From: Treponema sp. | GTDB lineage: Bacteria; Spirochaetota; Spirochaetia; Treponematales; Treponemataceae | Direction of reading: 5' to 3' | Length of the DNA: 64,000 nucleotides | Assembly: GCA_016281495.1 (NCBI GenBank) | Contig: JAEEIU010000002.1 | Span: 124,001 to 188,000, forward strand | In this document: positions 1 to 64,000 of the stretch, piece after piece | How positions within the stretch are numbered: position 1 is the stretch's first letter | Layout of the letters: the number at the start of each line of letters is the position of its first letter | Notes under the pieces: model-generated | The model's database searches: none | Told to the model about the DNA's origin: nothing | Seen by the model: the letters and a program-made list of their open reading frames with translations, nothing else | Program-made: the position numbers and the translations under genes

Positions 1-240
1 GTTTTGACCGGTGGCGACCATGAAGAAATTCGGAAGTGGCGGCTTCGTAAGAGCCTTCAGAAAACCCTGATGAATCGACCAGATTTGATTCAGACGGCAA
101 GAATGACAGGTACTCTTTCAGAAGAAGCGGAAAAGATGATCGAAGACCTTGCGGAGCATGCAGACTATAAAAATGACCGCAAGCAGCGCCGGAAGCTACG
201 TTCCATTCAGGAAAAGCTAAAGCGGCAAAATGGAGAATAA
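1..240 (+). CDS. trmD: tRNA (guanine-N1)-methyltransferase TrmD, C-terminal end (partial)
   Basis: The first 79 codons of the window are open in frame 1 and end in TAA at 238-240. The start of the gene lies outside the window. The visible piece begins with the hallmark [11 protein letters not shown] segment, followed by a helix containing RPDLI. This is the C-terminal DNA/tRNA-binding helical domain of TrmD, which methylates G37 of tRNAs reading CUN, CCN and CGG codons. The SAM-binding trefoil knot is not included. The gene sits directly upstream of rplS, the standard trmD-rplS pairing. The TrmD stop codon lies 2 bases before the chosen rplS start, so the two are very likely cotranscribed and translationally coupled. 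Confidence 0.94.
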
Positions 241-241
241 A

Positions 242-718
242 ATGGATCTTATAAAGACTATTGAAGAACAGCAGAAGAAAGCGAATGTTTCTGACTTTAA
301 GGTAGGAGACACTGTTAAGGTTCACTTTGAGATTATCGAAGGAAAGACAAAGCGCATCCAGATTTTTGAAGGTCTGGTAATCTGCTTTAAGAACGAAGGA
401 ATCCGCAAGACATTCACAGTACGCAAGGTAAGCTACGGTGTTGGTGTTGAGCGTGTATTCCCGGTTAACAGCCCGCGCGTAATCAAGGTAGAAATCGTAC
501 GCCCAGGAAAAGTACGCCGCTCAAAGATTTACTACGTACGCGACAAGATCGGTAAGGATGCCAAGATCAAGGAACAGCTTACTCCAAAGGCAAAGGCTCG
601 CGTAGCCCAGGCCAATGCAGTAGCAAACCAGGCATCACAGGCAGAAGCAGCACTCAAGGCCGAAATCAAGGCAGAGACAGCAGCAGAAGCCGCCGCAAAC
701 AAGAACAAGAAGAAATAA
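242..718 (+). CDS. rplS: 50S ribosomal protein L19 with Ala/Lys-rich tail
   Basis: L19 sits at the 30S-50S interface. The ATG at 242 is preferred over the in-frame ATG at 230 because a GGAG box at 232-235 lies at the right distance and the protein then starts [10 protein letters not shown] as in other L19 proteins. The conserved core covers residues 1-112 (VGDTVKVHF near residue 21, [10 protein letters not shown] near 38, and the [11 protein letters not shown] segment near 91). Most L19 proteins are about 115-120 residues long. This one has 158, the extra being a low-complexity tail rich in Ala, Lys, Gln and Glu (residues 113-158). Such basic or alanine-rich tails on ribosomal proteins probably contact rRNA, but no function is shown here. 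Confidence 0.97.
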
Positions 719-731
719 TTTTCTATACTTC

Positions 732-785
732 ATTCAGGCTTGGACGGCATCACGCAGCACACAAACCCCAAGTCCAGGCCTGAAT
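732..785 (+). terminator. Long stem-loop after rplS
   Basis: Positions 732-745 and 772-785 form a 14-bp stem with a single G-T wobble and a 26-base loop, 13 bases after the rplS stop. Only a weak T-rich stretch follows, so it may be an inefficient terminator or a processing or stability hairpin at the end of the trmD-rplS transcript. Confidence 0.5.
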
Positions 786-832
786 TAAATCCCTTCCACA
801 TTTTTTGGCTTTCATAAATCCCCAAAAACACA

Positions 833-861
833 TAGACACAAAATATTTAATCTGATATAAT
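833..861 (+). promoter_or_regulatory. Predicted promoter of tRNA-Leu
   Basis: TAGACA (833-838) and TATAAT (856-861) are separated by exactly 17 bases. The predicted start point is near 868, about 45 bases before the tRNA. Confidence 0.65.
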
Positions 862-913
862 GATTTATCTGAACAATCCGGATGTGTAAACTTGGAGCGT
901 TCGATTTTTTTTC

Positions 914-999
914 GCCGGGATGGTGGAATTGGTAGACACAAGGGACTTAAAATCCCTCGGTTGGTAACAACCGTGCCAGTTCAAGTCTGGTTCCCGGCA
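914..999 (+). tRNA. tRNA-Leu (UAA)
   Basis: This is an 86-nt class II tRNA. The acceptor stem GCCGGGA (914-920) pairs with TCCCGGC (992-998), and the discriminator base is A at 999. The anticodon loop CTTAAAA carries TAA at 948-950, flanked by the AGGGA/TCCCT stem. A long variable arm (CGGTTGGTAACAACCG) and the TTCAAGT T-loop are present. CCA is not encoded. Confidence 0.97.
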
Positions 1000-1004
1000 A
1001 GTTT

Positions 1005-1033
1005 GGGCTGTCCTATTTTGGGCAGCCTCTTTT
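1005..1033 (+). terminator. Rho-independent terminator after tRNA-Leu
   Basis: GGCTG(T)CC at 1006-1013 pairs with GGCAGCC at 1021-1027, followed by TCTTTT. It directly follows the tRNA and runs up to the start of the next ORF. This argues for the ATG at 1044, not the one at 1032, as the next start. Confidence 0.65.
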
Positions 1034-1043
1034 GTATGTGAAT

Positions 1044-2153
1044 ATGGCGGTCAATTCAGTTCAGTTCATTCTTCCACAAAACCTCCAGAATCTCCGTCCG
1101 GGCATAACGCTCTCGGAAGGGTCCCAAGTCTTTGTGCGGGTCCTCTCTGATTCAGCGGACGGAAAGGCCCTTGTATCCCTTATGGGCAACAAGGTGACTG
1201 TACAAAGCCAGGAACCGCTCACCCAGGGACAGGCATTCCCAGCGGCCGTGCATTTACGCTCAGACGGCTCCATAGAACTGACAAAACTCGCCTCCCCTGC
1301 CCCGCAAGCCACGGAATTTAACGGCCAGATGCACGGCATGGAAGCGTTATATGCCCTTTTAGCGTCAGAGGGCTTTGTACCGGATGCCATAAGCGCCCGT
1401 ATTTTTCAATTCATGTACCAGTCGGGGATAAAAATCAACTCCTCAATAATGCAGAAAGCCCGTGCCATAGCATCACGTTTTCCCGGAAAAGAAGAAAAAG
1501 CCGCGGAAATTGCAGCCCTATTGCTTGAGGAAGGAATTGACCCCAGCGACAGTGCAATCCAGGCATTGATGGACATGTTCGGCGGCCAGCATAATCCCCA
1601 GAACAGCAAGGAGCAGCAGAACCAACAGGAATCAGGGGACAACAGAGGAGAATCTGAACTGGGCTTCCTTGAAAAACTCTATGGAAGATCGATTCCAGAC
1701 AAAGCAGGACTTTTAACCTACCTTAACCAGGTAAGCCGTGGCAGACACCATTGGATTTTTCTGCCTTTTGAATGGGATGTTCCGGTACAGGAAAAAGAGG
1801 AAAATTCACCCCAGGACACCGAAAAAGCCAGTGCAGACGGCATGATAAGGCTTTTAATCGATACGGAGGAGCATAAACTAAAAAAAATTCAAATAAATTG
1901 CCAAACAGACGTGACAAATTATTTTTTTGTGCTATACTATAATAGTATAAGCAATGAGAAGGAAGTTCGGTTCTTTACATTACCGCCGCTTTTGCCTTCT
2001 GCAGTCAAAGCCGAAGAATTGCGGCTCGGAGGTTTCTTTAGCTCCGGCATGAGCGATAACAAACCTGTGACTGTAACCTATTCCGACTCAGCTTACTTCG
2101 ACGGGCTGTGCGTCACAAACGAGGCACCGCTCATCATACAAGAAAAGATATGA
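1044..2153 (+). CDS. YlqG-like protein, possible flagellar export partner
   Basis: The protein has 369 residues, begins MAVNSVQFILPQ, and has no signal peptide or membrane segment. The N-terminal part (about 1-180) is predicted globular. A Gln/Asn/Ser-rich linker follows near residues 190-210, then a second folded part ending at the stop. I do not recognise a named domain. Its place between rplS and an FlhB-like gene matches B. subtilis ylqG-ylqH, and FliK-type proteins often pair with FlhB. A role with the FlhB-like protein is therefore plausible but inferred from context only. The TGA at 2151-2153 overlaps the downstream ATG (ATGA), so the pair is translationally coupled. An AT-rich promoter-like site lies inside the gene near 1911-1949. 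Confidence 0.7.
   Translation: MAVNSVQFILPQNLQNLRPGITLSEGSQVFVRVLSDSADGKALVSLMGNKVTVQSQEPLTQGQAFPAAVHLRSDGSIELTKLASPAPQATEFNGQMHGMEALYALLASEGFVPDAISARIFQFMYQSGIKINSSIMQKARAIASRFPGKEEKAAEIAALLLEEGIDPSDSAIQALMDMFGGQHNPQNSKEQQNQQESGDNRGESELGFLEKLYGRSIPDKAGLLTYLNQVSRGRHHWIFLPFEWDVPVQEKEENSPQDTEKASADGMIRLLIDTEEHKLKKIQINCQTDVTNYFFVLYYNSISNEKEVRFFTLPPLLPSAVKAEELRLGGFFSSGMSDNKPVTVTYSDSAYFDGLCVTNEAPLIIQEKI
1911..1949 (+). promoter_or_regulatory. Possible internal promoter with palindrome
   Basis: GTGACA (1911-1916), 16 bases, then TATACT (1933-1938), followed by an overlapping TATAAT (1938-1943). The -10 region lies in an inverted repeat, TATACTA-TAA-TAGTATA (1933-1949). It sits inside the YlqG-like gene, about 200 bases before the FlhB-like start, and could drive the downstream genes separately. 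Confidence 0.35.
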
Positions 2154-2428
2154 CCGAATTAAAGAATCTGTCTGCAGTTGCCCTGAAATACCCACTGGAT
2201 GCACAGGCCCCCTTGATTGCGGCAAAGGAACGTGGGCGTCTTGCCAAGCGTATGATCGAGATTGCAGAAGAAAATGAGATTCCAGTCATAGAAGATGACA
2301 TTCTGGAAAATGTCCTGTCGATTCAGGATGTAGGCCAGTGTATTCCCGAGGAAACATGGGAAGCCGTGGCCTCCATTTTCGCATATATTATAAAAGTGGA
2401 GCAACAAAATGCCTTTAACAAGAATTAA
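2150..2428 (+). CDS. FlhB-like C-terminal domain protein (YlqH/FlhB2 type)
   Basis: This 92-residue protein matches the cytoplasmic C-terminal domain of FlhB, the flagellar type III export switch protein. AVALKYPLDAQAPLIAAK, RLAKRMIEIAEENEIPVIED and QDVGQCIPEETWEAVASIFAYI follow the FlhB_CC pattern in order. The membrane part is missing and the NPTH autocleavage motif is absent. The protein starts just where the FlhB cleavage product would begin. Similar free-standing copies (YlqH in Bacillus) occur beside ylqG and rplS in other phyla. The ATG at 2150 is chosen because it overlaps the upstream stop as ATGA. An open frame extends farther upstream but lies inside the previous gene. Its end overlaps the next gene by 20 bases. 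Confidence 0.85.
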   Translation: MTELKNLSAVALKYPLDAQAPLIAAKERGRLAKRMIEIAEENEIPVIEDDILENVLSIQDVGQCIPEETWEAVASIFAYIIKVEQQNAFNKN

Positions 2429-2687
2429 ATGTACGGATATCACAGAAGGTGTAAGTTATTCTTCCCCAGTCTTTTTTGACGACGGAAAGAACATGTTTTT
2501 GGCACCTCATCAGACAGCTAAAAAATATCACATAAAAGCCCTTACCCGCTGGAGAGTACCGTTTTTGGTCACCGCAGGCCACCAGGAGCTTAAGTCTCAG
2601 GTACAGAACGAAAGTCCCGCAGCCGAACTGGAAACCGTAGAGGATTTCCTTGATGTGGAAGAAATAGAAGAGGTGGAGGAGCTTTAG
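2409..2687 (+). CDS. Small conserved hypothetical, HD-GYP N-terminal-like
   Basis: This is a 92-residue soluble protein. Residues 1-57 (IKCTDITEGVSYSSPVFFDD, then IKALTRWRVPFLVTAG) resemble the short beta-rich module found ahead of HD-GYP or HDOD phosphodiesterase domains in spirochaetes. No HD domain follows. The rest is an acidic Glu/Val tail ending in EEIEEVEEL. The start is supported by GTGGAG seven bases upstream, inside the end of the FlhB-like gene. Cotranscription with its neighbours is clear. The function is unknown, and the similarity is by eye. Confidence 0.75.
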   Translation: MPLTRIKCTDITEGVSYSSPVFFDDGKNMFLAPHQTAKKYHIKALTRWRVPFLVTAGHQELKSQVQNESPAAELETVEDFLDVEEIEEVEEL

Positions 2688-2693
2688 GCCCCA

Positions 2694-3065
2694 GTGACAG
2701 CCGCAACAAAATCAACAGCCCAAAAAGGCCGAGAAGGAGAAGAAAAGGCTGTCTCCTACCTTGAATCAAAAGGTTACACAATCCAAGACCGCAATTTCCG
2801 CATAAGGGGTGGAGAAATAGACATTATCGCCACCAAGGATGATATACTAGTATTTGTAGAAGTAAAATCCCTGCCCAACGGGAACACGGAAATTTTGTCC
2901 CACGAATTAAACTTCCGTAAACAGCAAAAGATAATCGAAACAGCTAAATTTTACCTGGAAAAATATCGACAATATAATAGCAGGGTCATCAGATTCGATG
3001 TTCTTGCCATAGATGTTCCGGGACTGGAGCCGGTACACCACATTGTAAACGCTTTTTCGGAGTAA
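2694..3065 (+). CDS. yraN: UPF0102/YraN family endonuclease-like protein
   Basis: The protein has 123 residues and shows the full YraN pattern: KGREGEEKAVSYLESKGY, then RNFRIRGGEIDIIA, then VFVEVKS, then RFDVLAID near the end. The E-x-D and E-V-K residues correspond to the PD-(D/E)xK nuclease core typical of the Holliday-junction-resolvase-like superfamily. YraN proteins commonly sit near rnhB, rplS and trmD, which fits. The start is GTG at 2694, with a rather distant GGAGG near 2673. The length is normal for the family. The cellular role of YraN is not well established. Confidence 0.92.
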   Translation: MTAATKSTAQKGREGEEKAVSYLESKGYTIQDRNFRIRGGEIDIIATKDDILVFVEVKSLPNGNTEILSHELNFRKQQKIIETAKFYLEKYRQYNSRVIRFDVLAIDVPGLEPVHHIVNAFSE

Positions 3066-3073
3066 TATACACT

Positions 3074-3250
3074 ATGCCGGTTTCAAAGAATGCTTCATCT
3101 CAGTTAATCAATCAGCGAATAAAGGAATTGCAGATTAAAATCCAGGACGAAAAATACATATCTTATGCAGTTGAAAGAATAGCACTTATAGTCAGCCGCC
3201 AGTTAGTTGAAAAAAGAAATGGAAACCGCAGCCCTGAAAAATTGTATTAA
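3074..3250 (+). CDS. Small hypothetical protein, 58 residues
   Basis: The ORF runs from ATG 3074 to TAA 3248-3250, eight bases after yraN, with GGAG at 3059-3062 as a possible ribosome site. The translated protein begins MPVSKNASSQLINQRIKELQ and contains a predicted helix (YAVERIALIVSRQLVEKR). It has no signal or membrane segment. Its place in a tight same-strand run and its coherent amphipathic composition support it as real. No family is recognised. Confidence 0.55.
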   Translation: MPVSKNASSQLINQRIKELQIKIQDEKYISYAVERIALIVSRQLVEKRNGNRSPEKLY

Positions 3251-3294
3251 AGCAAAAATGAGTACTAGAAATAAAACGGCATTTAAAGTAGAAT

Positions 3295-3777
3295 ATGGGC
3301 ATGAATAGAGACAAGCGTGCCAAAAGACATAACAATAAAAACAACCAGCAGAACAAAAAAGAATACAGGGACAGAAGCGAATCTTCACCCAAACATTCCC
3401 AGTTCCGCCCACATCAGGCTGTAAGTCCCCAGCAGATTCAGGAAGAGGACCGTGCCATAGCCGAATACAAGGCAAGCCATCAGATTGTATGTCCAAAATG
3501 CGGCAAAACAATAATCGATATGTCATCAGCTATACAGGACAAAAGCGGAAGCCCGATTCATTTTGAATGTGCCATGGAAATGGTAAGCGCAAACGAACAT
3601 CTTGATAACGGAGACAAAATCGCATATATCGGTCAGGGAAGGTTTGCTGTCCTGAATTATCCGAATATCCGTGATGTCCGCCACTTTAGCATAAAGAAAA
3701 TAATCGAATGGGAAGACAGAGGCGAAAGGGCAGCCTGGCGTGATGAAATGGCAGACCTGTTTTCTCAAGTACGATAG
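3295..3777 (+). CDS. Basic protein with C-x2-C / H-x2-C zinc site
   Basis: The protein has 160 residues. Residues 1-50 are very basic and Asn/Gln-rich and look disordered. Residues 63-92 hold CPKC (C66, C69) and HFEC (H89, C92), spaced like a small treble-clef or zinc-ribbon site. The remainder (VSANEHLDNGDKIAYIGQGR, then IIEWEDRGERAAWRDEM) is predicted alpha/beta. The layout suggests a nucleic-acid- or ribosome-associated spirochaetal protein, but no family is recognised. ATG 3295 and ATG 3301 are both possible starts, and neither has a strong ribosome site. It closes the run of small genes before the cimA promoter. Confidence 0.75.
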   Translation: MGMNRDKRAKRHNNKNNQQNKKEYRDRSESSPKHSQFRPHQAVSPQQIQEEDRAIAEYKASHQIVCPKCGKTIIDMSSAIQDKSGSPIHFECAMEMVSANEHLDNGDKIAYIGQGRFAVLNYPNIRDVRHFSIKKIIEWEDRGERAAWRDEMADLFSQVR

Positions 3778-3801
3778 CAAAACTCATAAAAATCAGTTTG
3801 C

Positions 3802-3831
3802 TTTACATACAACCCTCTTTTAGGGTATAAT
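3802..3831 (+). promoter_or_regulatory. Predicted promoter of cimA-leuB
   Basis: TTTACA (3802-3807), an 18-base spacer, and TATAAT (3826-3831). The predicted start is near 3838, giving a leader of about 28 bases with GGAGG at 3856-3860 before the cimA ATG. Confidence 0.65.
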
Positions 3832-3865
3832 GACCCGATTATCAAAAAGCGCAACGGAGGAAATC

Positions 3866-5461
3866 ATGACTTCTATTGATGTATTAGACTCAACTTTAAG
3901 AGACGGTTCTCAAGGAGAAGGAATTTCCTATTCTGTTCAAGACAAAATCCACATCGTTCAGGCACTTGATGAGCTGGGCGTAAAATACATAGAGGCAGGA
4001 AACCCCGGAAGCAATCCCAAGGACATGGAGTTTTTCCAAAAGGCAAAGGAACTCAAGCTCAAGAATGCAAGGCTTGTAGCATTCGGTTCAACAAGGCGCA
4101 AGGATTCGTCCTGTGCGGAAGATGCAAACCTCCAGAGCCTCCTTTCTGCGGATACCGAGGATGTCGTAATCTTTGGAAAAAGCTGGGATTTTCAGGTTAC
4201 GGAAGTACTGCACGCTACCCTAAAGGAAAACCTGGACATGATCCGGGACACATGCGAATACCTTACCAAACGCGGAAAAAACGTAATCTACGATGCCGAA
4301 CACTTTTTCACAGGCTACCAGAAAAACAAGGACTATGCGCTGCAGTCTCTTAAGGCGGCTGTAGAAGGCGGTGCAACAGTCCTATGCCTGTGCGAGACAA
4401 AGGGCGGCTGCATGATGGATGACCTCAAGGAAGCTGTTGAAACTGTTGTCGGAGAATTCGGTCAGGCAGTAAAAATCGGAATCCACACCCACAACGATTC
4501 TGGCCTGGCAGTTGCCAATTCTCTTGTTGCGGTAAAGGCCGGAGCAACACATGTTCAGGGAGTTTTGCTTGGATTCGGTGAACGCACTGGTAACGCAAAC
4601 CTTTCTACGATAATCGCAGACCTTCAGCTTAAGATGGGATACAAATGCATCCCGGAAGAAAACATAAAGGAACTTACCCCAATCTGCAAGCGTGTTGCCG
4701 AAATCACAAACATAACACTTGGAGCGGGACTTCCCTTTGTAGGTAAAAATGCATTTGCACACAAGGCGGGAATGCACATCGATGCCGTACTCAAAAATCC
4801 TGTGGCATACGAACACATCAATCCGGAAACAGTCGGAAACGAAAGGGTGTTCCTGATGAGTGAAGTCGCAGGCCGTGCAATGATAATCGAAAAGATCAAC
4901 AAGTTTGACCCTTCAATCAAAAAGTCAGATCCTGTTGTTGCAGACATAATCAAGGAAGTAAAGGAAAAAGAGCATCAGGGTTACCAGTACGAGGGAGCAG
5001 ACGCAAGTTTTGATCTTCTGGTACGTAAAGCCATCGGAAAATACCAGCCGTTCTTTAAGCTGCATTATTACAAGACCAGCGGGGAAATCCCACTTATAGA
5101 AGACGGACTCTACGCATTTGCACAGGTAAAGATTGCAGTTGACGACCACCTGGAGGTTGCCGCAGGAGAAGGAAACGGTCCTGTTAACGCATTGGACAAC
5201 GCTTTGCGTTCAGCATTAAAAAACATTTACCCGAATGTCACACAGATACGCCTTACAGACTACAAGGTACGTGTTCTTGACGGAAAGAGTGCAACAGCCA
5301 GCCGTGTCCGCGTATTGATCGAAAGCTCAGACGGAATAGACCGGTGGAGTACGATTGGTGTCAGCTGTGACGTTGTTGAAGCCTCATGGATGGCACTGGT
5401 GGATTCATTTGAATACAAGCTCATAAAGGACATTGAGCGTAAATATCAGAAATTAATTTAA
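3866..5461 (+). CDS. cimA: Citramalate synthase (CimA type)
   Basis: The enzyme condenses pyruvate and acetyl-CoA to (R)-citramalate, the first step of threonine-independent isoleucine synthesis. At 531 residues it has the DRE-TIM barrel (DSTLRDGSQGEG at residues 6-17, the HTHNDSG metal motif in the barrel, and FAHKAGMHIDAV in the linker) and a LeuA-type regulatory domain at the C-terminus (from about residue 395). The overall pattern, with an SWDFQVTEVL segment and a long DAEHFFTGY stretch, fits the CimA subfamily (TIGR00977) better than LeuA. The start at 3866 follows GGAGG at 3856-3860. An upstream in-frame ATG at 3830 overlaps the -10 box and is rejected. It forms an operon with leuB. Confidence 0.92.
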   Translation: MTSIDVLDSTLRDGSQGEGISYSVQDKIHIVQALDELGVKYIEAGNPGSNPKDMEFFQKAKELKLKNARLVAFGSTRRKDSSCAEDANLQSLLSADTEDVVIFGKSWDFQVTEVLHATLKENLDMIRDTCEYLTKRGKNVIYDAEHFFTGYQKNKDYALQSLKAAVEGGATVLCLCETKGGCMMDDLKEAVETVVGEFGQAVKIGIHTHNDSGLAVANSLVAVKAGATHVQGVLLGFGERTGNANLSTIIADLQLKMGYKCIPEENIKELTPICKRVAEITNITLGAGLPFVGKNAFAHKAGMHIDAVLKNPVAYEHINPETVGNERVFLMSEVAGRAMIIEKINKFDPSIKKSDPVVADIIKEVKEKEHQGYQYEGADASFDLLVRKAIGKYQPFFKLHYYKTSGEIPLIEDGLYAFAQVKIAVDDHLEVAAGEGNGPVNALDNALRSALKNIYPNVTQIRLTDYKVRVLDGKSATASRVRVLIESSDGIDRWSTIGVSCDVVEASWMALVDSFEYKLIKDIERKYQKLI

Positions 5462-5476
5462 CTATAGGAGTTGGAT

Positions 5477-6571
5477 ATGGAAAAAAATATCGCCCTGATT
5501 CCAGGAGACGGAATCGGACCTGATGTAGTGGCAGAAGCTGTAAAGGTTTTGGATGCCGTTGCAAAGAAATTCGGACACAAATGGAATTACACTTCAGTAA
5601 TCGCTGGTGGTGCCGCTATCGACAAGTGGGGAAAACCGCTTCCTCAGGACCAGCTTGACATATGTCTTAACAGTGACGCAGTTCTTCTTGGCGCCGTTGG
5701 TGGACCAAAGTGGGACGACGTTGCCCCGGAAATCCGCCCGGAAAAGGCACTTCTTGGCCTCCGTGGTGGAATGAAGGTATACGCAAACCTCCGCCCAGCA
5801 GTAATGTGGAAGCAGCTCAAGGCCGCATGTCCGCTCAAGGATGAGATCGTAGGTGAAGGCTTGGACATCCTCGTTGTACGCGAGCTTACAGGTGGAATCT
5901 ACTTCGGCGACAGGGGAACCTCAGAAGACGGAAAAACCGCATGGGACACAGAGAAATACACATGGCCGGAAATTGAACGCATCGTGCGCATGGGATTTGA
6001 ATTTGCAAAGAACCGCCAGAAGCATCTTACAGTCGTAGACAAGGCAAACATCCTTAACTCAAGCCGCCTGTGGAGAAAAGTAGCCGAGACAGTTCACGCC
6101 GACTATCCTGACGTAACGCTGGACTTCCTGTACATAGACAATGCCGCCATGCAGATGGTAAGGGCACCAAGGCAGTTCGACGTAATCGCAACAAGCAACA
6201 TGTTTGGAGACATCCTTACAGACGAGGCATCCCAGGTAACAGGCTCAATCGGAATGCTGGCATCCGCTTCTTTGGGAGACGGAAAAGGCCCAGGCCTCTA
6301 CGAGCCGATCCACGGTTCAGCCCCGGACATCGCCGGAAAAGACCTCGCCAACCCGCTTGCCACAATCCTTTCCGCAGCCATGCTCCTACGCTACAGCTTC
6401 AACCTAGAAACAGAAGCCAAAGCCATAGAGTCAGCAGTTAACGCAGTCCTTGACGACGGTTGGAGAACAGGCGACATAGCAGGCAAAGACATCCAGACCG
6501 TAAAAGACGCCGGCAAACTCGTCGGCACCAAGAAAATGGGCGAACTGGTAGTCGAGTATTTGAATAAATAG
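5477..6571 (+). CDS. leuB: 3-isopropylmalate / methylmalate dehydrogenase
   Basis: The protein has 364 residues. LeuB oxidatively decarboxylates 3-isopropylmalate in leucine synthesis and, in the citramalate route, erythro-3-methylmalate to 2-oxobutanoate. Conserved segments are ALIPGDGIGPDVV at the N-terminus, VRELTGGIYFG, DKANIL, then DIATSN-type FDVIATSNMFGDILTDEAS, and the NAD-site GLYEPIHGSAPDIAGK. Length and order are normal. ATG 5477 is chosen because GGAG at 5467-5470 lies six bases upstream. The in-frame TTG at 5471 has no such support. It directly follows cimA (15-base gap). No leuC or leuD is in this window. Confidence 0.96.
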   Translation: MEKNIALIPGDGIGPDVVAEAVKVLDAVAKKFGHKWNYTSVIAGGAAIDKWGKPLPQDQLDICLNSDAVLLGAVGGPKWDDVAPEIRPEKALLGLRGGMKVYANLRPAVMWKQLKAACPLKDEIVGEGLDILVVRELTGGIYFGDRGTSEDGKTAWDTEKYTWPEIERIVRMGFEFAKNRQKHLTVVDKANILNSSRLWRKVAETVHADYPDVTLDFLYIDNAAMQMVRAPRQFDVIATSNMFGDILTDEASQVTGSIGMLASASLGDGKGPGLYEPIHGSAPDIAGKDLANPLATILSAAMLLRYSFNLETEAKAIESAVNAVLDDGWRTGDIAGKDIQTVKDAGKLVGTKKMGELVVEYLNK

Positions 6572-6654
6572 GATTCTTCTTCCTTAACTCTATGATGAGG
6601 GAGAAATAATGGAGCAAATGTCGAGTTCTGTTATTTGAAACTAAAATTGGCGGA

Positions 6655-6747
6655 AGCGAGAGGCTGAACCGAAAAAAATCTGCACAAGCGAAGCGCGGAT
6701 TATGCAACGAAGTTTCCAGCAAGCCTTTTTTCGGGGCAGATCTCGCT
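6655..6747. repeat. Imperfect inverted repeat between leuB and the SPOR gene
   Basis: An arm beginning AGCGAGA and ending CCGAAAAAA (6655-6677) is mirrored by TTTTTTCGG to TCTCGCT (6726-6747), with CTG/CAG also matching inside. A second hairpin (AATCTGC with GCGGATT) lies within. It sits between two convergent genes and could work as a two-way terminator or be a small mobile repeat. The other sequence at 6572-6789 shows no ORF. Confidence 0.5.
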
Positions 6748-6789
6748 GGGAGCCAGTTTACATCAATTTGGCATTATTCGGCGTTTGTT

Positions 6790-7863
6790 CTAGTATTCTA
6801 CAGGGTAGCAATCAAAACCTGCTGCCCGGAGTTTCTTTCCCATTGTACCGTCTTTATTCTCGTCAACAACAACGATATAGTATGTTGTACCTGAGGCACG
6901 GGTCTCCGTGTAGCTGTAGGCTGTAAATCCCTTGGCCTTTAAATCCTTGATGAGTATATCCGCATTATCCTTGTTCCTGAAAAGGCCCAGCTGTTCACGC
7001 ACCTTTTTTGCACTTGAACCCTGACTTTCCTTTGTTGTGGAAGCATTTGACTTGGATGTAGTTGAACCAGAGCTTCCTGACTTGGCGGAAGAAGTGGATG
7101 AACTTGAACTTCCCGTGCTCTTGGAAGAAGATGAGCCTGATGAACTTGAGGCTGTGACCTCTGCCTCGGATACCGCACGCGGCACAAAATACCAGAACGG
7201 AACAGAAAGCACATTCACATTCCCCTTTACGATGCCAGCCTCCGGACTGTTGGGATACTTTTTCTTGAGTGTTTCACCATATTGGTTCTGCCCGGTTATA
7301 TACCATAGAGTAAGAAGGACGGCTGGACGCACGCTGATCATCTGCTCACTTTCGGCATAAACCTTAAGGGTGGCAACCGACCCGGATGTCTCTGCGACAT
7401 TTTTGGCACGGCACAAATCTGACCACACGGAATAAAGGTTTACATGTGCCAGTATCTCTGCATTTTTTGAAGAACGTACGGAACTGTTCAGGTAGGATTC
7501 GGCGGTTGAATAATCACCGCAATTCAGGCTGCACCTTACCGCATCAATTACAATCTGCTCTGTTGTAACCTTGGGCATCCCCTTTGCATCTCCGGCGGCA
7601 ATACCGGCTGCCTTGGCATAAGAAGAAGATGCCTCCTCATAAAGGCCTGTCAATTCCTCCAGTGTGGCCACAAAGTAATAGAGCGAACGCTTGTCTGCGT
7701 CACTTGCAGCATTTTTTATGGATGAATGAATGTATGAAATGGACTCGTCCACAGACTTTTTCTGCATGGCCTGAGCCTTGATGTCCTGTGCGGAAGAAAG
7801 CGCAAAAAGAGGAGATGCAGCAAAAAACAAGGTGAATCCCAAAAAAAATCCAGATAGTTTCAT
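6790..7863 (-). CDS. Secreted SPOR-domain protein
   Basis: The protein has 357 residues. A signal peptide is evident (KLSGFFLGFTLFFAASPLFA, cleavage near residue 21). Residues 25-215 form repeated helices of TPR/Sel1-like character (ALEELTGLYEEASSSYAKAA type). Residues 235-280 are a Ser/Thr/Gly/Lys-rich flexible linker. The last 75 residues are a SPOR domain (VREQLGLFRNKDNADILIKD, then TYYIVVVDEN), which binds denuded glycan strands of peptidoglycan at division sites. The protein is therefore probably periplasmic and attached to the cell wall, perhaps at septa. It is not a standard DamX or FtsN. The downstream LapA-like gene is separate (67-base gap). Confidence 0.85.
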   Translation of the reverse strand: MKLSGFFLGFTLFFAASPLFALSSAQDIKAQAMQKKSVDESISYIHSSIKNAASDADKRSLYYFVATLEELTGLYEEASSSYAKAAGIAAGDAKGMPKVTTEQIVIDAVRCSLNCGDYSTAESYLNSSVRSSKNAEILAHVNLYSVWSDLCRAKNVAETSGSVATLKVYAESEQMISVRPAVLLTLWYITGQNQYGETLKKKYPNSPEAGIVKGNVNVLSVPFWYFVPRAVSEAEVTASSSSGSSSSKSTGSSSSSTSSAKSGSSGSTTSKSNASTTKESQGSSAKKVREQLGLFRNKDNADILIKDLKAKGFTAYSYTETRASGTTYYIVVVDENKDGTMGKKLRAAGFDCYPVEY

Positions 7864-7930
7864 ACATAGATTTTCGGCAAAAAGAGCAGTCTACTGAAAT
7901 TATGAATTATGCATTATTAATTCTGCATTA

Positions 7931-8290
7931 TCAGACAGGGTCGTCCTGGGCTTCTTCCCTTGTGTCCTCTACGGCATTTGCGGGGGCAGCGGGTACCGAA
8001 ATTGAATCCGTATCGCTTGAGGTGTGAATCTGGGGCATGCTTGATGCGGGGTTTTTATCATCTTTTTTGGAGGTCTTGGCATCCTTGTCTTTCCTGTTCT
8101 TTTTTTTGGCAAAAGTAAATGGAAGGGTCACAAGTACTCCAACTACAAAGGAACCTATGATTGTGGCCGCAACAGGAACATCCTTGAATGTGTGGAAAAG
8201 CCACACGTCGCATTTATTGGTCAAATTGAATCCTGTGAAAACGGCAACAAAAACTGCAAGTATAACTGCACCAATCAACTTTATTGGCAT
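7931..8290 (-). CDS. LapA-domain inner-membrane protein
   Basis: A 119-residue protein with two N-terminal membrane helices (about residues 4-24 and 37-60) joined by the typical LapA (DUF1049) linker FNLTNKCDVWLF, followed by a cytoplasmic basic patch (KKKNRKDKDAKTSKKDD) and an acidic disordered tail. In enterobacteria LapA works with LapB in LPS assembly control. In spirochaetes, several of which lack classical LPS, the role is unknown. It lies 57 bases downstream of miaB and is probably cotranscribed with it. Confidence 0.8.
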   Translation of the reverse strand: MPIKLIGAVILAVFVAVFTGFNLTNKCDVWLFHTFKDVPVAATIIGSFVVGVLVTLPFTFAKKKNRKDKDAKTSKKDDKNPASSMPQIHTSSDTDSISVPAAPANAVEDTREEAQDDPV

Positions 8291-8347
8291 AGATTCCTCC
8301 TATTTCTTCAAATTATACATCGAAAATCATCTTTTTACAAGAATATG

Positions 8348-9724
8348 TCAAACCAAAGTTCCCTTGAATGTGTTTCCGTTCAAAGAATCAAGATGAACAT
8401 TGACGAATTTTCCTATAATCGAAGGCGATGACTTGAATGCAACACGCTGGTTTTGCTCGGTTTTGCCCAAAAGCTCGGTCTTGTCGTCGCGGCTAACAAT
8501 GTCTGCAAGAACCTTTATCGTGGACCCTACCCTCTTTGCCATCTGTTCCCCAGTTATCTCAAGCTGAAGGTCTATCACTTTCTGAAGCCTTTCCTTCTTT
8601 AGCTCAAGAGACACTTGATCGGGGAATTCTGCGGCCGGAGTTCCCTCTCGTACATTGTAGTAATACATGAAAGCCGATTCAAATTTCACTGTCCTCATCA
8701 GCGAAAGCACTTCCTCAAAATCTTCATCCGTTTCGCCGGGGAATCCAATCATGATGTCGGTGGAAAGTGCAAGTCCTGGAAGTTTTGCATAGAGCTTTTC
8801 CACAAGTTCAAGAAACTGCTCTCGTGTGTAACGACGGTTCATCCTCTTTAAAAGTCTTGAAGATCCATGCTGGACAGGAAGATGAATGCCCCTGCACAAC
8901 CTTGGGTCAGATGCAAGGACTTCAATCAGATCATCGGAAAAAAACTTTGGATGCGGGGATTCAAAGCGAATCCATTCAATTGGAGAAGACGTTTTATCCA
9001 GATGGGAAAGCATATTCTTAAGCAAGGCGGAAAAATCCGTTCCGTCCTGGGCCTTATATGAATTGACGGTCTGCCCCAAAAGAGTGACTTCCTTAACTCC
9101 CCTTTTACCAAGCACGTCAAGCTCATGCAGGATTCCTTCCACCGGGCGAGAGATTTCCCTTCCCCTAACATGCGGAACAATGCAGTAAGTGCAGAACATG
9201 TTGCAGCCGTTCATAATGGGAATGAAGGTTGAAAAAGCCCCCTCCTCATAGGAAGTTTCCGCAAACTGATAGACAGGCTCTTCGTCAAGGTCAACAGGTT
9301 CATCACCGTTTTCCACCGCAGAAATTATGTCGCCGAATTTGTTTTTTGAATAAGTTCCCACAACATAGTCGATTACAGGCCATTCAGTCTTGAATGTATG
9401 CAAAAGACGCTCCGCCATGCAGCCCATGACCACAAGGGTAAGAGGCACAGGTCCGTCCTTTACGTATTCCGCCGCCTTTTCCATGGACCTGGTCTTGGCA
9501 TCGGGTTCACAATTGCGCACCTTCTTTAATCCTGAATAAAATCCAAGCCGCCCGTAAATCCTTGTTTCGGCAGAAGCACGCACAGAACATGTATTGATAA
9601 TGACCATGTCGGCAGTAAAGCAGTCCTCCGCCTTTTTCCATCCCCGCGAAATCAAAATCTGTTCAAGAGAAGCGGACTCAGCAATGTTCATCTCGCATCC
9701 ATATGTCTCAAAAAAATAAGTCAT
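8348..9724 (-). CDS. miaB: tRNA-2-methylthio-N6-dimethylallyladenosine synthase
   Basis: MiaB is a radical-SAM methylthiotransferase that adds a 2-methylthio group to i6A37 of tRNAs reading codons that start with U. At 458 residues it has the usual three parts. The N-terminal UPF0004 domain carries three cluster cysteines (C10 in ETYGCEMN, the TCSVRA cysteine and the MGCMAERL cysteine). The radical-SAM motif is CNMFCTYC. A C-terminal TRAM domain covers about residues 385-455. The start ATG is preceded by AAGGA. It heads a minus-strand unit, with an extended -10 promoter upstream. Confidence 0.95.
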   Translation of the reverse strand: MTYFFETYGCEMNIAESASLEQILISRGWKKAEDCFTADMVIINTCSVRASAETRIYGRLGFYSGLKKVRNCEPDAKTRSMEKAAEYVKDGPVPLTLVVMGCMAERLLHTFKTEWPVIDYVVGTYSKNKFGDIISAVENGDEPVDLDEEPVYQFAETSYEEGAFSTFIPIMNGCNMFCTYCIVPHVRGREISRPVEGILHELDVLGKRGVKEVTLLGQTVNSYKAQDGTDFSALLKNMLSHLDKTSSPIEWIRFESPHPKFFSDDLIEVLASDPRLCRGIHLPVQHGSSRLLKRMNRRYTREQFLELVEKLYAKLPGLALSTDIMIGFPGETDEDFEEVLSLMRTVKFESAFMYYYNVREGTPAAEFPDQVSLELKKERLQKVIDLQLEITGEQMAKRVGSTIKVLADIVSRDDKTELLGKTEQNQRVAFKSSPSIIGKFVNVHLDSLNGNTFKGTLV

Positions 9725-9758
9725 CCTTTTTCCTTATCGTAAATCATCCAATGCGGGT

Positions 9759-9766
9759 ATTATAGC
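9759..9766 (-). promoter_or_regulatory. Extended -10 promoter of miaB
   Basis: On the minus strand TGCTATAAT is a TGn-extended -10 box. The -35 region is weak. The leader is about 28 bases and carries AAGGA before the miaB ATG. Confidence 0.5.
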
Positions 9767-9815
9767 ATAATTCTGTTTTTTATGGAAAGGCGGGTAATAA
9801 TTTTGATGAAAAAGA

Positions 9816-9938
9816 TTGTCACGCGGATTCGAGATTTCTACGAAATCTCTTTAAATGTTGGTTGTGTTGCTGATTTTTTATATCCTGCTGGATGGTCATT
9901 CCGAGCTTGACTCTGGGGAGTAGGGGGGAATGCGTCTC
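9816..9938. repeat. MITE-like repeat, short copy A
   Basis: The left end TTGTCACGCGGATTCG (9816-9831) runs into the hairpin GAGATTTC-TAC-GAAATCTC (9831-9849) and CTTTAAA. The right side has a GTCATTCCGAGCTTGAC segment and ends near GAATGCGTCTC (9928-9938), the reverse of an inner end seen in copy B. It lies between the LRR lipoprotein gene and miaB. No ORF. Confidence 0.6.
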
Positions 9939-9979
9939 ATAGTCGAATAACATTGATCAGGCATTTGGATTAAAAAAGA

Positions 9980-12900
9980 TTACTCACCAATAAGTCGTGA
10001 ACTCAGAGATCCGGCCACAGCATTATAATTGGAATTAGCAAAACCACTGGTAGCATTTAGATAAGCCGACCTTGCACTGGAAGGAACATATATCTTTAAA
10101 TTGGAATTGCAATCCATAAAGAGTTTATGCCCGTCATCAACTGCATTACCAATGGCCGGTGGAGTAGTAGATTTAAGGTGAACGCTAGTAAGCTGTGGAC
10201 AAAGCAAAAACCAACCTCCATCTAATTGCGTAAATTTAGCGGAAAGGGTTATGCTCTGAAGCGCTTGACAGCTGCTGAATGAACCATAGGAACTTTTCGT
10301 ATTAGGACCTACTACAGTGACATTAGACAAGTCTATCTGCTTAAGGTTTTGACAATTCCGGAAGTGATTTCCATTTCCATTTTCCTCAAATGTTGTAATC
10401 TGGGTAAGATTCGTTATGGTTTGCAGATTTTGGTTGAACATAAAGCAACGTGGTGCAAGAGTTGTAACATCGCTTGGCAAAGTATAAGAAGTACCGGATT
10501 TTGCTGAAGGATAATAAATCAAAGCCTCTTTTTTGCCTGTACTTGAATTTTTTCGATATAATATTCCATTTTCAGTTGCAAATACAGAATTTGCGCCAGA
10601 AATTTTAACTTCGGTCAACGTCCTATTGCCCCACAAAGCATTAGAAAAATCAGTTGCATCTTGATACTTATTTGGCAATGTAATTGAGGTAATTTGAGGT
10701 TTATCTATTACTGGAATAGCTGTCAAAGTTGTTCCTGACAAATCAAGACTAATAGTTGCATCAGATGGAATATCATTTCTATTAAGGAAAGCTGTTAATC
10801 TGTTATAGGTTATGCTAGAATCTGCCATAAACACATTATTGCCAGATGCTATAGCAACTGTTGATACATTACTAGAAGTCAAGCTTGTTACTTTTTCCAG
10901 TTTTCCTGTAGCAGAAGAAACAGCCCAAGCCTGCGAGCCATCTGGAACCACAGCCAGGGAAGGAGCATAATTTTTTCCTGTTGAAATAATTGTGGTATTT
11001 ACATCATATGAAGAAGGACAAACAGTAGCCACGACACCATCAGTACAAGAGGATGGTGGAGTAAGGTCTGTAAGAGTCATTCCAACACCATTCAAATAAA
11101 CATCATTGTTTTTTGCGCTTCCTCCATACGGAATATATGCAGAACCGCTCATACTGAACTGCCTTGCCGCATAAATAGCACCACCGTTATTACCAGCAAT
11201 GTTTGACTCTATGGTACCGCCGTTCAAGGCAAAGCTTGAGCAACTACCCCATATATATATTCCACCGCCTTTTCTATCAGCATGATTGCCCTTTATCGTT
11301 CCTCCACTCATGATTAATGATGAGCTTCCATTATCCTTGTTAACAATACCTCCGCCTAATCCAGCATTATTATTGGTGCTTCCATCTTTCACGTAATTGT
11401 AAGAAATTTCTCCGCTTGCAATTTGCAAGGTTCCATTATTCGATATTCCACCACCATCAAAAGTTGCATAATTTCTCTTTACTCCATAATTGGTACTAAT
11501 TGGCTCAGGAACGCCAAGAGCACTGTACCCTAAGTAAACTTTACTGGTTTCATCCCAATTGCAAATTCCACCGCCGTAATGAGCCTTGTTTGCCCAGCTG
11601 TTTTCATCGGCTACGTTAAGGTTGTCAGTAGCATCACCTATCAAGACATCTCCGTACATGAAGAGATTTGCATTAGCACATACTAACACACCACCGCCAC
11701 TTTGTTCGGCTGTATTTCCGGTAATCCAGGCTCCGTCTCCTAGTTTCAAAGTTCCATATTCGTTGAGTCTTATTCCACCGCCATTTCTATTATAGCCGCC
11801 TGTTATTTTAAGATGCTCTATTGTGACTGGTACCGTAGTGGACACAGTAAGTGTAGTACCTGTATTACTTGAATTCCTATTTCCATTAAGACTTCCATTA
11901 GAGTTACTATACTCGGTCAAAGTAAGTGCTGAAGCCATGCCGTTGAGTACATTGCTGATTGTCTGGGGACCTTTTACTTCGCCGATTACATTGATTGTGT
12001 AATTTCCAGTAGATTTATTATAAGCTGCCAATTCAGTTACAGCCTTTTGAACCGTGGCATAGGGCTTATTAGGGGATCCGTCACCCGTAGTGTCGCTTCC
12101 AGCGTTGGATAATGCTGATGAGGATTTTATATAAAGTCCGTCTTTGTGTGCTTTTATGAGATAAGTTGCTACGGCAGAATCATTGTAGCCTGGTTTTGTT
12201 CCATATACCGTAATGCAATATTGACCGAATGGCTTTGTAAGAGTAACTGTGTCGTCTCCTGGTACCTCTTGCGCATTAGCAGCTTTTGAATATCCCTCGC
12301 TGATTGTATATACAAATGCAGCACCAGCAGAATAAACGCTTTCATTGTCCGTCGTCTTATTCGGTAGGCAAATCTTTATGGTGGCGTTATCTCCAGTTCC
12401 AAGTTCCACATAGTTATTGGCAGATGTTGAACATTCAGTCTCAGTTCCATTTTCAACTTTCTTTACAATAGGAGGAGCCAGTGTTGCATAAACAAGATTC
12501 AAATTATACTCACGAAGTTCAGAATCCTCGCATCCATTATTCTTTGCCGATACAAGAAGATGATATTCTCCTTGTCCCTGTATCTTTACAGAAACATGAT
12601 CACCTTCATTCATAGGGGCTATCTCTAGCTCATCATATCTAAAGTTATAAAGCCTACACACTACAGTCACATTTCCAGTAATTGGATCTCCCATATCATC
12701 AGTTGTTGGCTTATATATTTTCACTGTGCTGTATAGTTGATCCTCATCAATATGAAGGGTATTTACCGTAGCGCCAGAAACAAGCGAATTGCCGTCATTG
12801 TCTCTTACAACAGGTGCTGCAAGTTTTTTGGTAGAAATACTTATGGTATTAGGATTCTTTAATCCTGCCAAATCCGTATAACCGATGGTATATGATTTAT

Positions 12901-13760
12901 CTCCTGCCAAAACAGGCTCATTAGTACTATAATACATTACCGTGCCATTGCTGTCACTCTCAGGTGATTGTCTGTTTATTTCCGTAAGATTAATTGGAGG
13001 TATTGATCTGAATGCCGGATCAGAAATACTCATCGTTCCGCCAGAAATGCTCACAGGGTAACTCGCATCATTTATGGTAATGTATTGTATATCCTTGTGT
13101 ATTCCACCCAGTTGCTGGCTAGAAGGACATTTAAAAGCTATTACATACTTATTATAGGCTTTCATAATTGCCGCCTCACTAATCACAGGCGGTTTTGAAT
13201 TGCACTTGAGCTTTAGGGAAAAATTTTGGAGGTTTCCGTTATAGGGATGCTTGATTTGTATCGTTTTACCGATATCGTCTCCACCATCATGAGTCTTAAG
13301 ATAATCATCACTGGCATTACAGGGGTAAGTAAAATGAAGAACCGTCGTGTCATCTGCATCCTGTGTAATCAAATGATTATCACCTGAACCAATTTCTTTT
13401 ATGTATGGAGGATTTTTACTATAATCGTCCCGGGGTTTGGAGCTCGATTCACTTAGACCACTATCACCCAGTTCATAATGATACGGATTCCTCATGAAAA
13501 GGGTTACGGGAACGTCCTGGCCGCTCGGTATGCACAGGTTTCCGTCCTTGTCGTAGTAGGATTCAACACCTTCAATTTGAAATTTGTCTATGGCAATTTC
13601 ATTGGTCCATTTTTCAAAATAATCACGCACAGGCTGCTGCCAGAATTCACAGGAAGAAAGGAAAAGGGATGCAAGTAAAAAAAAGTATCAGCGGAACAAC
13701 CCTGCAAATTCTTGGGGTGTGAGTGGGGGCATAAGTGTATAGATGTCTGTTACTCCTCAT
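9980..13760 (-). CDS. Large surface lipoprotein, beta-helix plus BspA-type LRRs; frameshifted signal peptide
   Basis: The long reading frame (1,216 codons from GTG 13630) lacks its own signal peptide. Upstream in the same frame the codons read LLASLFLSSCEFWQQP, a clean lipobox, but no start codon precedes them. In the neighbouring frame an ATG at 13760 with GGAG upstream runs into the same stretch. Both join into one lipoprotein if the T8 tract (13677-13684) had seven Ts. Residues 1-480 of the long frame resemble stacked Ig-like domains. Residues about 500-870 are Gly-rich beta-helix repeats of the GGGI/GGGV type (Pmp or adhesin-like). Residues 950-1210 are BspA/LRR_5 repeats. It probably lies on the cell surface and binds host or matrix. 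The T8 tract suggests on/off switching or a sequence error. Confidence 0.75.
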
Positions 13761-13833
13761 CATACGCTCCAACTTTTATAACTAATAAAGTTTAAACAGA
13801 AAGGCCAAGCCCGCCTGCAAACATCCTACAATA

Positions 13834-13862
13834 ATTATACTTCAATATCGGCACAAAAACAA
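13834..13862 (-). promoter_or_regulatory. Predicted promoter of the LRR lipoprotein
   Basis: On the minus strand TTGTTT (13857-13862), 17 bases, TATAAT (13834-13839). It gives a leader of about 65 bases ending in GGAG before the ATG at 13760. This placement supports translation starting upstream of the T8 tract. Confidence 0.5.
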
Positions 13863-13906
13863 GTAGAAAGTGGAAAATTTGCCGTGCAGGCTATATTGGG
13901 AGGAAA

Positions 13907-14230
13907 TTGTCACGCGGATTCGCATGTTGCTTTAGCAACAACGTCAAATCCATTCCTTACAGAAAGGGCTCGTAGAGACGTATTCGAAATGCCTACGGCA
14001 TTTCTTTAAAGGATTTTTTGTTGTGATCTCTCTTGATATATGCGGGTATTAGCTAATCAAGTAAATGTAATGTCATCCCGGACCCGATCCTGGATCTTGT
14101 GTAAAAAGGTTAGAACATAGAAAGATTCCGAGTCAAGCTCGGAATGACCCTGCAACAAGATGAAAACTCCAACCAGTTCAACATCCTAAATTTAAAGGAA
14201 TTGCGTAGCAATTCCGAATCCGTGTGACAA
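13907..14230. repeat. MITE-like repeat, long copy B
   Basis: A 324-bp element with inverted ends TTGTCACGCGGATTCG (13907-13922) and CGAATCCGTGTGACAA (14215-14230). Each end carries a hairpin: TGTTGC-TTTA-GCAACA (13925-13940) and GGAATTGC-GTA-GCAATTCC (14197-14215). An inner end-like copy, GAGACGTATTCG with GAAATGCC-TAC-GGCATTTC (13976-14004), lies inside, plus two CATTCCGAGCTTGAC-type hairpins. No ORF over 60 codons fits. It stops 2 bases from the folE2 stop codon. Confidence 0.7.
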
Positions 14231-14232
14231 CC

Positions 14233-15018
14233 CTACAAATCATCCGAAGAAGTATAAGCGTAGGCGTTGTGGTTGTGGATGCTTTCGTAGTTTTCGCATT
14301 CAACGCTGAACCATGAGAATGGTTTTTCGCATTTGTCAAAATTCTTGAGGCCTAGGCAGATTTCCCTTACGACGTCTTCTACAAAACGGGGGTTGTCATA
14401 GGCATGCTCCGTGACCCACTTTTCGTCGGGGCGCTTCAGGATGCTGTAGAGGGAGCATGATGCACAGCTTTCGATTAATTCAATCACATCCTCAATCCAA
14501 AAGAGGCTTGTGTTCTGCAGCTTTACCGTAACCAAACCCCGCTGATTGTGCGCTCCGTATTCAGAGATTGCCTTGGAGCATGGACATACCGTTGTTACAG
14601 GAACAGAAACCGTTACGTAAAAGTTATGGCTTTTTTCGCTTACCTCACCCTCATACGAGCACGTATATTCCATTATGCTTTCCGAACCGGAGACCGGAGC
14701 CTTTTTTGTCATAAAGAAGGGAAATTCCATCGTACCAAACGCGCGTTCTGCAGAAAGTGACTGCCTTATGTCCTCCAGCATCAACAGGAACTGCTTCATG
14801 CCCAAATCCCTGTGATGCCTGTGGAAGTTTTCTATAAAGCGTGACATGTGGGTTCCCTTGTAGTCATGCGGAAGGTTCACAAAGAGGTTTACAGTTGCGC
14901 TTGTCTGCTGCTTGCCGTTCAATTTGTCCAAGACCAAAACCGGATACCTGAGACCCTTTACCCCAACCTTCTTAAGCGGAATTTCACGTGTGTCCGGTGT
15001 ATTCTGAATGTCAATCAA
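14233..15018 (-). CDS. folE2: GTP cyclohydrolase IB
   Basis: FolE2 converts GTP to 7,8-dihydroneopterin triphosphate, the first step of folate synthesis, and can use metals other than zinc. At 261 residues it carries the family motifs GTHMSRFIE, the TTVCPCSKAISEYGAHNQRG segment with the metal-ligand cysteine, and EDVVREI near the C-terminus. The start is a TTG at 15018, seven bases after GGAG, and it overlaps the end of the PIN gene by eight bases. Translation is therefore probably coupled to the toxin gene. The element directly after its stop is MITE-like copy B. Confidence 0.93.
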   Translation of the reverse strand: MIDIQNTPDTREIPLKKVGVKGLRYPVLVLDKLNGKQQTSATVNLFVNLPHDYKGTHMSRFIENFHRHHRDLGMKQFLLMLEDIRQSLSAERAFGTMEFPFFMTKKAPVSGSESIMEYTCSYEGEVSEKSHNFYVTVSVPVTTVCPCSKAISEYGAHNQRGLVTVKLQNTSLFWIEDVIELIESCASCSLYSILKRPDEKWVTEHAYDNPRFVEDVVREICLGLKNFDKCEKPFSWFSVECENYESIHNHNAYAYTSSDDL

Positions 15019-15433
15019 TTTTGCTCTCCATTTGTCTTAAAAAATCTAACGGCGTAAGCACAGGAACTGGAGAAAAACTGTAATCCTTTGTATTTCTGGT
15101 AATAATCACTTTTATACCAGCTCTTTCGGCACAGAAAGCCTGTACAGCATCTTCAAAATCATTCATCGGGGAATTGAAAGCTTGCTTTATCTGTTTTTTT
15201 GAAACAGGGAGGATTTTGAATTTTGAAAAGAAGTCAGATAAAAGTTTCTTTTGTGATTCTGAATTAGGGTACGTTTTTCTTGTAATATAAAGTGTATCTG
15301 TAACCGTAGTAGCAGACACACATGGAGTACAATTCTGAAATGCGAATTGAACAGCACCAAATGACGCTTCAATAAACTGTTCTCTTTTATTGATAATGTC
15401 AATAATAACATTTGTATCAACTAACACTTTCAT
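15011..15433 (-). CDS. PIN-domain ribonuclease, probable VapC-type toxin
   Basis: This 140-residue protein begins KVLVDTNVIIDI, the first acidic motif of PIN domains. A central NDFEDAVQAFCAERAG motif and a late IITRNTKDY stretch follow, as in PIN toxins of type II systems and the wider PIN_3 group. Acidic residues D6, the DFED aspartates and D117-like Asp would bind Mg2+ for RNA cleavage. The start ATG overlaps the antitoxin stop (ATGA). Downstream it overlaps folE2, an unusual place for a toxin. Its target is unknown. Confidence 0.85.
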   Translation of the reverse strand: MKVLVDTNVIIDIINKREQFIEASFGAVQFAFQNCTPCVSATTVTDTLYITRKTYPNSESQKKLLSDFFSKFKILPVSKKQIKQAFNSPMNDFEDAVQAFCAERAGIKVIITRNTKDYSFSPVPVLTPLDFLRQMESKID

Positions 15434-15645
15434 TTTGACATTCTTCTCTCTTCCAGCAAAGCTTCCGCATTTACTTCAGGGGAAATGAGTCCTACCACAG
15501 CATCCAATGCATCCAGTTTTTTTTGTAGGCTTCGGGAAATCTTTTTCTGCTTCTTTTCCGGCAAAATTTTCAATCCAGAAACAGACGCTTCCTGTTTGTA
15601 TCGGGATGGATTTGCGAAAAAATCTGAATATGATACTACAAGCAT
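15430..15645 (-). CDS. Antitoxin partner of the PIN toxin
   Basis: The ATG at 15645, preceded by AAGGAGG, gives a 71-residue protein (MLVVSYSDFFANPSRYKQEA). The earlier in-frame start near 15720 has no ribosome site and would run into folD. The N-terminus resembles Phd/YefM-like antitoxins, with an SYSDFFANPSRY helix-strand segment. The charged C-terminus (LLEERRMSK) would bind the toxin. The antitoxin-then-toxin order and the ATGA overlap are typical of type II pairs. Self-repression by a dimer at the upstream gap (15646-15709) is likely but no operator was identified. Confidence 0.75.
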   Translation of the reverse strand: MLVVSYSDFFANPSRYKQEASVSGLKILPEKKQKKISRSLQKKLDALDAVVGLISPEVNAEALLEERRMSK

Positions 15646-15709
15646 AATGAATTCCTCCTTGGAAAATTGTATCACAAAAAGCGTTATTATTCGAGGGTTG
15701 TTTCCCGAT

Positions 15710-16588
15710 TCATTCTCCAATCATTCTCTCGGCGGACTCCAGGGTGTTGTATATCAGCATGGCGATTGTCATGGGGCCTACTCCTCCCGGTACAGGCGTG
15801 ATGAACGAAGCTTTTTCCTTTACGGTGTCAAAATCCGCATCTCCCACAAGCCTGAATCCACTCTTTTTGCTTGCGTCGGGAATTCGGTTGACTCCCACAT
15901 CGATTACGGCGGCACCTTCCTTTATCATGTCGGCGGTAAGCGTATGGGGATGACCCGTACACACAACGATGATGTCCGCTTCCCTTGTGATTGAAGCCAA
16001 ATCCTTTGTTCCCGTGTGGCACATGGTTACGGTGGCGTTGCATTCACGGCGGGACAGGAGGAGCGTCATGGGTTTACCGACTATATTGCTGCGTCCAATG
16101 ACTACCGCGCGCTTTCCGTTGGTTTCGATTCCGGCCTTTTTCAGGAGAACAAGAACTCCGTGGGGTGTACAGGGCAAAAATCCCTTTCCTCCGGTAACAA
16201 GGTTTCCCACATTTACCGGGTGAAAACCGTCCACGTCCTTTTTTGGGTCAATGGCATTGGTCACTTTTTCTTCGTTTATGTGCTTTGGAAGGGGCAGCTG
16301 AACCAGTATTCCGTGAACCGTATCATCGGCATTCAATTCCCCTATAAGCTTGAGCAGTTCTTCCTCTGTAGTGGATTCTGGGAGTTCCATGCTTTTGTCC
16401 GCCATTCCGGCTTCGGCAAGGGCCTTTCTTTTTCCTGTGACATAGCTTACTGATGCGGGGTTGTTTCCCACCAGAATAACGGCAAGACAGGGAATTATGC
16501 CCTTTTCCTTCAATTCTGACACCTTTTTGGCAACATCAGCCTTAACTTCGGCCGCAACCGCTTTTCCGTCGATAATTGTAGCGCTCAT
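15710..16588 (-). CDS. folD: Methylenetetrahydrofolate dehydrogenase / cyclohydrolase
   Basis: FolD interconverts 5,10-methylene-, methenyl- and 10-formyl-THF. At 292 residues the length is normal. Catalytic residues Y49 and K53 lie in SYVTGKRKA. The signature [12 protein letters not shown] and the [10 protein letters not shown] motif of the NADP-binding domain are present, then [11 protein letters not shown] at the C-terminus. A TTGTAA-17-TACTAA promoter candidate precedes it on the minus strand. It begins a minus-strand group of folD, the toxin pair and folE2, so folate genes flank the toxin pair. Confidence 0.96.
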
Positions 16589-16695
16589 TTGTAACCTTCC
16601 GTTCTGCCGTTAGTTTAAATTAGTACGGCATATGTTGAATTTTTACAAGAATTTCGATATGATATGACCATTATATAGTATTCTTGAAACAAAAG

Positions 16696-16716
16696 AAAGT
16701 ATAGCCGCTATACTTT
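16696..16716 (+). promoter_or_regulatory. Perfect inverted repeat before the OM barrel gene
   Basis: AAAGTATAG (16696-16704), CCG, CTATACTTT (16708-16716): 9-bp arms with a 3-base centre, ending immediately before the GTGAGGA ribosome site and 11 bases before the ATG at 16728. It could be an operator, or an RNA hairpin in the leader. A -10 box TATAGT lies upstream at 16674-16679. Confidence 0.55.
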
Positions 16717-16727
16717 GTGAGGAATTT

Positions 16728-17354
16728 ATGAAACGTATAACACTGTTATTTTGTACTCTCTTGTTAAGTACAGCATTATTTGCGCAGACAGCAGAAGAAT
16801 CTGACGAGATTCAATACCAGCATGAATATGAGGACTCCGTTCAATTCATATACAGCCAGAATCAGGAAGGTGACCAGTACATAAGGATTTCTCTTAGTCC
16901 TGAATTCCCCTTGTTTCTGGGTAATCCGTTCTCTGACGGTAAGATGAAGACCGGTGGCATGGCAAATCTTGGCTACCACTATTTCTTTACCCCTACCCTG
17001 GCTTTTGGTCTTGATTTTTCATTTGCATTCCACCCTACAATCGGTGGAAACATCTTTAACGCGATTCCGATTCTTGCGACAATCACGTATCAGCCTACAT
17101 ACAAGAACTTTGAATTCCCCCTTACCCTGGGAATTGGTTTTGCATGGGAAACATACGGAAACCAGACATACTGGCCTGGATTTGTGGCACGTCCGCAGGC
17201 AGGAGTTCATTACCGTGTAAACCAGAACTGGAGTTTGGGCGGAGATTTGACATATACCTTCATGCCGCAGTTACTTAAGCTTTACGGCAAGGCAGACAAG
17301 AACTTTGTTGGACAGTTCCTTTCCATCGATATTGTCGCACGCTATTATTTCTAA
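16728..17354 (+). CDS. Small outer-membrane beta-barrel, TP0733-like
   Basis: The protein has 208 residues with a clear signal peptide (RITLLFCTLLLSTALFAQ, cleaved near residue 20). The mature part shows alternating hydrophobic strands and aromatic girdles (FGLDFSFAFHP, NFEFPLTLGIGF, NWSLGGDLTYTF) and ends in the classical outer-membrane signature VARYYF with a terminal Phe. The size fits an eight-stranded OmpW/OmpX-like barrel, and the overall look recalls T. pallidum TP0733. It is translated from a GTGAGGA site directly after a perfect inverted repeat. The downstream lipoprotein gene begins 10 bases after the stop and is probably cotranscribed. Confidence 0.8.
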   Translation: MKRITLLFCTLLLSTALFAQTAEESDEIQYQHEYEDSVQFIYSQNQEGDQYIRISLSPEFPLFLGNPFSDGKMKTGGMANLGYHYFFTPTLAFGLDFSFAFHPTIGGNIFNAIPILATITYQPTYKNFEFPLTLGIGFAWETYGNQTYWPGFVARPQAGVHYRVNQNWSLGGDLTYTFMPQLLKLYGKADKNFVGQFLSIDIVARYYF

Positions 17355-17364
17355 GAGGTTTAAC

Positions 17365-18441
17365 ATGATGAAAAAGATTATTTCAATAACAGTTTTATCC
17401 ATCGCAACACTTTTTCTGGCAATCAGCTGCCATGACCCGATTTTTTACATGATTTCCCAGGAAGTAGTTCAGGAAGAAGGCCTCCAGGGCGACATAAACT
17501 CAATGGTAAAATTCGGAAGCAACCTCTATGTCGCAAACGGCAGAATCTATAAAAAAACTGCAGAATCCTCCACAAGCACAGGCCTCTACAACGGACAGTG
17601 GTCTGAATCATCCACAAGCGGAATAAATGGCTTTGTTTTCTTTCTTGCCACAGACAATAACTACCTTAGTTCCACAGTCACAGTCAATAAATACCTTTAT
17701 GCACTGGCCTATCAGTTCACCGCCGACAACGACAAAAGCCTTAACCGCCCGAGCCATATAAGGCTTTATGCATCAAGTGACGGCTCTTCATGGACACAGG
17801 TAAACATATCAACATTGACAGGTTTAAGTAATGGGAATGACTCCTATGGACAGGGAGCCGCCCGCATTTTTGATAATAAAGAAGGTTCTGCATACATCAG
17901 ACTGTATAATGGCGAAACACCCACTGTTTACACACTGAACGGAATAGGAGTCCCAACATCAAGTTCAGCTCCCGCAAATTCACTTGGTGCAGCAAATACT
18001 CAGTTCTGGACATCACCAGCCATTTGTTATGCAAACAGCAAATACTATTTCGCCCACAACAGCAAGACACTTTATTACAGTAGCACCGGAACTTCCGACA
18101 CTACAACTTCTGTAGAACTTGATTGTGGAGACATACAGTCAATTGCGGCAACAAGCGACTACCTGATTTTGGGAACTAACAAAGGTATCGCAAGGGTAAA
18201 GTTAAATTCTGGTATACCTGAATCACATATAACCAATTTCCCAAACAACGCAGAGTCACTTGTTACGGGAATCGTACCGATGGTATTTGTCCTTAATTCG
18301 GGAGCTGCAGAGGGCCAAACCGATGAATATGCCTCAATGACGGTTGGAGGATCACTTTCTTCTTCTCCCGACACATTTGACGAAACAGGACTTTACGCAT
18401 TCTATCCATCCCGTGGTGTGTGGAACAGAGACGGCGACTAA
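17365..18441 (+). CDS. Lipoprotein, beta-propeller-like
   Basis: The start ATG at 17365 follows AAGAGGT. The protein has 358 residues with a lipoprotein signal (KKIISITVLSIATLFLAIS then C). The mature sequence repeats short blocks such as MVKFGSNLYVANGRIYK, ADNDKSLNRPSHIRLYASSD and AATSDYLILGTNKGIARVK, typical of beta-propeller blades. There are no catalytic motifs. The pairing with an outer-membrane barrel directly upstream suggests a complex at the outer membrane, but this is inference. A start at 17305 would overlap the barrel gene and is rejected. Confidence 0.75.
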   Translation: MMKKIISITVLSIATLFLAISCHDPIFYMISQEVVQEEGLQGDINSMVKFGSNLYVANGRIYKKTAESSTSTGLYNGQWSESSTSGINGFVFFLATDNNYLSSTVTVNKYLYALAYQFTADNDKSLNRPSHIRLYASSDGSSWTQVNISTLTGLSNGNDSYGQGAARIFDNKEGSAYIRLYNGETPTVYTLNGIGVPTSSSAPANSLGAANTQFWTSPAICYANSKYYFAHNSKTLYYSSTGTSDTTTSVELDCGDIQSIAATSDYLILGTNKGIARVKLNSGIPESHITNFPNNAESLVTGIVPMVFVLNSGAAEGQTDEYASMTVGGSLSSSPDTFDETGLYAFYPSRGVWNRDGD

Positions 18442-18459
18442 TTTACCGGGGGAGACCAA

Positions 18460-20898
18460 GTGGCAGATTTGTTTGATCAGCGTGAGACTTCACATGAGCC
18501 TCTTGCCTCCCGGATGCGCCCGCGTTCACTTGACGAATACATTGGCCAGGACCACATTGTAGGAAAAGGCCGTCTTTTACGCAGAGCCATAGCCGCAGAC
18601 CAGCTTACCTCCGTCATTTTCTATGGCCCTCCTGGTTCAGGTAAAACAACCCTCGCAAGGGTAATCGCAAACCACACAAAATCCAACTTCATCACCTTAA
18701 ACGCAGTCCTAACCGGAGTTGCAGACATAAGGAAAGCCATAGCCGAGGCCGAGGATAAAAGGAACCTTTATGGCAGAAAGACGATTTTATTTGTAGATGA
18801 AGTTCACCGGTGGAACAAAAGCCAGCAGGATGCACTTTTGCCCTGGGTAGAAAACGGCACGATAATCTTAATCGGAGCCACAACCGAAAATCCATTTTTC
18901 GAAGTGAACAAGGCCCTTGTAAGCCGAAGCCGTGTGTTTCAGTTAAAGCCGCTCACAAACCAGGATTTGATGAATGCCGCAAAACAGGCCCTCTCGGATA
19001 CTGAACGCGGATACGGCCACTGGAAAATTGAATTTGAAAAAGGTGCCCTTGAACATCTTGTGGAAACCGCCAACGGAGACGCACGCAGCCTTCTGAATGC
19101 ACTGGAGCTTGCAGTAGAAACCACACCGGAACATTGGTCACCAGAATCAACTCCACCTGTACCAAGCTACGGAACCACGATTTACATCAGCAAGGAAGCC
19201 TGTGAAGAATCCATTCAGAAAAAAGTAGTCCTCTACGACCGCGACGGAGACTACCACTACGACATAATATCCGCATTCATAAAAAGCCTAAGGGGACGAG
19301 ACCCCGATGCCGCATGTTACTGGCTTGCACGCATGGTAAAGGCAGGAGAAGACCCGCATTTCATTTTCCGCCGCATGCTCATTTCCGCATGTGAAGATAC
19401 AGGACTTGCTGACCCCAAGGCCATTTCCATAATCGAATCCTGCGCCCAGGCATTCGACAGGGTTGGCATGCCAGAGGGACAATACTTCCTTGCACATGCC
19501 GCACTCTATCTTTCCACCGCACCAAAGTCCAACAGTGCCATGGCATTTTTTGACGCCCTTGCTTCCGTGGAAAAAGAAGATGCCGAAGTTCCAAACCACT
19601 TGAGGGACAACAACCGCGACGCAGAAGGTTTCGGTCATGGTTCAGGATACATGTATCCGCACGCATACAGGGACCACTGGGTTGCACAACAATATCTTCC
19701 GGACGCACTTGTGGGAAGGGTATTCTACACACCATCCACCCAGGGCTACGAAAAGGAAATCAGAGACGAAGTACTTTCACGCAGGGAACTACAGATTTCA
19801 TCGCTGATGCAGGAATCCGAGGAAGAAAAACCTCAGGCAGTAAATCCGGTTGGAGAATGGTGGAAGGACAACCACAAGGAAGCTGGAAAAGGCAAAACCG
19901 AAGAAAACCTTACCTTTACCCCACAGGACAAAAAGAAGGAAGCCGTACTGGACAAGGCAGAACGCAGCTGGAGGTCACGTTTGGACACAAACAAGGCAGA
20001 ACTGCTTACCCAGATACGTGATACCCTCGTTCAAATGGCAAACCTAAAACGCCACCACAGAAGCCTCATCTGGAATGCCGACGATGCACTCCTCTTGTTC
20101 TACATTTTGCGCCAGTGTCCGGAAGGTCTTTCATGTGGAGCCTGCAGGACAGAAAACGGAAAAAAGCTTCTTGAACAATATGCATCAACACTTGGCGAGA
20201 TGGACAAACCACTTCTTGCAGTCGAAAGGCCTGGTTCAGCATTTGACCCACTTTCCATACGCTCAGTAATTCAGGAACTTGGAGACATTCAGCTGGACAG
20301 GATTTTTTTCAGGGATCCATTTGCTTCTATCGATGACATTCAAAAGGCATCGGTGGCATTAAAGGAACTTGCCGCTGGAACTGAGTCACAGAACAGGGAC
20401 ATTGCCTTTAGCGAGGAAGACAGTCTTCAAAAAGATTCAAGGCCATTGCTTTCTGACGGGGCACTAATCGTAATAAGCCAGAGGATTCCCAGACACGCCC
20501 AGCACATAGGAAAGCTCATTTGTGAACAGATAAAGGTCACTGGAGCAGAAGACCTTGCCCTACTTGATAAAATGGAAAAGGCAGAAACTGAATTCTTCAG
20601 CAAGCCGGACAATTCCCTATTTGCATGGGACACAGATGATGTTGTAAAACTCTTTGGCATGCAGGGCTTTACCGTACAAAGCAAGACAGTATCGTTTACG
20701 GAAAAACGCCGCATAAGCCAGACTGACATAGAAAAATGGTTCAACACCACACAGTCATCATACGGAAAGCACCTTATCCAGGCACTCGGAGAAGAAGCCG
20801 TCAGCAAAATCAAGGGATTGCTTTTGGATGCATCAGGAAAAATGCTGTTCAACTGGAAAAGCGAAAATGCATTTTTTACTTGTAGATTTGACAAATAA
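18460..20898 (+). CDS. rarA: RarA/MgsA-type AAA+ ATPase fused to a C-terminal extension
   Basis: The first 440 residues are a full RarA (MgsA/WRNIP1) ATPase acting at stalled replication forks. They contain Walker A GPPGSGKTTL (56-65), Walker B FVDEVHRW (111-118), the sensor GATTENPFFEVN, and the C-terminal tetramer domain with DPHFIFRRMLISACED. Usual RarA proteins end near residue 440. Here a 370-residue part follows, after a Lys/Glu linker (450-500). It contains LIWNADDALLLFYILRQCPEG and a GALIVISQRIP stretch and looks like a degenerate Rossmann or methyltransferase-like fold. RarA/unknown-domain fusions are known in several phyla. The start is a GTG after GGGGAGA. Confidence 0.9.
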   Translation: MADLFDQRETSHEPLASRMRPRSLDEYIGQDHIVGKGRLLRRAIAADQLTSVIFYGPPGSGKTTLARVIANHTKSNFITLNAVLTGVADIRKAIAEAEDKRNLYGRKTILFVDEVHRWNKSQQDALLPWVENGTIILIGATTENPFFEVNKALVSRSRVFQLKPLTNQDLMNAAKQALSDTERGYGHWKIEFEKGALEHLVETANGDARSLLNALELAVETTPEHWSPESTPPVPSYGTTIYISKEACEESIQKKVVLYDRDGDYHYDIISAFIKSLRGRDPDAACYWLARMVKAGEDPHFIFRRMLISACEDTGLADPKAISIIESCAQAFDRVGMPEGQYFLAHAALYLSTAPKSNSAMAFFDALASVEKEDAEVPNHLRDNNRDAEGFGHGSGYMYPHAYRDHWVAQQYLPDALVGRVFYTPSTQGYEKEIRDEVLSRRELQISSLMQESEEEKPQAVNPVGEWWKDNHKEAGKGKTEENLTFTPQDKKKEAVLDKAERSWRSRLDTNKAELLTQIRDTLVQMANLKRHHRSLIWNADDALLLFYILRQCPEGLSCGACRTENGKKLLEQYASTLGEMDKPLLAVERPGSAFDPLSIRSVIQELGDIQLDRIFFRDPFASIDDIQKASVALKELAAGTESQNRDIAFSEEDSLQKDSRPLLSDGALIVISQRIPRHAQHIGKLICEQIKVTGAEDLALLDKMEKAETEFFSKPDNSLFAWDTDDVVKLFGMQGFTVQSKTVSFTEKRRISQTDIEKWFNTTQSSYGKHLIQALGEEAVSKIKGLLLDASGKMLFNWKSENAFFTCRFDK

Positions 20899-20960
20899 CG
20901 TGTAAAATATAGTAATGTGGTTTTTTACCGCATCAAATTGAATTATCAAAGGAGCTTTAC

Positions 20961-21593
20961 ATGAACTTTATTTTCTTAGGCCCTCCTGGAGCCGGCAAAG
21001 GAACTCTTGCAGGACAAGTTGCAGAGGAATACGGAATCCCACACATTTCTACAGGTGACATTTTCCGTGCAAACATCAAGAACAAGACTCCCCTTGGTGT
21101 AAAAGTCAAGGCAGTTATTGATGCCGGTGGACTTGTAAGCGACGAAGACACTTGCGCACTCGTAGAAGACCGCCTCAAGCAGGATGACTGCAAGAAAGGT
21201 TTCATCCTTGACGGTTTCCCACGCACTATTCCTCAGGCAGAGGCTCTGGAAAAAATCAAGAATGACGTTCAGGTTGTTAATTTTGAAGTTGACAATGAAC
21301 TCATCATCGCACGCCTTTCAAACCGCCGTGTATGCAAGAGCTGTGGCGCAAACTACAACGTAAAATTCATGCCGCCAAAGGTAGAAGGAAAATGCGACAA
21401 GTGTGGTGGAGAACTTTACACACGCGACGACGACAAGCTTGAATCAATTACAAACCGTCTGGACGTTTACCGCAAGCAGACAGAACCGCTCATCGGATTC
21501 TACCGCGAAAAGGGCAAGCTTACGGACATCGATTCAGCGCGCGACAGCAAGGAAGTTCTAGTAGACTTCAGGAAGCTTTTCCCGGCAAAATAA
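20961..21593 (+). CDS. adk: Adenylate kinase with zinc-type LID
   Basis: Adk interconverts ATP + AMP and 2 ADP. At 210 residues it has the P-loop GPPGAGKGT (7-15), the AMP-binding DGFPRTIPQA, and a long LID whose CKSCG and CDKCG pairs form a four-cysteine zinc site, as in Gram-positive and many spirochaetal enzymes. The R-rich RLDVYRKQTEPLI segment is conserved. An AAGGAGC site precedes the ATG. A TTGACA box at 20887-20892 lies at the end of rarA, with A/T-rich sequence after it, so adk may have its own promoter. No terminator was seen in the 9-base gap to the convergent ispDF. Confidence 0.97.
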   Translation: MNFIFLGPPGAGKGTLAGQVAEEYGIPHISTGDIFRANIKNKTPLGVKVKAVIDAGGLVSDEDTCALVEDRLKQDDCKKGFILDGFPRTIPQAEALEKIKNDVQVVNFEVDNELIIARLSNRRVCKSCGANYNVKFMPPKVEGKCDKCGGELYTRDDDKLESITNRLDVYRKQTEPLIGFYREKGKLTDIDSARDSKEVLVDFRKLFPAK

Positions 21594-21602
21594 TCATTTG
21601 AT

Positions 21603-22841
21603 TTAAAAGTTTTTTTCCAAAAGGCAGGTACAGTAGGCTTTAACGGCTAATCCCGCTCCTACTGCATCCTGCTTTTCATTTGTCTTGGCCTTTACAAAAA
21701 CCTGTTCTTCTTTAACTTCAAGAATCTGTGCAATTGACTTTATTACCTGCATCCGATACGGAAGGAATTTCGGCTTTTCCAATTCCAGAACGGCATCAAG
21801 ATTTACAAGAGACCACCCGTTTGCCTTTACGTCATTCCATATTTTCTTAAGCAAAACTTTTGAATCGGCATCCTTCCACTCTGGATCTTCCGGCGGGAAA
21901 TATGAGCCTATGTCTCCCAAACCGCTTGCCCCTAAGAGTGCATCAGATATTGCATGCAGGAGCACGTCCCCATCCGAATGGCCATCCTCGCCTTTTTCAA
22001 ATGGAATCTCAACACCGCCCACTACAAACTTTCTGCCTTCCTTTAATACATGCAGGTCGGTACCAAATCCAATGCGAATCATATGCTCCCCTTTATTTTG
22101 CAGAATGTCCTGAGCGTCCGGTATGTCCTTTGGGAACGTAATCTTTATGTTCTCTGCCTCACCCGAAACCACACGCACTTTTCTTGAACCAGTAAGTTCA
22201 GGATACGCATCCCAAATCTCTGAGTCATCGGTAAATACATTCCCGCTGTCTTTTGCAAGGTCATGGCACTTTAGTATTGTCCCAAATTCAAAAGCCTGCG
22301 GAGTTTGAACGGCAATCAATTCCTCCCGCTTTAGGTGGCATTCTATCTGGCCTTCCTTATCAACAACCTTTTGAGTGTCAACAGGAACAAGACCAGGAAC
22401 TGCCGCCCCATGATTTTCTGCCGCATCTGTAATGCGCACTATTAAGGCCGGAGTTAAATACGGACGTGCTCCGTCATGAATGTGAACTATTGTGTCGTCT
22501 GGAATCCTATTGTTCAGGAAAGAGAGGGCAAGATAAACAGACTCCTGCCTGCTTTTCCCGCCTGCAATGAAATTGATTTTTAGTGATTCTTTTTTTTCTT
22601 TTAAATCTGGATCGGAGAACAGGATGTCCCTTGTCTGTTCCTCAAGACCAGGTATGCAGCAGATTACGGTTGTCATGAATGAAACATGAATTTGCTCCGC
22701 TGCATTCAAAAAGGCCTTGAGGCTGGAAGATAGAACCGTACCTTTGCCAAGTGAACGGAATTCTTTTTTGCCGGTGCCCCCCATTCTGGAAGAAGAACCG
22801 GCTGCAAGAATTACCACTGCCAAAGAATTATTCTTCATCAT
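21603..22841 (-). CDS. ispDF: Bifunctional IspD-IspF (MEP isoprenoid pathway)
   Basis: This 412-residue fusion carries out two steps of the non-mevalonate pathway. Residues 1-250 are IspD, the CDP-ME synthase, with AAGSSSRMGG near the N-terminus and HDGARPYL in the middle. Residues 253-412 are IspF, the MEcPP synthase, with the zinc-site RIGFGTDLHVL, the DGHSDGDVLLHAISDALLGA block and KAKTNE near the end. The order skips IspE, which acts between them and is encoded at 47761-48642. Fused IspDF enzymes are known in alpha- and epsilon-proteobacteria and spirochaetes. Its start overlaps the end of carD by 14 bases, a coupled arrangement also seen in other bacteria. Confidence 0.94.
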   Translation of the reverse strand: MMKNNSLAVVILAAGSSSRMGGTGKKEFRSLGKGTVLSSSLKAFLNAAEQIHVSFMTTVICCIPGLEEQTRDILFSDPDLKEKKESLKINFIAGGKSRQESVYLALSFLNNRIPDDTIVHIHDGARPYLTPALIVRITDAAENHGAAVPGLVPVDTQKVVDKEGQIECHLKREELIAVQTPQAFEFGTILKCHDLAKDSGNVFTDDSEIWDAYPELTGSRKVRVVSGEAENIKITFPKDIPDAQDILQNKGEHMIRIGFGTDLHVLKEGRKFVVGGVEIPFEKGEDGHSDGDVLLHAISDALLGASGLGDIGSYFPPEDPEWKDADSKVLLKKIWNDVKANGWSLVNLDAVLELEKPKFLPYRMQVIKSIAQILEVKEEQVFVKAKTNEKQDAVGAGLAVKAYCTCLLEKNF

Positions 22842-23469
22842 CCTCGTCTAAATCGTCTTCATCTCCGTCGTCGTCATCATCTGAGCGGTCGGCATCGTCA
22901 TCAAGCTCGTCGTCAAACTCGTCATCATCCTCATCGTCGGGACTGATGATTTTCTTATCCTGCCTCATGCCAAGTGGTTCAAGCTTTGCATGCAGCATTG
23001 CCTCAACTTCCTTGGAAGAAATGCCCATTGCCTCGGAAATCTCATCCTCAAGAAGTTTTTTGGCATTCTCATAAAGCTTGCGTTCAAGTATTGGAAGCTC
23101 CTTGATTTTTGAACGGTGATACAGGCTTCTTACGATTGCAGTAATATCCTGGATTGAACCTTTTTTAAGGAGCTCAAGATTATTCTGATAGCGCTGTTTC
23201 CAGTCTGATGTTGGCGTCTCAAATTCCTCGCTGATCATTTCGATTGCTTTCTCGGCTTCTTTCTTTGAGACTATTGCACGGATGCCCATCTTGGTAGAAT
23301 TCTTGACAGGTACCATTACATACATGTCAGAAACTTCTATATAGATTTTGTAATAGTAAATCATCTCACCCTTGAATTCCTGACGGAAAACATCGGTGAT
23401 AGTTCCAACCCCCTGACTGGGGTAGACAACTTTCTGATTCACTGAAAATTCTGTCTTAGGTTTAGCCAT
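22828..23469 (-). CDS. CarD-family transcription regulator with acidic tail
   Basis: The protein has 213 residues. Residues 9-68 form the CarD/CdnL RNA-polymerase-interaction fold (FSVNQKVVYPSQGVGTITDV, then MYVMVPVKN). Residues 70-165 are the helical DNA-binding part (LYHRSKIKELPILERKLYENA). CarD stabilises the open complex at many promoters. The last 35 residues are nearly all Asp and Glu, much longer than in most CarD proteins. The mRNA is probably leaderless: the -10 box TATAAT sits 6 bases before the ATG. It is cotranscribed with ispDF. Confidence 0.92.
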   Translation of the reverse strand: MAKPKTEFSVNQKVVYPSQGVGTITDVFRQEFKGEMIYYYKIYIEVSDMYVMVPVKNSTKMGIRAIVSKKEAEKAIEMISEEFETPTSDWKQRYQNNLELLKKGSIQDITAIVRSLYHRSKIKELPILERKLYENAKKLLEDEISEAMGISSKEVEAMLHAKLEPLGMRQDKKIISPDDEDDDEFDDELDDDADRSDDDDDGDEDDLDEDDEE

Positions 23470-23475
23470 AATTCC

Positions 23476-23504
23476 ATTATACCCTAAAATATATAAAAAT
23501 TCAA
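23476..23504 (-). promoter_or_regulatory. Promoter of carD, likely leaderless
   Basis: On the minus strand TTGAAT (23499-23504), 17 bases, TATAAT (23476-23481), then only six bases to the carD ATG at 23469. Transcription would start at or next to the start codon. Confidence 0.6.
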
Positions 23505-23513
23505 TTAAAAATC

Positions 23514-26500
23514 TTATTCGTCATCAGATGGAATTTCCAGAATAAGTTCAACTGCTTCTTCTGATATTCCAAGACTGTTGGCGATTTCGTCGTTTGACCA
23601 GTGCATTCGCTTGAGTTCCTTTACGTTCTCGCGAATCTGTGGTGTTATGCCGCTGCCCTTCTTTGCCTTTTCCTGCTCCTTCTTCTTCTTGGTGACATTG
23701 GTTCTTGAAATTGTCTGCAATACACCAATCTGTTTGTCTGCATTTTTGGCAAGCTGCTGCAAGCGTTCCTCGGTTCCCAGAATGCCTGTCTTTGTCTCGT
23801 TGAGGGCATCCATGCGTTCCTCGGTTTCATCCAAAATCTGCTGAAGTGAAGACAGCTTATCCACAGCATCATTGATGTTGTCGTTGTGCTTCATGATCAG
23901 ATTTATGCCGTCCTGAAGCTCTTCCAGCTGTCCCGGCAGATCATCCAACTGTGTGTTACATGAGGCAAGCCTTCTTTCAAGGTCATGAATGCGGTCTGCC
24001 GTTCTGTCAACATTATTGGCGACTTTTTCTATAGTCTCTGCCTTTGTTTCAATTCTGTCGTACTGAGCCTGAATGCCGTTAAGTGAATCCTGGAAGTTGC
24101 GGACCGTTACCTGCATGTTCACAAGCTTGTCGTTTGTGACGTTAAGTTCTGCAATCTTGTCATCCATTGAATTACTCAATGCCATCAGGCGGCTGAACTT
24201 TTGCTCAAGACTTTCAAGCTGATTCTTCTGAGAGTTAAAGTTAGATATGCGGTTGTCAATATCCGCGCTCATCTGCTGAACCTGCTCAATCATCTGGCGC
24301 ACGTTGTTGACCTTAACCTCATAGCTTGCAAATCCGTTTATCTTTGTCTGAAGATTTTCTATGGATTCGTTAAGCTGTTTCTTAAGCTGGTCTGCCTTGT
24401 CAAAGAGTCCTGTCTGAGCCGTAAAGCGTGTAATGCCCTTGTTGATTTCATCAATGCGAATCTGAAGTGCATTAGTGTCATCGTTCAAGTGCTCTATCAT
24501 GCGCTGATATGCCTGCTTGTCTGCATCAACCGTATCCTTGAGGTTATGCTTGAGTTCCTTGATCTGGCGGTCTGCCTGTCCTGTTGCATCCTGAAGCATG
24601 CCCTGTGTACTCTGAACCATTGCCTCGTAACGTTTCTGCAACTGCTGCAAAATCTGTCCTGAGCGATCCTCATACAGCTTGAGTGCTGCCTCTGCCTTGT
24701 CGGTAAGGATATCGATGTCGTCCTGTACCTTCTGTCTTGATTCCTGTGTCTTTGAATCAATATCCGCATAGCTCTGCTGCTGTTTCTGCATAAAGAACTG
24801 AAGGTCCTGCTCATACTTTTCGTTTGTTTCCTTGAGCTGCCTTGCAATCTGAATCTTGAAGTCATTTACGCTCTGAATCGTCTCGTCCATGATTGCGGTA
24901 TTGTTCTTATACTTTTGGTCAAACTCTGCCTTTATGTCCACAAACTGTGCGTTGATGTTGCGGAGGTTTTCTGCCAGCTGTTCAGTAACCTTGCGGTTGT
25001 ATCCGTCGCTTTCCTGCTTTAAGACTGCATTGGCCTGTTCCGTCGTGCTCTTTAATGCTGTACGGTACTGCTCGATGAAGTCATGCAGACGCTGGTTTAC
25101 AGTGTTAATCTGATTTTCGATTGTACTCTGACCTGTCTGCAATGCGGCCTGGAAACGTGATTCCTGCTCGGTTGTCTTTGTCTGAATCTCGTTGATGCGG
25201 TTCTTGAGTTCATCTGCATAACGTGTCTCCAGATCCTTGCGGCTTTCCTCATAGGTATTCGTGAAGTTTTCTATGCGTGTATCAAACTTGTTCTTCCATT
25301 CGTTGAGCTGCTGGTTAATGGCCTCCTCACGCTTCCTGAGGTCCATGGTGAATGTATCCTCAAATACCTTAAGCTGAGAACTGGTCGTTGAATATGATTT
25401 TTCCTTAAGCTCTTCAAGAGTAACTTCGAGTGTTTCAACTTCTTCCTTGAGCTTGTCGCTTCTGGATTTGAGTGAAGTCTCAAAGTTGACGTGATTCTTT
25501 GAAACGCTTGTGGTGAATTTTTCAAAGTCTCCAAGAACACGTTTCTGCGCCTGATCCATGATTTTTCTGAGGGCATCTTCAAGCTTGTCAACATCAGCAC
25601 CTGCAGTGTTAAGCTTGTTAAAGCGGTAGTCCATTTCCTGCTTGTACTTGTCCAGCTGCTTGTCCAAACCAGCAAGGAATACAGACTGCTTGTTCTCATA
25701 ATCCATGGAAATTGACTTCATTGCCTTGCCCAGGCTTTCATCAAACATGACGAACTGTTCCTTCATTTCCCGGTCAAAGTTTGCAAGCTTATCGGCGGAA
25801 AGTGTCGTCTCTTGGTTGATCCTTTCTGCAATGGCATGAGACTCTTCTATTGATTTTTCATACTGTGCCTTTGTATCAGCTATGGCATCTTCTACCTGAG
25901 TCCTCATAAGGTCTGCGCGGTTCTGAACGTCTGCAAGTGAATCGGCGATGTTCTTCTGCATGTCAGATACAAACACCTGAAGCTCTGACTTGTACTTGTT
26001 CAAATGGGCAACAGACATCTCCTTGTACTTTTCGTAGGATGATGCTTCCTTTTGCTCCGCACGGCTGAATGCCTCATCAAAGAGACCGTCATATTTCTGC
26101 TGAATCTCCTGAACCTTAACCTGTACCCTGCTCTCAATGTCGTCAAGGCGGCTAGTGTTTCCGATTGTTGTCTGCTCGAGCTCAGCGGCTGTCTCACGTG
26201 CATTATTCAATGTTGCAAGAACGGAATCCCTGAATTCAAGAATCTGTGAATTGGTGTCGTCCTCAAGCTTTTTGGTCTTTAACTCAACTGCCGCCTCAAG
26301 GGTATTCACCTTTTCCATCAAATCGGAAGTGATGTCATTGACCTTTCTTGTAATCGCCTCAGATGCATCAGAGTTCGTTTCCCTGACTGCAACCTCAAGG
26401 GCCGATGTCTTTTTATCAAGTTCCTCCTGAAGACGTGATACGATTCCCGTAACATTAGCCTCCATATCAGAAGCGGACTGGTTAACCGCAAGATCAAGAT

Positions 26501-29500
26501 TCTCTGTCCTTTCCTTTACATTCTTTGTAAGTGCTTCAATTTTGGCGGCAAGGTCTTTTTCAAGTGCACTGGCATTTACTTTTATTGCCTTTGTAATTGA
26601 AGCTGCCTTATCTGAGTATATCTTTGAAAGACTTGCAAACTTTGTGGTATATGACTTTTCAAGAGAAGCCGTCCTGTCCTTGATGTCGCGCTCAACAAGT
26701 TCTGTCCTTTCGTTGGCGTTTTTCTCCATCGTGCTTGTGCGGTCTTCAATAAGCTTAAGCAGTGAATCTGTCTGACCTGTAACGGCTACAGAAACATTCT
26801 GAGTCCTTTCCCTTACAGAGTTTTCAAGATTTGAGATAAGTTCCTCAACAGTTTCCTGGAGAGAAGATGTCCTGTCGTTTACCTGACCGGTGATGTTGTC
26901 CGTTACATCGCGTACTGACTGTGCCACTGCTTCGGTACGTGCATTAAGATCCTGTTCAAGGCTTCCGGTCTTTTCGTCTAGGGCCTGGGCAAGATTTTCC
27001 GTCCTTTTGTTCAGTTCCTGTTCAAGGCTTCCGGTCCTTACGGTAAGCACATGCTCAAGGTTTCCTGTCCTTTCGTTAAGTGCCTGCTCAAGGTTTCCTG
27101 TCTTAATGGCAAGCTGTTCCGCAAGGGTCTGGGTCTTTTCGATTAAATCATCGTTAAGGCTGCCTGTGCGTGAATCAACCTCTTCCTGCAATGCACCTGT
27201 CTTTTGGTTAATAAGATCCTCAAGTGCCTGAGTCCTTTCGTGTACCGTGCGTTCAAGTGAATCTGTCTTGTTGATTACGTTATCGACGATTACGGATGAA
27301 CGTTCATTTACAAGGTCCTCAAGAGGAAGTATCCTTTCGTTAACCTGGTTGGTAAGTGTCTCCGTGCGTCCGAATACATCATCCTGCAAAACAGCAAGGC
27401 GTTCGTTAACAGCATCCTCAAGGTCATCTGTCTTTGTCTGCAGGCTGTCCTGCATCATCTCTATCTTTGAATAAACTTCATCCTCAAGAGCTCCGGTTTT
27501 TGCAGTGACAAGTTCCTGCAATGATCCAGTGCGGTCATTTACAAGATCATCAATGCTCTGGATTTTCTGCTGCAGATCCTGCTCTATTCCGCCGGTCCTT
27601 GATTCAATCATGTTCTGAAGGCTCTGTGCCCTGTCAAGAATCTTTCCCTCAAAATTCTGAGTGCGTTCGGCAAACTGTTCCTCAAGAGTACTTGTACGGT
27701 TGCCCAAAAGATCTTCAAGAGATCCAGTACGCTCCTCTATCATGTTCTCGATGTTTTCTGCCCTGTCCATGATGTTGGATTCAAAATCCTGTACACGGTC
27801 GTTGAATTCCTGCTCGATTGAAGAAGTGCGTGTCTCAAGAAGCTCGTGCATTGAATCCGTGCGGTTTTCCAGCATTTCCTGAAGTTTACCCGTGCGGCTT
27901 TCGATCATCTCCTGCATTGAACCGGTCGTATTATCCAAAAGCTGCTGAAGGTTTCCGGTGCGATCCTTGACCATTCCGTCAAGATTCTCCGTCTTTTCAT
28001 TAAGTTCTGATTCTATGCTCTGAATGCGCCTGCTGAATTCCTGGGCAAGATCACCAGTACGTGTATCCAACAGGGTATTCATTGAACCGGTCTTGCTTTC
28101 CAAAAGATCTGCAAGGTTTCCGGTGCGGTCTTCTATCATGTCTTCAAGAATCTGGGCCTTGTCCATGAGGTTGTCCTCAAAATCCTTGGTCCTCTCTGTA
28201 AACTGACGCTCGATGGTTCCGGTGCGTGATTCAAGAAGTTCCTGCATTGAGTCTGTACGGTTTTCAATCATCTCCTGCATTGAGCTGGTCTTGTTCTCCA
28301 ATACTTCCTCAAGGCTTCCTGTACGGTCTTCTATTGCATCCTGGAGTCTGGACGTGCGCTCCTCAATCTCATCCTGAAGTGTGGCGGTCTTATCCTCAAG
28401 CTCGCTCTGCAATTCTGCGGTGCGGTCCTCAAGGTTCTGCGTATATGTGCTTGTAAGCTCGTTGTACTGTTCGATTGCGGTATCTGCACGTGAGCGGACA
28501 TCCTCCACCATTGAGTTAAGGCGGTCAACAACCTGAATCTCAAGTGCTCCGGACGTATCCTTGATCTGTCTTTCAAGATCGCTTGTGCGTTCCTCCAATG
28601 CAGCCTGAAGTTCAGCCGTACGTGTTTCGATATTGCGTGTATATGCTCCTGTTGTCTCGGCATACTGTGCGATTGCCTTGTCAGCCTGTTCCTTTACCTC
28701 TGCAATCATGGCGGAAATCTTCTGGTTGATTCCTACCTCAAGGGATCCTGACTTGTCGTTTATCTGGTCAGAAAGTATAGCCGTCCTGTCCTGCAATGCC
28801 TGATACAGCTCCTTTGTGCGGTTGTCAACATCCTGCTCATAGCTTGCGGTGGTGCTTCTGTAACGCTCGATGGCATTTTCTGTTTCCTGCTGAACGTTGA
28901 ACGTCATGTCATCCAGCTTCTGTTTGAGCAATGCCTCAAGAGCCTCGGTCTTTTTCTTTATGTCAGAACTGATTGTGGTTGCACGTGTATTCAAATCACC
29001 TGTCTTAAGCCTGATGTCGCCGTCAAGTGTGGTAAAGCGTTCGTTGAATGCATTTGCAAGTGAAGTCGTCTTTTGCTTGATGTCGGTATCCAGAGAATTT
29101 GTGCGTGTCTCAAGCTGTTCTGCAAGTAGGGATGTTTTTTCCGTAATCTCGTTTTCAAGATTCTTGGTAATCTCGTTGAGTGAGGTAGCCAAGGCAGATG
29201 TCTTTTGCTTAAGTTCTGTGCTGAACTCTGAATTCTTGTCGCTGAGCAAATCAGTAAGTTCTGTAACACGTTTCTTGATTTCCGCATCAAGTGCAGAAGT
29301 CTTTTCGTTGAATGATGATGACATCGCAGAGATACGCTGCTTGCAGGAAGCCTCAACAGTCTGTGTCCTGTTGCTGACGTACTCCTCAAGATCATCGGTG
29401 CGCTTGGTGACAGATTCTTCCAGGGAGTCTGTACGGGTTGCAACTGAATCCTCAAGTTCCTGTGTCCTCTGGTTATAGAGGCTTTCAAGATTCTGGGTGC

Positions 29501-31931
29501 GGTTTTCAAGCTGGCCTGCAAGGTCATCAAGACGGCGGTAGATTGTCTCTTCAACTCCACGTGTCTTTGAGTCAACCATTTCGGCAAAGCGTCCGGTCTT
29601 TCCCGTAACCTCTTCTTCAAGCTCATCGGTGCGTGTGCGGATCTGATCCTCAAGTGAGCGTGTACGTGTCTCCAATGCAACAGTAAGTGCGCTGGTCTTG
29701 TCGTTGAGTGTATTTTCGAGCCACTGTGTCTTTTCGCTAAGTGATGTGGTAAGGGTTTGAAGAACCTGTCCGACTTTCTCTTCAACATCATGTGTGCGTG
29801 TTTCAACAGAATTGGTAAGTTCCTCAACAGTGTCATCAACAGAAACGTCAAAGTCATTTGTCTTGGCCTGGATGGAATCTGTCATCTCCTGAATCTTGTT
29901 TGTAACGGATTCCTCAAGTTCCTGTGTACGTGTATGAACCGCCTCGGCAAGATAAGAAGTCTTTTCATTAAGTTCTTCCTCAAGTGAGCCTGTGCGGGTG
30001 TGCAATTCATCAGTAAGATTTGTAATCCTCTGGTTAAAGTCACTTTCGATATAATCAGTCTTGGATGTAAGGCTTTCGATAACTCCGCTAGTTTTTGCAG
30101 TAACTGCCGAAGTGATTTTCTCAAGGGTAGAGTTGACAGAGTCTTCAAGATTCTGAGTACGCTCGTTAACTGAATCCTCAAGGTTCTGGGTGCGTTCTTC
30201 CACAGAAGTTTCAAGATTCTGCGTGCGTTCCTCAACTTCAGAAGAAAGGCTTTCTATCCTGTTCGTTACGTTTTCTTCCAGAGTCCTTGTGCGGTCTTCT
30301 ACAGAGGTCTCAAGGCGTTCGGTAAGGCTTGCAACATTTTCTTCCAGAGTTGAAGTCCTTAGTTCAACAGATGCACTCAAATCTTCGGTGCGCTGTGTTA
30401 CCATTGACTCAAGATTGTTCAGGCGCTCTGTAAGGTCAGAAGAAAGGGTGTCGGTGGTGTCATAAACATTGTCCTCGATGGCCTTTGTGCGTTCCTCAAG
30501 GGAAGCGGAAACATTTTCCATTTTCTGAAGGACTGAATCTTCAACTTCACGCAAGCGGTCCTCAACCTCTGAGTTAAGGGTACCGGTCTTCTCGTCAATC
30601 TCTGAATAAATCCGGCTTGTCCTTTCGGTAAAGTCATCAACAAGAACCTTTGACTTGTCGGTAAACATAGAAACAAGGTCGTCCGTCTTTTCCTGATATG
30701 TATCCTCAAGTTCCTTGGTATGTTCCTTGAATGAGCGTGAAAGGTTTTCGTTTCTTTCCTTATATTCATCCTCAAAGTCTTTTGCACGCTGCTTGAATGC
30801 CTGTACAAGATTCTGAATCTTTTCGTTGAACTGGGATTCCAGATCCTGTGACCTTTCCTGGAACATCGATGCAATGCTGACTGAGTTTTCGTCAAATGCA
30901 AGGGCAAGGGCCTTTGTCTTTTCGTTGCATGAATTGTCAAGGGCATTGGTTCTGTCAACAACAAACTGCTCAAGGTTTTCAAGACGCTCGGTGAACTTCT
31001 TGTTGATTGTATTTGCCTGTCCCAAAAGCTGGGCGGAGATTTCTGCCATGCGCTGGTTGTATTCTTTTTCAAATGCCTTTTTCTGACCGTCAAGCGATGC
31101 GTTGAAGTTTTCCGTCTGCTCGTTGATGCTTTCCTGTGCGTTCTGGATGCGGCTGTCGATGAGTGCCTGCAGCTGCTTTGTCTGTATGCCAAGTTCTTCC
31201 ATGAGAGCGGCGCTTCGTTCATCCGAATTCTTCTGAAGCTTTTCAAATGCGGCGTCTTCAAGGCGGTTGGCCCTTTCGGCTGCATTGTCATAGGTATCCT
31301 TTATGTCTGCGGCAATCTTGTTCATGATTACGCGGCTTTCTTCTATTGCATGCTGTGTAGAATCTGCGATTGACTGGGCGCGGCTTTCGTATTCTTCCAG
31401 AAGTGAATCGCCCAAATGCTTGAGTCCGTTCTGGTTTGATTCGGTAAATTTATGTACAAGCGCCCCTATCTGCCTGTCGATTGAAGCCACCTTCTTGTTC
31501 TGGTCATTCAACCTTCCGTTAAAGACATCGATGACGTGAGCCTCGTCCTTTACCTTCTGAAGGTTTTCCTCTACCGCCGTGGTCATTTCCATAAGGTTGT
31601 GCAGGACCTCATCGTAGGAATCGATTTTGTCGGTGATGTAGTTGACCTGCTCTATCGGATCCTGAAGGCCAGCCACCAGCTTGTCAAATTCCGCCTTCTG
31701 CTGGTCCAGTCTCTTTACGGCTGCCTTGGCCTGGGCATCCTTGCTTTCAAGCTCGCTCCGCAAAAGCTGGATATTGTCTTTTTCGGTTTTGAAATAATCG
31801 TCAAATTCTGCCTGACGCCTGTCGGCATACTTTTTGACCTTATCCATAGCATTCTGACTTTTGGTTACCTGAGTAATAACAATACTGATAACAGCAGACA
31901 GAGCCGCTGACACTACGATAGCTAGAATCAT
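23514..31931 (-). CDS. Giant spirochaetal hendecad coiled-coil protein (SpiroCoCo-like)
   Basis: The protein has 2,805 residues. An N-terminal membrane anchor (about 2-22, ILAIVVSAALSAVISIVI) is followed by heptad coiled coil to about residue 259. Residues 260-1894 consist of about 148 consecutive 11-residue units with consensus (E/D)(R/K)T-x-x-L-E-x-x-(L/V)-x, broken only by a 7-residue step (986-992). Residues 1895-2750 return to heptad-like coiled coil. The C-terminus (IRENVKELKRMHWSNDEIAN, then LGISEEAVELILEI) is a small helix-turn-helix-like module. This fits the SpiroCoCo coiled-coil family of spirochaetes. A fully helical rod of this length would be several hundred nanometres long, consistent with a membrane-tethered filament or ruler in the cytoplasm. 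That role is inference. Confidence 0.88.
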   Translation of the reverse strand: MILAIVVSAALSAVISIVITQVTKSQNAMDKVKKYADRRQAEFDDYFKTEKDNIQLLRSELESKDAQAKAAVKRLDQQKAEFDKLVAGLQDPIEQVNYITDKIDSYDEVLHNLMEMTTAVEENLQKVKDEAHVIDVFNGRLNDQNKKVASIDRQIGALVHKFTESNQNGLKHLGDSLLEEYESRAQSIADSTQHAIEESRVIMNKIAADIKDTYDNAAERANRLEDAAFEKLQKNSDERSAALMEELGIQTKQLQALIDSRIQNAQESINEQTENFNASLDGQKKAFEKEYNQRMAEISAQLLGQANTINKKFTERLENLEQFVVDRTNALDNSCNEKTKALALAFDENSVSIASMFQERSQDLESQFNEKIQNLVQAFKQRAKDFEDEYKERNENLSRSFKEHTKELEDTYQEKTDDLVSMFTDKSKVLVDDFTERTSRIYSEIDEKTGTLNSEVEDRLREVEDSVLQKMENVSASLEERTKAIEDNVYDTTDTLSSDLTERLNNLESMVTQRTEDLSASVELRTSTLEENVASLTERLETSVEDRTRTLEENVTNRIESLSSEVEERTQNLETSVEERTQNLEDSVNERTQNLEDSVNSTLEKITSAVTAKTSGVIESLTSKTDYIESDFNQRITNLTDELHTRTGSLEEELNEKTSYLAEAVHTRTQELEESVTNKIQEMTDSIQAKTNDFDVSVDDTVEELTNSVETRTHDVEEKVGQVLQTLTTSLSEKTQWLENTLNDKTSALTVALETRTRSLEDQIRTRTDELEEEVTGKTGRFAEMVDSKTRGVEETIYRRLDDLAGQLENRTQNLESLYNQRTQELEDSVATRTDSLEESVTKRTDDLEEYVSNRTQTVEASCKQRISAMSSSFNEKTSALDAEIKKRVTELTDLLSDKNSEFSTELKQKTSALATSLNEITKNLENEITEKTSLLAEQLETRTNSLDTDIKQKTTSLANAFNERFTTLDGDIRLKTGDLNTRATTISSDIKKKTEALEALLKQKLDDMTFNVQQETENAIERYRSTTASYEQDVDNRTKELYQALQDRTAILSDQINDKSGSLEVGINQKISAMIAEVKEQADKAIAQYAETTGAYTRNIETRTAELQAALEERTSDLERQIKDTSGALEIQVVDRLNSMVEDVRSRADTAIEQYNELTSTYTQNLEDRTAELQSELEDKTATLQDEIEERTSRLQDAIEDRTGSLEEVLENKTSSMQEMIENRTDSMQELLESRTGTIERQFTERTKDFEDNLMDKAQILEDMIEDRTGNLADLLESKTGSMNTLLDTRTGDLAQEFSRRIQSIESELNEKTENLDGMVKDRTGNLQQLLDNTTGSMQEMIESRTGKLQEMLENRTDSMHELLETRTSSIEQEFNDRVQDFESNIMDRAENIENMIEERTGSLEDLLGNRTSTLEEQFAERTQNFEGKILDRAQSLQNMIESRTGGIEQDLQQKIQSIDDLVNDRTGSLQELVTAKTGALEDEVYSKIEMMQDSLQTKTDDLEDAVNERLAVLQDDVFGRTETLTNQVNERILPLEDLVNERSSVIVDNVINKTDSLERTVHERTQALEDLINQKTGALQEEVDSRTGSLNDDLIEKTQTLAEQLAIKTGNLEQALNERTGNLEHVLTVRTGSLEQELNKRTENLAQALDEKTGSLEQDLNARTEAVAQSVRDVTDNITGQVNDRTSSLQETVEELISNLENSVRERTQNVSVAVTGQTDSLLKLIEDRTSTMEKNANERTELVERDIKDRTASLEKSYTTKFASLSKIYSDKAASITKAIKVNASALEKDLAAKIEALTKNVKERTENLDLAVNQSASDMEANVTGIVSRLQEELDKKTSALEVAVRETNSDASEAITRKVNDITSDLMEKVNTLEAAVELKTKKLEDDTNSQILEFRDSVLATLNNARETAAELEQTTIGNTSRLDDIESRVQVKVQEIQQKYDGLFDEAFSRAEQKEASSYEKYKEMSVAHLNKYKSELQVFVSDMQKNIADSLADVQNRADLMRTQVEDAIADTKAQYEKSIEESHAIAERINQETTLSADKLANFDREMKEQFVMFDESLGKAMKSISMDYENKQSVFLAGLDKQLDKYKQEMDYRFNKLNTAGADVDKLEDALRKIMDQAQKRVLGDFEKFTTSVSKNHVNFETSLKSRSDKLKEEVETLEVTLEELKEKSYSTTSSQLKVFEDTFTMDLRKREEAINQQLNEWKNKFDTRIENFTNTYEESRKDLETRYADELKNRINEIQTKTTEQESRFQAALQTGQSTIENQINTVNQRLHDFIEQYRTALKSTTEQANAVLKQESDGYNRKVTEQLAENLRNINAQFVDIKAEFDQKYKNNTAIMDETIQSVNDFKIQIARQLKETNEKYEQDLQFFMQKQQQSYADIDSKTQESRQKVQDDIDILTDKAEAALKLYEDRSGQILQQLQKRYEAMVQSTQGMLQDATGQADRQIKELKHNLKDTVDADKQAYQRMIEHLNDDTNALQIRIDEINKGITRFTAQTGLFDKADQLKKQLNESIENLQTKINGFASYEVKVNNVRQMIEQVQQMSADIDNRISNFNSQKNQLESLEQKFSRLMALSNSMDDKIAELNVTNDKLVNMQVTVRNFQDSLNGIQAQYDRIETKAETIEKVANNVDRTADRIHDLERRLASCNTQLDDLPGQLEELQDGINLIMKHNDNINDAVDKLSSLQQILDETEERMDALNETKTGILGTEERLQQLAKNADKQIGVLQTISRTNVTKKKKEQEKAKKGSGITPQIRENVKELKRMHWSNDEIANSLGISEEAVELILEIPSDDE
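26250..31154 (-). repeat. Array of about 148 degenerate 33-bp units (hendecads)
   Basis: Reading the protein in 11-residue steps from SRIQNAQESIN (residue 260) to LKTKKLEDDTN (residue 1894) keeps the phase throughout, apart from one 7-residue insertion (TISSDIK). Typical units are ERTQNLEDSVN, DRTGSLEEVLE and SRTGSLNDDLI. Longer super-repeats are visible: a 66-residue block occurs about twice and a half (residues 1015-1180), and a block of about 130 residues around SMQEMIE is repeated near 1205 and 1330. Confidence 0.85.
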
Positions 31932-31982
31932 AAATGATACCTTTTAGAATATATCTTTTTATCTGTGTATACAGACTACACG

Positions 31983-32022
31983 ATTATAGCCTTATTATAA
32001 CAGTTATTCTATTTTAGCACAA
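31983..32022 (-). promoter_or_regulatory. Predicted promoter region of the coiled-coil gene
   Basis: Two TATAAT boxes occur on the minus strand at 31994-31999 and 31983-31988. TTGTGC (32017-32022) lies 17 bases before the first, inside the end of the HAD gene. The leader is about 50-60 bases with a weak AAAGG site. Confidence 0.45.
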
Positions 32023-32677
32023 TATCAAGTAATTGGCGATAGTTTTTGAAGCAAATATCAACATCTTTTGGCGGAATATTGAAAATTTTTCTCCATCCCT
32101 TGAGCAAATAGGCACTCCTCATGCCCGCATTAAGCGCCCCCTTGACGTCATAGCGTATGCTGTTGCCGACATAAAGCACTTCTCCAGGCTTTACCCCCAG
32201 CTTCATGGCAAGGATTCCAAAGGGATATAGTGATGGTTTTAAGGCCCCGGACTCCTCAGAACCTATACAAACGTCGCAGAGTTCCCTCATTCCCCAGATG
32301 TCACCCTTCTGTTCAGGCGGGAAATCAGAGAGAATTCCAATTTTATAGCCCTTTTCCTTGAGTTTTTCCATGCATTCCTTTGCATGGGGATACGGCTTGA
32401 ATTTGCGGAAATATGGCTTCATTCCGTCATAGCATATCTTCTGGATGTTGGATTTGGCTTCTTCCGGCGTGGTTTTCATCGCAAAAGCCAGAAGACGTGC
32501 CTGATACTCAAAAAAATCAGCAAGGGGAGCAGTCCTGTGCATCTTGTCCCTTACACGGCTGAATCGCAGGAAAAAGCTAAGGTGGCGCAGGACATAAAAG
32601 GAAAGACGTACATTCAGCTTCCAGTCTGCATAAAGGGTGCCATCAATGTCAAATGCAACGGCTTTTATACCTTCCAT
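32009..32677 (-). CDS. HAD-family phosphatase
   Basis: The protein has 222 residues with the HAD core. Motif I is AFDIDGTLY (nucleophile D10, acid D12), motif II is ILSDFPP, motif III is the K of GALKP, and motif IV is GNSIRYDVKGA. The helical cap between about 20 and 90 marks a subfamily I HAD, such as haloacid dehalogenase or phosphoglycolate phosphatase-like enzymes. The substrate cannot be told from sequence. It begins two bases after the lepA stop and is certainly cotranscribed with lepA. The promoter of the giant coiled-coil gene overlaps its end. Confidence 0.88.
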   Translation of the reverse strand: MEGIKAVAFDIDGTLYADWKLNVRLSFYVLRHLSFFLRFSRVRDKMHRTAPLADFFEYQARLLAFAMKTTPEEAKSNIQKICYDGMKPYFRKFKPYPHAKECMEKLKEKGYKIGILSDFPPEQKGDIWGMRELCDVCIGSEESGALKPSLYPFGILAMKLGVKPGEVLYVGNSIRYDVKGALNAGMRSAYLLKGWRKIFNIPPKDVDICFKNYRQLLDIVLK

Positions 32678-32679
32678 TT

Positions 32680-34485
32680 TCAGTTGTCTTCCTTTTCTCT
32701 AAGGACTGCCAGGAACGCACTCTGGGGAAGCTCCACATTACCTGCCATGAGCATTCGTTTTTTACCGGCCTTCTGTTTTTCAAGAAGCTTTCTCTTTCGG
32801 GTAACGTCACCGCCATAACACTTTGCAAGAACGTCCTTACGTACCGGATTTACGGTTTCACGGGCAATAATCTGGCTACCTATGGCACCCTGTATGGCCA
32901 CCTTGAACTGCTGTCGGGCAATCTCACCCTTGAGCCTTTCGCACACGACCTTGGCCCTTTCCACAGAAGACGCCCTGAAACAAAGCTGTGCCAATGCGTC
33001 AACCGGCTTTCCGTTTATAAGAATGTCGATTTTGACAAGATCCGTAGGCCTGTAATCGGTTACCTCGTAGTCAAAGCTGGCATATCCGCGGCTGTAGGAC
33101 TTGAGCTTGTCGTAGAAATCAAACAGGACCTCGGCAAGGGGCATCTCGTATATAAGTTCAACACGCTTTTCGTCCAGATACTGCATGTCCTTTTGGGTGC
33201 CGCGCTTCATACGGCAAAGTTCCATGATGGGACCCAGGTATTCTGATGGTGTGATGATTGAGGCCTTGATGTAAGGTTCCTCCGCACCCTGAATCTTGCC
33301 CTCGGGGAATTCGGCGGGATTGTCCACCCATAATTCCTCATGTCCCGCAGGCATGACCTTGTAGCGTACTGACGGGGCTGTAAAGATGATGGCCTGGTCA
33401 AAATCGCGCTCCAGACGTTCCTGAATGATTTCCAGATGAAGGAGTCCCAAAAATCCACAGCGGAAACCGTTTCCCAAAGCAAGGGAATTGTCCTTTTCGT
33501 ATACAAGGGAGGCATCGTTTAGCTTGAGCTTTTCCATGCTGTCACGAAGTTCCTCGTAGTCGTTTGAGTCAATAGGATAAATGGAAGAGAATACAACAGG
33601 CTTTACGTCCTTGAATCCAGGAAGAGGCGCTTCGGCTGGCTTTGAGCTAGTGGTTATCGTGTCACCGACCTTTACGTCCGAAACGGTCTTGATTCCCGCA
33701 ATGATGTAGCCTACGTCCCCCGCTTCCAGAACACCAGTGTCCTCGTACTTAATCTTGAATATGCCGGCCTGCTCCACCTTGTATTCCGCACCAGAGCTCA
33801 TAAGGCGGATTATATCTCCAGTCTTTACCCTGCCCTCTTTAATGCGTATGTGGACGACAACACCACGGTATTCGTCGTAGTGGCAGTCGAAGATAAGGGC
33901 CTGAAGGGGATTTTCCACGTTTCCTGTTGGAGCCGGAAATTTGGTTACTATGGCCTCCATAAGGTCGTCTATTCCCTGACCTGTCTTTGCAGAAACCAGC
34001 TGGGCATCCGCAGAGTCTAGTCCAAGATCGTGGTCTATCTGATGCTTTACGCTTTCTATGTCCGCACTGGCAAGGTCTATTTTGTTTATGACTGGAACTA
34101 TGGTCAAATCCTGTTCAAGAGCCATGTACATGTTGCTTACGGTCTGGCTTTCAACACCCTGGGTCGCATCAATCAAAAGAAGCGCACCCTCGCAGGAAGC
34201 AATCGCACGGCTTACCTCATAGCTAAAGTCCACGTGTCCCGGAGTATCAACAAAATTAAGCTCGTAATCGTGTCCGTCCTTTGCATGGTATGGAATTGTT
34301 ACCGCCTGGCTTTTTATCGTAATGCCCCTTTCCCGCTCTATGTCCATGTTGTCCAGAATCTGGTTCATCATCTGGCGGTCTTCGATGATTTTTGCCTTTT
34401 GAATCAAACGGTCGGCAAGCGTTGACTTTCCGTGGTCAATATGCGCCGTTATGCAGAAATTCCTCTTGTACTTTAAGTCTACCAT
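32680..34485 (-). CDS. lepA: Elongation factor 4 (back-translocating GTPase)
   Basis: LepA/EF4 is a ribosome-binding GTPase acting in back-translocation and initiation. The protein has 601 residues with G1 AHIDHGKST, G2/G3 DTPGHVDFS, G4 NKIDL, EF-G-like domains II-V, and the LepA-specific C-terminal domain (IGSQIIARETVNPVRKDVLA, then CYGGDVTRKRKLLEKQK). ATG 34485 (MVDLKYKRNF) matches other LepA starts. An upstream in-frame ATG at 34515 lies before the predicted -10 box. No Shine-Dalgarno site is present at 34485, so the mRNA may be leaderless. Confidence 0.96.
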   Translation of the reverse strand: MVDLKYKRNFCITAHIDHGKSTLADRLIQKAKIIEDRQMMNQILDNMDIERERGITIKSQAVTIPYHAKDGHDYELNFVDTPGHVDFSYEVSRAIASCEGALLLIDATQGVESQTVSNMYMALEQDLTIVPVINKIDLASADIESVKHQIDHDLGLDSADAQLVSAKTGQGIDDLMEAIVTKFPAPTGNVENPLQALIFDCHYDEYRGVVVHIRIKEGRVKTGDIIRLMSSGAEYKVEQAGIFKIKYEDTGVLEAGDVGYIIAGIKTVSDVKVGDTITTSSKPAEAPLPGFKDVKPVVFSSIYPIDSNDYEELRDSMEKLKLNDASLVYEKDNSLALGNGFRCGFLGLLHLEIIQERLERDFDQAIIFTAPSVRYKVMPAGHEELWVDNPAEFPEGKIQGAEEPYIKASIITPSEYLGPIMELCRMKRGTQKDMQYLDEKRVELIYEMPLAEVLFDFYDKLKSYSRGYASFDYEVTDYRPTDLVKIDILINGKPVDALAQLCFRASSVERAKVVCERLKGEIARQQFKVAIQGAIGSQIIARETVNPVRKDVLAKCYGGDVTRKRKLLEKQKAGKKRMLMAGNVELPQSAFLAVLREKEDN

Positions 34486-34494
34486 AATGGTAAG

Positions 34495-34523
34495 ATTATA
34501 GCAGATTATCGCCATGTCGTGAA
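34495..34523 (-). promoter_or_regulatory. Promoter of lepA, possibly leaderless
   Basis: On the minus strand TTCACG (34518-34523), 17 bases, TATAAT (34495-34500), then nine bases to ATG 34485. The predicted start lies within 2-3 bases of the ATG. Confidence 0.45.
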
Positions 34524-34570
34524 GTAGTTGCCATCTTTATATTGAAGGCAAGCGAAAAGTATAAATTGTG

Positions 34571-35476
34571 TCATTTATTAACACAGATACTCTCTGCAAT
34601 TTCCTGCACTTTTTCCAGAGGGAGACCCTGCACTTGTGCTATTTGTTCGTAAGTTAACACGTTAAGTTTCAAAAGGTTTCCTGCGGCTTCGATGGCTTTG
34701 TCATATGCCTCATCCTCATAGCCTTCTTCCCTCATGTTTCTCTTGAAACGCTCCTCGTCAAACTCTTCCAGAATCATTCCGATTACCTCCGCCTTCTGCC
34801 TTGCAAAGAATCCTTCCAGCAGGTTCTCCTCTATCGCCTCGTCAACGGCCTTTTTAACAGCTGCACGAACATCCATTCCGCTGTCCTTGTTGCGGCGTAC
34901 TTTCCCCACGAACCTACTGTAATCATACAACGCATTGCACTTTTTTTGAAGTCCCTCACTGTGGTTTTCGTTGATGTTCTTAACATAGGCGGTGAATTCG
35001 TAGGCTGCTCTGTAAAAATTCCTATTGTCATCCCTGTGATTAAAGGAGTCGGAGAGCCTCATCTCAAATTCATCATCGGTGTTTGTACTGCCATTGTAGA
35101 ACACGATAAACTGAGGAGCTGGAATCTCTATCTTCTTACACCTGTTTACATCCTGGTCTGTTTCAACCAGATAACCTTGATACAGCTGAGCAAAATACAG
35201 AAATCCCCTTAGTGGCATGTTATGGTTGAGGTTGGACTGCTGCTCGAAAAGTACCATCTGGTCTTCAATCAAAAAAGAAACGTCATTGTGCATGGTGATA
35301 TAAATCACGTTCTCAATAGTGTTCAGTTCCAAAGCATCCGGGTCGGTATAGCTCGTGTTGTTCAGGGCGTTATAGAGGTCAAGTCGCCAACGCTTGCTTT
35401 CCTCGGTGTTTCGACCGAATATGGCCTTGAAGAGTTGGTCCTTGTACTCTCTCTGGGTGTTTTGTGTTAAATTCAT
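34571..35476 (-). CDS. Rpn/PD-(D/E)XK nuclease family protein
   Basis: The protein has 301 residues. The N-terminal DQLFKAIFGRNTEESKRWRL and the FLIEDQMVLFEQQSNLN stretch (the E-x-Q variant of the nuclease core) are typical of the Rpn/YhgA-like transposase-nuclease group (PDDEXK_2). Residues 215-301 form a charged helical tail with KAEVIGMILEEFDEERFK and a terminal VLTYEQIAQVQGLPLEKV helix, as in many spirochaetal and Clostridial copies. These proteins occur in many copies per genome. Some E. coli members promote recombination-type transfer. No terminal repeats flank this copy, so it is not an intact transposon. A perfect 18-bp palindrome lies upstream. Confidence 0.85.
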   Translation of the reverse strand: MNLTQNTQREYKDQLFKAIFGRNTEESKRWRLDLYNALNNTSYTDPDALELNTIENVIYITMHNDVSFLIEDQMVLFEQQSNLNHNMPLRGFLYFAQLYQGYLVETDQDVNRCKKIEIPAPQFIVFYNGSTNTDDEFEMRLSDSFNHRDDNRNFYRAAYEFTAYVKNINENHSEGLQKKCNALYDYSRFVGKVRRNKDSGMDVRAAVKKAVDEAIEENLLEGFFARQKAEVIGMILEEFDEERFKRNMREEGYEDEAYDKAIEAAGNLLKLNVLTYEQIAQVQGLPLEKVQEIAESICVNK

Positions 35477-35527
35477 TGAAATTCTCCTATTTATGAAATT
35501 TAATGAGGGAGAAAAGATGTTTCCCCC

Positions 35528-35545
35528 ATACTATTTAAATAGTAT
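35528..35545. repeat. Perfect 18-bp palindrome upstream of the Rpn gene
   Basis: ATACTATTTAAATAGTAT equals its own reverse complement. It lies 52 bases before the Rpn-type gene, in a 140-base gap with no ORF. It could be an operator or simply AT-rich sequence. Confidence 0.45.
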
Positions 35546-35616
35546 CAGGCAAGGGGTTTTTAACAATTTTATGGGGAGAATTTTGAAAAAATTATAAAAA
35601 AAGTACTTTTTTATCC

Positions 35617-36063
35617 TTAAGGTTCATCAATATGATAGACATTTCCACGGCATTTGTATTTTAGGCGAATCCATATTTTTATTCCACCAACAATGAGACC
35701 GTGTTTTCTTAAAACGATAACCGCATATTCTGAACAGGTCGGTTTTAAAAGGCACCTTCGGCGAACCTCTTCCGGAGCATAATGCTGATATAATCGAACC
35801 AACAAAATACCCAGCCACCTTGAAAAAATTATAAAAGAAACGATAAAAAATAGTATAAAGAAATAACTTTTACGTAACATAACTCCGAAATGTTGAAGTG
35901 CATGATATGTGGCTATTGATAATCCAATTAAAAAAAACAAGCCTGAAAAGAAAAGCATAACAACTTTAAAATATGTTACAGGCGGTCTATATAGAGGACG
36001 CTCCATAACATATTTTCTTACAAGTTCCTGTTCTTCTTCGCTTGGGAAAACCTTTCCTTCCAC
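35617..36063 (-). CDS. YidD-like protein with extra membrane helices
   Basis: The C-terminal 65 residues match YidD, the small factor that helps YidC insert membrane proteins: LYQHYAPEEVRRRCLLKPTC, then SEYAVIVLRKHGLIVGGIK. The usual YidD is about 70-90 residues and has no true transmembrane segment. Here an N-terminal extension adds two membrane helices (about residues 30-52 and 66-86). The stop is immediately followed by no other gene. The start ATG at 36063 touches the stop of the upstream gene. It is not beside yidC, rnpA or rpmH, so it may be a second, diverged copy. Confidence 0.75.
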   Translation of the reverse strand: MEGKVFPSEEEQELVRKYVMERPLYRPPVTYFKVVMLFFSGLFFLIGLSIATYHALQHFGVMLRKSYFFILFFIVSFIIFSRWLGILLVRLYQHYAPEEVRRRCLLKPTCSEYAVIVLRKHGLIVGGIKIWIRLKYKCRGNVYHIDEP

Positions 36064-36663
36064 TTAAGAATTCTTCTTTTCACGAAGCTTAGCTTTCATT
36101 CCTTGTATTGATGATTCATATTGTTCCAGTTTGTCCAATGCGCAATACAGTTTCTCTCCAGGAACCACCAATGCAAAATCTGTGTACGGTATCACCATTT
36201 TCCCTAATTCCAGATTATGCGAGCCCGTCGAGAAATTTGTTATGTCTTTATAAAAGAATTCCTCTGTGTGCTCGTCCTTAACGTATTTATTAAAGTGCTG
36301 GGTATACTGATAGAGATAAACTTGTTCCGAAGAGAAAAAGAGCCATGATACCTGATATGCCGTACTTCTAGGTTTTCCATCTGCACCGATTTTACAATGC
36401 GTGGGAGCTGAGGCACCTCTCTGCTCTGTAAAATAATACCCCTCAAAATGTATTGGGTCTATTTCCCTTACCTGATCTTCATCCAAACCAAGCTTTTCTA
36501 ATGCCTTTTTCTTCCAGTCTGTTTTTTTCATAATTCCACTTACTATCGCATCGTATTCAGAATCTTTTACAGCCGGATTGAAACATCCTTTGTCATCATA
36601 AAAATACCTGATTACCTTTTGTGTATTCGGCCCCTGTCCAGCCAATTCTTCCTTTAATCCCAT
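36064..36663 (-). CDS. Hypothetical cytosolic protein
   Basis: The protein has 199 residues and no signal peptide. It begins MGLKEELAGQGPNTQKVIRY and contains FYDDKGCFNPAVKDSEYDAI and a PIHFEGYYFTEQRGASAPTH segment. The middle is strand-rich (YQVSWLFFSSEQVYLYQYT), recalling a PH-like or sensor fold, and the C-terminus is helical (CALDKLEQYESSIQGMKAKL). I do not recognise a family. The stop abuts the YidD-like start with no gap, so the two are coupled. AGGAGGA precedes the ATG. Its upstream neighbour is the zinc-ribbon/TPR gene on the same strand. Confidence 0.7.
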   Translation of the reverse strand: MGLKEELAGQGPNTQKVIRYFYDDKGCFNPAVKDSEYDAIVSGIMKKTDWKKKALEKLGLDEDQVREIDPIHFEGYYFTEQRGASAPTHCKIGADGKPRSTAYQVSWLFFSSEQVYLYQYTQHFNKYVKDEHTEEFFYKDITNFSTGSHNLELGKMVIPYTDFALVVPGEKLYCALDKLEQYESSIQGMKAKLREKKNS

Positions 36664-36703
36664 AATTCTTTCCTCCTAATATATTTTTAGAGCTAAACAG
36701 CCC

Positions 36704-37294
36704 TTATAAGCACTCTGGAATTTCCTGTTTCATAATTGAAAACAATTGGTTAACATCAGCGGGCGAGAATTTATCGGATTTAGCTCTTTCCAAACATTCT
36801 TCCCAAGTAGGTGACGTTTTAAAGAATTTTCTTTTGAAGTAGTCATATTTTATATAGGCCTGAAAATATCTGAATAAACCGTTTTCCTCCAAAGCCAAAG
36901 CAGCGTTAAGGTATTTTTCGATTTTGTCTATATCTTGACGCGGAGTTAAAAATGGTTTTCTTCCTGCTAAAACACTGACTGCTGCAAAGAAATAAGCATT
37001 GGGATTATTCATATCCAATTCAATCGCCTTATCGAATTTTTCCAGTGCCTTATCGTAGAAACCAAGCCTTATATAACAGAAAGCAAGAGAATTAGTTAAT
37101 TCCGCGTTGTCAGGATTTTGAGAAAGATCATTTTCATACGACTTTGAATACTTTGTAATATTTTGAGCCGATATAGAAAAAATATCTGTTATGGAAGATA
37201 TAATTACAGGAGCATCACAGTATTCACACTTTTTCTGGTCTATTTGAAGTCTGGCACCACATCCAGGGCACGTAAGATTAATTACCTTCGGCAT
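36704..37294 (-). CDS. Zinc-ribbon plus TPR protein
   Basis: The start at 37294 (MPKVINLTCPGCG) has GGGAG six bases upstream. An in-frame ATG at 37312 has none. The protein has 196 residues. Residues 9-27 hold CPGC and CEYC, a zinc ribbon. Residues 55-115 carry TPR helices (NAELTNSLAFCYIRLGFYDK, ALEKFDKAIELD). The rest is helical. There is no membrane segment. It resembles proteins of unknown role that combine a zinc ribbon with TPRs. A promoter with TTGACA-18-TATAAT drives it, back to back with the XRE gene. Confidence 0.75.
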   Translation of the reverse strand: MPKVINLTCPGCGARLQIDQKKCEYCDAPVIISSITDIFSISAQNITKYSKSYENDLSQNPDNAELTNSLAFCYIRLGFYDKALEKFDKAIELDMNNPNAYFFAAVSVLAGRKPFLTPRQDIDKIEKYLNAALALEENGLFRYFQAYIKYDYFKRKFFKTSPTWEECLERAKSDKFSPADVNQLFSIMKQEIPECL

Positions 37295-37324
37295 TCTACA
37301 CTCCCAGTTCATAAAGCTATTATG

Positions 37325-37354
37325 ATTATATCATACTTTATATTATGATGTCAA
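37325..37354 (-). promoter_or_regulatory. Promoter of the zinc-ribbon/TPR gene
   Basis: On the minus strand TTGACA (37349-37354), 18 bases, TATAAT (37325-37330). It is back to back with the XRE promoter, and the two -35 boxes are only four bases apart, so one regulator could act on both. Confidence 0.65.
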
Positions 37355-37358
37355 ATTA

Positions 37359-37387
37359 TTAAGATTTATAAACTATTATCATATAAT
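37359..37387 (+). promoter_or_regulatory. Promoter of the XRE gene, likely leaderless
   Basis: TTAAGA (37359-37364), 17 bases, TATAAT (37382-37387), then eight bases to ATG 37396. No Shine-Dalgarno site is present. Confidence 0.5.
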
Positions 37388-37395
37388 TTTAAGTC

Positions 37396-37755
37396 ATGGA
37401 AGATAAACCCCATATAAGAGGCATTGTTGCCCAAAATGTAAAGAAATACAGAAAAATCAACCATCTGACACAAGAAAAATTAGCAGAAGCCGCGGAAGTT
37501 TCTAATACTTATATTGCTAATATAGAATGCGGACAAACATGGATCAGTGACAAAACCCTGGAGAAGATTGCAAATGCCTTACATATTCAGGAATACCTGC
37601 TTTTTATACCCGAAACAAAAAACTCCCGAATTTCAGCCTCAATAAATGATAGAAAAAAAATGATTGAATATCTTAAATCCCGTGAAAAAGAAATTGAAAT
37701 CTACGTAAAAGACTTTTTCTCCGAAACATTTGAACAGATTTTAAAAGAAAAATAA
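37396..37755 (+). CDS. XRE-family transcription regulator
   Basis: A 119-residue protein. Residues 10-66 form a Cro/CI-type helix-turn-helix (VAQNVKKYRKINHLTQEKLA, EAAEVSNTYIANIECGQTW, then KTLEKIANAL). The second half is a charged helix that likely dimerises. It is transcribed divergently from the zinc-ribbon/TPR gene and may control that promoter and its own. There is no ribosome site, and the -10 box is eight bases from the ATG. It resembles small regulators often found with accessory genes. The ligand is unknown. Confidence 0.88.
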   Translation: MEDKPHIRGIVAQNVKKYRKINHLTQEKLAEAAEVSNTYIANIECGQTWISDKTLEKIANALHIQEYLLFIPETKNSRISASINDRKKMIEYLKSREKEIEIYVKDFFSETFEQILKEK

Positions 37756-37761
37756 ATCCCC

Positions 37762-38001
37762 CTACACCTTAGAAAAATACTTGGCGTAAGAATTCAATTC
37801 CTTTTCGTCATAGACAAGGAGAAACTTATACTTTCCGGCTGTGTCTTTAAAGGCGTAATACCAGGCTTCCTCAAAGCGGTCAAACTTGCAGCCCTTGTAG
37901 GTCAATTCCTCGTTCTCTTTAAAACTGTTTCCGTGGCACTCAAAAGACTGGCCCACTCTGTAAATTCCGTTATCCTCAAAAACATTTGATTCTTCCACCA
38001 T
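37762..38001 (-). CDS. Small hypothetical protein
   Basis: A 79-residue protein (MVEESNVFEDNGIYRVGQSF). It is strand-rich and aromatic, with WYYAFKDTAGKYKFLLVYDE. It has no signal peptide or known motif. A GGAGGA site lies before the ATG. The stop is six bases from the convergent XRE stop. The function is unknown. Confidence 0.65.
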   Translation of the reverse strand: MVEESNVFEDNGIYRVGQSFECHGNSFKENEELTYKGCKFDRFEEAWYYAFKDTAGKYKFLLVYDEKELNSYAKYFSKV

Positions 38002-38034
38002 CGCTCTTCCTCCTCTTCAATTCATCCAAAAGAT

Positions 38035-38745
38035 TTAGTTTTTATATCCTGATAGCTCCACAAGCTGAGACAGATATTTCCAGTAGTTTTCAGCGCTCTT
38101 CCGGTAATTCCTCATATTCTTTTCTGACAAATCGTATTTGTAGGACTCATTGAACAAGAGATAATTAAAGAATTGATATACAAATTTGTCGGTTTCCGTC
38201 AGCTCCCCATACTTTATCTTTTCCAGGCTCTTTTTGTCCTCCAAAAAAATGTATTCCTGTATGCCGATATCAAGATCCATTATGTAATAGTAAAACCTCT
38301 CTTCAAATGTTGTCGGGTCCTCCCTTGTATTTCCCCAAATCAACCAGGGCCATATATCAAGCTCAAATTTTTGAATGGGCTTATCATAGTTTCCGTAGTT
38401 GAATGAACCCCTGTTCCAGTCATTTGTAACGAGTTTTCCGTCTTTATCAAAAACGGCCTCTTCGCCGGTATTCTTTACAAAAATCTGATTGTCTTCCTCT
38501 CCCCTCATTTTATGAATGTTGTTTTCAAAAGTGTTTTTCAAGATGAAGTTTATTGCGCTCACCCTGTTGTCAGAAATTTCCTTTTCAAGATTTACACCCA
38601 GTTTTTCAAGCCCCTTTTTCAAGCACAGCTCCAAGTTCGTCTCACCCTGCGAATTTTCAAAGACAGATAAAATGCTTTCCTTTGCAGATAGGCCTGCAAC
38701 ACACATCAAAAACAACAAAGAAAACAGAATAACCTTTTTATTCAT
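38035..38745 (-). CDS. Secreted hypothetical protein
   Basis: A 236-residue protein with a signal peptide (NKKVILFSLLFLMCVAGLSA, cleaved before KES). The mature part is helical, with NRVSAINFILKNTFENNIHK near residue 60 and aromatic segments such as YYYIMDLDIGIQEYIFLE. No known domain. Its leader (GGAGGTAAAAAATG) and signal peptide pattern match those of the upstream gene at 38790-39512, so the two were probably made by duplication of the 5' part or share a common expression design. Confidence 0.7.
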   Translation of the reverse strand: MNKKVILFSLLFLMCVAGLSAKESILSVFENSQGETNLELCLKKGLEKLGVNLEKEISDNRVSAINFILKNTFENNIHKMRGEEDNQIFVKNTGEEAVFDKDGKLVTNDWNRGSFNYGNYDKPIQKFELDIWPWLIWGNTREDPTTFEERFYYYIMDLDIGIQEYIFLEDKKSLEKIKYGELTETDKFVYQFFNYLLFNESYKYDLSEKNMRNYRKSAENYWKYLSQLVELSGYKN

Positions 38746-38789
38746 TTTTTACCTCCGTTTTTACCCGAACAAAGGGGTAGACTTGAGAC

Positions 38790-39512
38790 CTAATACAACC
38801 AGTGTACAAGAGATTCAATTCGCGAAGTATCTGCATTTATTACAATCTCAAACACTCCATCTACAGAATTGCCAGATTTGTTGCCTTTTACATACCATTT
38901 GTTCTTATACTTTCTGACTATATATGGTTGTTCCTTTCTTATAGATTCTTCCCCAAAAAGTGGAAACAATATTTCTTCTGCAAGAGCAACTACATCTTCA
39001 ACTTTTAAAAGCTTTTTTTTCTTGGGTTGAGTACCCTTGTATTTATGCCATGCGTTTCCCTCAATAATCCTTTTATACTTCAAATCATACAGTTCAGCTG
39101 TAGTTGAATCATCTGCCTTTGAAAGATTTTTAACTTCATAAGTATTGATATTGAATTCAAAAACCTGATCCCTTTCATTTACAACTGTGATAGTTTCTTC
39201 ATCTTTAAATTCCATGCTTTTTATTTCTACAATTTGCGTGTCACTTTCAAGATCTGGATTCAACTTTATAGTGTAAAGCGGCACATAAAAATAAAATTTC
39301 GGCTCATTTATGGATTTAATTGTTATGCCATAGGAATCATATCCAGAATCAAACCATCTACTTTCTTTATAAAAATATCCATCTCCACCTCTATCATAAA
39401 TGTAATCTCCCTTTTGCAGAGGTTCCACTACCGGTTGAGGTCCACGCTTTGCATATACACTATTTGCCAAAAGACAAGCCAACAAGAAAAACAACCCAAT
39501 CCTTTTATTCAT
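38790..39512 (-). CDS. Secreted hypothetical protein
   Basis: A 240-residue protein with a signal peptide (NKRIGLFFLLACLLANSVYA, cleaved before KRG). The mature part begins with Pro-rich sequence and then strand-rich segments (YIYDRGGDGYFYKESRWFDS, then FYFYVPLYTIKLNPD). The C-terminus YIVRKYKNKWYVKGN resembles short peptidase-inhibitor or NTF2-like strands but no family is clear. The ATG is preceded by GGAGGTAAAAA, identical to the leader of the next gene downstream. Confidence 0.7.
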   Translation of the reverse strand: MNKRIGLFFLLACLLANSVYAKRGPQPVVEPLQKGDYIYDRGGDGYFYKESRWFDSGYDSYGITIKSINEPKFYFYVPLYTIKLNPDLESDTQIVEIKSMEFKDEETITVVNERDQVFEFNINTYEVKNLSKADDSTTAELYDLKYKRIIEGNAWHKYKGTQPKKKKLLKVEDVVALAEEILFPLFGEESIRKEQPYIVRKYKNKWYVKGNKSGNSVDGVFEIVINADTSRIESLVHWLY

Positions 39513-39627
39513 TTTTTACCTCCATACCATCTTTATCTGGTACCATAAACTTTATTACATTCTAACATCTCAAAAAGATTTCATCAAGTTTTTTCTTCGT
39601 CAAAAGCTGATTTGGAGATTTTAATCA

Positions 39628-39656
39628 TAGATAATTAAATGGTTTTGATATATAAT
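39628..39656 (+). promoter_or_regulatory. Predicted promoter of the HExxH gene
   Basis: TAGATA (39628-39633), 17 bases, TATAAT (39651-39656). The leader is about 13 bases and carries GGGG at 39664-39667 before ATG 39676. Confidence 0.45.
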
Positions 39657-39675
39657 AAATCAATGGGGTAAATAA

Positions 39676-40440
39676 ATGACTAAAAAGAAAAAAATCATTA
39701 TCGAATCAATTGTTTTGGCAGTTTTAATCGTCTACTTAATTCTTTCTCAGCTGTGCTGTGGATTATTTTTCAAGAATAAATTTTCAAATGGAAACATCAG
39801 CTTTCATTACAACAACATTGAAAACTACAAGCTGAACTCATCGGACGGAAAAGAACTAGAGGAATATTTTACAGAGCTGACGGAGAAAATCAAAACAAAT
39901 CCATTTTACAACGAAGACAAAAAGCTGAATTTTTTCATCTGCGACAATTACGGTCTTTACACTTTCTTTTCCAACATAAACAACAAATCGATGGGAATAA
40001 CCAATACCTACGGAAACCATGGTTTTATAGTTTTGAACAAGACAGACCTTAGCAAGAAGGAAACAATCACCCAAAGTAAAGAGGATAACACAAGAAGTTT
40101 TGAAAGCCTTGTCCTCCACGAAAGCACCCATGTCTTTCTAACAAAAATCCACAACCTGCTCAACAGGTTCAGTTTGCCATCCTGGAAGGAAGAAGGAATC
40201 TGCGAGGCTATTGCATCAGAAGGTTCATATGACATAGAAAGTGGACTAAAAGAATTTTTTTCAAGCAGCTCAAGCAAATCAAAATCCTACAAATATTTTC
40301 TTCACCGCCTGACCGTTCTGTACATGAAAAATCACGAAAACCTTTCGTTTGCAGAAATAATCAAGGACAAAAGGAAGCAGCCAGAAATTCTGGATAAAAT
40401 ACGGAAGCTTCCTTACGACGAAGTGTTGTCATGGTTTTAA
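39676..40440 (+). CDS. Membrane-anchored HExxH metallopeptidase-like protein
   Basis: A 254-residue protein. A basic start (TKKKK) and one membrane helix (about 8-30) put the rest outside the inner membrane. HESTH at 148-152 is the zinc-binding HExxH motif. WKEEGICEAIA at 170-180 supplies a downstream Glu like the gluzincin (peptidase MA) third ligand. The region between is short and helical. The catalytic layout appears intact. The substrate is unknown. It is the only plus-strand gene between convergent secreted-protein genes, and its promoter is its own. Confidence 0.75.
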   Translation: MTKKKKIIIESIVLAVLIVYLILSQLCCGLFFKNKFSNGNISFHYNNIENYKLNSSDGKELEEYFTELTEKIKTNPFYNEDKKLNFFICDNYGLYTFFSNINNKSMGITNTYGNHGFIVLNKTDLSKKETITQSKEDNTRSFESLVLHESTHVFLTKIHNLLNRFSLPSWKEEGICEAIASEGSYDIESGLKEFFSSSSSKSKSYKYFLHRLTVLYMKNHENLSFAEIIKDKRKQPEILDKIRKLPYDEVLSWF

Positions 40441-40449
40441 AATACAAAG

Positions 40450-41382
40450 CTACTTTGCAAAACCTTTTATTTCACCGTCGACATAAACTTCTTTTGGAAT
40501 GCCTTTGGAAAAATCGATTGCATTTCCATATTCTTTTTCATAATCGCTAAAAATCAGTTTGTTGCCGTCTATGTACATGTTGGAGTTTATTCCATAATAG
40601 TGGCCCTGATATTTATTTCCCTTAAAAACAATAAGCCTTGTCGTTTCCCTTTTCGCACTACCCCATACCAAAGATGAGCTGTAAATCTTGTATTTGGCTG
40701 TTGAACCGATATATTGCAGGACCAAAACTTTTTCGTCACTGTTTACAGAAGGCCAATAGTCGCGGTTGATTTTTGTAAGCGTATAATGGATTTCATCAAT
40801 TGACTTGTTTTCCTTCTTTGACTTTAATTCATACATATATCTTGTCTTGACTTTGCCGTTTTCGTAATAATCATAGTCCAAAAAGTATTCGTCGCCATAG
40901 GAATTTGTCCTCCGCACAAGAACTCCATTTTCATCATAATAGTTCCAGTAGGTAGAAGTCTTTTCCCCATACATGTAAACTGAATAACGGACTTCCCTGT
41001 TGTCTATGAAAGTGTATTCCATGTAGTTTTCAAAGCGTTCATCTTCAGGATCTTTCCAGTATTCCCTTACAAGATTGTGATTCATGTCGTATATATACTG
41101 CCTTTGTGATCCATCCGACCATGTTTCAAGGATTTCATGTTCATCCACAACCTTGAATTCTGTTGTAATGCCTGTGTTTTGAACTGATCTTACGGGATTG
41201 TTGTTTTCATCATAAAAATACTTGCAGTTGTATCCGTCATCCCATGTTTCTTCCGTCAGGTTTCCATTAACGTCATATTGCTTTACATCAAACAGCACAT
41301 ACTTGCTTTTTTTGAATGTTCCCTTTGCAAAAACACTAAACGAAAGGCACAGCAATATGGCAATGCCAAACAACTTTTTCAT
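40450..41382 (-). CDS. Secreted YD-repeat-like protein
   Basis: A 310-residue protein with a signal peptide (KKLFGIAILLCLSFSVFAK, cleaved near 19). Residues 30-190 hold about seven short strand repeats built on Y-x-Y-D-x-N-x-x-L or similar (KYFYDENNNPVRS, QYIYDMNHNLVREYW, WNYYDENGVLVRR, DYDYYENGKVKTRY), which recall MORN or RHS/YD repeats. The C-terminal third is a separate globular part. It is probably periplasmic or surface-exposed. No toxin domain is attached. An AAGGAGAAG site precedes the ATG. Confidence 0.72.
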   Translation of the reverse strand: MKKLFGIAILLCLSFSVFAKGTFKKSKYVLFDVKQYDVNGNLTEETWDDGYNCKYFYDENNNPVRSVQNTGITTEFKVVDEHEILETWSDGSQRQYIYDMNHNLVREYWKDPEDERFENYMEYTFIDNREVRYSVYMYGEKTSTYWNYYDENGVLVRRTNSYGDEYFLDYDYYENGKVKTRYMYELKSKKENKSIDEIHYTLTKINRDYWPSVNSDEKVLVLQYIGSTAKYKIYSSSLVWGSAKRETTRLIVFKGNKYQGHYYGINSNMYIDGNKLIFSDYEKEYGNAIDFSKGIPKEVYVDGEIKGFAK

Positions 41383-41408
41383 AAGCTACTTCTCCTTGGG
41401 TTAAACCA

Positions 41409-43064
41409 TCAAAAATAATAAAATCCTTCCAGTGGAACCTGAAGTCCCAGTCCGAAATCCAGATAACCATTCTTTTTCTTTTGGGCATAAAGCTGCAGGA
41501 ACAGAAAATCTTTTTGCGGAGACAATTCTGCCTTTATTATTTCAACAGGATCCCCTTCGCTAAAACCAGATTCATCTGCCATGGATGCCTTAAGGATTTT
41601 TGTAATTGAATATTTGTTTTTATTTGTAGTGGAAACCCTTACAAGCTCCATTCCAATTAGCGGATACAATGCCCCGGAAATCAAATCGTGGGTATAAATG
41701 TCGTAGCCTGGATTTTGACTTCTGTCCTCAAGAAACACCGTATATTTCTTAGTTTTACCGTCCGCATTTACAGCCTGAACCGTACATATTGTTGAAGCGC
41801 TCATCTGCAGGCATGCAAGGTGAATGTCATCAATCGAAGTAATTTTCGTATCGTTAAGCGCAACAATCACGTCTCCGGCCTTTAATCCAGAACGGCTCGC
41901 TGAACCACCCGGCATGACATACAGGACCTCAAGACCCTCGTTCTTTGCCCCGGAACCTGCAAGCCTCTTTGTCCTTCCAAAACAGTCCATCCAGCAGTGT
42001 TCCCTGCGTCCGCCATTTAAGAGAAACGGCAAATCAGATTTTAGGTATTCAACTGGAATTGCAAAATTGAGTCCCTGATAGTTCACCACACCGGCAAAAA
42101 CCACAGCCTGAACTTTTCCGGATGAATCAATCATAGGACCACCGGAGTTTCCTGAATTGACCGCCGCATCAATCTGGAAAACCTTTCCCATGCTCAAAAG
42201 CTCACGGTCTGTTGCAGAAATGATTCCGCTTGTGAGTGTCCTTTCAAGTCCAAGGGGAGAACCAATTGCATACACGCTGTCGCCGACATCCAGATCCTTG
42301 CTTGAGCCCAGAGAAAAAACATATGGGGCATCGACTTCCGTCTTTAAAAGCGCAAGATCCATGATTTTGTCGTAGCCCACGACTTTCGCCGGAATCCTTG
42401 TGTCGGAGTCTTCGGCAAGCTTTATGTAGAGTTTTGCATATCCCTTGTAGGAGGGGTCAACGCAGTCCGCTATTACATGGTGGTTGGTGATGATGTATCC
42501 GTTCTTTGAAATGAAGAAACCGCTGCCGAGCATGGAGTCCACACGACCGGAACCGTTCTCCACTTTTATTCCCTTGTCCACAAGAACCGTAACAGTACCG
42601 TTTATCATCTGAGAAACTTTTGTCTGTCCGCCGGATGCACTAGGCATCTTTACCGCCATCTCCTTTTCCATGGCAGCCTTAACCTGTGCAAGACTTGGGG
42701 TAAGATTTTTTTTCTGGCCTGAAGAATTTTCAAGAGACTGGCCTAAACGCAGGGCCTCCATGTATTTTTTTTCTTCCCAGGCCTTCTGGTATTCGGAATT
42801 AACCTTTGCAAGACATTCGTCATAACATTCCTTTACACCGGACATTTCTGTTGAATTTTCAAGCAAAAGGCATGCACGCCACAGGGCTTTTACGGATTCC
42901 TTTTCCAAAAGCGAATGTATTGTCTTTATTTCATCTTTTACTGCATCTTCCTGAGTGTAGTTCACAGGAGAATAAAGGTTCACACCAGTAACTCCTGTGG
43001 CACATGAACAAAGACACAGCATAAGCGCTAAAAATGCAAAAACGGGAAGAATTAATTTTTTCAT
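41409..43064 (-). CDS. HtrA/DegP-like serine protease lipoprotein with PDZ domain
   Basis: The start at 43064 gives 551 residues with a lipoprotein-like signal (KKLILPVFAFLALMLCLCS then C21). Residues 35-145 are helical and TPR-like. Residues 150-330 are a trypsin-like S1C domain with a complete triad: H196 in TNHHV, D236 in MDLALL and S307 in GNSGGP. A PDZ domain follows (GLEVLYVMPGGSASRSGLKA, GDVIVALNDTKI). About 130 further residues of unknown fold end the protein. DegP-type enzymes degrade or refold misfolded periplasmic proteins. The N-terminal helical part and long C-terminal part are not standard for DegP. Confidence 0.88.
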   Translation of the reverse strand: MKKLILPVFAFLALMLCLCSCATGVTGVNLYSPVNYTQEDAVKDEIKTIHSLLEKESVKALWRACLLLENSTEMSGVKECYDECLAKVNSEYQKAWEEKKYMEALRLGQSLENSSGQKKNLTPSLAQVKAAMEKEMAVKMPSASGGQTKVSQMINGTVTVLVDKGIKVENGSGRVDSMLGSGFFISKNGYIITNHHVIADCVDPSYKGYAKLYIKLAEDSDTRIPAKVVGYDKIMDLALLKTEVDAPYVFSLGSSKDLDVGDSVYAIGSPLGLERTLTSGIISATDRELLSMGKVFQIDAAVNSGNSGGPMIDSSGKVQAVVFAGVVNYQGLNFAIPVEYLKSDLPFLLNGGRREHCWMDCFGRTKRLAGSGAKNEGLEVLYVMPGGSASRSGLKAGDVIVALNDTKITSIDDIHLACLQMSASTICTVQAVNADGKTKKYTVFLEDRSQNPGYDIYTHDLISGALYPLIGMELVRVSTTNKNKYSITKILKASMADESGFSEGDPVEIIKAELSPQKDFLFLQLYAQKKKNGYLDFGLGLQVPLEGFYYF

Positions 43065-43095
43065 ATAGACATCCATAAATATAACTTACGGCAAA

Positions 43096-43119
43096 TAAAA
43101 AGGTAACAGAAATTTTACC
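43096..43119 (-). terminator. Terminator after the TPR/EF-hand gene
   Basis: On the minus strand GGTAA-8-TTACC followed by TTTTTATTT. It lies 5 bases after the stop of the 725-residue gene and before the protease gene. Confidence 0.6.
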
Positions 43120-43123
43120 GGGA

Positions 43124-45295
43124 CTATTCGATTATCTTGCCGTAATTCATGTCTCCCATGCGGATGACCAGTGCACGGACAGAATTATCGCTCACAATCA
43201 TCGAGGCACCCTGGGTATTTTGTGCATTCAGAGCCTGAATTGCCTTGCGGGTAAAGTTGAAGTCACCTTTTTTGCCAAGCCAGTAGAAGCGGTACAAGTC
43301 ATCCGGATAGACAGGCATTTCCACCATGCCGCTGGTAACCTTTACAGGAACTCCATCCTCCAGAGTTATGCGGATCATGTCGCTGTTGGGGTCAAAGAAT
43401 ACGGTCTGCTCAACAACAGGAGCCTTTACATTGCCCTTTGGAGTAGATTCCCTTACATACCTTACATCCCAGTTTCCGTCACCATCGTTATCCCAGGAGA
43501 TGATTTTTCCGCCGCGTGGAAGGAATTCCTCGGTATAGTCTGCCTTTCCATCCGGCCTTCCGGTATCAACCTGAATCATGCGGAGGTAATACTGAACTCC
43601 ATTAGACGGTTCACCAAACAGGTTCAGCATGATGGCTCTCTCTTCCTCAAGTGAATGAACTTCCATCTCCCCTGTCTTGTCTATGGCATAAAGCTCTGTG
43701 GTCTCGAACACTCCGTCACCATCTGAGTCAATGATGCGAAGTGAAGGATCTCCGTTTTCAAACTGGGCCTGTGCATACATTCCTTTTGAAGTGCTGTATG
43801 TCGCCTGCTTTATCTTTCCGTCAAGAAGCACAAATGTAATCTGAGTGCCTGGCCTTTCACTTCCGAGAACTGTAATTGAAGAGGCTGCATTTACAAGGGT
43901 TTCCGTATCAATTCCAGCCGCATTCTTTTCTGTTGATTCATTCAATTCCGGGAAATAAACCTTTACGCCAAGGGAGGAGCTTATGGATGGATTTGCGATC
44001 ATCCTTACAGGAGTCCACTGGCATTCACCTGGAACAAGATTGAACGACTGAATTACGGAATTCTTTTCGTCCCTGAACTGAACGGCCTTTACAGACGGGA
44101 ACTGTCCCCATGAAAGGTCCATCCTCTGGGCATAGAGGGTTGCGTTTACGGGAACACCAAAGTCAAGCGCAATGTTCCACTCGTATACGTCATCCTGATT
44201 CATGTCATAGTAAACACGGCTCGGGCGGCCACGGCTGAACTGAATAAACAGGTCACGGATTTTGTCTCCGTTTGTATCCCTTGTAACAAGTCCGTTGTAT
44301 CCGTTCATATAGGAAGCAGCATCTGCCTTTACGTCGGGGTCTGTCAAAAGTGCAAAGAACTCGGTCATCACATCATAGGGGATGACGCTGTCTGCATAGG
44401 ATTCAAAATAGTCAAGCGCGGCTTTCTGGGTGATGAGGCCTTCCTTTAATGCAAGGATGGCATAGCGGGGATGTCCTAGTCCACGTGCCGCAAAAGAACG
44501 CAAAAGGACAACACGGGTATCCTGAGGGGCAAACGGAATGGCAAGCATCTCTGTCTCTGTGGCAGCCACAACAGAATTTCCCTCGTAATAGGAGGCACCC
44601 TCACGGCGGATTTTATTAAGGAATGCAGTGGCAAGAGCGTTAACCTCTGAATTTACGATTTTTGGATTTTCATAGGTAAAGAAAAGCTGCGGGAATCTTA
44701 CGTCATTGGGGTACATCCTGCGGCATTCATCTATCTTTGTGCGGGCAAGCTTTACGGATGTCGTATCGCCCAAACGGTAAAGGGCCTTTGCCCTGATGTA
44801 TTCCGCCTCCGCTGAATAGATGCACGGGGCATTGACATAATTCTCGTTGGCTGAATATTCGGCGTTTCCGTCCAGGACTGCAAAAACATCCGCATAACAC
44901 TGGGTATCGCAGAGAATGTCGGCATAAAGGAGCCTTGCAGAATCACGGTTATAGTCAAGCCAGTTCTTTTCTTCCATTGCCTTTTTAAGATAGCTTGAGG
45001 CAACAGCCTTTGACCTGCCTGTGGAAACCTCTGCAACCGCAAGCATGTACCAGAGGTCGGAAATAGTCTCGTCGTAGGAAATGCCCAAAGATGCCTGGGA
45101 AATGCATGTATTCCAGTCCCCACGCCTTGCATAGTCTTTAGAAAGCGTAAGGCATCGCAATGCAGTTCTTCTGTTAGCCGCTCCCGCTGAATCATCAAGA
45201 GGGTCATAGGAGTTTGAGTTATAACCCTGGGCAAAAAGAGGAGCCAAGGCTACCACAAAAGAGAAAACCACAAAAAGCAAGCATTTTCTTTTCAT
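43124..45295 (-). CDS. Periplasmic TPR protein with EF-hand-like repeats
   Basis: The ATG at 45295 gives 723 residues with AAGGA six bases upstream. A signal peptide (KRKCLLFVVFSFVVALAPLF, cleaved before AQ) is present. Residues 30-330 are TPR-like helices (YARRGDWNTCISQASLGISY and similar). The second half holds at least four Asp-rich loops like EF-hand or dockerin calcium loops: DTNGDKIRD, DMNQDDVYE, DSDGDGVFE and DNDGDGNWD. The protein is likely calcium-binding and periplasmic or surface-attached. It starts two bases after the tilS stop. The function is unknown, but the TPR/tilS pairing suggests a constitutive gene. Confidence 0.78.
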   Translation of the reverse strand: MKRKCLLFVVFSFVVALAPLFAQGYNSNSYDPLDDSAGAANRRTALRCLTLSKDYARRGDWNTCISQASLGISYDETISDLWYMLAVAEVSTGRSKAVASSYLKKAMEEKNWLDYNRDSARLLYADILCDTQCYADVFAVLDGNAEYSANENYVNAPCIYSAEAEYIRAKALYRLGDTTSVKLARTKIDECRRMYPNDVRFPQLFFTYENPKIVNSEVNALATAFLNKIRREGASYYEGNSVVAATETEMLAIPFAPQDTRVVLLRSFAARGLGHPRYAILALKEGLITQKAALDYFESYADSVIPYDVMTEFFALLTDPDVKADAASYMNGYNGLVTRDTNGDKIRDLFIQFSRGRPSRVYYDMNQDDVYEWNIALDFGVPVNATLYAQRMDLSWGQFPSVKAVQFRDEKNSVIQSFNLVPGECQWTPVRMIANPSISSSLGVKVYFPELNESTEKNAAGIDTETLVNAASSITVLGSERPGTQITFVLLDGKIKQATYSTSKGMYAQAQFENGDPSLRIIDSDGDGVFETTELYAIDKTGEMEVHSLEEERAIMLNLFGEPSNGVQYYLRMIQVDTGRPDGKADYTEEFLPRGGKIISWDNDGDGNWDVRYVRESTPKGNVKAPVVEQTVFFDPNSDMIRITLEDGVPVKVTSGMVEMPVYPDDLYRFYWLGKKGDFNFTRKAIQALNAQNTQGASMIVSDNSVRALVIRMGDMNYGKIIE

Positions 45296-45297
45296 AT

Positions 45298-46665
45298 TCA
45301 TTCCTTTACAATCCAGTTTTTATATCCAAACGGCTGTCCCCAGAGGCATACCAGGGGCTGATCCGGGGCATTTAAATCCTGGATAATTGCTATTTCATCC
45401 CGATGCGGTCCACATTTCCAGTCTTCAAATATTCTGCTCACGGCCTTTAACGAACCGTCGCCTGTCCGAATGGAGTCACCGCTTTGCCGGCTTCGGCATA
45501 CAAATGGAAAACAAAGATTCAAAAGAAAAATTACGGAAGATTCATCTTCATTTAGAGTCAGCTGCATTCCACCGTCAATATGCCTTACTCTTAATTTTCG
45601 GCTTCCAAGCGCATAAAGTCCATCTTTTTCTATTATAACAAAAAAACCTGATTCTGTCGCCTCTTTTACGTGTTTCCTGAGGATTATACGCTCTGAACCG
45701 CACTCAAACTCGATTCCAGAGGCATTTTCCTTCCATTCTGCCTTACCCGCAGCATCATCAAGGATGTTTTCCACTATAGTTGAAGGAACACGCGACTGGG
45801 CACCCACCATCTTTATTCCGCGGTAGATGAGCCTCCTCTGCACTGCACGGCTTTCCCTGCTGAACGCAAAGCGCATGAGGGAATAAACCCTGTCTTTTTC
45901 ATCAAATGCGGCATCAACACGGTCAAACGCCAGGTCTGTGCATGACTCAAGGACGGTATTGTTGTCCTTCATTTTCCTTGACATGCTCCACACGCCATCC
46001 TGCCACCCGGGGAAATTGGCATCCAGCATGGGCCACAGGAGGTTGCGCACACGGTTTCTGAGCATCGTATTCTCACTGTTGCTCCTGTCTGTCCTCCATT
46101 CGATTCCAAGATTCAAAAGATAGCTTTCTATGTCCTTTCTTTCCACATCCAGAAGGGGACGGAAATATTTACCGCGTTTCTTTGGGATTCCGGAAAGAGC
46201 ATTGGTATCTCCACCGGCAAAAAGACGCATGAGCACTGTTTCTATCTGGTCGTTTTTATGATGGGCAAGGCACAGGCATACAAGGTTGTTGCATTCAATA
46301 AAAGTGTCAAAAGCCTGGTAGCGCAGAGTTCTGGCAGCTTCTTCCGCCCCGGAATGACGTTCTTTTGCAAGCTCATCAACCTTTCCCCTGGGTATGACAT
46401 GGCAGGCACAGGGCACACCGATTTTCCTGCAGTAATCCTTTACGGCCTGGGCATCCCCGCCGCTTTCTTCCTCGGAGCGCATGTTATGGTCTATCGTAAT
46501 TGCTTTAAGCGTGATATTGGCGGGCAGGACATGACAAAGGGAGGTCAACAGGGCCATGGAGTCGGCACCACCGCTTACGGCAACACCAATGGAAACCCTT
46601 GCGTTAAAATCCAGGCCCCATTCCATCAGCTCACGCCGGAGATGGTCATCAAAATCACTAGACAT
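45298..46665 (-). CDS. tilS: tRNA(Ile)-lysidine synthase
   Basis: TilS changes C34 of tRNA-Ile(CAU) to lysidine so that it reads AUA. The start at 46665 (MSSDFDDHLRREL) has GGGGAAAAT before it. An upstream frame start at 46704 lies inside the rplY terminator. The protein has 455 residues with the PP-loop AVSGGADSMALL (29-40), the ITIDHNMR region, HHKNDQIETVLMRLF, and a C-terminal substrate domain. The length is within the family range. It is separated from rplY by a terminator, and no strong own promoter was seen. Confidence 0.94.
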   Translation of the reverse strand: MSSDFDDHLRRELMEWGLDFNARVSIGVAVSGGADSMALLTSLCHVLPANITLKAITIDHNMRSEEESGGDAQAVKDYCRKIGVPCACHVIPRGKVDELAKERHSGAEEAARTLRYQAFDTFIECNNLVCLCLAHHKNDQIETVLMRLFAGGDTNALSGIPKKRGKYFRPLLDVERKDIESYLLNLGIEWRTDRSNSENTMLRNRVRNLLWPMLDANFPGWQDGVWSMSRKMKDNNTVLESCTDLAFDRVDAAFDEKDRVYSLMRFAFSRESRAVQRRLIYRGIKMVGAQSRVPSTIVENILDDAAGKAEWKENASGIEFECGSERIILRKHVKEATESGFFVIIEKDGLYALGSRKLRVRHIDGGMQLTLNEDESSVIFLLNLCFPFVCRSRQSGDSIRTGDGSLKAVSRIFEDWKCGPHRDEIAIIQDLNAPDQPLVCLWGQPFGYKNWIVKE

Positions 46666-46686
46666 ATTTTCCCCATAAAAAAAGGC

Positions 46687-46720
46687 AAAAAAAACGCAGA
46701 CCACCCTAAGGCTATCTGCG
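46687..46720 (-). terminator. Rho-independent terminator after rplY
   Basis: On the minus strand CGCAGA (46715-46720) pairs with TCTGCG (46695-46700), with GCC/GGT pairing inside, followed by eight Ts. It ends about 22 bases before the tilS ATG, so tilS is probably transcribed by read-through or a weak promoter. Confidence 0.75.
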
Positions 46721-46754
46721 CTTTCATTCTATAGGATTAAACGGATGTTAAATC

Positions 46755-47309
46755 TTATTTCTTTGGTGGTGCGATTGTTACGATAAGTCCCTCAGGATTT
46801 GAGAGGATGCTTACCTTGTCGCCAAGATTAAGATCCTTGATTGCAAGCTTTCCACCGATCTCAAGTGCAGAGACATCGGCTGTAACAGATTCCGGCATGT
46901 CAGCAGGAAGAGCCTTGAGCTTTACGTCAGGAACATGCTTTACCATGAAACCACCCTTGAGTACACCGGCTGCATTTCCTGTGAGGCGAATCTTAAGTAT
47001 TGCTGTGATCGGCTTGTTTCCGCTTACGATGTGGAAATCTGCGTGAAGATTCTTGTCGGTCTTGATGTCATATTCTGTGTCCTTGATGTATGCCAGATTG
47101 TCCTGACCGTCAATCTTCAAGTTGACCAAAGTTGTTTTTGTAATTGAGCGCCATGCCTTTGAGAATTCTGCGGCATCAATTTCCAGCATGATAGATTCGC
47201 CCTTTTCATTATATGCAACTGCTGGAATGCGTCCCTCTGCACGAAGTCTTTTTGACACGGCTTTTCCTGTCTCTTTACGTGTCTTTGCGTTAATAACAAA
47301 ACGTTCCAT
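46755..47309 (-). CDS. rplY: 50S ribosomal protein L25/Ctc
   Basis: L25 binds 5S rRNA. The protein has 184 residues, so it is the long Ctc type with an N-terminal L25 domain (FVINAKTRKETGKAVSKRLR, then GRIPAVAYNE) and a C-terminal TL5/CTC domain (VKHVPDVKLKALPADMPES, ISALEIG-like VSALEIGGK). It lacks the acidic tail of some Ctc proteins. AAGGAG precedes the ATG at the usual distance. A strong terminator follows. tRNA-Gln and spoVG lie just upstream on the same strand. Confidence 0.95.
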   Translation of the reverse strand: MERFVINAKTRKETGKAVSKRLRAEGRIPAVAYNEKGESIMLEIDAAEFSKAWRSITKTTLVNLKIDGQDNLAYIKDTEYDIKTDKNLHADFHIVSGNKPITAILKIRLTGNAAGVLKGGFMVKHVPDVKLKALPADMPESVTADVSALEIGGKLAIKDLNLGDKVSILSNPEGLIVTIAPPKK

Positions 47310-47358
47310 TATTAGAACTCCTTAAAAAAAGATTACTTAAAACTGTTTTACCTAAAAC

Positions 47359-47431
47359 CTGGGACGGCTGGATTCGAACCAGCGGAATGATGGCACCAAA
47401 AGCCATTGTCTTACCACTTGACGACGTCCCA
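47359..47431 (-). tRNA. tRNA-Gln (UUG)
   Basis: The tRNA is 73 nt on the minus strand. Acceptor TGGGACG (47425-47431) pairs with CGTCCCA (47360-47366), and the discriminator is G. The anticodon loop TTTTGGT carries TTG at 47397-47399, in the stem ATGGC/GCCAT. The T-loop GTTCGAATC is normal. CCA is not encoded. It lies between spoVG and rplY and is likely part of the ispE-spoVG-rplY transcript. Confidence 0.96.
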
Positions 47432-47452
47432 AAATATACTAATCAGAACGAA

Positions 47453-47737
47453 TTAGAAATCCGCGCTGACAGTTCCAGTTTCAAAGTGACCTTCATTATA
47501 TTCGGCCACAATCTTGTCCTGCAAGGCTTGTCTGAACTCAGGACTGATGGGATGAACAACATCCTTGAACTCACCACTCGCTGTTTTCCTACTGGGCATT
47601 GCTATGAACAACCCCGCCTTCCCTTCAATAATCTTGACATTGTGAATTACAAAGCATTCATCAAATGTCACCGTAACGTAGGCCTTTAACTTACCCTCGC
47701 CTTCGATCTTACGGATTCTTACCTCAGTAACTTGCAT
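47453..47737 (-). CDS. spoVG: SpoVG RNA/DNA-binding regulator
   Basis: The ATG at 47737 (MQVTEVRIRKIEGEGKLKAY) with AGGAGG upstream gives 94 residues. The open frame to 47782 runs into ispE and lacks a ribosome site. Conserved SpoVG blocks are VTFDECFVIHNVKIIEG, LFIAMPSRKTASGEFKD, and VVHPISPEFRQ. SpoVG in Borrelia and Gram-positives binds nucleic acids and controls many genes. It lies 23 bases after ispE, a common ispE-spoVG order in spirochaetes and Firmicutes. Confidence 0.95.
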   Translation of the reverse strand: MQVTEVRIRKIEGEGKLKAYVTVTFDECFVIHNVKIIEGKAGLFIAMPSRKTASGEFKDVVHPISPEFRQALQDKIVAEYNEGHFETGTVSADF

Positions 47738-47760
47738 AAACCCGTCCTCCTGACCATTTT

Positions 47761-48642
47761 TTAAAGTAGTAAGGAGTCCCACTGCATTGCCAGCGTCCTG
47801 TATGCAAAATCAGCCTTGTTCCTATCCTCAAAGACAGCAAAAACAGTAGACCCCGAGCCAGACATATCAACAAAGTCAGCACCAGCTTTTATAAGCTCAT
47901 CCATGGCTTGTCGTATTCTGGGGTACCTTCCCGCAACAGGAGCTGTAAAATCGTTACTGAAAAACCATTCCCGTATCGGCTTTTTATACAAACATTCAAG
48001 ATCTTCATCCGAACGCTTGCTTTCCGTATTCAACCCGAGTGAAGCATCGACCAGATCATATGCATCTTTTGTCGAAACATGCACTCCAGGAAAAACCAAA
48101 AGAATCGAAAAATCATTCCGGTTTTCTATTGGCTTTATTATCTCACCGCGACCTCTTACAATCGCAGTAAAACCTCTCCCAATGGAATTGACTTTATTTT
48201 CCTCCACGAGCCGACGAGTAAAAAAATAAACATCGCTTCCAACCTGCCCCGCAATATCAAGCAAGGCAGAATCACTTAACTGAGTACCGAACAATGTGTC
48301 AATGGATTTAATAAAAGAAGAAGAATCACTTGATCCGCCCCCCAATCCACCGCCGGCAGGAATGCGCTTTGTCACATGAACATGAACGCCCTCCCGTATG
48401 CCAGTCAGCACGCAGAAAGCTTTGTATGCCTTTGTAAATGTATTCTCCTGAGGAAGAACCATCCCCTCGCAGTCCACTTTGCAGACATCTTTTTGATCTA
48501 AAACTTGAACGGTAATTGAATCGCACAGATTTACGGTCGAAAAAATACTTTCTATCTCGTGGTAACCGTCCGCCCGCTTAGGAAAAACCCTGAGTCCAAG
48601 ATTTATCTTTGCCGGAGCCTGAACAGTCAAACTACGCAACAT
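47761..48642 (-). CDS. ispE: 4-(cytidine 5'-diphospho)-2-C-methyl-D-erythritol kinase
   Basis: IspE phosphorylates CDP-ME, the MEP pathway step between the two activities of the fused IspDF at 21603-22841. The protein has 293 residues with GHMP kinase motifs: PAKINLGLRV near the N-terminus, the ATP loop PAGGGLGGGSSD (95-106) and MSGSGSTVFA near the C-terminus. The length is normal. The promoter is strong (TTGACA-17-TATATT) and its -10 box ends eight bases before the ATG, so the mRNA is probably leaderless. A MITE-like repeat lies upstream. Confidence 0.95.
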   Translation of the reverse strand: MLRSLTVQAPAKINLGLRVFPKRADGYHEIESIFSTVNLCDSITVQVLDQKDVCKVDCEGMVLPQENTFTKAYKAFCVLTGIREGVHVHVTKRIPAGGGLGGGSSDSSSFIKSIDTLFGTQLSDSALLDIAGQVGSDVYFFTRRLVEENKVNSIGRGFTAIVRGRGEIIKPIENRNDFSILLVFPGVHVSTKDAYDLVDASLGLNTESKRSDEDLECLYKKPIREWFFSNDFTAPVAGRYPRIRQAMDELIKAGADFVDMSGSGSTVFAVFEDRNKADFAYRTLAMQWDSLLL

Positions 48643-48650
48643 ACCGGAAC

Positions 48651-48679
48651 AATATATATTTTTTTTATGTTTGTGTCAA
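48651..48679 (-). promoter_or_regulatory. Promoter of ispE, likely leaderless
   Basis: On the minus strand a perfect TTGACA (48674-48679), 17 bases, TATATT (48651-48656), then about eight bases to the ATG. No Shine-Dalgarno site fits in the gap. Confidence 0.65.
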
Positions 48680-48805
48680 GAAGAAAATCAATTCAGAATT
48701 AAGAATGCATAATGCATAATTAGGAATTATGAATGTAGAATTATGTATTGAAGCTGTCATGCTGATTTGCTTTGTGTCTTGCTGGATGGTAATTGAAGAA
48801 GAGGT

Positions 48806-49069
48806 TTGTCACACGGATTCGAAATGCCTACGGCATTTCCTGAAAGTGGGGTGTCTGGCTGGTTGGTGTTTTCATCTTGCTATTTGGTCATTCCGGGCTT
48901 GACCCGGAATCTTAGCGTTACGTGTTTTGTAGATGTTGCCTCTTGCTGGCTGGGTTAAGAAAAGTCGATTCCTATACGCCAGCTTATCCCAAAAAACTTC
49001 CACTACCCCCCAGAGCCAAACAAAAATCCTTTAAACAAATTGCGTAGCAATTTGGAATCCGCGTGACAA
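48806..49069. repeat. MITE-like repeat, copy C
   Basis: A 264-bp element in the 541-base gap between ispE and the acidic gene. Inverted ends are TTGTCACACGGATTCG (48806-48821) and GGAATCCGCGTGACAA (49054-49069). The end hairpins are GAAATGCC-TAC-GGCATTTC (48821-48839) and CAAATTGC-GTA-GCAATTTG (49036-49054). A CATTCCGGGCTTGACCCGG hairpin lies inside. The rest of the gap (48680-48805) is AT-rich with short AATTATGAAT-type repeats and no ORF. Confidence 0.7.
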
Positions 49070-49128
49070 TTTAAAACGATTGGCACCCCAAATTCCCAAT
49101 AATTTTTCAACTTTTTTTCAAAACCCGA

Positions 49129-49157
49129 TTGACAAAATCTATACTAAAAATTACTCT
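49129..49157 (+). promoter_or_regulatory. Predicted promoter of the acidic-protein gene
   Basis: A perfect TTGACA (49129-49134), 17 bases, TACTCT (49152-49157). The leader is about 20 bases and carries AAGGAG before ATG 49184. Confidence 0.5.
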
Positions 49158-49183
49158 CTAGGATAGCATAAGGAGATGCCTGT

Positions 49184-49492
49184 ATGTTCGATGAAGACGA
49201 TTTGCTGGACTTTGCTTCTGTAGCCGGATTCCCCTATGATGACGACTACAAGGATGACTTTTCTTCTGACTATGATGATGATTTCGAGGACGACTTTGAA
49301 GATGATTTTGAAGACGATTTCGAGGACGAAGATTCATTCAACGATGATTTAGTTGAGGATGAAGACGAGTACGACGAGCCATTTGATGACCAGGAAGCAG
49401 AGGACGGATATGACAACCGGCGCCGTGATTTTGACGATGAGATTTACGGTGTTGACAGGGACTCCGATGACCTTGACGACTCCGAATACTGA
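49184..49492 (+). CDS. Hyperacidic small protein
   Basis: A 102-residue protein of which more than half the residues are Asp or Glu. It starts MFDEDDLLDFASVAGFPYDD, then repeats DDFE four times in a row (12-bp DNA repeats at about 49278-49325), and ends in DDLDDSEY. It has no signal peptide or cysteine. A good ribosome site (AAGGAG) and a TTGACA promoter indicate it is expressed. Such proteins can act as DNA mimics, chaperone tails or metal buffers. No family is recognised, and function is unknown. It is alone on the plus strand between two minus-strand groups. Confidence 0.75.
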   Translation: MFDEDDLLDFASVAGFPYDDDYKDDFSSDYDDDFEDDFEDDFEDDFEDEDSFNDDLVEDEDEYDEPFDDQEAEDGYDNRRRDFDDEIYGVDRDSDDLDDSEY

Positions 49493-49513
49493 TCTATAAT
49501 TCCGGACAATTCC

Positions 49514-49861
49514 TTACATCAGCTTTACGCCAGCATGCCACAGTTTCTCCAGCTCATAGAACCCCCGGGCTTCTTCAGACATTAAATGTATGACCACATT
49601 TCCCAAATCTATAAGGTTCCAGTCTTCTCCCTGTGAGGATTTGCGGACCGTCTTGTGAATCTCCATGTCGTTTTCTGAAATGTACTCCTTTATCGACTTG
49701 TACAGGCCCTGTGAATGAACCGCACTGTTCACCGTTGCAATGACAAAATAATCCGTCCAGCTGTTCAGTCCTGAGATGTCCAGAACCGCAACATCGTTGG
49801 CTTTTTCATCCTGAAGAACCTTTGCTATCTCTAGCGCTTTCTGCTGATCTGTCTTTTCCAT
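49514..49861 (-). CDS. rsfS: Ribosome silencing factor RsfS
   Basis: RsfS binds L14 on free 50S subunits and blocks joining under starvation. At 115 residues it has the family pattern: ALEIAKVLQDEKANDVAVLD, SWTDYFVIATVNSAVHSQGL and SSQGEDWNLIDLGNVVIHLM. It is last in the rplU-prp-rpmA-obgE-nadD-yqeK-LCP-rsfS run, 12 bases after the LCP gene. The linkage nadD-yqeK-(LCP)-rsfS is very common in Firmicutes and spirochaetes. Confidence 0.95.
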   Translation of the reverse strand: MEKTDQQKALEIAKVLQDEKANDVAVLDISGLNSWTDYFVIATVNSAVHSQGLYKSIKEYISENDMEIHKTVRKSSQGEDWNLIDLGNVVIHLMSEEARGFYELEKLWHAGVKLM

Positions 49862-49873
49862 AATCCGTCCTCC

Positions 49874-51196
49874 TTAATCTGCTGACGTTGCAAAACCAGC
49901 TTCTGTTTCAACACCCAATTCAGTATCGTCCACTTCCGGCTCAGGTCCCGTGTAACCGCCAAGAACATATCGTCCGTTCCAGTCCTTGCCCAAAATAACC
50001 GTAAAATCCGAGCGGCTCGTGCCAAAAGTGCTTTCAGGCTGATGCTCAATATATTTACATTGAATGAAGTTTGCAAGAACATTAAGTGCATCCGTATCCT
50101 CTATCTGAAGATGGCTTATGATTACAGTGTGCTCGTAGTCAGAGTTATCCGCATTTGCAGGCGGCAGGAAGTCATAGTTCTTGAGTTCCTTGAGGGTTTC
50201 AATTGCCTTGGAAGAACCGCGGTCCAATCCGCTTCCGTTCAATACTTCAACAACATAGTGATACGATCCCTTGCCACCCGTCTCCAAAGACTCAAGGCTC
50301 TGCTCAACAACATCCTTTATAAGCTGTCCTTCAAACAGGGGGAAAAGCAAAGTCTGGCCGGAAGAAGGCAATGTACGCAAACTTCCCGTCAATGTCTGTG
50401 GAACAAGGCGGTCTGTTTCCGTGTTGATGTTTGAGATACCGTCAAGAAGCTTGTGAAGAATGCTGGGAGACATGTTTGTCTTGAATTTATCAGTAAAGAA
50501 CTTAAAGCTTTTCTTATCCTTGATTACATTGCTCTGTTCATGAATGGCAGAAATAAGGGCAACAACAGCAGTCTGCCTGCGGTCATCAATCTCAGCGTCA
50601 TCTTCATCAGGAAGGCTGTATTCCATGTATGTCTTAATCTTGTCACCGTCCAGCGTCATGTAACCAGAAGGCAAAAGCCACCTCTCGCCCACGTCATTAA
50701 CAATGTCAACAGGAGACGGAACAAATACCTTTAGGCCTCCAAGCAAATCCGTGAGTTTACCCAGATTCTCCAAGTCAATTTCCAGAATAAACTGAATGTC
50801 GTTTGAGCCTGTCTTGTTTTTCTTGAACATGAGGTCAGAGATTTCCGCCGCATAGGCATCGATTCCCTTTTCATGATACACGGCATCAATTCTGTCCGTA
50901 CGGCCTGACCTTCCGTTTTCTCCATCCAGAGACTCCCATATGTCGCCTGTGTTTCCGGGAATGTTAAAAAGGGCTGATTTCTGTGAATCCGGATGATATA
51001 GAAGCAAATCTGTTGAAAGCACATTATTCTCGTTGTCTGCGAGTACGATAAGGGTTTTTACCACCTGTCCCTTCTTAAAATATGCTGCTGCAGGATCAGT
51101 ACCCATTGATACGACTATAAACACCACTGCGGAAACAACAATAAGCACAATCAGAGATAAAAACAAAAGACCTTTTTTTTCTGCAGATAATTTCAT
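49874..51196 (-). CDS. LytR-CpsA-Psr (LCP) family protein with LytR_C domain
   Basis: A 440-residue protein with one N-terminal membrane helix (about 9-31). Residues 45-290 are LCP-like (TLIVLADNENNVLSTDLLLY, GRTDRIDAVYHEKGIDAYA, then LGGLKVFV and DDRRQTAVVALI). Residues 315-420 are a LytR_C domain (VVEVLNGSGLDRGSSKAIET). LCP enzymes attach glycopolymers to peptidoglycan. Teichoic acids are not expected in Treponema, so the substrate is unclear. Some arginines seen in Gram-positive LCP active sites appear changed. The ATG overlaps the yqeK stop by four bases. Confidence 0.87.
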   Translation of the reverse strand: MKLSAEKKGLLFLSLIVLIVVSAVVFIVVSMGTDPAAAYFKKGQVVKTLIVLADNENNVLSTDLLLYHPDSQKSALFNIPGNTGDIWESLDGENGRSGRTDRIDAVYHEKGIDAYAAEISDLMFKKNKTGSNDIQFILEIDLENLGKLTDLLGGLKVFVPSPVDIVNDVGERWLLPSGYMTLDGDKIKTYMEYSLPDEDDAEIDDRRQTAVVALISAIHEQSNVIKDKKSFKFFTDKFKTNMSPSILHKLLDGISNINTETDRLVPQTLTGSLRTLPSSGQTLLFPLFEGQLIKDVVEQSLESLETGGKGSYHYVVEVLNGSGLDRGSSKAIETLKELKNYDFLPPANADNSDYEHTVIISHLQIEDTDALNVLANFIQCKYIEHQPESTFGTSRSDFTVILGKDWNGRYVLGGYTGPEPEVDDTELGVETEAGFATSAD

Positions 51197-51777
51197 TGAC
51201 CAGCTCCTCCCATAAGACAGTCTTTGAATATATAACTAATCGGAGCAATCTCCTTTCCTCTAGATAACAGGAAATCAATATGCCCCTGAAGAACAGCCAA
51301 AGTCATCTGATCAAGAGGTTTTGAAAACAGTTCCTTCCTGTATTCTTCCGTTGACTGTGGCCTGCCAGGTTCTATCTTGTCTGCGGCGAAAATGATTTTT
51401 GAAAGCGTACACGGATCCTTGCACCCGAATGTATGGTGCGCCACAGCCTGAATCACGTCGGCATCGTTAACGCCAAAATCCTTCTGAAGCTTGATTGCCG
51501 CTGCCCTTCCATGCAGAAGAAACGGCTTTCTCCGCTCAAGTTCGGTTATTTCCAGTCCGTCCTGCCGTGCAAGGGAAATCTGAGTTTCATCATCAAGATC
51601 CTTGCATATGTCATGGGCTAATCCCGTAAAATATCCCTTATCAGGGTCTTCTCCATAAATGACGCACATTTGCCTTGCCGTTTCCGCCACACGCACGGAA
51701 TGCTCGTAACGTTCTGGCTTTTCGGCTGCCTTTGCAAACTCACGGACTTTATCCAATATATCACCAGTAAAATTCAT
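51193..51777 (-). CDS. yqeK: HD-domain hydrolase YqeK (Ap4A hydrolase-like)
   Basis: A 194-residue HD-domain protein. The metal site residues lie in YEHSVRVAETARQM (H), GLAHDICKDL (HD) and AHHTFG, all typical of YqeK, which cleaves diadenosine tetraphosphate symmetrically in several Firmicutes. It sits one base after nadD and overlaps the LCP gene by four bases, the usual nadD-yqeK order. The length is normal. Confidence 0.93.
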   Translation of the reverse strand: MNFTGDILDKVREFAKAAEKPERYEHSVRVAETARQMCVIYGEDPDKGYFTGLAHDICKDLDDETQISLARQDGLEITELERRKPFLLHGRAAAIKLQKDFGVNDADVIQAVAHHTFGCKDPCTLSKIIFAADKIEPGRPQSTEEYRKELFSKPLDQMTLAVLQGHIDFLLSRGKEIAPISYIFKDCLMGGAGQ

Positions 51778-51778
51778 A

Positions 51779-52426
51779 TTACTTGTTGTCTTCCATCATA
51801 TCCCTAATATACTTGAAAACTAAAGAAGGTACAAGATACCGGATGCTCCTTCCATCGGCAATGCGGGTCCTGATTTCCGTGGAGCTTATCTCAAGAAGGG
51901 GATTATCCATATGCAGCGCCCCCTTGAACAGTTCTTCCCTTGAGGCATCAAAATTTGAGTCAAGGTTCGCATAGTCACCCTTGGGTTTGTTTGAGCTGGA
52001 TGATTTTGCCCCTCCATCGGGACGCAGGGCAAGAATCAGCTGGCATTTTTCAGACAGTTCCTTTGCCTTATGCCACAGATGAAAGCCGGGAAGCAAATCA
52101 CTTCCCATTATCAGGCCGATTTTTCCTTCAAGCTCAGATGAATATTTTTCTTCCAGATAACAGATTGTATCGTATGTGTATGAGACTCCACCGCGGTCAA
52201 TCTCGCATGACTCTGCCTCAAAACGCTCATCTCCCTCACATGCAAGCCGTGTCATCTCAAGCCTGTCCCGTGCAGAAAAACCTCCGACCATTTCTTTGTG
52301 CGGAGGAACAAAAGCCGGAATGAACAGGACCCTGTCATATCCCAAAGTTGAACACACTTCATCCGCCAGAACCAGATGTCCCACATGAATCGGATTAAAA
52401 GAGCCGCCAAGAACTGCTATCTTCAC
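51779..52426 (-). CDS. nadD: Nicotinate-nucleotide adenylyltransferase
   Basis: NadD adenylates nicotinate mononucleotide in NAD synthesis. The protein has 215 residues. The nucleotide motif GGSFNPIHVGHLVLADEV holds the (H/T)xGH signature. Near the C-terminus are LEISSTEIRTRIADGRSIRY and the ISSTxIR motif. A short insertion rich in Ser and Lys occurs in the middle (about 130-150). It begins two bases after the obgE stop. Confidence 0.95.
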   Translation of the reverse strand: MKIAVLGGSFNPIHVGHLVLADEVCSTLGYDRVLFIPAFVPPHKEMVGGFSARDRLEMTRLACEGDERFEAESCEIDRGGVSYTYDTICYLEEKYSSELEGKIGLIMGSDLLPGFHLWHKAKELSEKCQLILALRPDGGAKSSSSNKPKGDYANLDSNFDASREELFKGALHMDNPLLEISSTEIRTRIADGRSIRYLVPSLVFKYIRDMMEDNK

Positions 52427-52428
52427 CT

Positions 52429-53559
52429 CTATGCCTCCGATCCGGGGAACTGTTCTTCCATGCTGTCGTCAACGGACCTTTCCGCCATAAAGCTTGACTT
52501 TACAGGAACATCACCGGATGATGCATGATTTTTTCCAGGAGATTTGAGCCGTTCCATCTGACTTACAAGAGAAATGATTTCATTCCTTGCTTCATCAATG
52601 TTCTGCCTTGCCGCAACTGAGACAGGAATGACCTTCGTGTCCTTTTCTTCCGCATGAATGATTTCCACCAGCTCACGGGCATGATCCATGGCACCTTCAA
52701 TGTCTATCTTGTTGCAGAGTACGATTCTTGGTTTTTGCAAAAGGCCTTCGCTAAAATCGTTCAATTCCTTTAAGAGCTGGCTGTATGCCGTCTTGTAATT
52801 GGGAGCGGAACAGTCAATCATAAAGAGGAGGCATGCCGTTCTGGAAATGTGCTTTAGGAAACGGATTCCAAGACCTGCCCCCTGCGATGCACCTTCGATT
52901 ATTCCAGGAATGTCCGCTATGATCAAGTCGCTTTCCGCATCAACATGAAGTACCCCCAGATTCGGAATCTTGGTCGTAAACGGATATGGGGCAATCTTTG
53001 GCCTTGCGTTTGTAAATAGGTCCAGCAGACTGGATTTTCCCGCATTTGGGAATCCCACAAGACCTACGTCCGCCATAATCGAAAGCTCAACCTTTAATAC
53101 CTTTTCTTCTCCCGGTTTTCCCGGATGTGCATAGCGTGGAGCCTGATTCGTGCTTGATTTAAAATGAACGTTTCCCCAGCCGCCTTTTCCGCCTTCAAGA
53201 AAAACAAAAACCTCATCCTCGCTGTCCGTTGCAAAATCGTGGATTACCTCACCGGTTTCAGAATCCTTTAGGGTTGTTCCTGGAGGTACTGGAATCACGA
53301 CATCGTCTCCATCTTTTCCATAACGGTTCCAGCCCTGACCGTCGCCGCCGTTCTTTGCCTTGAAGATGGGATGATAGCGCAAGTGTGCAAGAGTACGCAG
53401 GTTACGCTTTACGCAGAACACGACATTGCCTCCCCTGCCACCGTCACCGCCGTTGGGTCCACCGTTGGGAATGTATTTCTCGCGCCGGAATGAAATGCAA
53501 CCGTTGCCGCCTTTTCCGGAAATGACCGTAATGGTCGCCTCGTCAGCAAACTGAATCAT
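52429..53559 (-). CDS. obgE: GTPase Obg
   Basis: ObgE acts in 50S assembly and the stringent response. The protein has 376 residues. The Gly-rich Obg fold covers residues 1-158 (GKGGNGCISFRREKYIPNGG, then GGDGGRGGNVVF). The G domain follows (GFPNAGKSSLLDLF, then DIPGIIEGASQGAGLG, then NKID). The C-terminal tail is short and Ser/Asp-rich, so no OCT domain is present. A terminator lies between rpmA and obgE, so expression is probably reduced relative to rpmA. Confidence 0.96.
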   Translation of the reverse strand: MIQFADEATITVISGKGGNGCISFRREKYIPNGGPNGGDGGRGGNVVFCVKRNLRTLAHLRYHPIFKAKNGGDGQGWNRYGKDGDDVVIPVPPGTTLKDSETGEVIHDFATDSEDEVFVFLEGGKGGWGNVHFKSSTNQAPRYAHPGKPGEEKVLKVELSIMADVGLVGFPNAGKSSLLDLFTNARPKIAPYPFTTKIPNLGVLHVDAESDLIIADIPGIIEGASQGAGLGIRFLKHISRTACLLFMIDCSAPNYKTAYSQLLKELNDFSEGLLQKPRIVLCNKIDIEGAMDHARELVEIIHAEEKDTKVIPVSVAARQNIDEARNEIISLVSQMERLKSPGKNHASSGDVPVKSSFMAERSVDDSMEEQFPGSEA

Positions 53560-53575
53560 AAAAAAACCTTCCGTT

Positions 53576-53612
53576 AAAAAAAATACCCAGCATGATTATT
53601 CACACTGGGCAT
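53576..53612 (-). terminator. Terminator or attenuator between rpmA and obgE
   Basis: On the minus strand GCCCAG at about 53605-53610 pairs with CTGGGT at 53585-53590, followed by eight Ts (53576-53583). Part of the rplU operon transcription should end here. Confidence 0.7.
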
Positions 53613-53638
53613 CGAACAATGGTCAGATTGGTACAAAC

Positions 53639-53902
53639 TTAGTTTGCAGCAGCTACGGCTTCGATAGAAACAATCTTGCGGTTTCTGCGTTCACCGTAAA
53701 CAACTTTTCCGTCTGCAATTGCATAAAGGGTATCGTCTCCGCCCCTCTTTACATTGTCACCCGGATGGATGTGGGTTCCGCGCTGTCTTACCAGAACTGA
53801 ACCAGCACTTACCAATTCTCCGCCATATCTCTTTACGCCCAAACTTTTGGGATTTGAATCACGGCCGTTTTTTGCACCGCTACCACCTTTACTACGTCCC
53901 AT
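53639..53902 (-). CDS. rpmA: 50S ribosomal protein L27
   Basis: L27 reaches the peptidyl-transferase centre with its N-terminus. The protein has 87 residues, starting [25 protein letters not shown] lies six bases before the ATG. The N-terminus has no cleavable extension of the kind found in Firmicutes, although a Prp protease is encoded next to it. The remainder ([32 protein letters not shown]) is fully conserved. Confidence 0.97.
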
Positions 53903-53934
53903 TTTAATCCTCCGCTGAACTGAATCAGCCTAAA

Positions 53935-54276
53935 TTATTCAATTTCTTCTCGCATCTGCACGTTGTCCGGATATTCACAAGTCAGATCACCAAAACCTGT
54001 CCTTAAAAAATCCGCCACGCACTTGAGCCTTCCCTTCAATTCAGGGTCAGCCGGATATTCACATTCCACATGGAAAGCGAGTGTTCCCCTTGTGGAAACA
54101 TCCTTTTTTACAGTCAGAGCCTGCGTTGATTCCAGAACTTCAATCGCCGTACGCATCAGACTTGATTCCGCCGCACAAACGATGTCATTGCCCCTTTTCG
54201 CAAACTCCGCATGACCTGTGGCCACACAACTCTTTATGCAGCCTTCCCGGTCACAAACCAAAAGTACCGACGTCAC
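53935..54276 (-). CDS. prp: Prp-type cysteine protease
   Basis: A 113-residue protein of the YsxB/Prp family, usually encoded between rplU and rpmA. The catalytic pair is intact: H22 in TGHAEFAKRGNDIVC and C34 in the same segment. Prp in Staphylococcus removes the N-terminal extension of L27. The L27 here has no extension, so either Prp processes another substrate or has been kept for another job. It starts just after rplU (5-base gap). Confidence 0.92.
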   Translation of the reverse strand: MTSVLLVCDREGCIKSCVATGHAEFAKRGNDIVCAAESSLMRTAIEVLESTQALTVKKDVSTRGTLAFHVECEYPADPELKGRLKCVADFLRTGFGDLTCEYPDNVQMREEIE

Positions 54277-54281
54277 CGATT

Positions 54282-54602
54282 TTAGATTGCAATGTCCTTA
54301 ACGGTAACTTTGGTATACTGTTCGCGGTGTCCATGAAGACGGTGATAGTCCTTCTTGCTCTTGTACTTGAGGACCAGAACCTTCTTGTCCTTGAATGTTT
54401 CACCAACTTCTACAGTTACCTTTGCACCCTTAACATAAGGAGTACCAACGGAAACCTTGTCACCATCGCTAACTAAAAGAACTGAATCAATGGTAATTGT
54501 GTCGCCAGCCTTTGCTTCGCTTTCGTCAATTCTGTCAACTGTAAGGACGGCGTCTTTTTCAGCCTTGTACTGATTGCCTTTATACTCAACAATTGCGTAC
54601 AT
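54282..54602 (-). CDS. rplU: 50S ribosomal protein L21
   Basis: L21 binds 23S rRNA domain VI. The protein has 106 residues: MYAIVEYKGNQYKAEKDAVL, then TVGTPYVKGAKVTVEV-like segment, and YKSKKDYHRLHGHREQYTKV, the signature of L21. It is first in the operon. A structured leader and a good promoter lie upstream. Confidence 0.97.
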   Translation of the reverse strand: MYAIVEYKGNQYKAEKDAVLTVDRIDESEAKAGDTITIDSVLLVSDGDKVSVGTPYVKGAKVTVEVGETFKDKKVLVLKYKSKKDYHRLHGHREQYTKVTVKDIAI

Positions 54603-54692
54603 TTTAAAACCTCTATGTATGCTATTTTGCCACAGGGAGTAACGGGTTCCCTATAGGCCAATTCCACTTGTGCCCTATATGCACAATAAGTG
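54603..54692 (-). promoter_or_regulatory. L21 leader region
   Basis: About 90 bases between the predicted start and rplU contain a stem-loop (54629-54659 on the minus strand; GCC and AGGGA pair with TCCCT and GGC). Many bacteria have a structured rplU leader that may bind L21. This hairpin fits that idea but no match to the family was computed. Confidence 0.5.
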
Positions 54693-54698
54693 TAAATG

Positions 54699-54728
54699 AT
54701 TTTATCAGATTTTAGCGGTTAAAGTCAA
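54699..54728 (-). promoter_or_regulatory. Promoter of the rplU operon
   Basis: On the minus strand TTGACT (54723-54728), 18 bases, TAAAAT (54699-54704). Confidence 0.65.
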
Positions 54729-54765
54729 GACGTAAACGCGGATAATTAGGAATTAAGATTGCCTT

Positions 54766-54903
54766 GCCAGTATGTCATTGCCGTGCTCGACACGGCAATC
54801 TATCGGTGACCTACCAGGCCAGCGGAGGATCCCGGATCAAGTCCGGGATGACAATGCCTGTTTGTCCGGGATGACAATGTTTGTTTGTCCGGGATGACGG
54901 TGC
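54766..54903. repeat. Cluster of hairpin repeats and a 23-bp tandem
   Basis: GTCATTGCCGTGCTCGACAC forms a hairpin with CGGCAAT. A GATCCCGG/CCGGGAT hairpin around TCAAG follows. Then GTCCGGGATGACAATG with a short tail is repeated in 23-bp steps at 54841, 54864 and 54887 (2.5 copies). No ORF. The gap 54603-54924 contains only this and the rplU leader and promoter. Confidence 0.65.
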
Positions 54904-54924
54904 ATACAAAACAAATTCCACGTT

Positions 54925-55590
54925 TCACATGATCTTTTCCAGCTTTATTTTCATTTCCATGTTAAATTCTTTGTTAAACTCTTCAAACATTTGGATGAGA
55001 CTATTGGGAAAATCCTTGTCCATTATGAACATTGCGGAGGCAGAAACTGCTTTTCCTTCCCCACGCTTAAAGGACACTGTCACAGGATAGGCATCCTTAA
55101 AGGTAAAAATATATATGCAGTCTTCCTTTAGCTCATCACTGTCGAATACCAAGCCGGAAACAAGCACACTAGACAATGCCATATCATTAACACCGTTTCG
55201 GGAATTCCAAAGCGAGGCAAAGCTCAAAAACACTTGTCCTTCCATTTCTTCCCTGATCCGTGGAGTTAAAACACTCAGGTCATAGTCTACCATGTCGGCC
55301 ATAAGCTGTATTACGGAACTTGAAGAATCCTTTACAAGCCTGTAAACTGCGGTCGGTTTTGAATAATCTCCGTCCTTTATCTTCTTTGCATTTTCCTTCA
55401 CATTAAAACTATCGCTCAGGAACATTTCTATATAGGCATCACACGAAGCCTTTTCCAGCATAAGGTCAATGAGAGCAAGCCCCTGCTCCATCAAAGTCTT
55501 TTCCTTGGGGGATTCTTCCTTTGCACGCGGTTTGGCAAAAACCATCAGACATGCCAGAGATAAAACCATAATCAAAGCAAACTTTTTCAT
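54925..55590 (-). CDS. Secreted hypothetical protein
   Basis: The ATG at 55590 (MKKFALIMVLSLACLMVFAK) gives 221 residues with a signal peptide, cleaved near 19. An earlier ATG at 55599 overlaps the ribosome site. The mature part is helical at first (TLMEQGLALIDLMLEKASCD), then strand-rich (CIYIFTFKDAYPVTVSFKRG), and ends in a helix. It may be a periplasmic sensor-like protein. No family is recognised. The 7-bp tandem repeat lies in its upstream region. Confidence 0.72.
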   Translation of the reverse strand: MKKFALIMVLSLACLMVFAKPRAKEESPKEKTLMEQGLALIDLMLEKASCDAYIEMFLSDSFNVKENAKKIKDGDYSKPTAVYRLVKDSSSSVIQLMADMVDYDLSVLTPRIREEMEGQVFLSFASLWNSRNGVNDMALSSVLVSGLVFDSDELKEDCIYIFTFKDAYPVTVSFKRGEGKAVSASAMFIMDKDFPNSLIQMFEEFNKEFNMEMKIKLEKIM

Positions 55591-55643
55591 AAACAACACC
55601 TCACATTCATGTTACAGGAAATGGGAAAATTGAGCAAGGCCAG

Positions 55644-55713
55644 ATAATTCATAATTCATAATTCATAATTCATAATTCATAATTCATAATTCATAATTCT
55701 TAATTCTTAATTC
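55644..55713. repeat. 7-bp tandem repeat, 8 x ATAATTC plus 2 x TTAATTC
   Basis: ATAATTC is repeated eight times at 55644-55699, followed by TTAATTC twice (55700-55713) and a partial copy. It lies between divergent genes, 32 bases before the -35 box of the lipoprotein gene at 55781. Short TAATTCG repeats occur again after that gene (56708-56729). Confidence 0.85.
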
Positions 55714-55745
55714 TTAATTACTCCTCCAGCCTACAGGCCAAATGA

Positions 55746-55773
55746 TTGACATTTTTGGCGTTAAATGTACAAT
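55746..55773 (+). promoter_or_regulatory. Promoter of the lipoprotein gene, likely leaderless
   Basis: A perfect TTGACA (55746-55751), 16 bases, TACAAT (55768-55773), then seven bases to ATG 55781. No room for a ribosome site. Confidence 0.6.
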
Positions 55774-55780
55774 TAATTGC

Positions 55781-56710
55781 ATGAAAGCATTTATCAGACT
55801 TACTAACAGAACACTTTTGACCGCATGCGGGGCTTTTCTTGCCCTTGCAGTTTTAACAGGATGTCCGGAAGACAAAAAGGACTCAAAGAAAGAAGAACAG
55901 CCCCAGGTTTTAACTCAGGCCCCGGAAACTAACTCTACGCCAGTTGCCGCCGAACCGGTTGCAGCCGAACCTGCTGAAGAAGCAAAGCCTGTGGAGGAAA
56001 CCAAAAAGGAAGAGCCGAAAGAAGCCGAGAAACCCTTTACCCAGATGACTGTCGCAGATTTTGATGCGGATGAATGCAGGGTTGATCCGGTTTCATTTTC
56101 AAATTACGCAAACAAGGACCACCCGGGTGTAAACCCAGTTTTCTATATCCTCGGTTTTTCTGACGACGGAAAGGTAGCTTACTCCTACTGGTTCCCCAAT
56201 GAAGGAAGGGGCGGCACCGATTACTTCTTCTACATCCAGAGCCTTGTTACCGACAAGTTTTTGTTCTCGGAAAACCACTCTGACGAATATGGAGTTCCAG
56301 GCGATAGCGATGAGATGACCAACTACCTTAAATTCAAATCAAAGAAGATAGACCAGGCGCTCAAGGACAACAAGATTCAAAAGGTTGACTGGAAGTTCCA
56401 CAAGTTCCCGATATCTTTCAACGGCAGCAGCTACAACATAAAGGTTGACTCAAAGACAAGAGACGCAGACAATTATTTTGGTCAGGTCATGGATTTCTCA
56501 ATTATCGCAGACAAAGACGGAAAAAGCAAAAAGACCCTTACAAGCAACAAGGAAAGGATGATATACGACGTGTTCCCCTGCGGCTATGCCCTTAACCCCC
56601 TTGAAGAAGGAAGGGCCATGATCATCTATGCCGAAATCGGACCTGCCTTTGAAAACGTTCAGGTGGAATACTCCATTACAGGCTGTGACCTGGGATACGG
56701 GTTTAAATAA
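55781..56710 (+). CDS. Lipoprotein with Pro/Glu-rich linker
   Basis: The ATG at 55781 gives 309 residues. The frame opens at 55742 but that start lies in the promoter. A lipoprotein signal ends at LAVLTGC (C28). Residues 30-90 are a flexible linker rich in Pro, Ala, Glu and Lys (EPVAAEPAEEAKPVEETKK), typical for spanning the periplasm. The globular part (residues 95-309) contains FYILGFSDDGKVAYSYWFPN and RGGTDYFFYIQSLVTDKF, which resemble WD or beta-propeller strands. No enzymatic motifs. A strong terminator follows. The transcript is likely leaderless. Confidence 0.75.
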   Translation: MKAFIRLTNRTLLTACGAFLALAVLTGCPEDKKDSKKEEQPQVLTQAPETNSTPVAAEPVAAEPAEEAKPVEETKKEEPKEAEKPFTQMTVADFDADECRVDPVSFSNYANKDHPGVNPVFYILGFSDDGKVAYSYWFPNEGRGGTDYFFYIQSLVTDKFLFSENHSDEYGVPGDSDEMTNYLKFKSKKIDQALKDNKIQKVDWKFHKFPISFNGSSYNIKVDSKTRDADNYFGQVMDFSIIADKDGKSKKTLTSNKERMIYDVFPCGYALNPLEEGRAMIIYAEIGPAFENVQVEYSITGCDLGYGFK

Positions 56711-56741
56711 TTCGTAATTCGTAATTCGCAGTCGTTTTTTT

Positions 56742-56793
56742 AATCAGCAGCTGGTAATTGACTGAACAAGTACCAACTGCTGATTTTTTTTTT
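56742..56793 (+). terminator. Rho-independent terminator of the lipoprotein gene
   Basis: AATCAGCAG(C)TGGTA (56742-56755) pairs with TACCA(A)CTGCTGATT (56771-56785), followed by ten Ts. It lies between two convergent genes and the T-run touches the end of the minus-strand gene. Confidence 0.85.
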
Positions 56794-59700
56794 ACTTTAC
56801 ATTCACATCTATCTTCTTGATTTCACCGGTTCTGCAGAAGAGGGACTGGCTCAATTCCTTTGAAAGAATCTTACCATCGATTTTTTCCTTTCCGTTTTCC
56901 TTGGTTACTTCAATTGATGCCTCTCCGCTGGTCTTGTGGTAGACGACCGGAACTCCGCACCAAGTGAATGAAATCTTTCCGTCAGACGAATACTCATCCG
57001 CCTTCAAAATCCTCGGGTTGAATTTTCCGCATCCGTTTTCGATTGAAACTCCAAGCTCACCCCAGCGGGTCAAAACTTCTTCCTTTACCTGACCTGTCAT
57101 GCCGGGCTGTTTTGCTCCCTGTCCAAGCGGTGTATGGGAATATGGATCCGTTGGGAAGGCGCCGTAGATTTCCGGAGTCTTGTTAAAGCTCAGGCCAGAA
57201 CGGATGTCGTAGTATGCCTGAATCAATTTGTCAGCGCAGGGATTACCCTGATCAAGTGCGGCAAATGCATTTTCCTGAACGGCAAGAAGCAGCTTGCTCA
57301 CCATGTGCCAGTAAATGCTTCCGAGTCCTTCGTATGCGTAGAAAGTTCCGGAGCGTCCGGTAAAGTTCTGGTGGCGGAATGTCTTTTCGTACAGTTCTTC
57401 CAGTGCCTTGACTTCTTCTGCACTTGGCTTTTTGTCCTGTGGCAGGGATTCGACATATTCCTTCATTACGCGGGCATTTGTAAAGTCCGGGTTAAAGTGG
57501 AAGTTTCCGTCGTCATCCTCACGCAAAATTGAATTTCCTGAGCGTTCGATAAGGGGCTTTAGGCTTGAACAGTCTGAGGCAGGAATGCAGTTCTTTACCA
57601 TGAACAGCGGAAGTTCCTTGTTTGGATAAAGGGTGTAGGAGTTCTGCCTCTTTTCGTACATGGCGCTTGACTTGAGTGCGTCCACCACTTCCAGAACCTG
57701 CTCCGGTGTAAGGAGGCCTGCTGAAAGAATGGCAACCTGACCTTCAAGCATTTCCTGAAGGCGGGAAACCTTCATCTCATCCCCCTGAATCTTTAGCGTG
57801 TTGTATGTATGGTAAAGTCCGTCATCCCTCTTGTTTTCTGCAATGGAAAGCTCAACAATATTCTGAATGTCCTTGAGGATTTTTACCAGCGCATTGCGTT
57901 CAATTTTATCAGACTGGCCGACATACCCCTGTGCATAAAGGGATTCCCTCTGTTCCTGGAACAAAAGGCCTGCCGCATCTGTAAACTTCTTTCTTGCCTC
58001 ATCATCATGAATGCATTTTCCGTCCGCATTTTTTGCATAGAGTTCGCCCAATCCAAGAAGGCATTTTGCCGTTGAATGTGGAAGAGTAAAATCATTTTGT
58101 GGAGCGTCTGCATAAAGCTGAATCAGGAAAGAAAGCATGCGCCTAAGGTAACACAACGTAACAACGGAAAGTCCCCATCCTGCAAGCGCATTGTTGGCAT
58201 CGTTCCATTCGGGACGCTGGGTGTTCATCCAGATTCCTCCACCTGGGACAAAGTTTGCCGCCTTTGCAATTATTATCTGGAGAATCTTTGCCGTAAAGGA
58301 AACGAGTGCAACTTCTCCGTCTTCATCCTGAACAAGTTTTTTGTCGCTGCCCTCCGCATTCGATTTTGCAAACAGAGTGTCACTCAACTTCTGGTCAAAC
58401 ACAAGGGAGTTCCTCGGGTCAAGGCAAATGTCTTTGTATGACTTAAGTCTGTATGGAATGTTGGAGCTTGAATAAAGTGCCATGTCAAGCTCGCCCAAAA
58501 GTTCCGTGCGGTTAAGGTTTGAATAAAGTTCAAGCAGCTTCTGAAGATATATTACCTGATGGTCGCCCCAATAGCCGAACTGAGCCCATGGATTGTCGGG
58601 TTCCGGCACTTCCCAGTCAACACCCTGTCTTGTAATGCGGTAGGGGTTGAATCCGTCTGCCGTCATTGCATTAAGGAATTTGGCGGTAATGTTCTGAATG
58701 TATTCGGGATATGAATAGCTTAAGGCCTCCCAGTTCTGGAAGATGTCACGCCAGTTTCCCTCGTAATTCAGGATTGGCTTTCCTTCTCCGTCCTGAAGCT
58801 TGATGTTGAATTTATTCCATGGACGGCTCGGGTCGCCGTGTCTGCGGGAGAATGTGATCGGAAGATATTCCAAAAAGAGCCTCTGCAGCTGCCTGTCACG
58901 TGACTTGAAGATTGTATCCTTGAAAACTGTGTACTGGCAGGGCTTATCCTTGTCCATTGAAACCAAAAGCGACTTTACGTCCTGAACCTTTGACTTGTTC
59001 CTCTGGCTGATGAATTTGATGAAATCACTTGGAACGATGCAGCCATTGTCAGCGAAAATTCCTCCGCGCATTATGTTGAACATTACGTTTGCACGGTGGT
59101 GGGCCACAGTCATCTTTGCGTTTCCGTCCTGAATTCCGTCGGCCTGAGCGATGATGTCGGTCATCATTTTTTCTCCGGCATCCACATCGGCTTCCAGAGC
59201 GGTAACCGCCTTCTTCCTGTCAGTTATGGCATGTTCAAGATGAACGATTTTCTTTGCATCAAGAGTCGTGTCAAAAACCTGATACCATGAGTTTACCTGA
59301 GAGGGTGTCAAGGTTAGTTTTTTCCAGATGAAGCATGAAGGGCGTTTTCCCTTTAGCACAGTGTCAGATTCAAGTTTGTCTTTGCTTTCCTTGCTGAAGG
59401 GATCCTCGGCAAAAACGATTGGAGCCTCGTTGGATACGATTACCTTTTCTTCTGTAGAAAACCAGCATGTGTTGGCGTAAAGTCCCTCGCTGGGTTCAGC
59501 CTTGTCGGTGAGGACGGAAGAAAGTGTAAAAAGGGCTACATTGTATTTTGTGTCAATGTCTGTCTTTTTATATGCGTCAAGAAGAACGCTGTTGTTGTTC
59601 TGCAGTTCGGAAGTTGTGGAAGCGGGCATGATGTTCTGTGCGCCGTCAAGAATGCAAAGCTGAACGTCCCTGTTTCCAAGATTCTGGATTACAGACTTGC

Positions 59701-60157
59701 GCACCAAACCAAAGGCCTGAGAAGAAGTCCATCCATAACGGAATGAAAGATTCAGGTTTTCATTGATTTCCTCAAACCAGATTTTTGTACCGTTCAGGTT
59801 TTTGTAGAGGTTGCGACTGATTCCCTTTTCTGCCCTTGCCCTTTGAGCGGCTGTAAACGAAAGGCTTGCAAAGGGTTCCCAGACAACAAGTTCATCCCCA
59901 TTCTTTACCGCTATTGCAGTATAGGGACCCGTACAGTTCTTTGCATCGGAAACCTTGTCTGCGGTGTAATATGGAAAAATTGCATGCTCACGGTCAATAC
60001 GGCCTGCAGTAACTCCGCCATAAGACCAGCAGAAATTCCACACGTCGGAAGAACTCGTAATCGTCATGAAGAAATCTTCCATGTGGTCATAGTTTTCGAT
60101 TTTGTAAAAATCCTCGCCGTCCAGCTTGACAAATCCGCCGTTTACAGTCTTGCTCAT
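56792..60157 (-). CDS. Large cytosolic protein, possible alpha6/alpha6-barrel carbohydrate enzyme
   Basis: The ATG at 60157 (MSKTVNGGFVKLDGEDFYKI) with GGAGGAG upstream gives 1,121 residues and no signal peptide. Residues 1-290 are strand-rich with FFMTITSSSDVWNFCWSYGG and an NLSFRYGWTSSQAFGLVRKS stretch, like the beta-sandwich domain of glycoside phosphorylases (GH94). The central part is helical and contains YEGNWRDIFQNWEALS, GFNPYRITRQGVDWEVPEPD, and WAQFGYWGDHQVIYLQKL, with the look of an alpha6/alpha6 barrel. I cannot assign a GH number. It is probably an intracellular sugar phosphorylase or hydrolase; the substrate is unknown. The next gene upstream on the same strand is thrH, 32 bases away. 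Confidence 0.65.
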   Translation of the reverse strand: MSKTVNGGFVKLDGEDFYKIENYDHMEDFFMTITSSSDVWNFCWSYGGVTAGRIDREHAIFPYYTADKVSDAKNCTGPYTAIAVKNGDELVVWEPFASLSFTAAQRARAEKGISRNLYKNLNGTKIWFEEINENLNLSFRYGWTSSQAFGLVRKSVIQNLGNRDVQLCILDGAQNIMPASTTSELQNNNSVLLDAYKKTDIDTKYNVALFTLSSVLTDKAEPSEGLYANTCWFSTEEKVIVSNEAPIVFAEDPFSKESKDKLESDTVLKGKRPSCFIWKKLTLTPSQVNSWYQVFDTTLDAKKIVHLEHAITDRKKAVTALEADVDAGEKMMTDIIAQADGIQDGNAKMTVAHHRANVMFNIMRGGIFADNGCIVPSDFIKFISQRNKSKVQDVKSLLVSMDKDKPCQYTVFKDTIFKSRDRQLQRLFLEYLPITFSRRHGDPSRPWNKFNIKLQDGEGKPILNYEGNWRDIFQNWEALSYSYPEYIQNITAKFLNAMTADGFNPYRITRQGVDWEVPEPDNPWAQFGYWGDHQVIYLQKLLELYSNLNRTELLGELDMALYSSSNIPYRLKSYKDICLDPRNSLVFDQKLSDTLFAKSNAEGSDKKLVQDEDGEVALVSFTAKILQIIIAKAANFVPGGGIWMNTQRPEWNDANNALAGWGLSVVTLCYLRRMLSFLIQLYADAPQNDFTLPHSTAKCLLGLGELYAKNADGKCIHDDEARKKFTDAAGLLFQEQRESLYAQGYVGQSDKIERNALVKILKDIQNIVELSIAENKRDDGLYHTYNTLKIQGDEMKVSRLQEMLEGQVAILSAGLLTPEQVLEVVDALKSSAMYEKRQNSYTLYPNKELPLFMVKNCIPASDCSSLKPLIERSGNSILREDDDGNFHFNPDFTNARVMKEYVESLPQDKKPSAEEVKALEELYEKTFRHQNFTGRSGTFYAYEGLGSIYWHMVSKLLLAVQENAFAALDQGNPCADKLIQAYYDIRSGLSFNKTPEIYGAFPTDPYSHTPLGQGAKQPGMTGQVKEEVLTRWGELGVSIENGCGKFNPRILKADEYSSDGKISFTWCGVPVVYHKTSGEASIEVTKENGKEKIDGKILSKELSQSLFCRTGEIKKIDVNVK

Positions 60158-60189
60158 ATGCTCCTCCACAAGTCTTTTCCGTACAGGGT

Positions 60190-60792
60190 TTAATCCATTG
60201 CCTTTTTTATAGCATCAAGAAGATCATCGTAGCTTTCAAATGCAGGAAGATCCGGGTTGTCCTTTTTAATCTGATCTGTACTCTTGAACAAAAATCCTGC
60301 CTTGCTTGCACGAATCATGGCAAGGTCGTTGTGGCTGTCTCCGCTTGCAATGGTCTGGTAGCCGATTGACTGGAGTGCCTTTACCGTGGTGAGCTTTGAC
60401 TGGGGGCACCTCATCTTGTAGCCTGTGATTTCTCCGCTGGCTGAAACTTCAAGAGTATTGCAGAAAATCGTGGGCCATGCGAGCTTTTTCATCAGAGGTG
60501 TTGAAAACTGAGTAAAGGTGTCGCTTATGATTATTACCTGACATATTGAACGAAGCTCGTCAAGGAATTCCTTTGCGCCTGGGAGCGGGTCAATTTTGGC
60601 AATGGTATCCTGAATTTCCTTGAGTCCAAGTCCATGCTCCTTTAGAATGCCGATACGCCACTTCATCAGCTTGTCGTAATCGGGTTCATCGCGGGTTGTC
60701 CGTCTTAATTCAGGAATCCCGGAAGCCTCAGAAAAGGCAATCCAAATCTCCGGCACAAGAACGCCTTCAAGATCCAAACAGGTAATATACAT
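60190..60792 (-). CDS. thrH: Phosphoserine phosphatase / homoserine phosphotransferase ThrH
   Basis: ThrH is a HAD enzyme that removes phosphate from phosphoserine and can pass it to homoserine. The protein has 200 residues from ATG 60792 (AGGA eight bases before). The first motif is CLDLEGVLVPEIWIAFSE (D7), lacking the second Asp of typical HADs as in ThrH. Further motifs are IISDTFTQF, the K of CPQSKLTTV and ASGDSHNDLAMI. The length is normal (about 203). It could supply serine or threonine precursors. It is cotranscribed with the downstream large protein. Confidence 0.93.
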   Translation of the reverse strand: MYITCLDLEGVLVPEIWIAFSEASGIPELRRTTRDEPDYDKLMKWRIGILKEHGLGLKEIQDTIAKIDPLPGAKEFLDELRSICQVIIISDTFTQFSTPLMKKLAWPTIFCNTLEVSASGEITGYKMRCPQSKLTTVKALQSIGYQTIASGDSHNDLAMIRASKAGFLFKSTDQIKKDNPDLPAFESYDDLLDAIKKAMD

Positions 60793-60872
60793 ATAATCCA
60801 TCCTATTTAATTAGAGTAAAAAAATATATATCATATTTAGAAATTTAAATCGAGTGGTAATATGAAAAATTT

Positions 60873-61586
60873 TCATTTTTTTGAGGCATTTGAAAGCCTG
60901 TAAAAATCCACCGCAATCTGGGCATAATTCCAGGCAGGGGTCTTCCCGGAACCATTAGGGAATGAGTCTGTTTTTCCTGTTTTTTCCAGTATTTCCCTTT
61001 TATAGCAAAATCCGGCATTATAGGCGGAGGCAACAAGCCATAGGTTGTTCTGCGTATCGTCATCTTCCAGAGAAAGCCTTGTCTTGCAGATGTCGATAAA
61101 GGCAAAAAGATATGCAATTTCCGTTTCCGGGTTCTGGAGCCGCCTTATCCTGTTGCGCCGCTGTGTAATCGTAGAAGTGTTTCCCCCATAGTCTATGACG
61201 GCATATTTTTTCTTTAGGCGGGGATTGTTTGCCACAAAGTCTTCCACTGTTTCCGCAAAGACAGGTTTAATCTGAAAATGTCCTATGGAAAAGCCTTCAA
61301 AATCAAGGCTTGCAGAATAGGCTATCTCTGTTGCAAAGGCTTCAATTTCATCACGGTAAGTCGAATAGCGCATGAGTTCCGGAAATACCACGGCAAGGGC
61401 AAAATCACAGTCCGTATACCCCAGCTTTATCATCATGAATTTGAATTCCATGCACAGCTTTACCGCATCTTTAAACGCACCGGGATTTTTTTCAGCAAAA
61501 GACTTCAGGCCCCTGCCCTGACCAGCGTCACCAGCATGAACCTGAAGTCCTGCAATAATGTATAAAATCAAAAAGAATTTCTTCAT
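60873..61586 (-). CDS. Secreted lysozyme-like/transglycosylase-like protein
   Basis: A 237-residue protein with a signal peptide (KKFFLILYIIAGLQVHAG, cleaved near 18). LAVVFPELMRYS supplies a Glu in the position of the SLT catalytic acid. FSIGHFQIKPVFAETVEDFV and VASAYNAGFCYK match the G-x-x-Q-I-x-P and AYNAG motifs of soluble lytic transglycosylases. It could cut peptidoglycan in the periplasm or simply bind it. Its ATG follows the stop of the upstream gene without a gap, so the two are coupled. Confidence 0.78.
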   Translation of the reverse strand: MKKFFLILYIIAGLQVHAGDAGQGRGLKSFAEKNPGAFKDAVKLCMEFKFMMIKLGYTDCDFALAVVFPELMRYSTYRDEIEAFATEIAYSASLDFEGFSIGHFQIKPVFAETVEDFVANNPRLKKKYAVIDYGGNTSTITQRRNRIRRLQNPETEIAYLFAFIDICKTRLSLEDDDTQNNLWLVASAYNAGFCYKREILEKTGKTDSFPNGSGKTPAWNYAQIAVDFYRLSNASKK

Positions 61587-63932
61587 CTACCAGTTCGAAG
61601 CAGAATCAGGAGCCGTTCTACAAATCCTGAATCCTATGCCTTTGTCCGCATGGTCTGGCACCTGTCTTGCCACCCAGTCGAGCCTGCAGTGTCTTGCATC
61701 ATTGTAGTAGCATCCGCCCTTGATGTAGACGTTATATTCACTCCATGACCATGAGTATTCCGCACAGTCGCTCCAGCACCATTCCCATACGTTGCCTGTC
61801 ATATCATAGAGGCCGTTTTCGTTTGCCTTTTTGGTTCCGACTTCATGAGGAGCCTTTCCGACATATTCAGCATCACTGTTACTAGAATACCAGGCAAGTT
61901 CGTCTATACGGTTTCCACCTGAATAATCCATTTCATAATAAGTTGTTTTTTCTCCACGCCAATTTGTCTTAACCTTACGTCCTGCGGCTACTTCCCATTC
62001 ATCTGTTGTAGGAAGCCTCCAGCCTAAAGCATTTTTGTCCATAAAGACCTGCTTCTTTGCCTTCGCATCACTGTAAGTGTATGGTTTTGTCAAATTCTTG
62101 TCGCTATAGTATACGAGGATTCCCTTGGTTTTATTTCCACTGGCAGAATAAGCTGAAAAGATTTTATCATTTATACGACCTTTTTCAACATTTTCCAGAA
62201 ACCATTTTGTGAAACCATTACAAAAAGCTACAGCCTCAAACCATGTTACGTTTTCTACAGGTAGGTATTTAAAAAATGAACAATTATTTGGATCATAAGG
62301 ATAATAACCCTTAATTATCGAAGGTATATTTTCCATAACTTCCCAATACAAATCCTGATGAACTTCATACTTGCTGAAAATTACATCTTTTTCCAACTGT
62401 TCACTTTTTACAAAGGTTTCTGCCATGTAATTATAACAATACCCAAAACAGTAAAATCCATCATCCAATAGAGGCGGATTAAAATATGACGTGGAGTTTT
62501 CCTCATCATCATATTCATCTTCAAAATCATCCCAATAATCGTTGGCGGCGGCAAGTTCAATGTTTTGTGCCTTTGTCTTTACATCGGATTGATTTGTTTT
62601 TCCTGTTGTCGTACTTGCACCTTCCGTTGAAGATGAATCAAGTACTTCTGCATTCATTTCTTCCACTGTATCATTGTCTGACTGGCTTGTCTTTCGTGGA
62701 ACGTGATTTGCAACCTCATTTGGTTCTTTATGCCATAGTACAGCACCAGAACTTGTAACAACGGAAACCCTATTAATCCATACTTTGAATTCATCTGTTC
62801 CCTTTATACGCTCTAGTTTAAATACAAGCTGTCCTATGATGTCTCCCTTTTCCTTTGGCCCATTGATTCGTTCATAATCAGCGTCATTATCCTGCTTGAC
62901 TTCTATTTTAAATTCTTTGTTATATTCAATGTTTGGGTCCTGTGACTTAAATGTCACTGGGAAATACTGTTTAGGTTTGGCATCTGGTTCAAATTCTCCT
63001 AAATTAGTAGGAAACAATTTCTCGCCACTTAACGTAAATTCCTTTTCGAGCATTTCACTTATTATGTTTTCCTTTTTATTTTCATAATTCTTTATTTCAG
63101 CCTCATATTTAACCTTTTGATTTTTCTTCATTTCTAAAATTTCTTTGGCACGAGCTTTCTCAAGTTTTTCTATGCTTGTCCTTTTATCATTTTCTTTATA
63201 TTCTTGACTTTTGTTTTTTGGATACTCTCTCTTATTTACTTTATCAATCTCATCAGCAAATCTTTTTGCAATTTCGGTTTCTTTATCTGCTATCTCATTG
63301 TCACGTGTTCGCTCAGTCTCACGCTTTTTCTCCTTCCATTTTTCCATTTCTTCTAGATAATCTGCAAGCGTTACCAGTTTCTTTGTATTCTTTAAAAGCT
63401 GTTCTACCACTTTTGAATCGGCGATATCGTATAATTTTGGGCCTACTATTATTTTACCTGTCTCTATTTCGATTGTCTTTACGGTTAACTCCTTTTTCTT
63501 GTCCAGCTGTTGGAAAGTTACGTAAACAATGTATTTTGCACCCGCCTCATTACCAAGTTTTACCATTTTATCATCGCTTACAAAACCAGAATACTGTAAG
63601 TCGACCTCTGCTTTTATTGCAGCACGATCTGTTTCACTTCGGGCAAGAAGCTGACAGTTTTTACTTTTTTTGATTTCGGACTCAAAACGCTTTGCAAGAT
63701 AATCTGCCATATCCTTTGTATCAGTATTGCTTACAACAACGGCAATATTAGCCTTGGACTTTTTGAATTCCTTTTTGTTAAAGTACTGGATTATTTCTTT
63801 TGAGGATGAAGTAATCGCCTTGTCGAGATCTATTTTTGACTCCTCTGCATGCAATGGTAAATTTGCAAAGAGCAACAACACTGTACAGAGACAGTTAAAA
63901 AGCTTTTTATTACGCTTAAAAATATTCAACAT
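61587..63932 (-). CDS. CsgG/LpoB-like domain fused to an FGE-sulfatase (SUMF1) domain
   Basis: A 781-residue secreted protein (signal peptide up to LPLHAEES, about residue 29). Residues 50-180 look like CsgG/LpoB/TolB-N type folds (SKANIAVVVSNTDTKDMADY, then NEAGAKYIVYVTFQQLDKKK). Residues 190-300 are a Lys/Glu coiled coil. A Thr/Ser linker is near 440-460. The last 290 residues match the formylglycine-generating sulfatase domain: AVAFCNGFTKWFLENV, LGWRLPTTDEWEVAAGR, YDMTGNVWEWCW and GIGFRICRT. Non-catalytic SUMF1 domains often bind sugars or protein partners. The start of the window's last bases (63933-64000) shows no further gene. Confidence 0.8.
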   Translation of the reverse strand: MLNIFKRNKKLFNCLCTVLLLFANLPLHAEESKIDLDKAITSSSKEIIQYFNKKEFKKSKANIAVVVSNTDTKDMADYLAKRFESEIKKSKNCQLLARSETDRAAIKAEVDLQYSGFVSDDKMVKLGNEAGAKYIVYVTFQQLDKKKELTVKTIEIETGKIIVGPKLYDIADSKVVEQLLKNTKKLVTLADYLEEMEKWKEKKRETERTRDNEIADKETEIAKRFADEIDKVNKREYPKNKSQEYKENDKRTSIEKLEKARAKEILEMKKNQKVKYEAEIKNYENKKENIISEMLEKEFTLSGEKLFPTNLGEFEPDAKPKQYFPVTFKSQDPNIEYNKEFKIEVKQDNDADYERINGPKEKGDIIGQLVFKLERIKGTDEFKVWINRVSVVTSSGAVLWHKEPNEVANHVPRKTSQSDNDTVEEMNAEVLDSSSTEGASTTTGKTNQSDVKTKAQNIELAAANDYWDDFEDEYDDEENSTSYFNPPLLDDGFYCFGYCYNYMAETFVKSEQLEKDVIFSKYEVHQDLYWEVMENIPSIIKGYYPYDPNNCSFFKYLPVENVTWFEAVAFCNGFTKWFLENVEKGRINDKIFSAYSASGNKTKGILVYYSDKNLTKPYTYSDAKAKKQVFMDKNALGWRLPTTDEWEVAAGRKVKTNWRGEKTTYYEMDYSGGNRIDELAWYSSNSDAEYVGKAPHEVGTKKANENGLYDMTGNVWEWCWSDCAEYSWSWSEYNVYIKGGCYYNDARHCRLDWVARQVPDHADKGIGFRICRTAPDSASNW

Positions 63933-64000
63933 GGTTTTCCTCCATCACTCATTTATTGTTCAGTCAAAACTTCATCTAAAACTAGCGGTTTTGATTTTCT

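Follow-up and report, generated by a model that had tools for sequence, protein, structure and literature searches.

Can a run of eight thymines in the signal peptide of a large lipoprotein gene act as an on/off switch in an uncultured gut or rumen Treponema, or has the gene simply been broken there? We considered this question in a 64,000-nucleotide stretch of DNA from this lineage (the window, whose numbering is used below), where an earlier note had read the tract as a site of slipped-strand phase variation. Four features of the sequence define the break.

13647-13763, minus strand: leader frame of 38 codons, starting at ATG 13763 or 13760 and ending at TGA 13649-13647
13677-13684, minus strand: T8 tract TTTTTTTT, located where the frame breaks, within the hydrophobic core of the signal peptide
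13688-13690, minus strand: TGA at the upstream limit of the lipoprotein frame, which bounds the possible site of the frame change
9980-13687, minus strand: lipoprotein frame, 1,235 codons open, with GTG 13630 as its first possible start

Translation from ATG 13763 or 13760 on the minus strand gives MMRSNRHLYTYAPTHTPRICRVVPLILFFTCIPFPFFL and then meets the TGA at 13649-13647. The lipoprotein frame reads ..LLASLFLSSC/EFWQQP.. around the lipobox, and it contains no ATG, GTG or TTG between TGA 13690-13688 and GTG 13630. Given the stop positions of the two frames and the lack of an earlier start, the frame must change within 13687-13650, a 38-nt interval in which T8 is the only homopolymer of at least five nucleotides. 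An upstream C5 run (GCCCCCA) was ruled out as the site of the break because the TGA at 13690-13688 of the lipoprotein frame lies downstream of it. GTG 13630 was ruled out as the normal start, since it lies past the lipobox and its use would remove the signal peptide. The reading frames thus place the break at or next to T8, and the present allele, as sequenced, is unable to yield the exported protein when translation begins at the normal start. The earlier note had stated that the frame from ATG 13760 is lost at T8 within the signal peptide; frame analysis of the minus strand confirmed this, coordinates included, with the tract in the hydrophobic core before LFLSSC. The T8 is a homopolymer that lies inside the 5' coding region, where its length would set the frame. 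Past the break, 1,216 codons are open with no further lesion, and the other two frames hold 78 and 133 stops.

Apart from the break, the coding frame, the family promoter and the Shine-Dalgarno sequence have all been kept. The promoter and the GGAG that had been called at the outset were good calls on both counts.

13834-13863, minus strand: family promoter element CTTGTTTTTGTGCCGATATTGAAGTATAAT, with a perfect TATAAT, matching a motif common to the upstream regions of sibling genes in three species
13767-13770, minus strand: Shine-Dalgarno GGAG, ahead of ATGs 13763 and 13760

The shared motif, CTTGTTTTTnnCCGATAnTGTATTATAAT, stands upstream of many family members in the three species, and the window gene retains a copy with one extra base. 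Exact matches to the core of the motif number three in the genome, all of them upstream of siblings.

The product of the restored frame would be a lipoprotein of roughly 1,250 residues that combines a family-specific N-terminal domain with C-terminal leucine-rich repeats (LRRs) of the BspA type; its predicted signal peptide and lipobox cysteine fit a bacterial lipoprotein.

13649-13651, minus strand: lipobox cysteine codon (LFLSSC), the cysteine being invariant in alignment A1
12782-13651, minus strand: conserved family domain, about 280 residues long, that follows the lipobox directly (alignment A1)
10166-10498, minus strand: BspA-type leucine-rich repeats (PF13306, LRR_5, E 9e-14), at residues 1045-1155 when numbered from GTG 13630

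The protein had been described as a beta-helix/LRR protein, of which the LRR part stands through the PF13306 match. The beta-helix was not confirmed: it has no Pfam match, and a single-sequence structure model was of low confidence (pLDDT 41), so that its middle region was left unused. The LRR region has structural relatives in the PDB (4h09 and 4gt6), and the protein shares its C-terminal LRR_5 repeats with BspA-type surface proteins, whereas its N-terminal domain matched no Pfam family above the cut-off. This domain has five members in the genome itself, and 80 of 200 genomes from the genus contain matches to it. For the analysis of 5' ends, 100 ends from other genomes were combined with the five of the genome itself, giving a set of 105 family members. 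L101, the closest homologue in the related genome G009 at about 40% protein identity, carries a T7 at the matching place of its signal peptide and is in frame. In the sibling L007 (own genome, C13:11162-11908) the early ATG does not share the frame of the lipobox, although no homopolymer is present; this appears to be a fixed break or an unusual start.

Taken alone, the T8 tract is ordinary and constitutes weak evidence. The 3.2-Mb genome contains 871 T8 sites (overlapping sites, both strands), and the window contains 17 A/T runs of at least eight, most of them inside gene-sized open frames and about ten clearly internal. Among the 105 family 5' ends, T8 was seen eight times against 9.4 expected from dinucleotide shuffles, and is not over-represented. 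Four relatives have a T8 inside the coding leader, all in frame, and T8 and the OFF state show no significant association (p = 0.10). Where coding A/T7-8 tracts could be compared with two close relatives, their length was kept or they were interrupted by substitutions; tracts that differed in length from those relatives were non-coding only, among them a T10 at 56784. The tract in the signal peptide nevertheless deserves attention because it coincides with the only frame break of an otherwise intact gene.

Runs of G and C in the leaders of the same family behave differently from T8. Among the 105 members, eight carry a leader G/C run of at least seven (G8-10 or C7-8). Three of these are in frame (L108, L127 and L138, each with G9), and in the other five the early ATG is out of frame (L139 with G10, L150 with G8, L168 with G9, L106 with C7 and L004 with C8). 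Only two of the 97 members that lack such a tract are out of frame, namely the window gene and L007. The out-of-frame state is thus associated with a G/C leader tract (5/8 versus 2/97, Fisher p = 1e-5), in counts tallied by hand in which L163, with only a weak GTG, and in-frame ATGs lacking a clear Shine-Dalgarno sequence were taken as in frame. In L004, a weaker ATG that is in frame follows further downstream. G runs of at least seven were found in six leaders versus 0.9 expected from dinucleotide shuffles (maximum three in 100 shuffles). Homopolymer switching in this family, via G and C, is strongly indicated by these comparisons of sequence.

Similar tracts occur in leaders elsewhere in the genome. 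It contains 13 C/G runs of at least eight, and four of them lie within the first codons of genes for secreted proteins or lipoproteins, two in frame (C9 in L054 and G8 in L051) and two out of frame (C8 in L004 and G8 in L061). Apart from L004, these are located as follows.

C23:156302: L051, secreted GH5 cellulase with G8 in its signal peptide, in frame
C60:6994: L061, lipoprotein with leader G8, out of frame
C36:83912: L054, lipoprotein with leader C9, in frame

In a genome-wide search, the motif TAYACNYTNGTNCC was present in a leader only in the two poly-C lipoproteins. The clearest sign of switching in this analysis comes from the cellulase, and T8 is not involved in it. Its orthologues in G009 (L323, 95% DNA identity) and in G149 (L338, 85% DNA identity) both have G9 and are out of frame, and in both the sequence directly beyond the poly-G tract matches. 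The G/C tracts, which are found in both frame states and differ in length between orthologues, have the properties of contingency loci placed in signal peptides, and homopolymer contingency at signal peptides, mainly through G/C tracts, looks real in this lineage as judged from its genomes. Three further tracts were observed at other places. L053 (C29:189773, just past the end of the window) is a lipoprotein gene with C8, whose out-of-frame ATG has no Shine-Dalgarno sequence. In L048 (C20:299226), a G10 precedes an outer-membrane-type protein by about 35 nt, and in L059 (C53:22874), a lipoprotein gene with a GTG start, a G8 occupies the Shine-Dalgarno position; either may be a transcriptional or translational tract.

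The history of the locus is relevant to whether a broken gene here would be expected to persist. The gene lies in a segment that is present in this lineage and missing from its sister.

9737-14229, no strand assigned: lineage-specific insertion of 4.5 kb, with an empty site in the sister species L201
9815-9831, minus strand: copy of the interspersed repeat CGAATCCGCGTGACAAT, within the insertion and close to its miaB end
13906-13922, minus strand: second copy of CGAATCCGCGTGACAAT, upstream of the promoter

The insertion is flanked by folE2 (14233-15018) and miaB (8348-9724). In the sister species, Treponema sp. RGIG10242 from yak rumen, which aligns in blocks on both sides at about 79-87% DNA identity, miaB directly follows folE2 and the lipoprotein gene is absent; folE2 adjoins miaB in several other Treponema too. 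G009 is a closer relative than this sister (93% over window 47.4-60.9 kb). Whole-genome protein searches found no near-identical copy of the window protein in G009, and its folE2-miaB site was not located in about 80 sampled stretches. No strain of the same species was found by a plasmid DNA search or by genome-contig scans with the protein and with folE2; the plasmid search and the protein scan gave no match, and the folE2 scan returned the sister species and no same-species record. Because the insertion is absent from the sister and G009 has no near-identical copy, the lipoprotein gene is, on this genomic comparison, a young accessory gene. Such a gene would be compatible either with a switchable surface protein or with a dispensable gene lost soon after its arrival.

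The repeat CGAATCCGCGTGACAAT, which borders the insertion, has 82 copies in the genome at up to two mismatches, and further copies precede both poly-C lipoproteins, L004 and L054. A 37-nt inverted pair (9877-9913 and 14130-14166) lies at the edges of the insertion. Elsewhere in the window, a PIN-domain gene with a small neighbour occupies 15011-15720 between folD and folE2 (absent in L201, present in L203), a short stretch at 48697-48903 recurs on several G009 contigs and is probably an interspersed repeat, and the minus strand carries a very long frame, open for about 2,800 codons, over 23514-31943.

How, then, was the frame of the lipoprotein gene lost? We tentatively favour, with confidence just short of even, an OFF allele that arose by slippage at T8 in a gene that is probably phase-variable, with T8 likely to be a weak and slow switch. 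Ribosomes starting at ATG 13763 or 13760 would lose the frame at T8 and stop after 38 codons, leaving the gene translationally OFF. Slipped-strand mispairing at T8 most likely made the break, and since reverse slippage would restore export, the gene is probably phase-variable. The tract would then be a weak, slowly switching member of the set of leader homopolymers rather than a strong one, with a low rate of reversal. The main rival explanation, which we consider rather unlikely, is a recent and permanent null, in which an ordinary single-base indel in the T run struck a newly inserted accessory gene that is heading for decay and has no selected switch. Absence of the insertion from the sister, the lack of a near-identical copy in the closest species, a sibling (L007) that has no tract and yet is out of frame and a T8 frequency in leaders that shows no enrichment would all suit a gene of this kind. 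Decay is harder to reconcile with 1,216 codons that carry no other lesion, with an intact promoter and Shine-Dalgarno sequence, and with siblings whose leader tracts occur in both frame states.

An assembly or sequencing error at the homopolymer, with the gene intact in the cell, seems improbable to us. Single-base homopolymer errors occur in draft genomes, and this assembly is in 61 contigs, but most other A/T8 tracts of the window that lie within gene-sized frames sit in intact frames; a general homopolymer error of the assembly is unsupported, with about ten A/T8 tracts clearly internal to such frames. Transcriptional slippage at T8, by which some mRNAs of another length would give a low and constant supply of full-length protein from unchanged DNA, we regard as very improbable. 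It is established on A/T runs of about nine and has been suggested at eight As in some insertion-sequence genes (PMC1088944), but eight is below the usual effective length, and a programmed site would be conserved in the family, which this tract is not. Slippage by the ribosome at T8 would in turn require a +1 or -2 move, which is not the common type. Returning to slipped-strand phase variation by a change in the DNA, as the earlier note had proposed, such switching is strongly indicated for the family and the lineage, where G/C tracts occur in both states and the cellulase tract is G8 or G9. For T8 itself the case is circumstantial, because T8 is not enriched, four relatives carry it in frame, L007 is broken without a tract and other coding A/T7-8 tracts in the window do not change in length between it and the relatives compared. 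Judged from its sequence, switching at T8 itself is plausible.

Comparable switches are known in other bacteria. For the poly(T) tract of flhA in Campylobacter coli, PMC2831843 gives rates of 3e-4 for T8 to T7 and 7e-6 for T7 to T8 (Park et al. 2000); as described there, the frame is lost in one tract length and the rest of the gene is intact, as in the window gene. However, flhA is a flagellar gene in which switching was measured, whereas the window gene encodes a lipoprotein and is known from one allele. Campylobacter jejuni has been described as being without functional mismatch repair (PMC3928116), whereas mutL is present in the window genome, and a lower rate of slippage than in Campylobacter is therefore expected at T8. 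In Listeria inlA, Bacillus swrA and Mycoplasma hominis vaa, some of which encode surface proteins, an A/T tract near the 5' end likewise gives a reversible frameshift, although reversion was measured in those genes and the proteins are unrelated (PMC2831843). Within the same named genus, the lengths of poly-G tracts at tpr genes, TP0126 and tprL of T. pallidum affect outer-membrane proteins; these tracts lie in promoters and act on transcription (PMC7864442), whereas the T8 lies in a coding signal peptide and would act on translation.

The T8 alone is a plausible but ordinary case, and as a pointer to signal-peptide switching in gut Treponema the observation proved productive. The papers that we found describe treponemal phase variation at poly-G promoters in the syphilis spirochaete, and the literature searched yielded no paper on phase variation in rumen Treponema. 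A broader possibility, which we consider less likely than not, is that gut Treponema randomise the export of large surface lipoproteins, and of at least one secreted cellulase, through homopolymers in their leaders, that such tracts arose repeatedly in C, in G and here in T, and that cells would in this way display different subsets of a lineage-specific and frequently reshuffled family. If this is true, the lineage would vary which lipoproteins and which cellulase are exported by slippage in signal peptides, and phase variation in treponemes would extend to commensals and to the degradation of plant polymers.

Follow-up and report, generated by a model that had tools for sequence, protein, structure and literature searches.

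The penicillin-binding protein activator LpoB docks on the UB2H domain of PBP1b. Other envelope proteins with comparable parts have been described around flagella and, according to two reports, FlgP, Lpp20 and FlgT have a common SHS2-like fold (PMC12222027), FlgP and FlgT forming rings or disks (PMC12222027, PMC11756786). In Helicobacter pylori, HP1454 and Lpp20 (HP1456) are encoded in one operon and both interact with FlgP and FapH, with no mutual interaction of HP1454 and Lpp20 in a two-hybrid test (PMC11756786). The FGE-type C-type-lectin fold of TvpA from T. denticola is described as a general ligand-binding motif (PMC5006420), and the copper site of the formylglycine-generating enzyme (FGE) as a bis-thiolate (PMC12123546).

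The locus described here lies in a window of 64,000 nucleotides (the whole stretch of DNA that was analysed) from a Treponema sp. and encodes a fusion protein, c1. Its signal peptide is followed by an LpoB-like domain and a helical hairpin; next come a beta domain and a linker, and the last domain is SUMF1, of the FGE-type C-type-lectin class (Table 1). Coordinates, strand and overall architecture had been given in an earlier interpretation made from the DNA letters (the sequence-only reading) and were confirmed by the open reading frame and Pfam. The FGE-sulfatase family of Pfam matched residues 556-771 with E 2.4e-24 (86.8 bits, cut-off 23.3). Pfam LpoB (PF13036) matched residues 76-150 with E 1.9e-4, its 21.8 bits lying 0.5 bit below the cut-off of 22.3; nine relatives scored above this cut-off (six), at it (one) or below it (two, one of them Treponema zioleckii). 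Comparison of residues 34-172 of the AlphaFold2 model with the C-terminal domain of LpoB led to Z 11.8 and rmsd 3.2 over 124 aligned residues of a 135-residue chain, which upholds the LpoB-like N-terminal domain of the sequence-only reading by its fold, and further fold relatives were GNA1162, PelC, FlgT and TolB (Z 7-8). The model was built from 14 sequences and reached a pLDDT of mostly 66-92 per block of ten over residues 31-410, with a dip below 50 at residues 99-118. Beyond the conserved part of the protein (LpoB-like domain, hairpin and beta domain; in the following the N-module) it was poor, with a pLDDT below 50 for the SUMF1 head, and the fold of the head thus rests on sequence matches. 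A fold search with the whole fusion gave no information on the beta domain or the head. Two long helices (residues 189-233 and 243-296) agree with the coiled coil that had been proposed to join the two ends of the protein, but the beta domain that follows them had been overlooked. Identity to the fusion of T. zioleckii amounts to 57% in the LpoB-like domain, 41% in the hairpin, 53% in the beta domain and 51% in the SUMF1 head, but 21% in the linker. The likeness to LpoB is one of fold over residues 34-172, whereas c1 differs from LpoB by the added hairpin, beta domain and head and by the lipobox, as no lipobox cysteine was seen by eye after its hydrophobic N-terminal stretch (...FNCLCTVLLLFANLPLHAEES).

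Table 1. Position of the fusion gene, its domains and its neighbours (window coordinates; domain limits as residues of the encoded protein)
Feature	Position	Strand	Basis
Fusion protein c1, 781 aa	61587..63932	(-)	ORF list, Pfam, AlphaFold2, fold search
LpoB-like domain, residues 34-172	63417..63833	(-)	Fold match and Pfam LpoB
Two-helix hairpin (coiled coil), residues 189-296	63045..63368	(-)	AlphaFold2, pLDDT about 66-92 per block of ten
Beta domain, no family assigned, residues 298-411, closes conserved N-module	62700..63041	(-)	AlphaFold2 and conservation in relatives
Linker, residues 412-515, poorly conserved	62388..62699	(-)	AlphaFold2 and comparison with T. zioleckii
SUMF1 / FGE-type head, residues 516-776	61605..62387	(-)	Pfam, PDB alignments, motif
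Secreted transglycosylase-like protein, 237 aa	60873..61586	(-)	ORF list, family alignment
Lipoprotein gene c4, last 19 bases in window	63982..64000, continues to 64683	(-)	L011 7983-8684
LPP20-like gene c2, past window edge	64738-65826	(-)	L011 8739-9827

When the C-terminal parts of 13 N-module proteins from 11 genomes were compared by blastp, they fell into groups with little or no similarity across them. SUMF1 heads were found in the window and in T. zioleckii, the sole further genome in which the complete fusion was detected, so that this form is rare (2/274 genomes of the family). Four heads are CIA30-like (G092a, G095, G139 and G260), with Pfam CIA30 above the cut-off in three and below it in one; three are barrel-like (G092b, G219 and G205), with Pfam OMP_b-brl below the cut-off in all three; two belong to one unnamed kind (G014 and G121); and the last two, both in G088, have only a 27-aa stretch in common. 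The sole blastp matches across groups covered an 84-aa stretch between G092b and the heads of G092a and G095 (E 2e-4 and 5e-5). Judged from these alignments, at least five kinds of C-terminal head occur on the N-module. A profile of the N-module matched 255 of 390 genomes of the order, mostly via the LpoB-like domain alone, and among the matches listed those to the whole N-module were restricted to the family of the window genome. Several loci showed related arrangements. At L213 (6211-8472) an LpoB-like domain is fused to Sel1 repeats beside c4 and c2, so that a related base carries a further type of head there. In other triads, some short LpoB-like proteins have a barrel-like end as read by eye (e.g. 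...FGAGINAGFRF). Six frames at five loci (L247-L251; G113:C51, G132:C19, G128:C48, G238:C180 and G243:C1) match the hairpin plus beta part and have no LpoB-like match; neither c2 nor c4 was seen at these loci, and a match to this part only was obtained at G348:C29:23196-23837.

The genes upstream of the fusion proved to be its conserved companions. In the window genome the minus strand carries c2, c4, the fusion, the transglycosylase-like gene, ThrH and GH149 with gaps of 54, 49, 0, 71 and 20 bases. Of the 15 loci at which the N-module was detected, two (G104:C391 and G264:C124) are cut by the contig start within the N-module gene and are unreadable upstream. In all of the 13 readable loci (window, T. 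zioleckii, G014, G121, G260, G092, G219, G095, G139, G205, G088, G078 and G251, the gene of the last running off its contig) c2 lies upstream of the N-module gene with at most two genes between them, and 10 of the 13 have c4 nearby as well, the misses being T. zioleckii and two contigs of less than 5 kb; given the near-duplicate pairs G078/G088, G092/G095 and G014/G121, about ten of these 13 loci are independent. In T. zioleckii c4 is absent beside the fusion, and a weak match (3.6e-15) was detected elsewhere in the genome. Twenty c4 loci were sampled separately from the family matches ranked 11-30, that is from the top of the ranking, and had c2 nearby in 16 cases, an LpoB-like gene in 10 and a transglycosylase-like gene in none. 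The usual partners of the fusion are thus c2, an HP1454/FlgT-like secreted protein, and c4, a lipoprotein, both encoded upstream.

The AlphaFold2 model of c2, calculated for the T. zioleckii sequence with a mean pLDDT of 83, resembles H. pylori HP1454 along almost the entire chain (residues 42-340; Z 10.3, rmsd 6.4, 222 aligned). Its second half matches LptE (Z 10.8, rmsd 3.4), CsgG (Z 10.2, rmsd 4.1) and HpaA (Z 9.9, rmsd 3.0) with 114-119 aligned residues each, as well as PelC, also within Z 9-11, and the match to FlgT covers residues 44-339 with an rmsd of 12.6. An LPP20-type first half is less certain than the assignment of the second half, as Pfam LPP20 gave 0.032 and 0.0076 there, both below the cut-off. 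For c4, a lipobox-like N-terminus was seen by eye in seven of eight aligned members, which have 26 invariant columns in common; neither a Pfam match nor a credible PDB relative was obtained, and comparing the c2 profile with those of c1 and c4 was uninformative. The HP1454/Lpp20 operon is similar in its HP1454-like component, but the accessible part of its description mentions no LpoB-like head-bearing protein (PMC11756786), and c4 has no sequence match to any solved LPP20 protein.

From the fold of the base, the conserved neighbours and the swapped heads, we consider it rather probable that c1, c2 and c4 make up an envelope module of the Treponema family that is associated with the outer membrane, the fusion being the subunit that bears the head. 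In such a module c2 and c4 would form an outer-membrane-associated base, on which c1 may dock under the outer membrane through its LpoB-like domain; the hairpin and the beta domain would serve as a spacer, and the ligand met by the interchangeable head would vary with the lineage. In the window protein and its T. zioleckii counterpart, the FGE-type C-type-lectin head would bind its ligand instead of oxidising a cysteine. The outer-membrane location is suggested by the barrel-like heads, the lipobox of c4 and the fold relatives. Extending this, we tentatively suggest, as a possibility of modest weight, an undescribed and widespread spirochaete outer-membrane assembly, in which an LPP20/CsgG-type ring would surround an LpoB-like base and the scaffold would be re-targeted by domain swapping; its heads, in this same tentative extension, would be lectin-like, carbohydrate-binding-like or an outer-membrane barrel. 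The kinds of domain in the module are all known already, and in the part of the open literature covered no module of the LPP20/CsgG/LpoB type whose heads are interchangeable was found for treponemes. Spirochaete outer membranes are poorly understood, and parts of the module are common in the family (of 274 genomes, 190 have c2-type and 181 have c4-type genes). The pattern of one base with many heads is a direct handle on the function of the module, as heads can be swapped and assayed.

The module might instead serve as scaffold for a disk or ring in the periplasm, in a manner comparable to that of FlgO/FlgP/FlgT at flagella. Its parts are similar, with an LpoB/FlgO-like and a FlgT/HP1454-like component, and the rings or disks of FlgP and FlgT fit such a function. 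However, spirochaetal flagella remain in the periplasm, and the heads of the module are swapped, unlike in the flagellar proteins. We regard this explanation as rather unlikely.

Still less probable is the proposal of the sequence-only reading that the fusion and the adjacent transglycosylase-like protein form an LpoB-style periplasmic wall-control unit in which the SUMF1 domain binds glycan. The two genes indeed follow each other without a gap, as that reading had it, since the stop codon of the fusion (61587-61589) is directly followed by the start codon of its neighbour in the junction TAGATG, and they are probably co-transcribed in the window genome. The neighbouring protein has a signal-peptide-like stretch at its N-terminus, and landmarks of the SLT family (PF01464) were invariant and in the right order in 23 aligned members of the 30 found (E70, G102..Q105 as GxxQ, and Y189-N190). 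The lysozyme-type fold claimed for it is supported by these landmarks but not by significant profile matches: Pfam SLT gave E 0.049 (13.6 against 21.3 bits) and no match in 22 relatives scanned alongside, a profile search of the PDB one irrelevant match and nothing meaningful, and hhalign of the family against true SLT domains a probability of 7.8% with the GxxQ columns aligned correctly. A transglycosylase-like fold appears likely. Together with the LpoB fold of the fusion, these landmarks and the junction speak for a wall-control unit; its conservation is another matter. An initial contig scan with the transglycosylase-like protein as query found no relative, and the search of the family detected relatives in 24 of 274 genomes at 30 places, 11 of which were read with about 1.5 kb per side, several stopping at contig ends. 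In the stretches read around these 30 loci and the 15 N-module loci, the two genes adjoin at the window's own locus only. In T. zioleckii, the closest relative of the transglycosylase-like gene (47%; 915-1604) and the fusion (46%; 46933-49128) are on one contig and 45 kb apart, the kind of separation of homologues that the sequence-only reading had named as speaking against itself.

A SUMF1 gene of any kind adjoins the transglycosylase-like gene in 3 of the 30 loci (its own, L079 and L124), but the N-module profile matched none of the adjoining SUMF1 genes at L079 and L124. Without its own locus, the 2 observed among 29 compare with 0.39 expected (P 0.06, near chance; 19 SUMF1 matches, the count of the window genome, and 2800 genes per genome being assumed). 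The flanks of seven other loci, compared with Pfam, contained leuA, gltX, mnmG, an amino-acid kinase gene and a MORN-repeat gene, two being uninformative; the second copy in the window genome (L071) adjoins leuA. The neighbourhoods at the 30 and 15 loci led us to reject the pair as a conserved unit, and the transglycosylase-like gene is outside the three-gene module, a neighbour in this genome and not a conserved partner. The partner domain of LpoB points in the same direction. A search for UB2H gave no match in the window's own genome and weak matches in 21 of 39 genomes, T. zioleckii not being among these 39. Most of the weak matches fell within frames about 670 or 1200 aa long; we take these frames to be UvrB and Mfd. 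An LpoB-type role of the fusion at PBP1b is unlikely because UB2H passes the cut-off in none of the 39 genomes. Taken together, we regard the wall-control unit as improbable. As side observations, the transglycosylase-like relative at L124 (G232:C40) lies between two SUMF1 genes, one of which encodes SUMF1 plus PDZ domains, and in the window genome a ThrH phosphatase gene (60190-60801) lies between the transglycosylase-like gene and a GH149 1,3-beta-glucan phosphorylase gene (56792-60169 (-); NCBIfam 1343 bits), the second gene past it in the same run.

Returning to the head-bearing subunit of a three-gene module, the SUMF1 head could in principle be catalytically active in the periplasm, generating formylglycine or acting as another oxidising enzyme. 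The Pfam score far above the cut-off is in line with this, and one of the two cysteine positions of FGE is kept, leaving an unusual activity conceivable. We take these two cysteines to be the copper ligands of FGE. In the aligned FGE structures (6s07 and 6muj) the motif GGSFLCHESYC has cysteine at both positions, whereas the head of the window protein reads GGCYYNDARHC (residues 739-749), with Asn744 at the first position and Cys749 at the second, and that of T. zioleckii GGCFYNPEKNC, likewise with Asn and Cys. Thus, of the cysteine/metal ligands that the sequence-only reading had marked for inspection, the second is present and the first is replaced in both known fusions. Moreover, the best solved relative of the head is a binding protein, T. 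denticola variable protein 1 (E 4.3e-13; 6.9e-70 with the family profile), which we take to be TvpA. An active enzyme is therefore very improbable. Cysteine as the fourth residue after GG was absent from all of 12 aligned heads (those of the window protein and of T. zioleckii plus ten more from the window genome, the state in L009 being read from the alignment), and SUMF1 therefore seems to have been expanded here as a binding domain; the window genome (G000, 3.2 Mb) has 19 FGE-sulfatase matches.

That a diversity-generating retroelement varies the head, as the best solved relative would suggest, can be dismissed as next to impossible, since the 98.8% complete genome gave no match to RVT_1 and the last 314 bases of the gene found elsewhere in the genome only matches of 38-77 bases, always within one and the same stretch, which is no template repeat. 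Unlike TvpA, the head is carried on an LpoB-like base. With one FGE cysteine missing and no RVT_1 in the genome, the head most likely is a fixed, non-catalytic binding module. The glycan-binding part proposed earlier thus survives as a binding module, in a slot that is swapped in relatives, for which a glycan would be a plausible ligand. Unfused SUMF1 genes also occur beside c2/c4 or their LpoB-like gene (G242 and G006) or near c2 (G104), those of G006 and G104 having been picked from match lists and not from a sample. At L214 (G242:C45, 313-5254), c4, c2 and a short LpoB-like protein with a barrel-like end are followed by a SUMF1 lipoprotein of six List_Bact repeats plus a SUMF1 domain, and at L246 (G006:C86, 1367-6353) c2 and c4 are directly followed by a 970-residue frame ending in SUMF1. 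In G104, the SUMF1 gene is located about 1.2 kb from c2.
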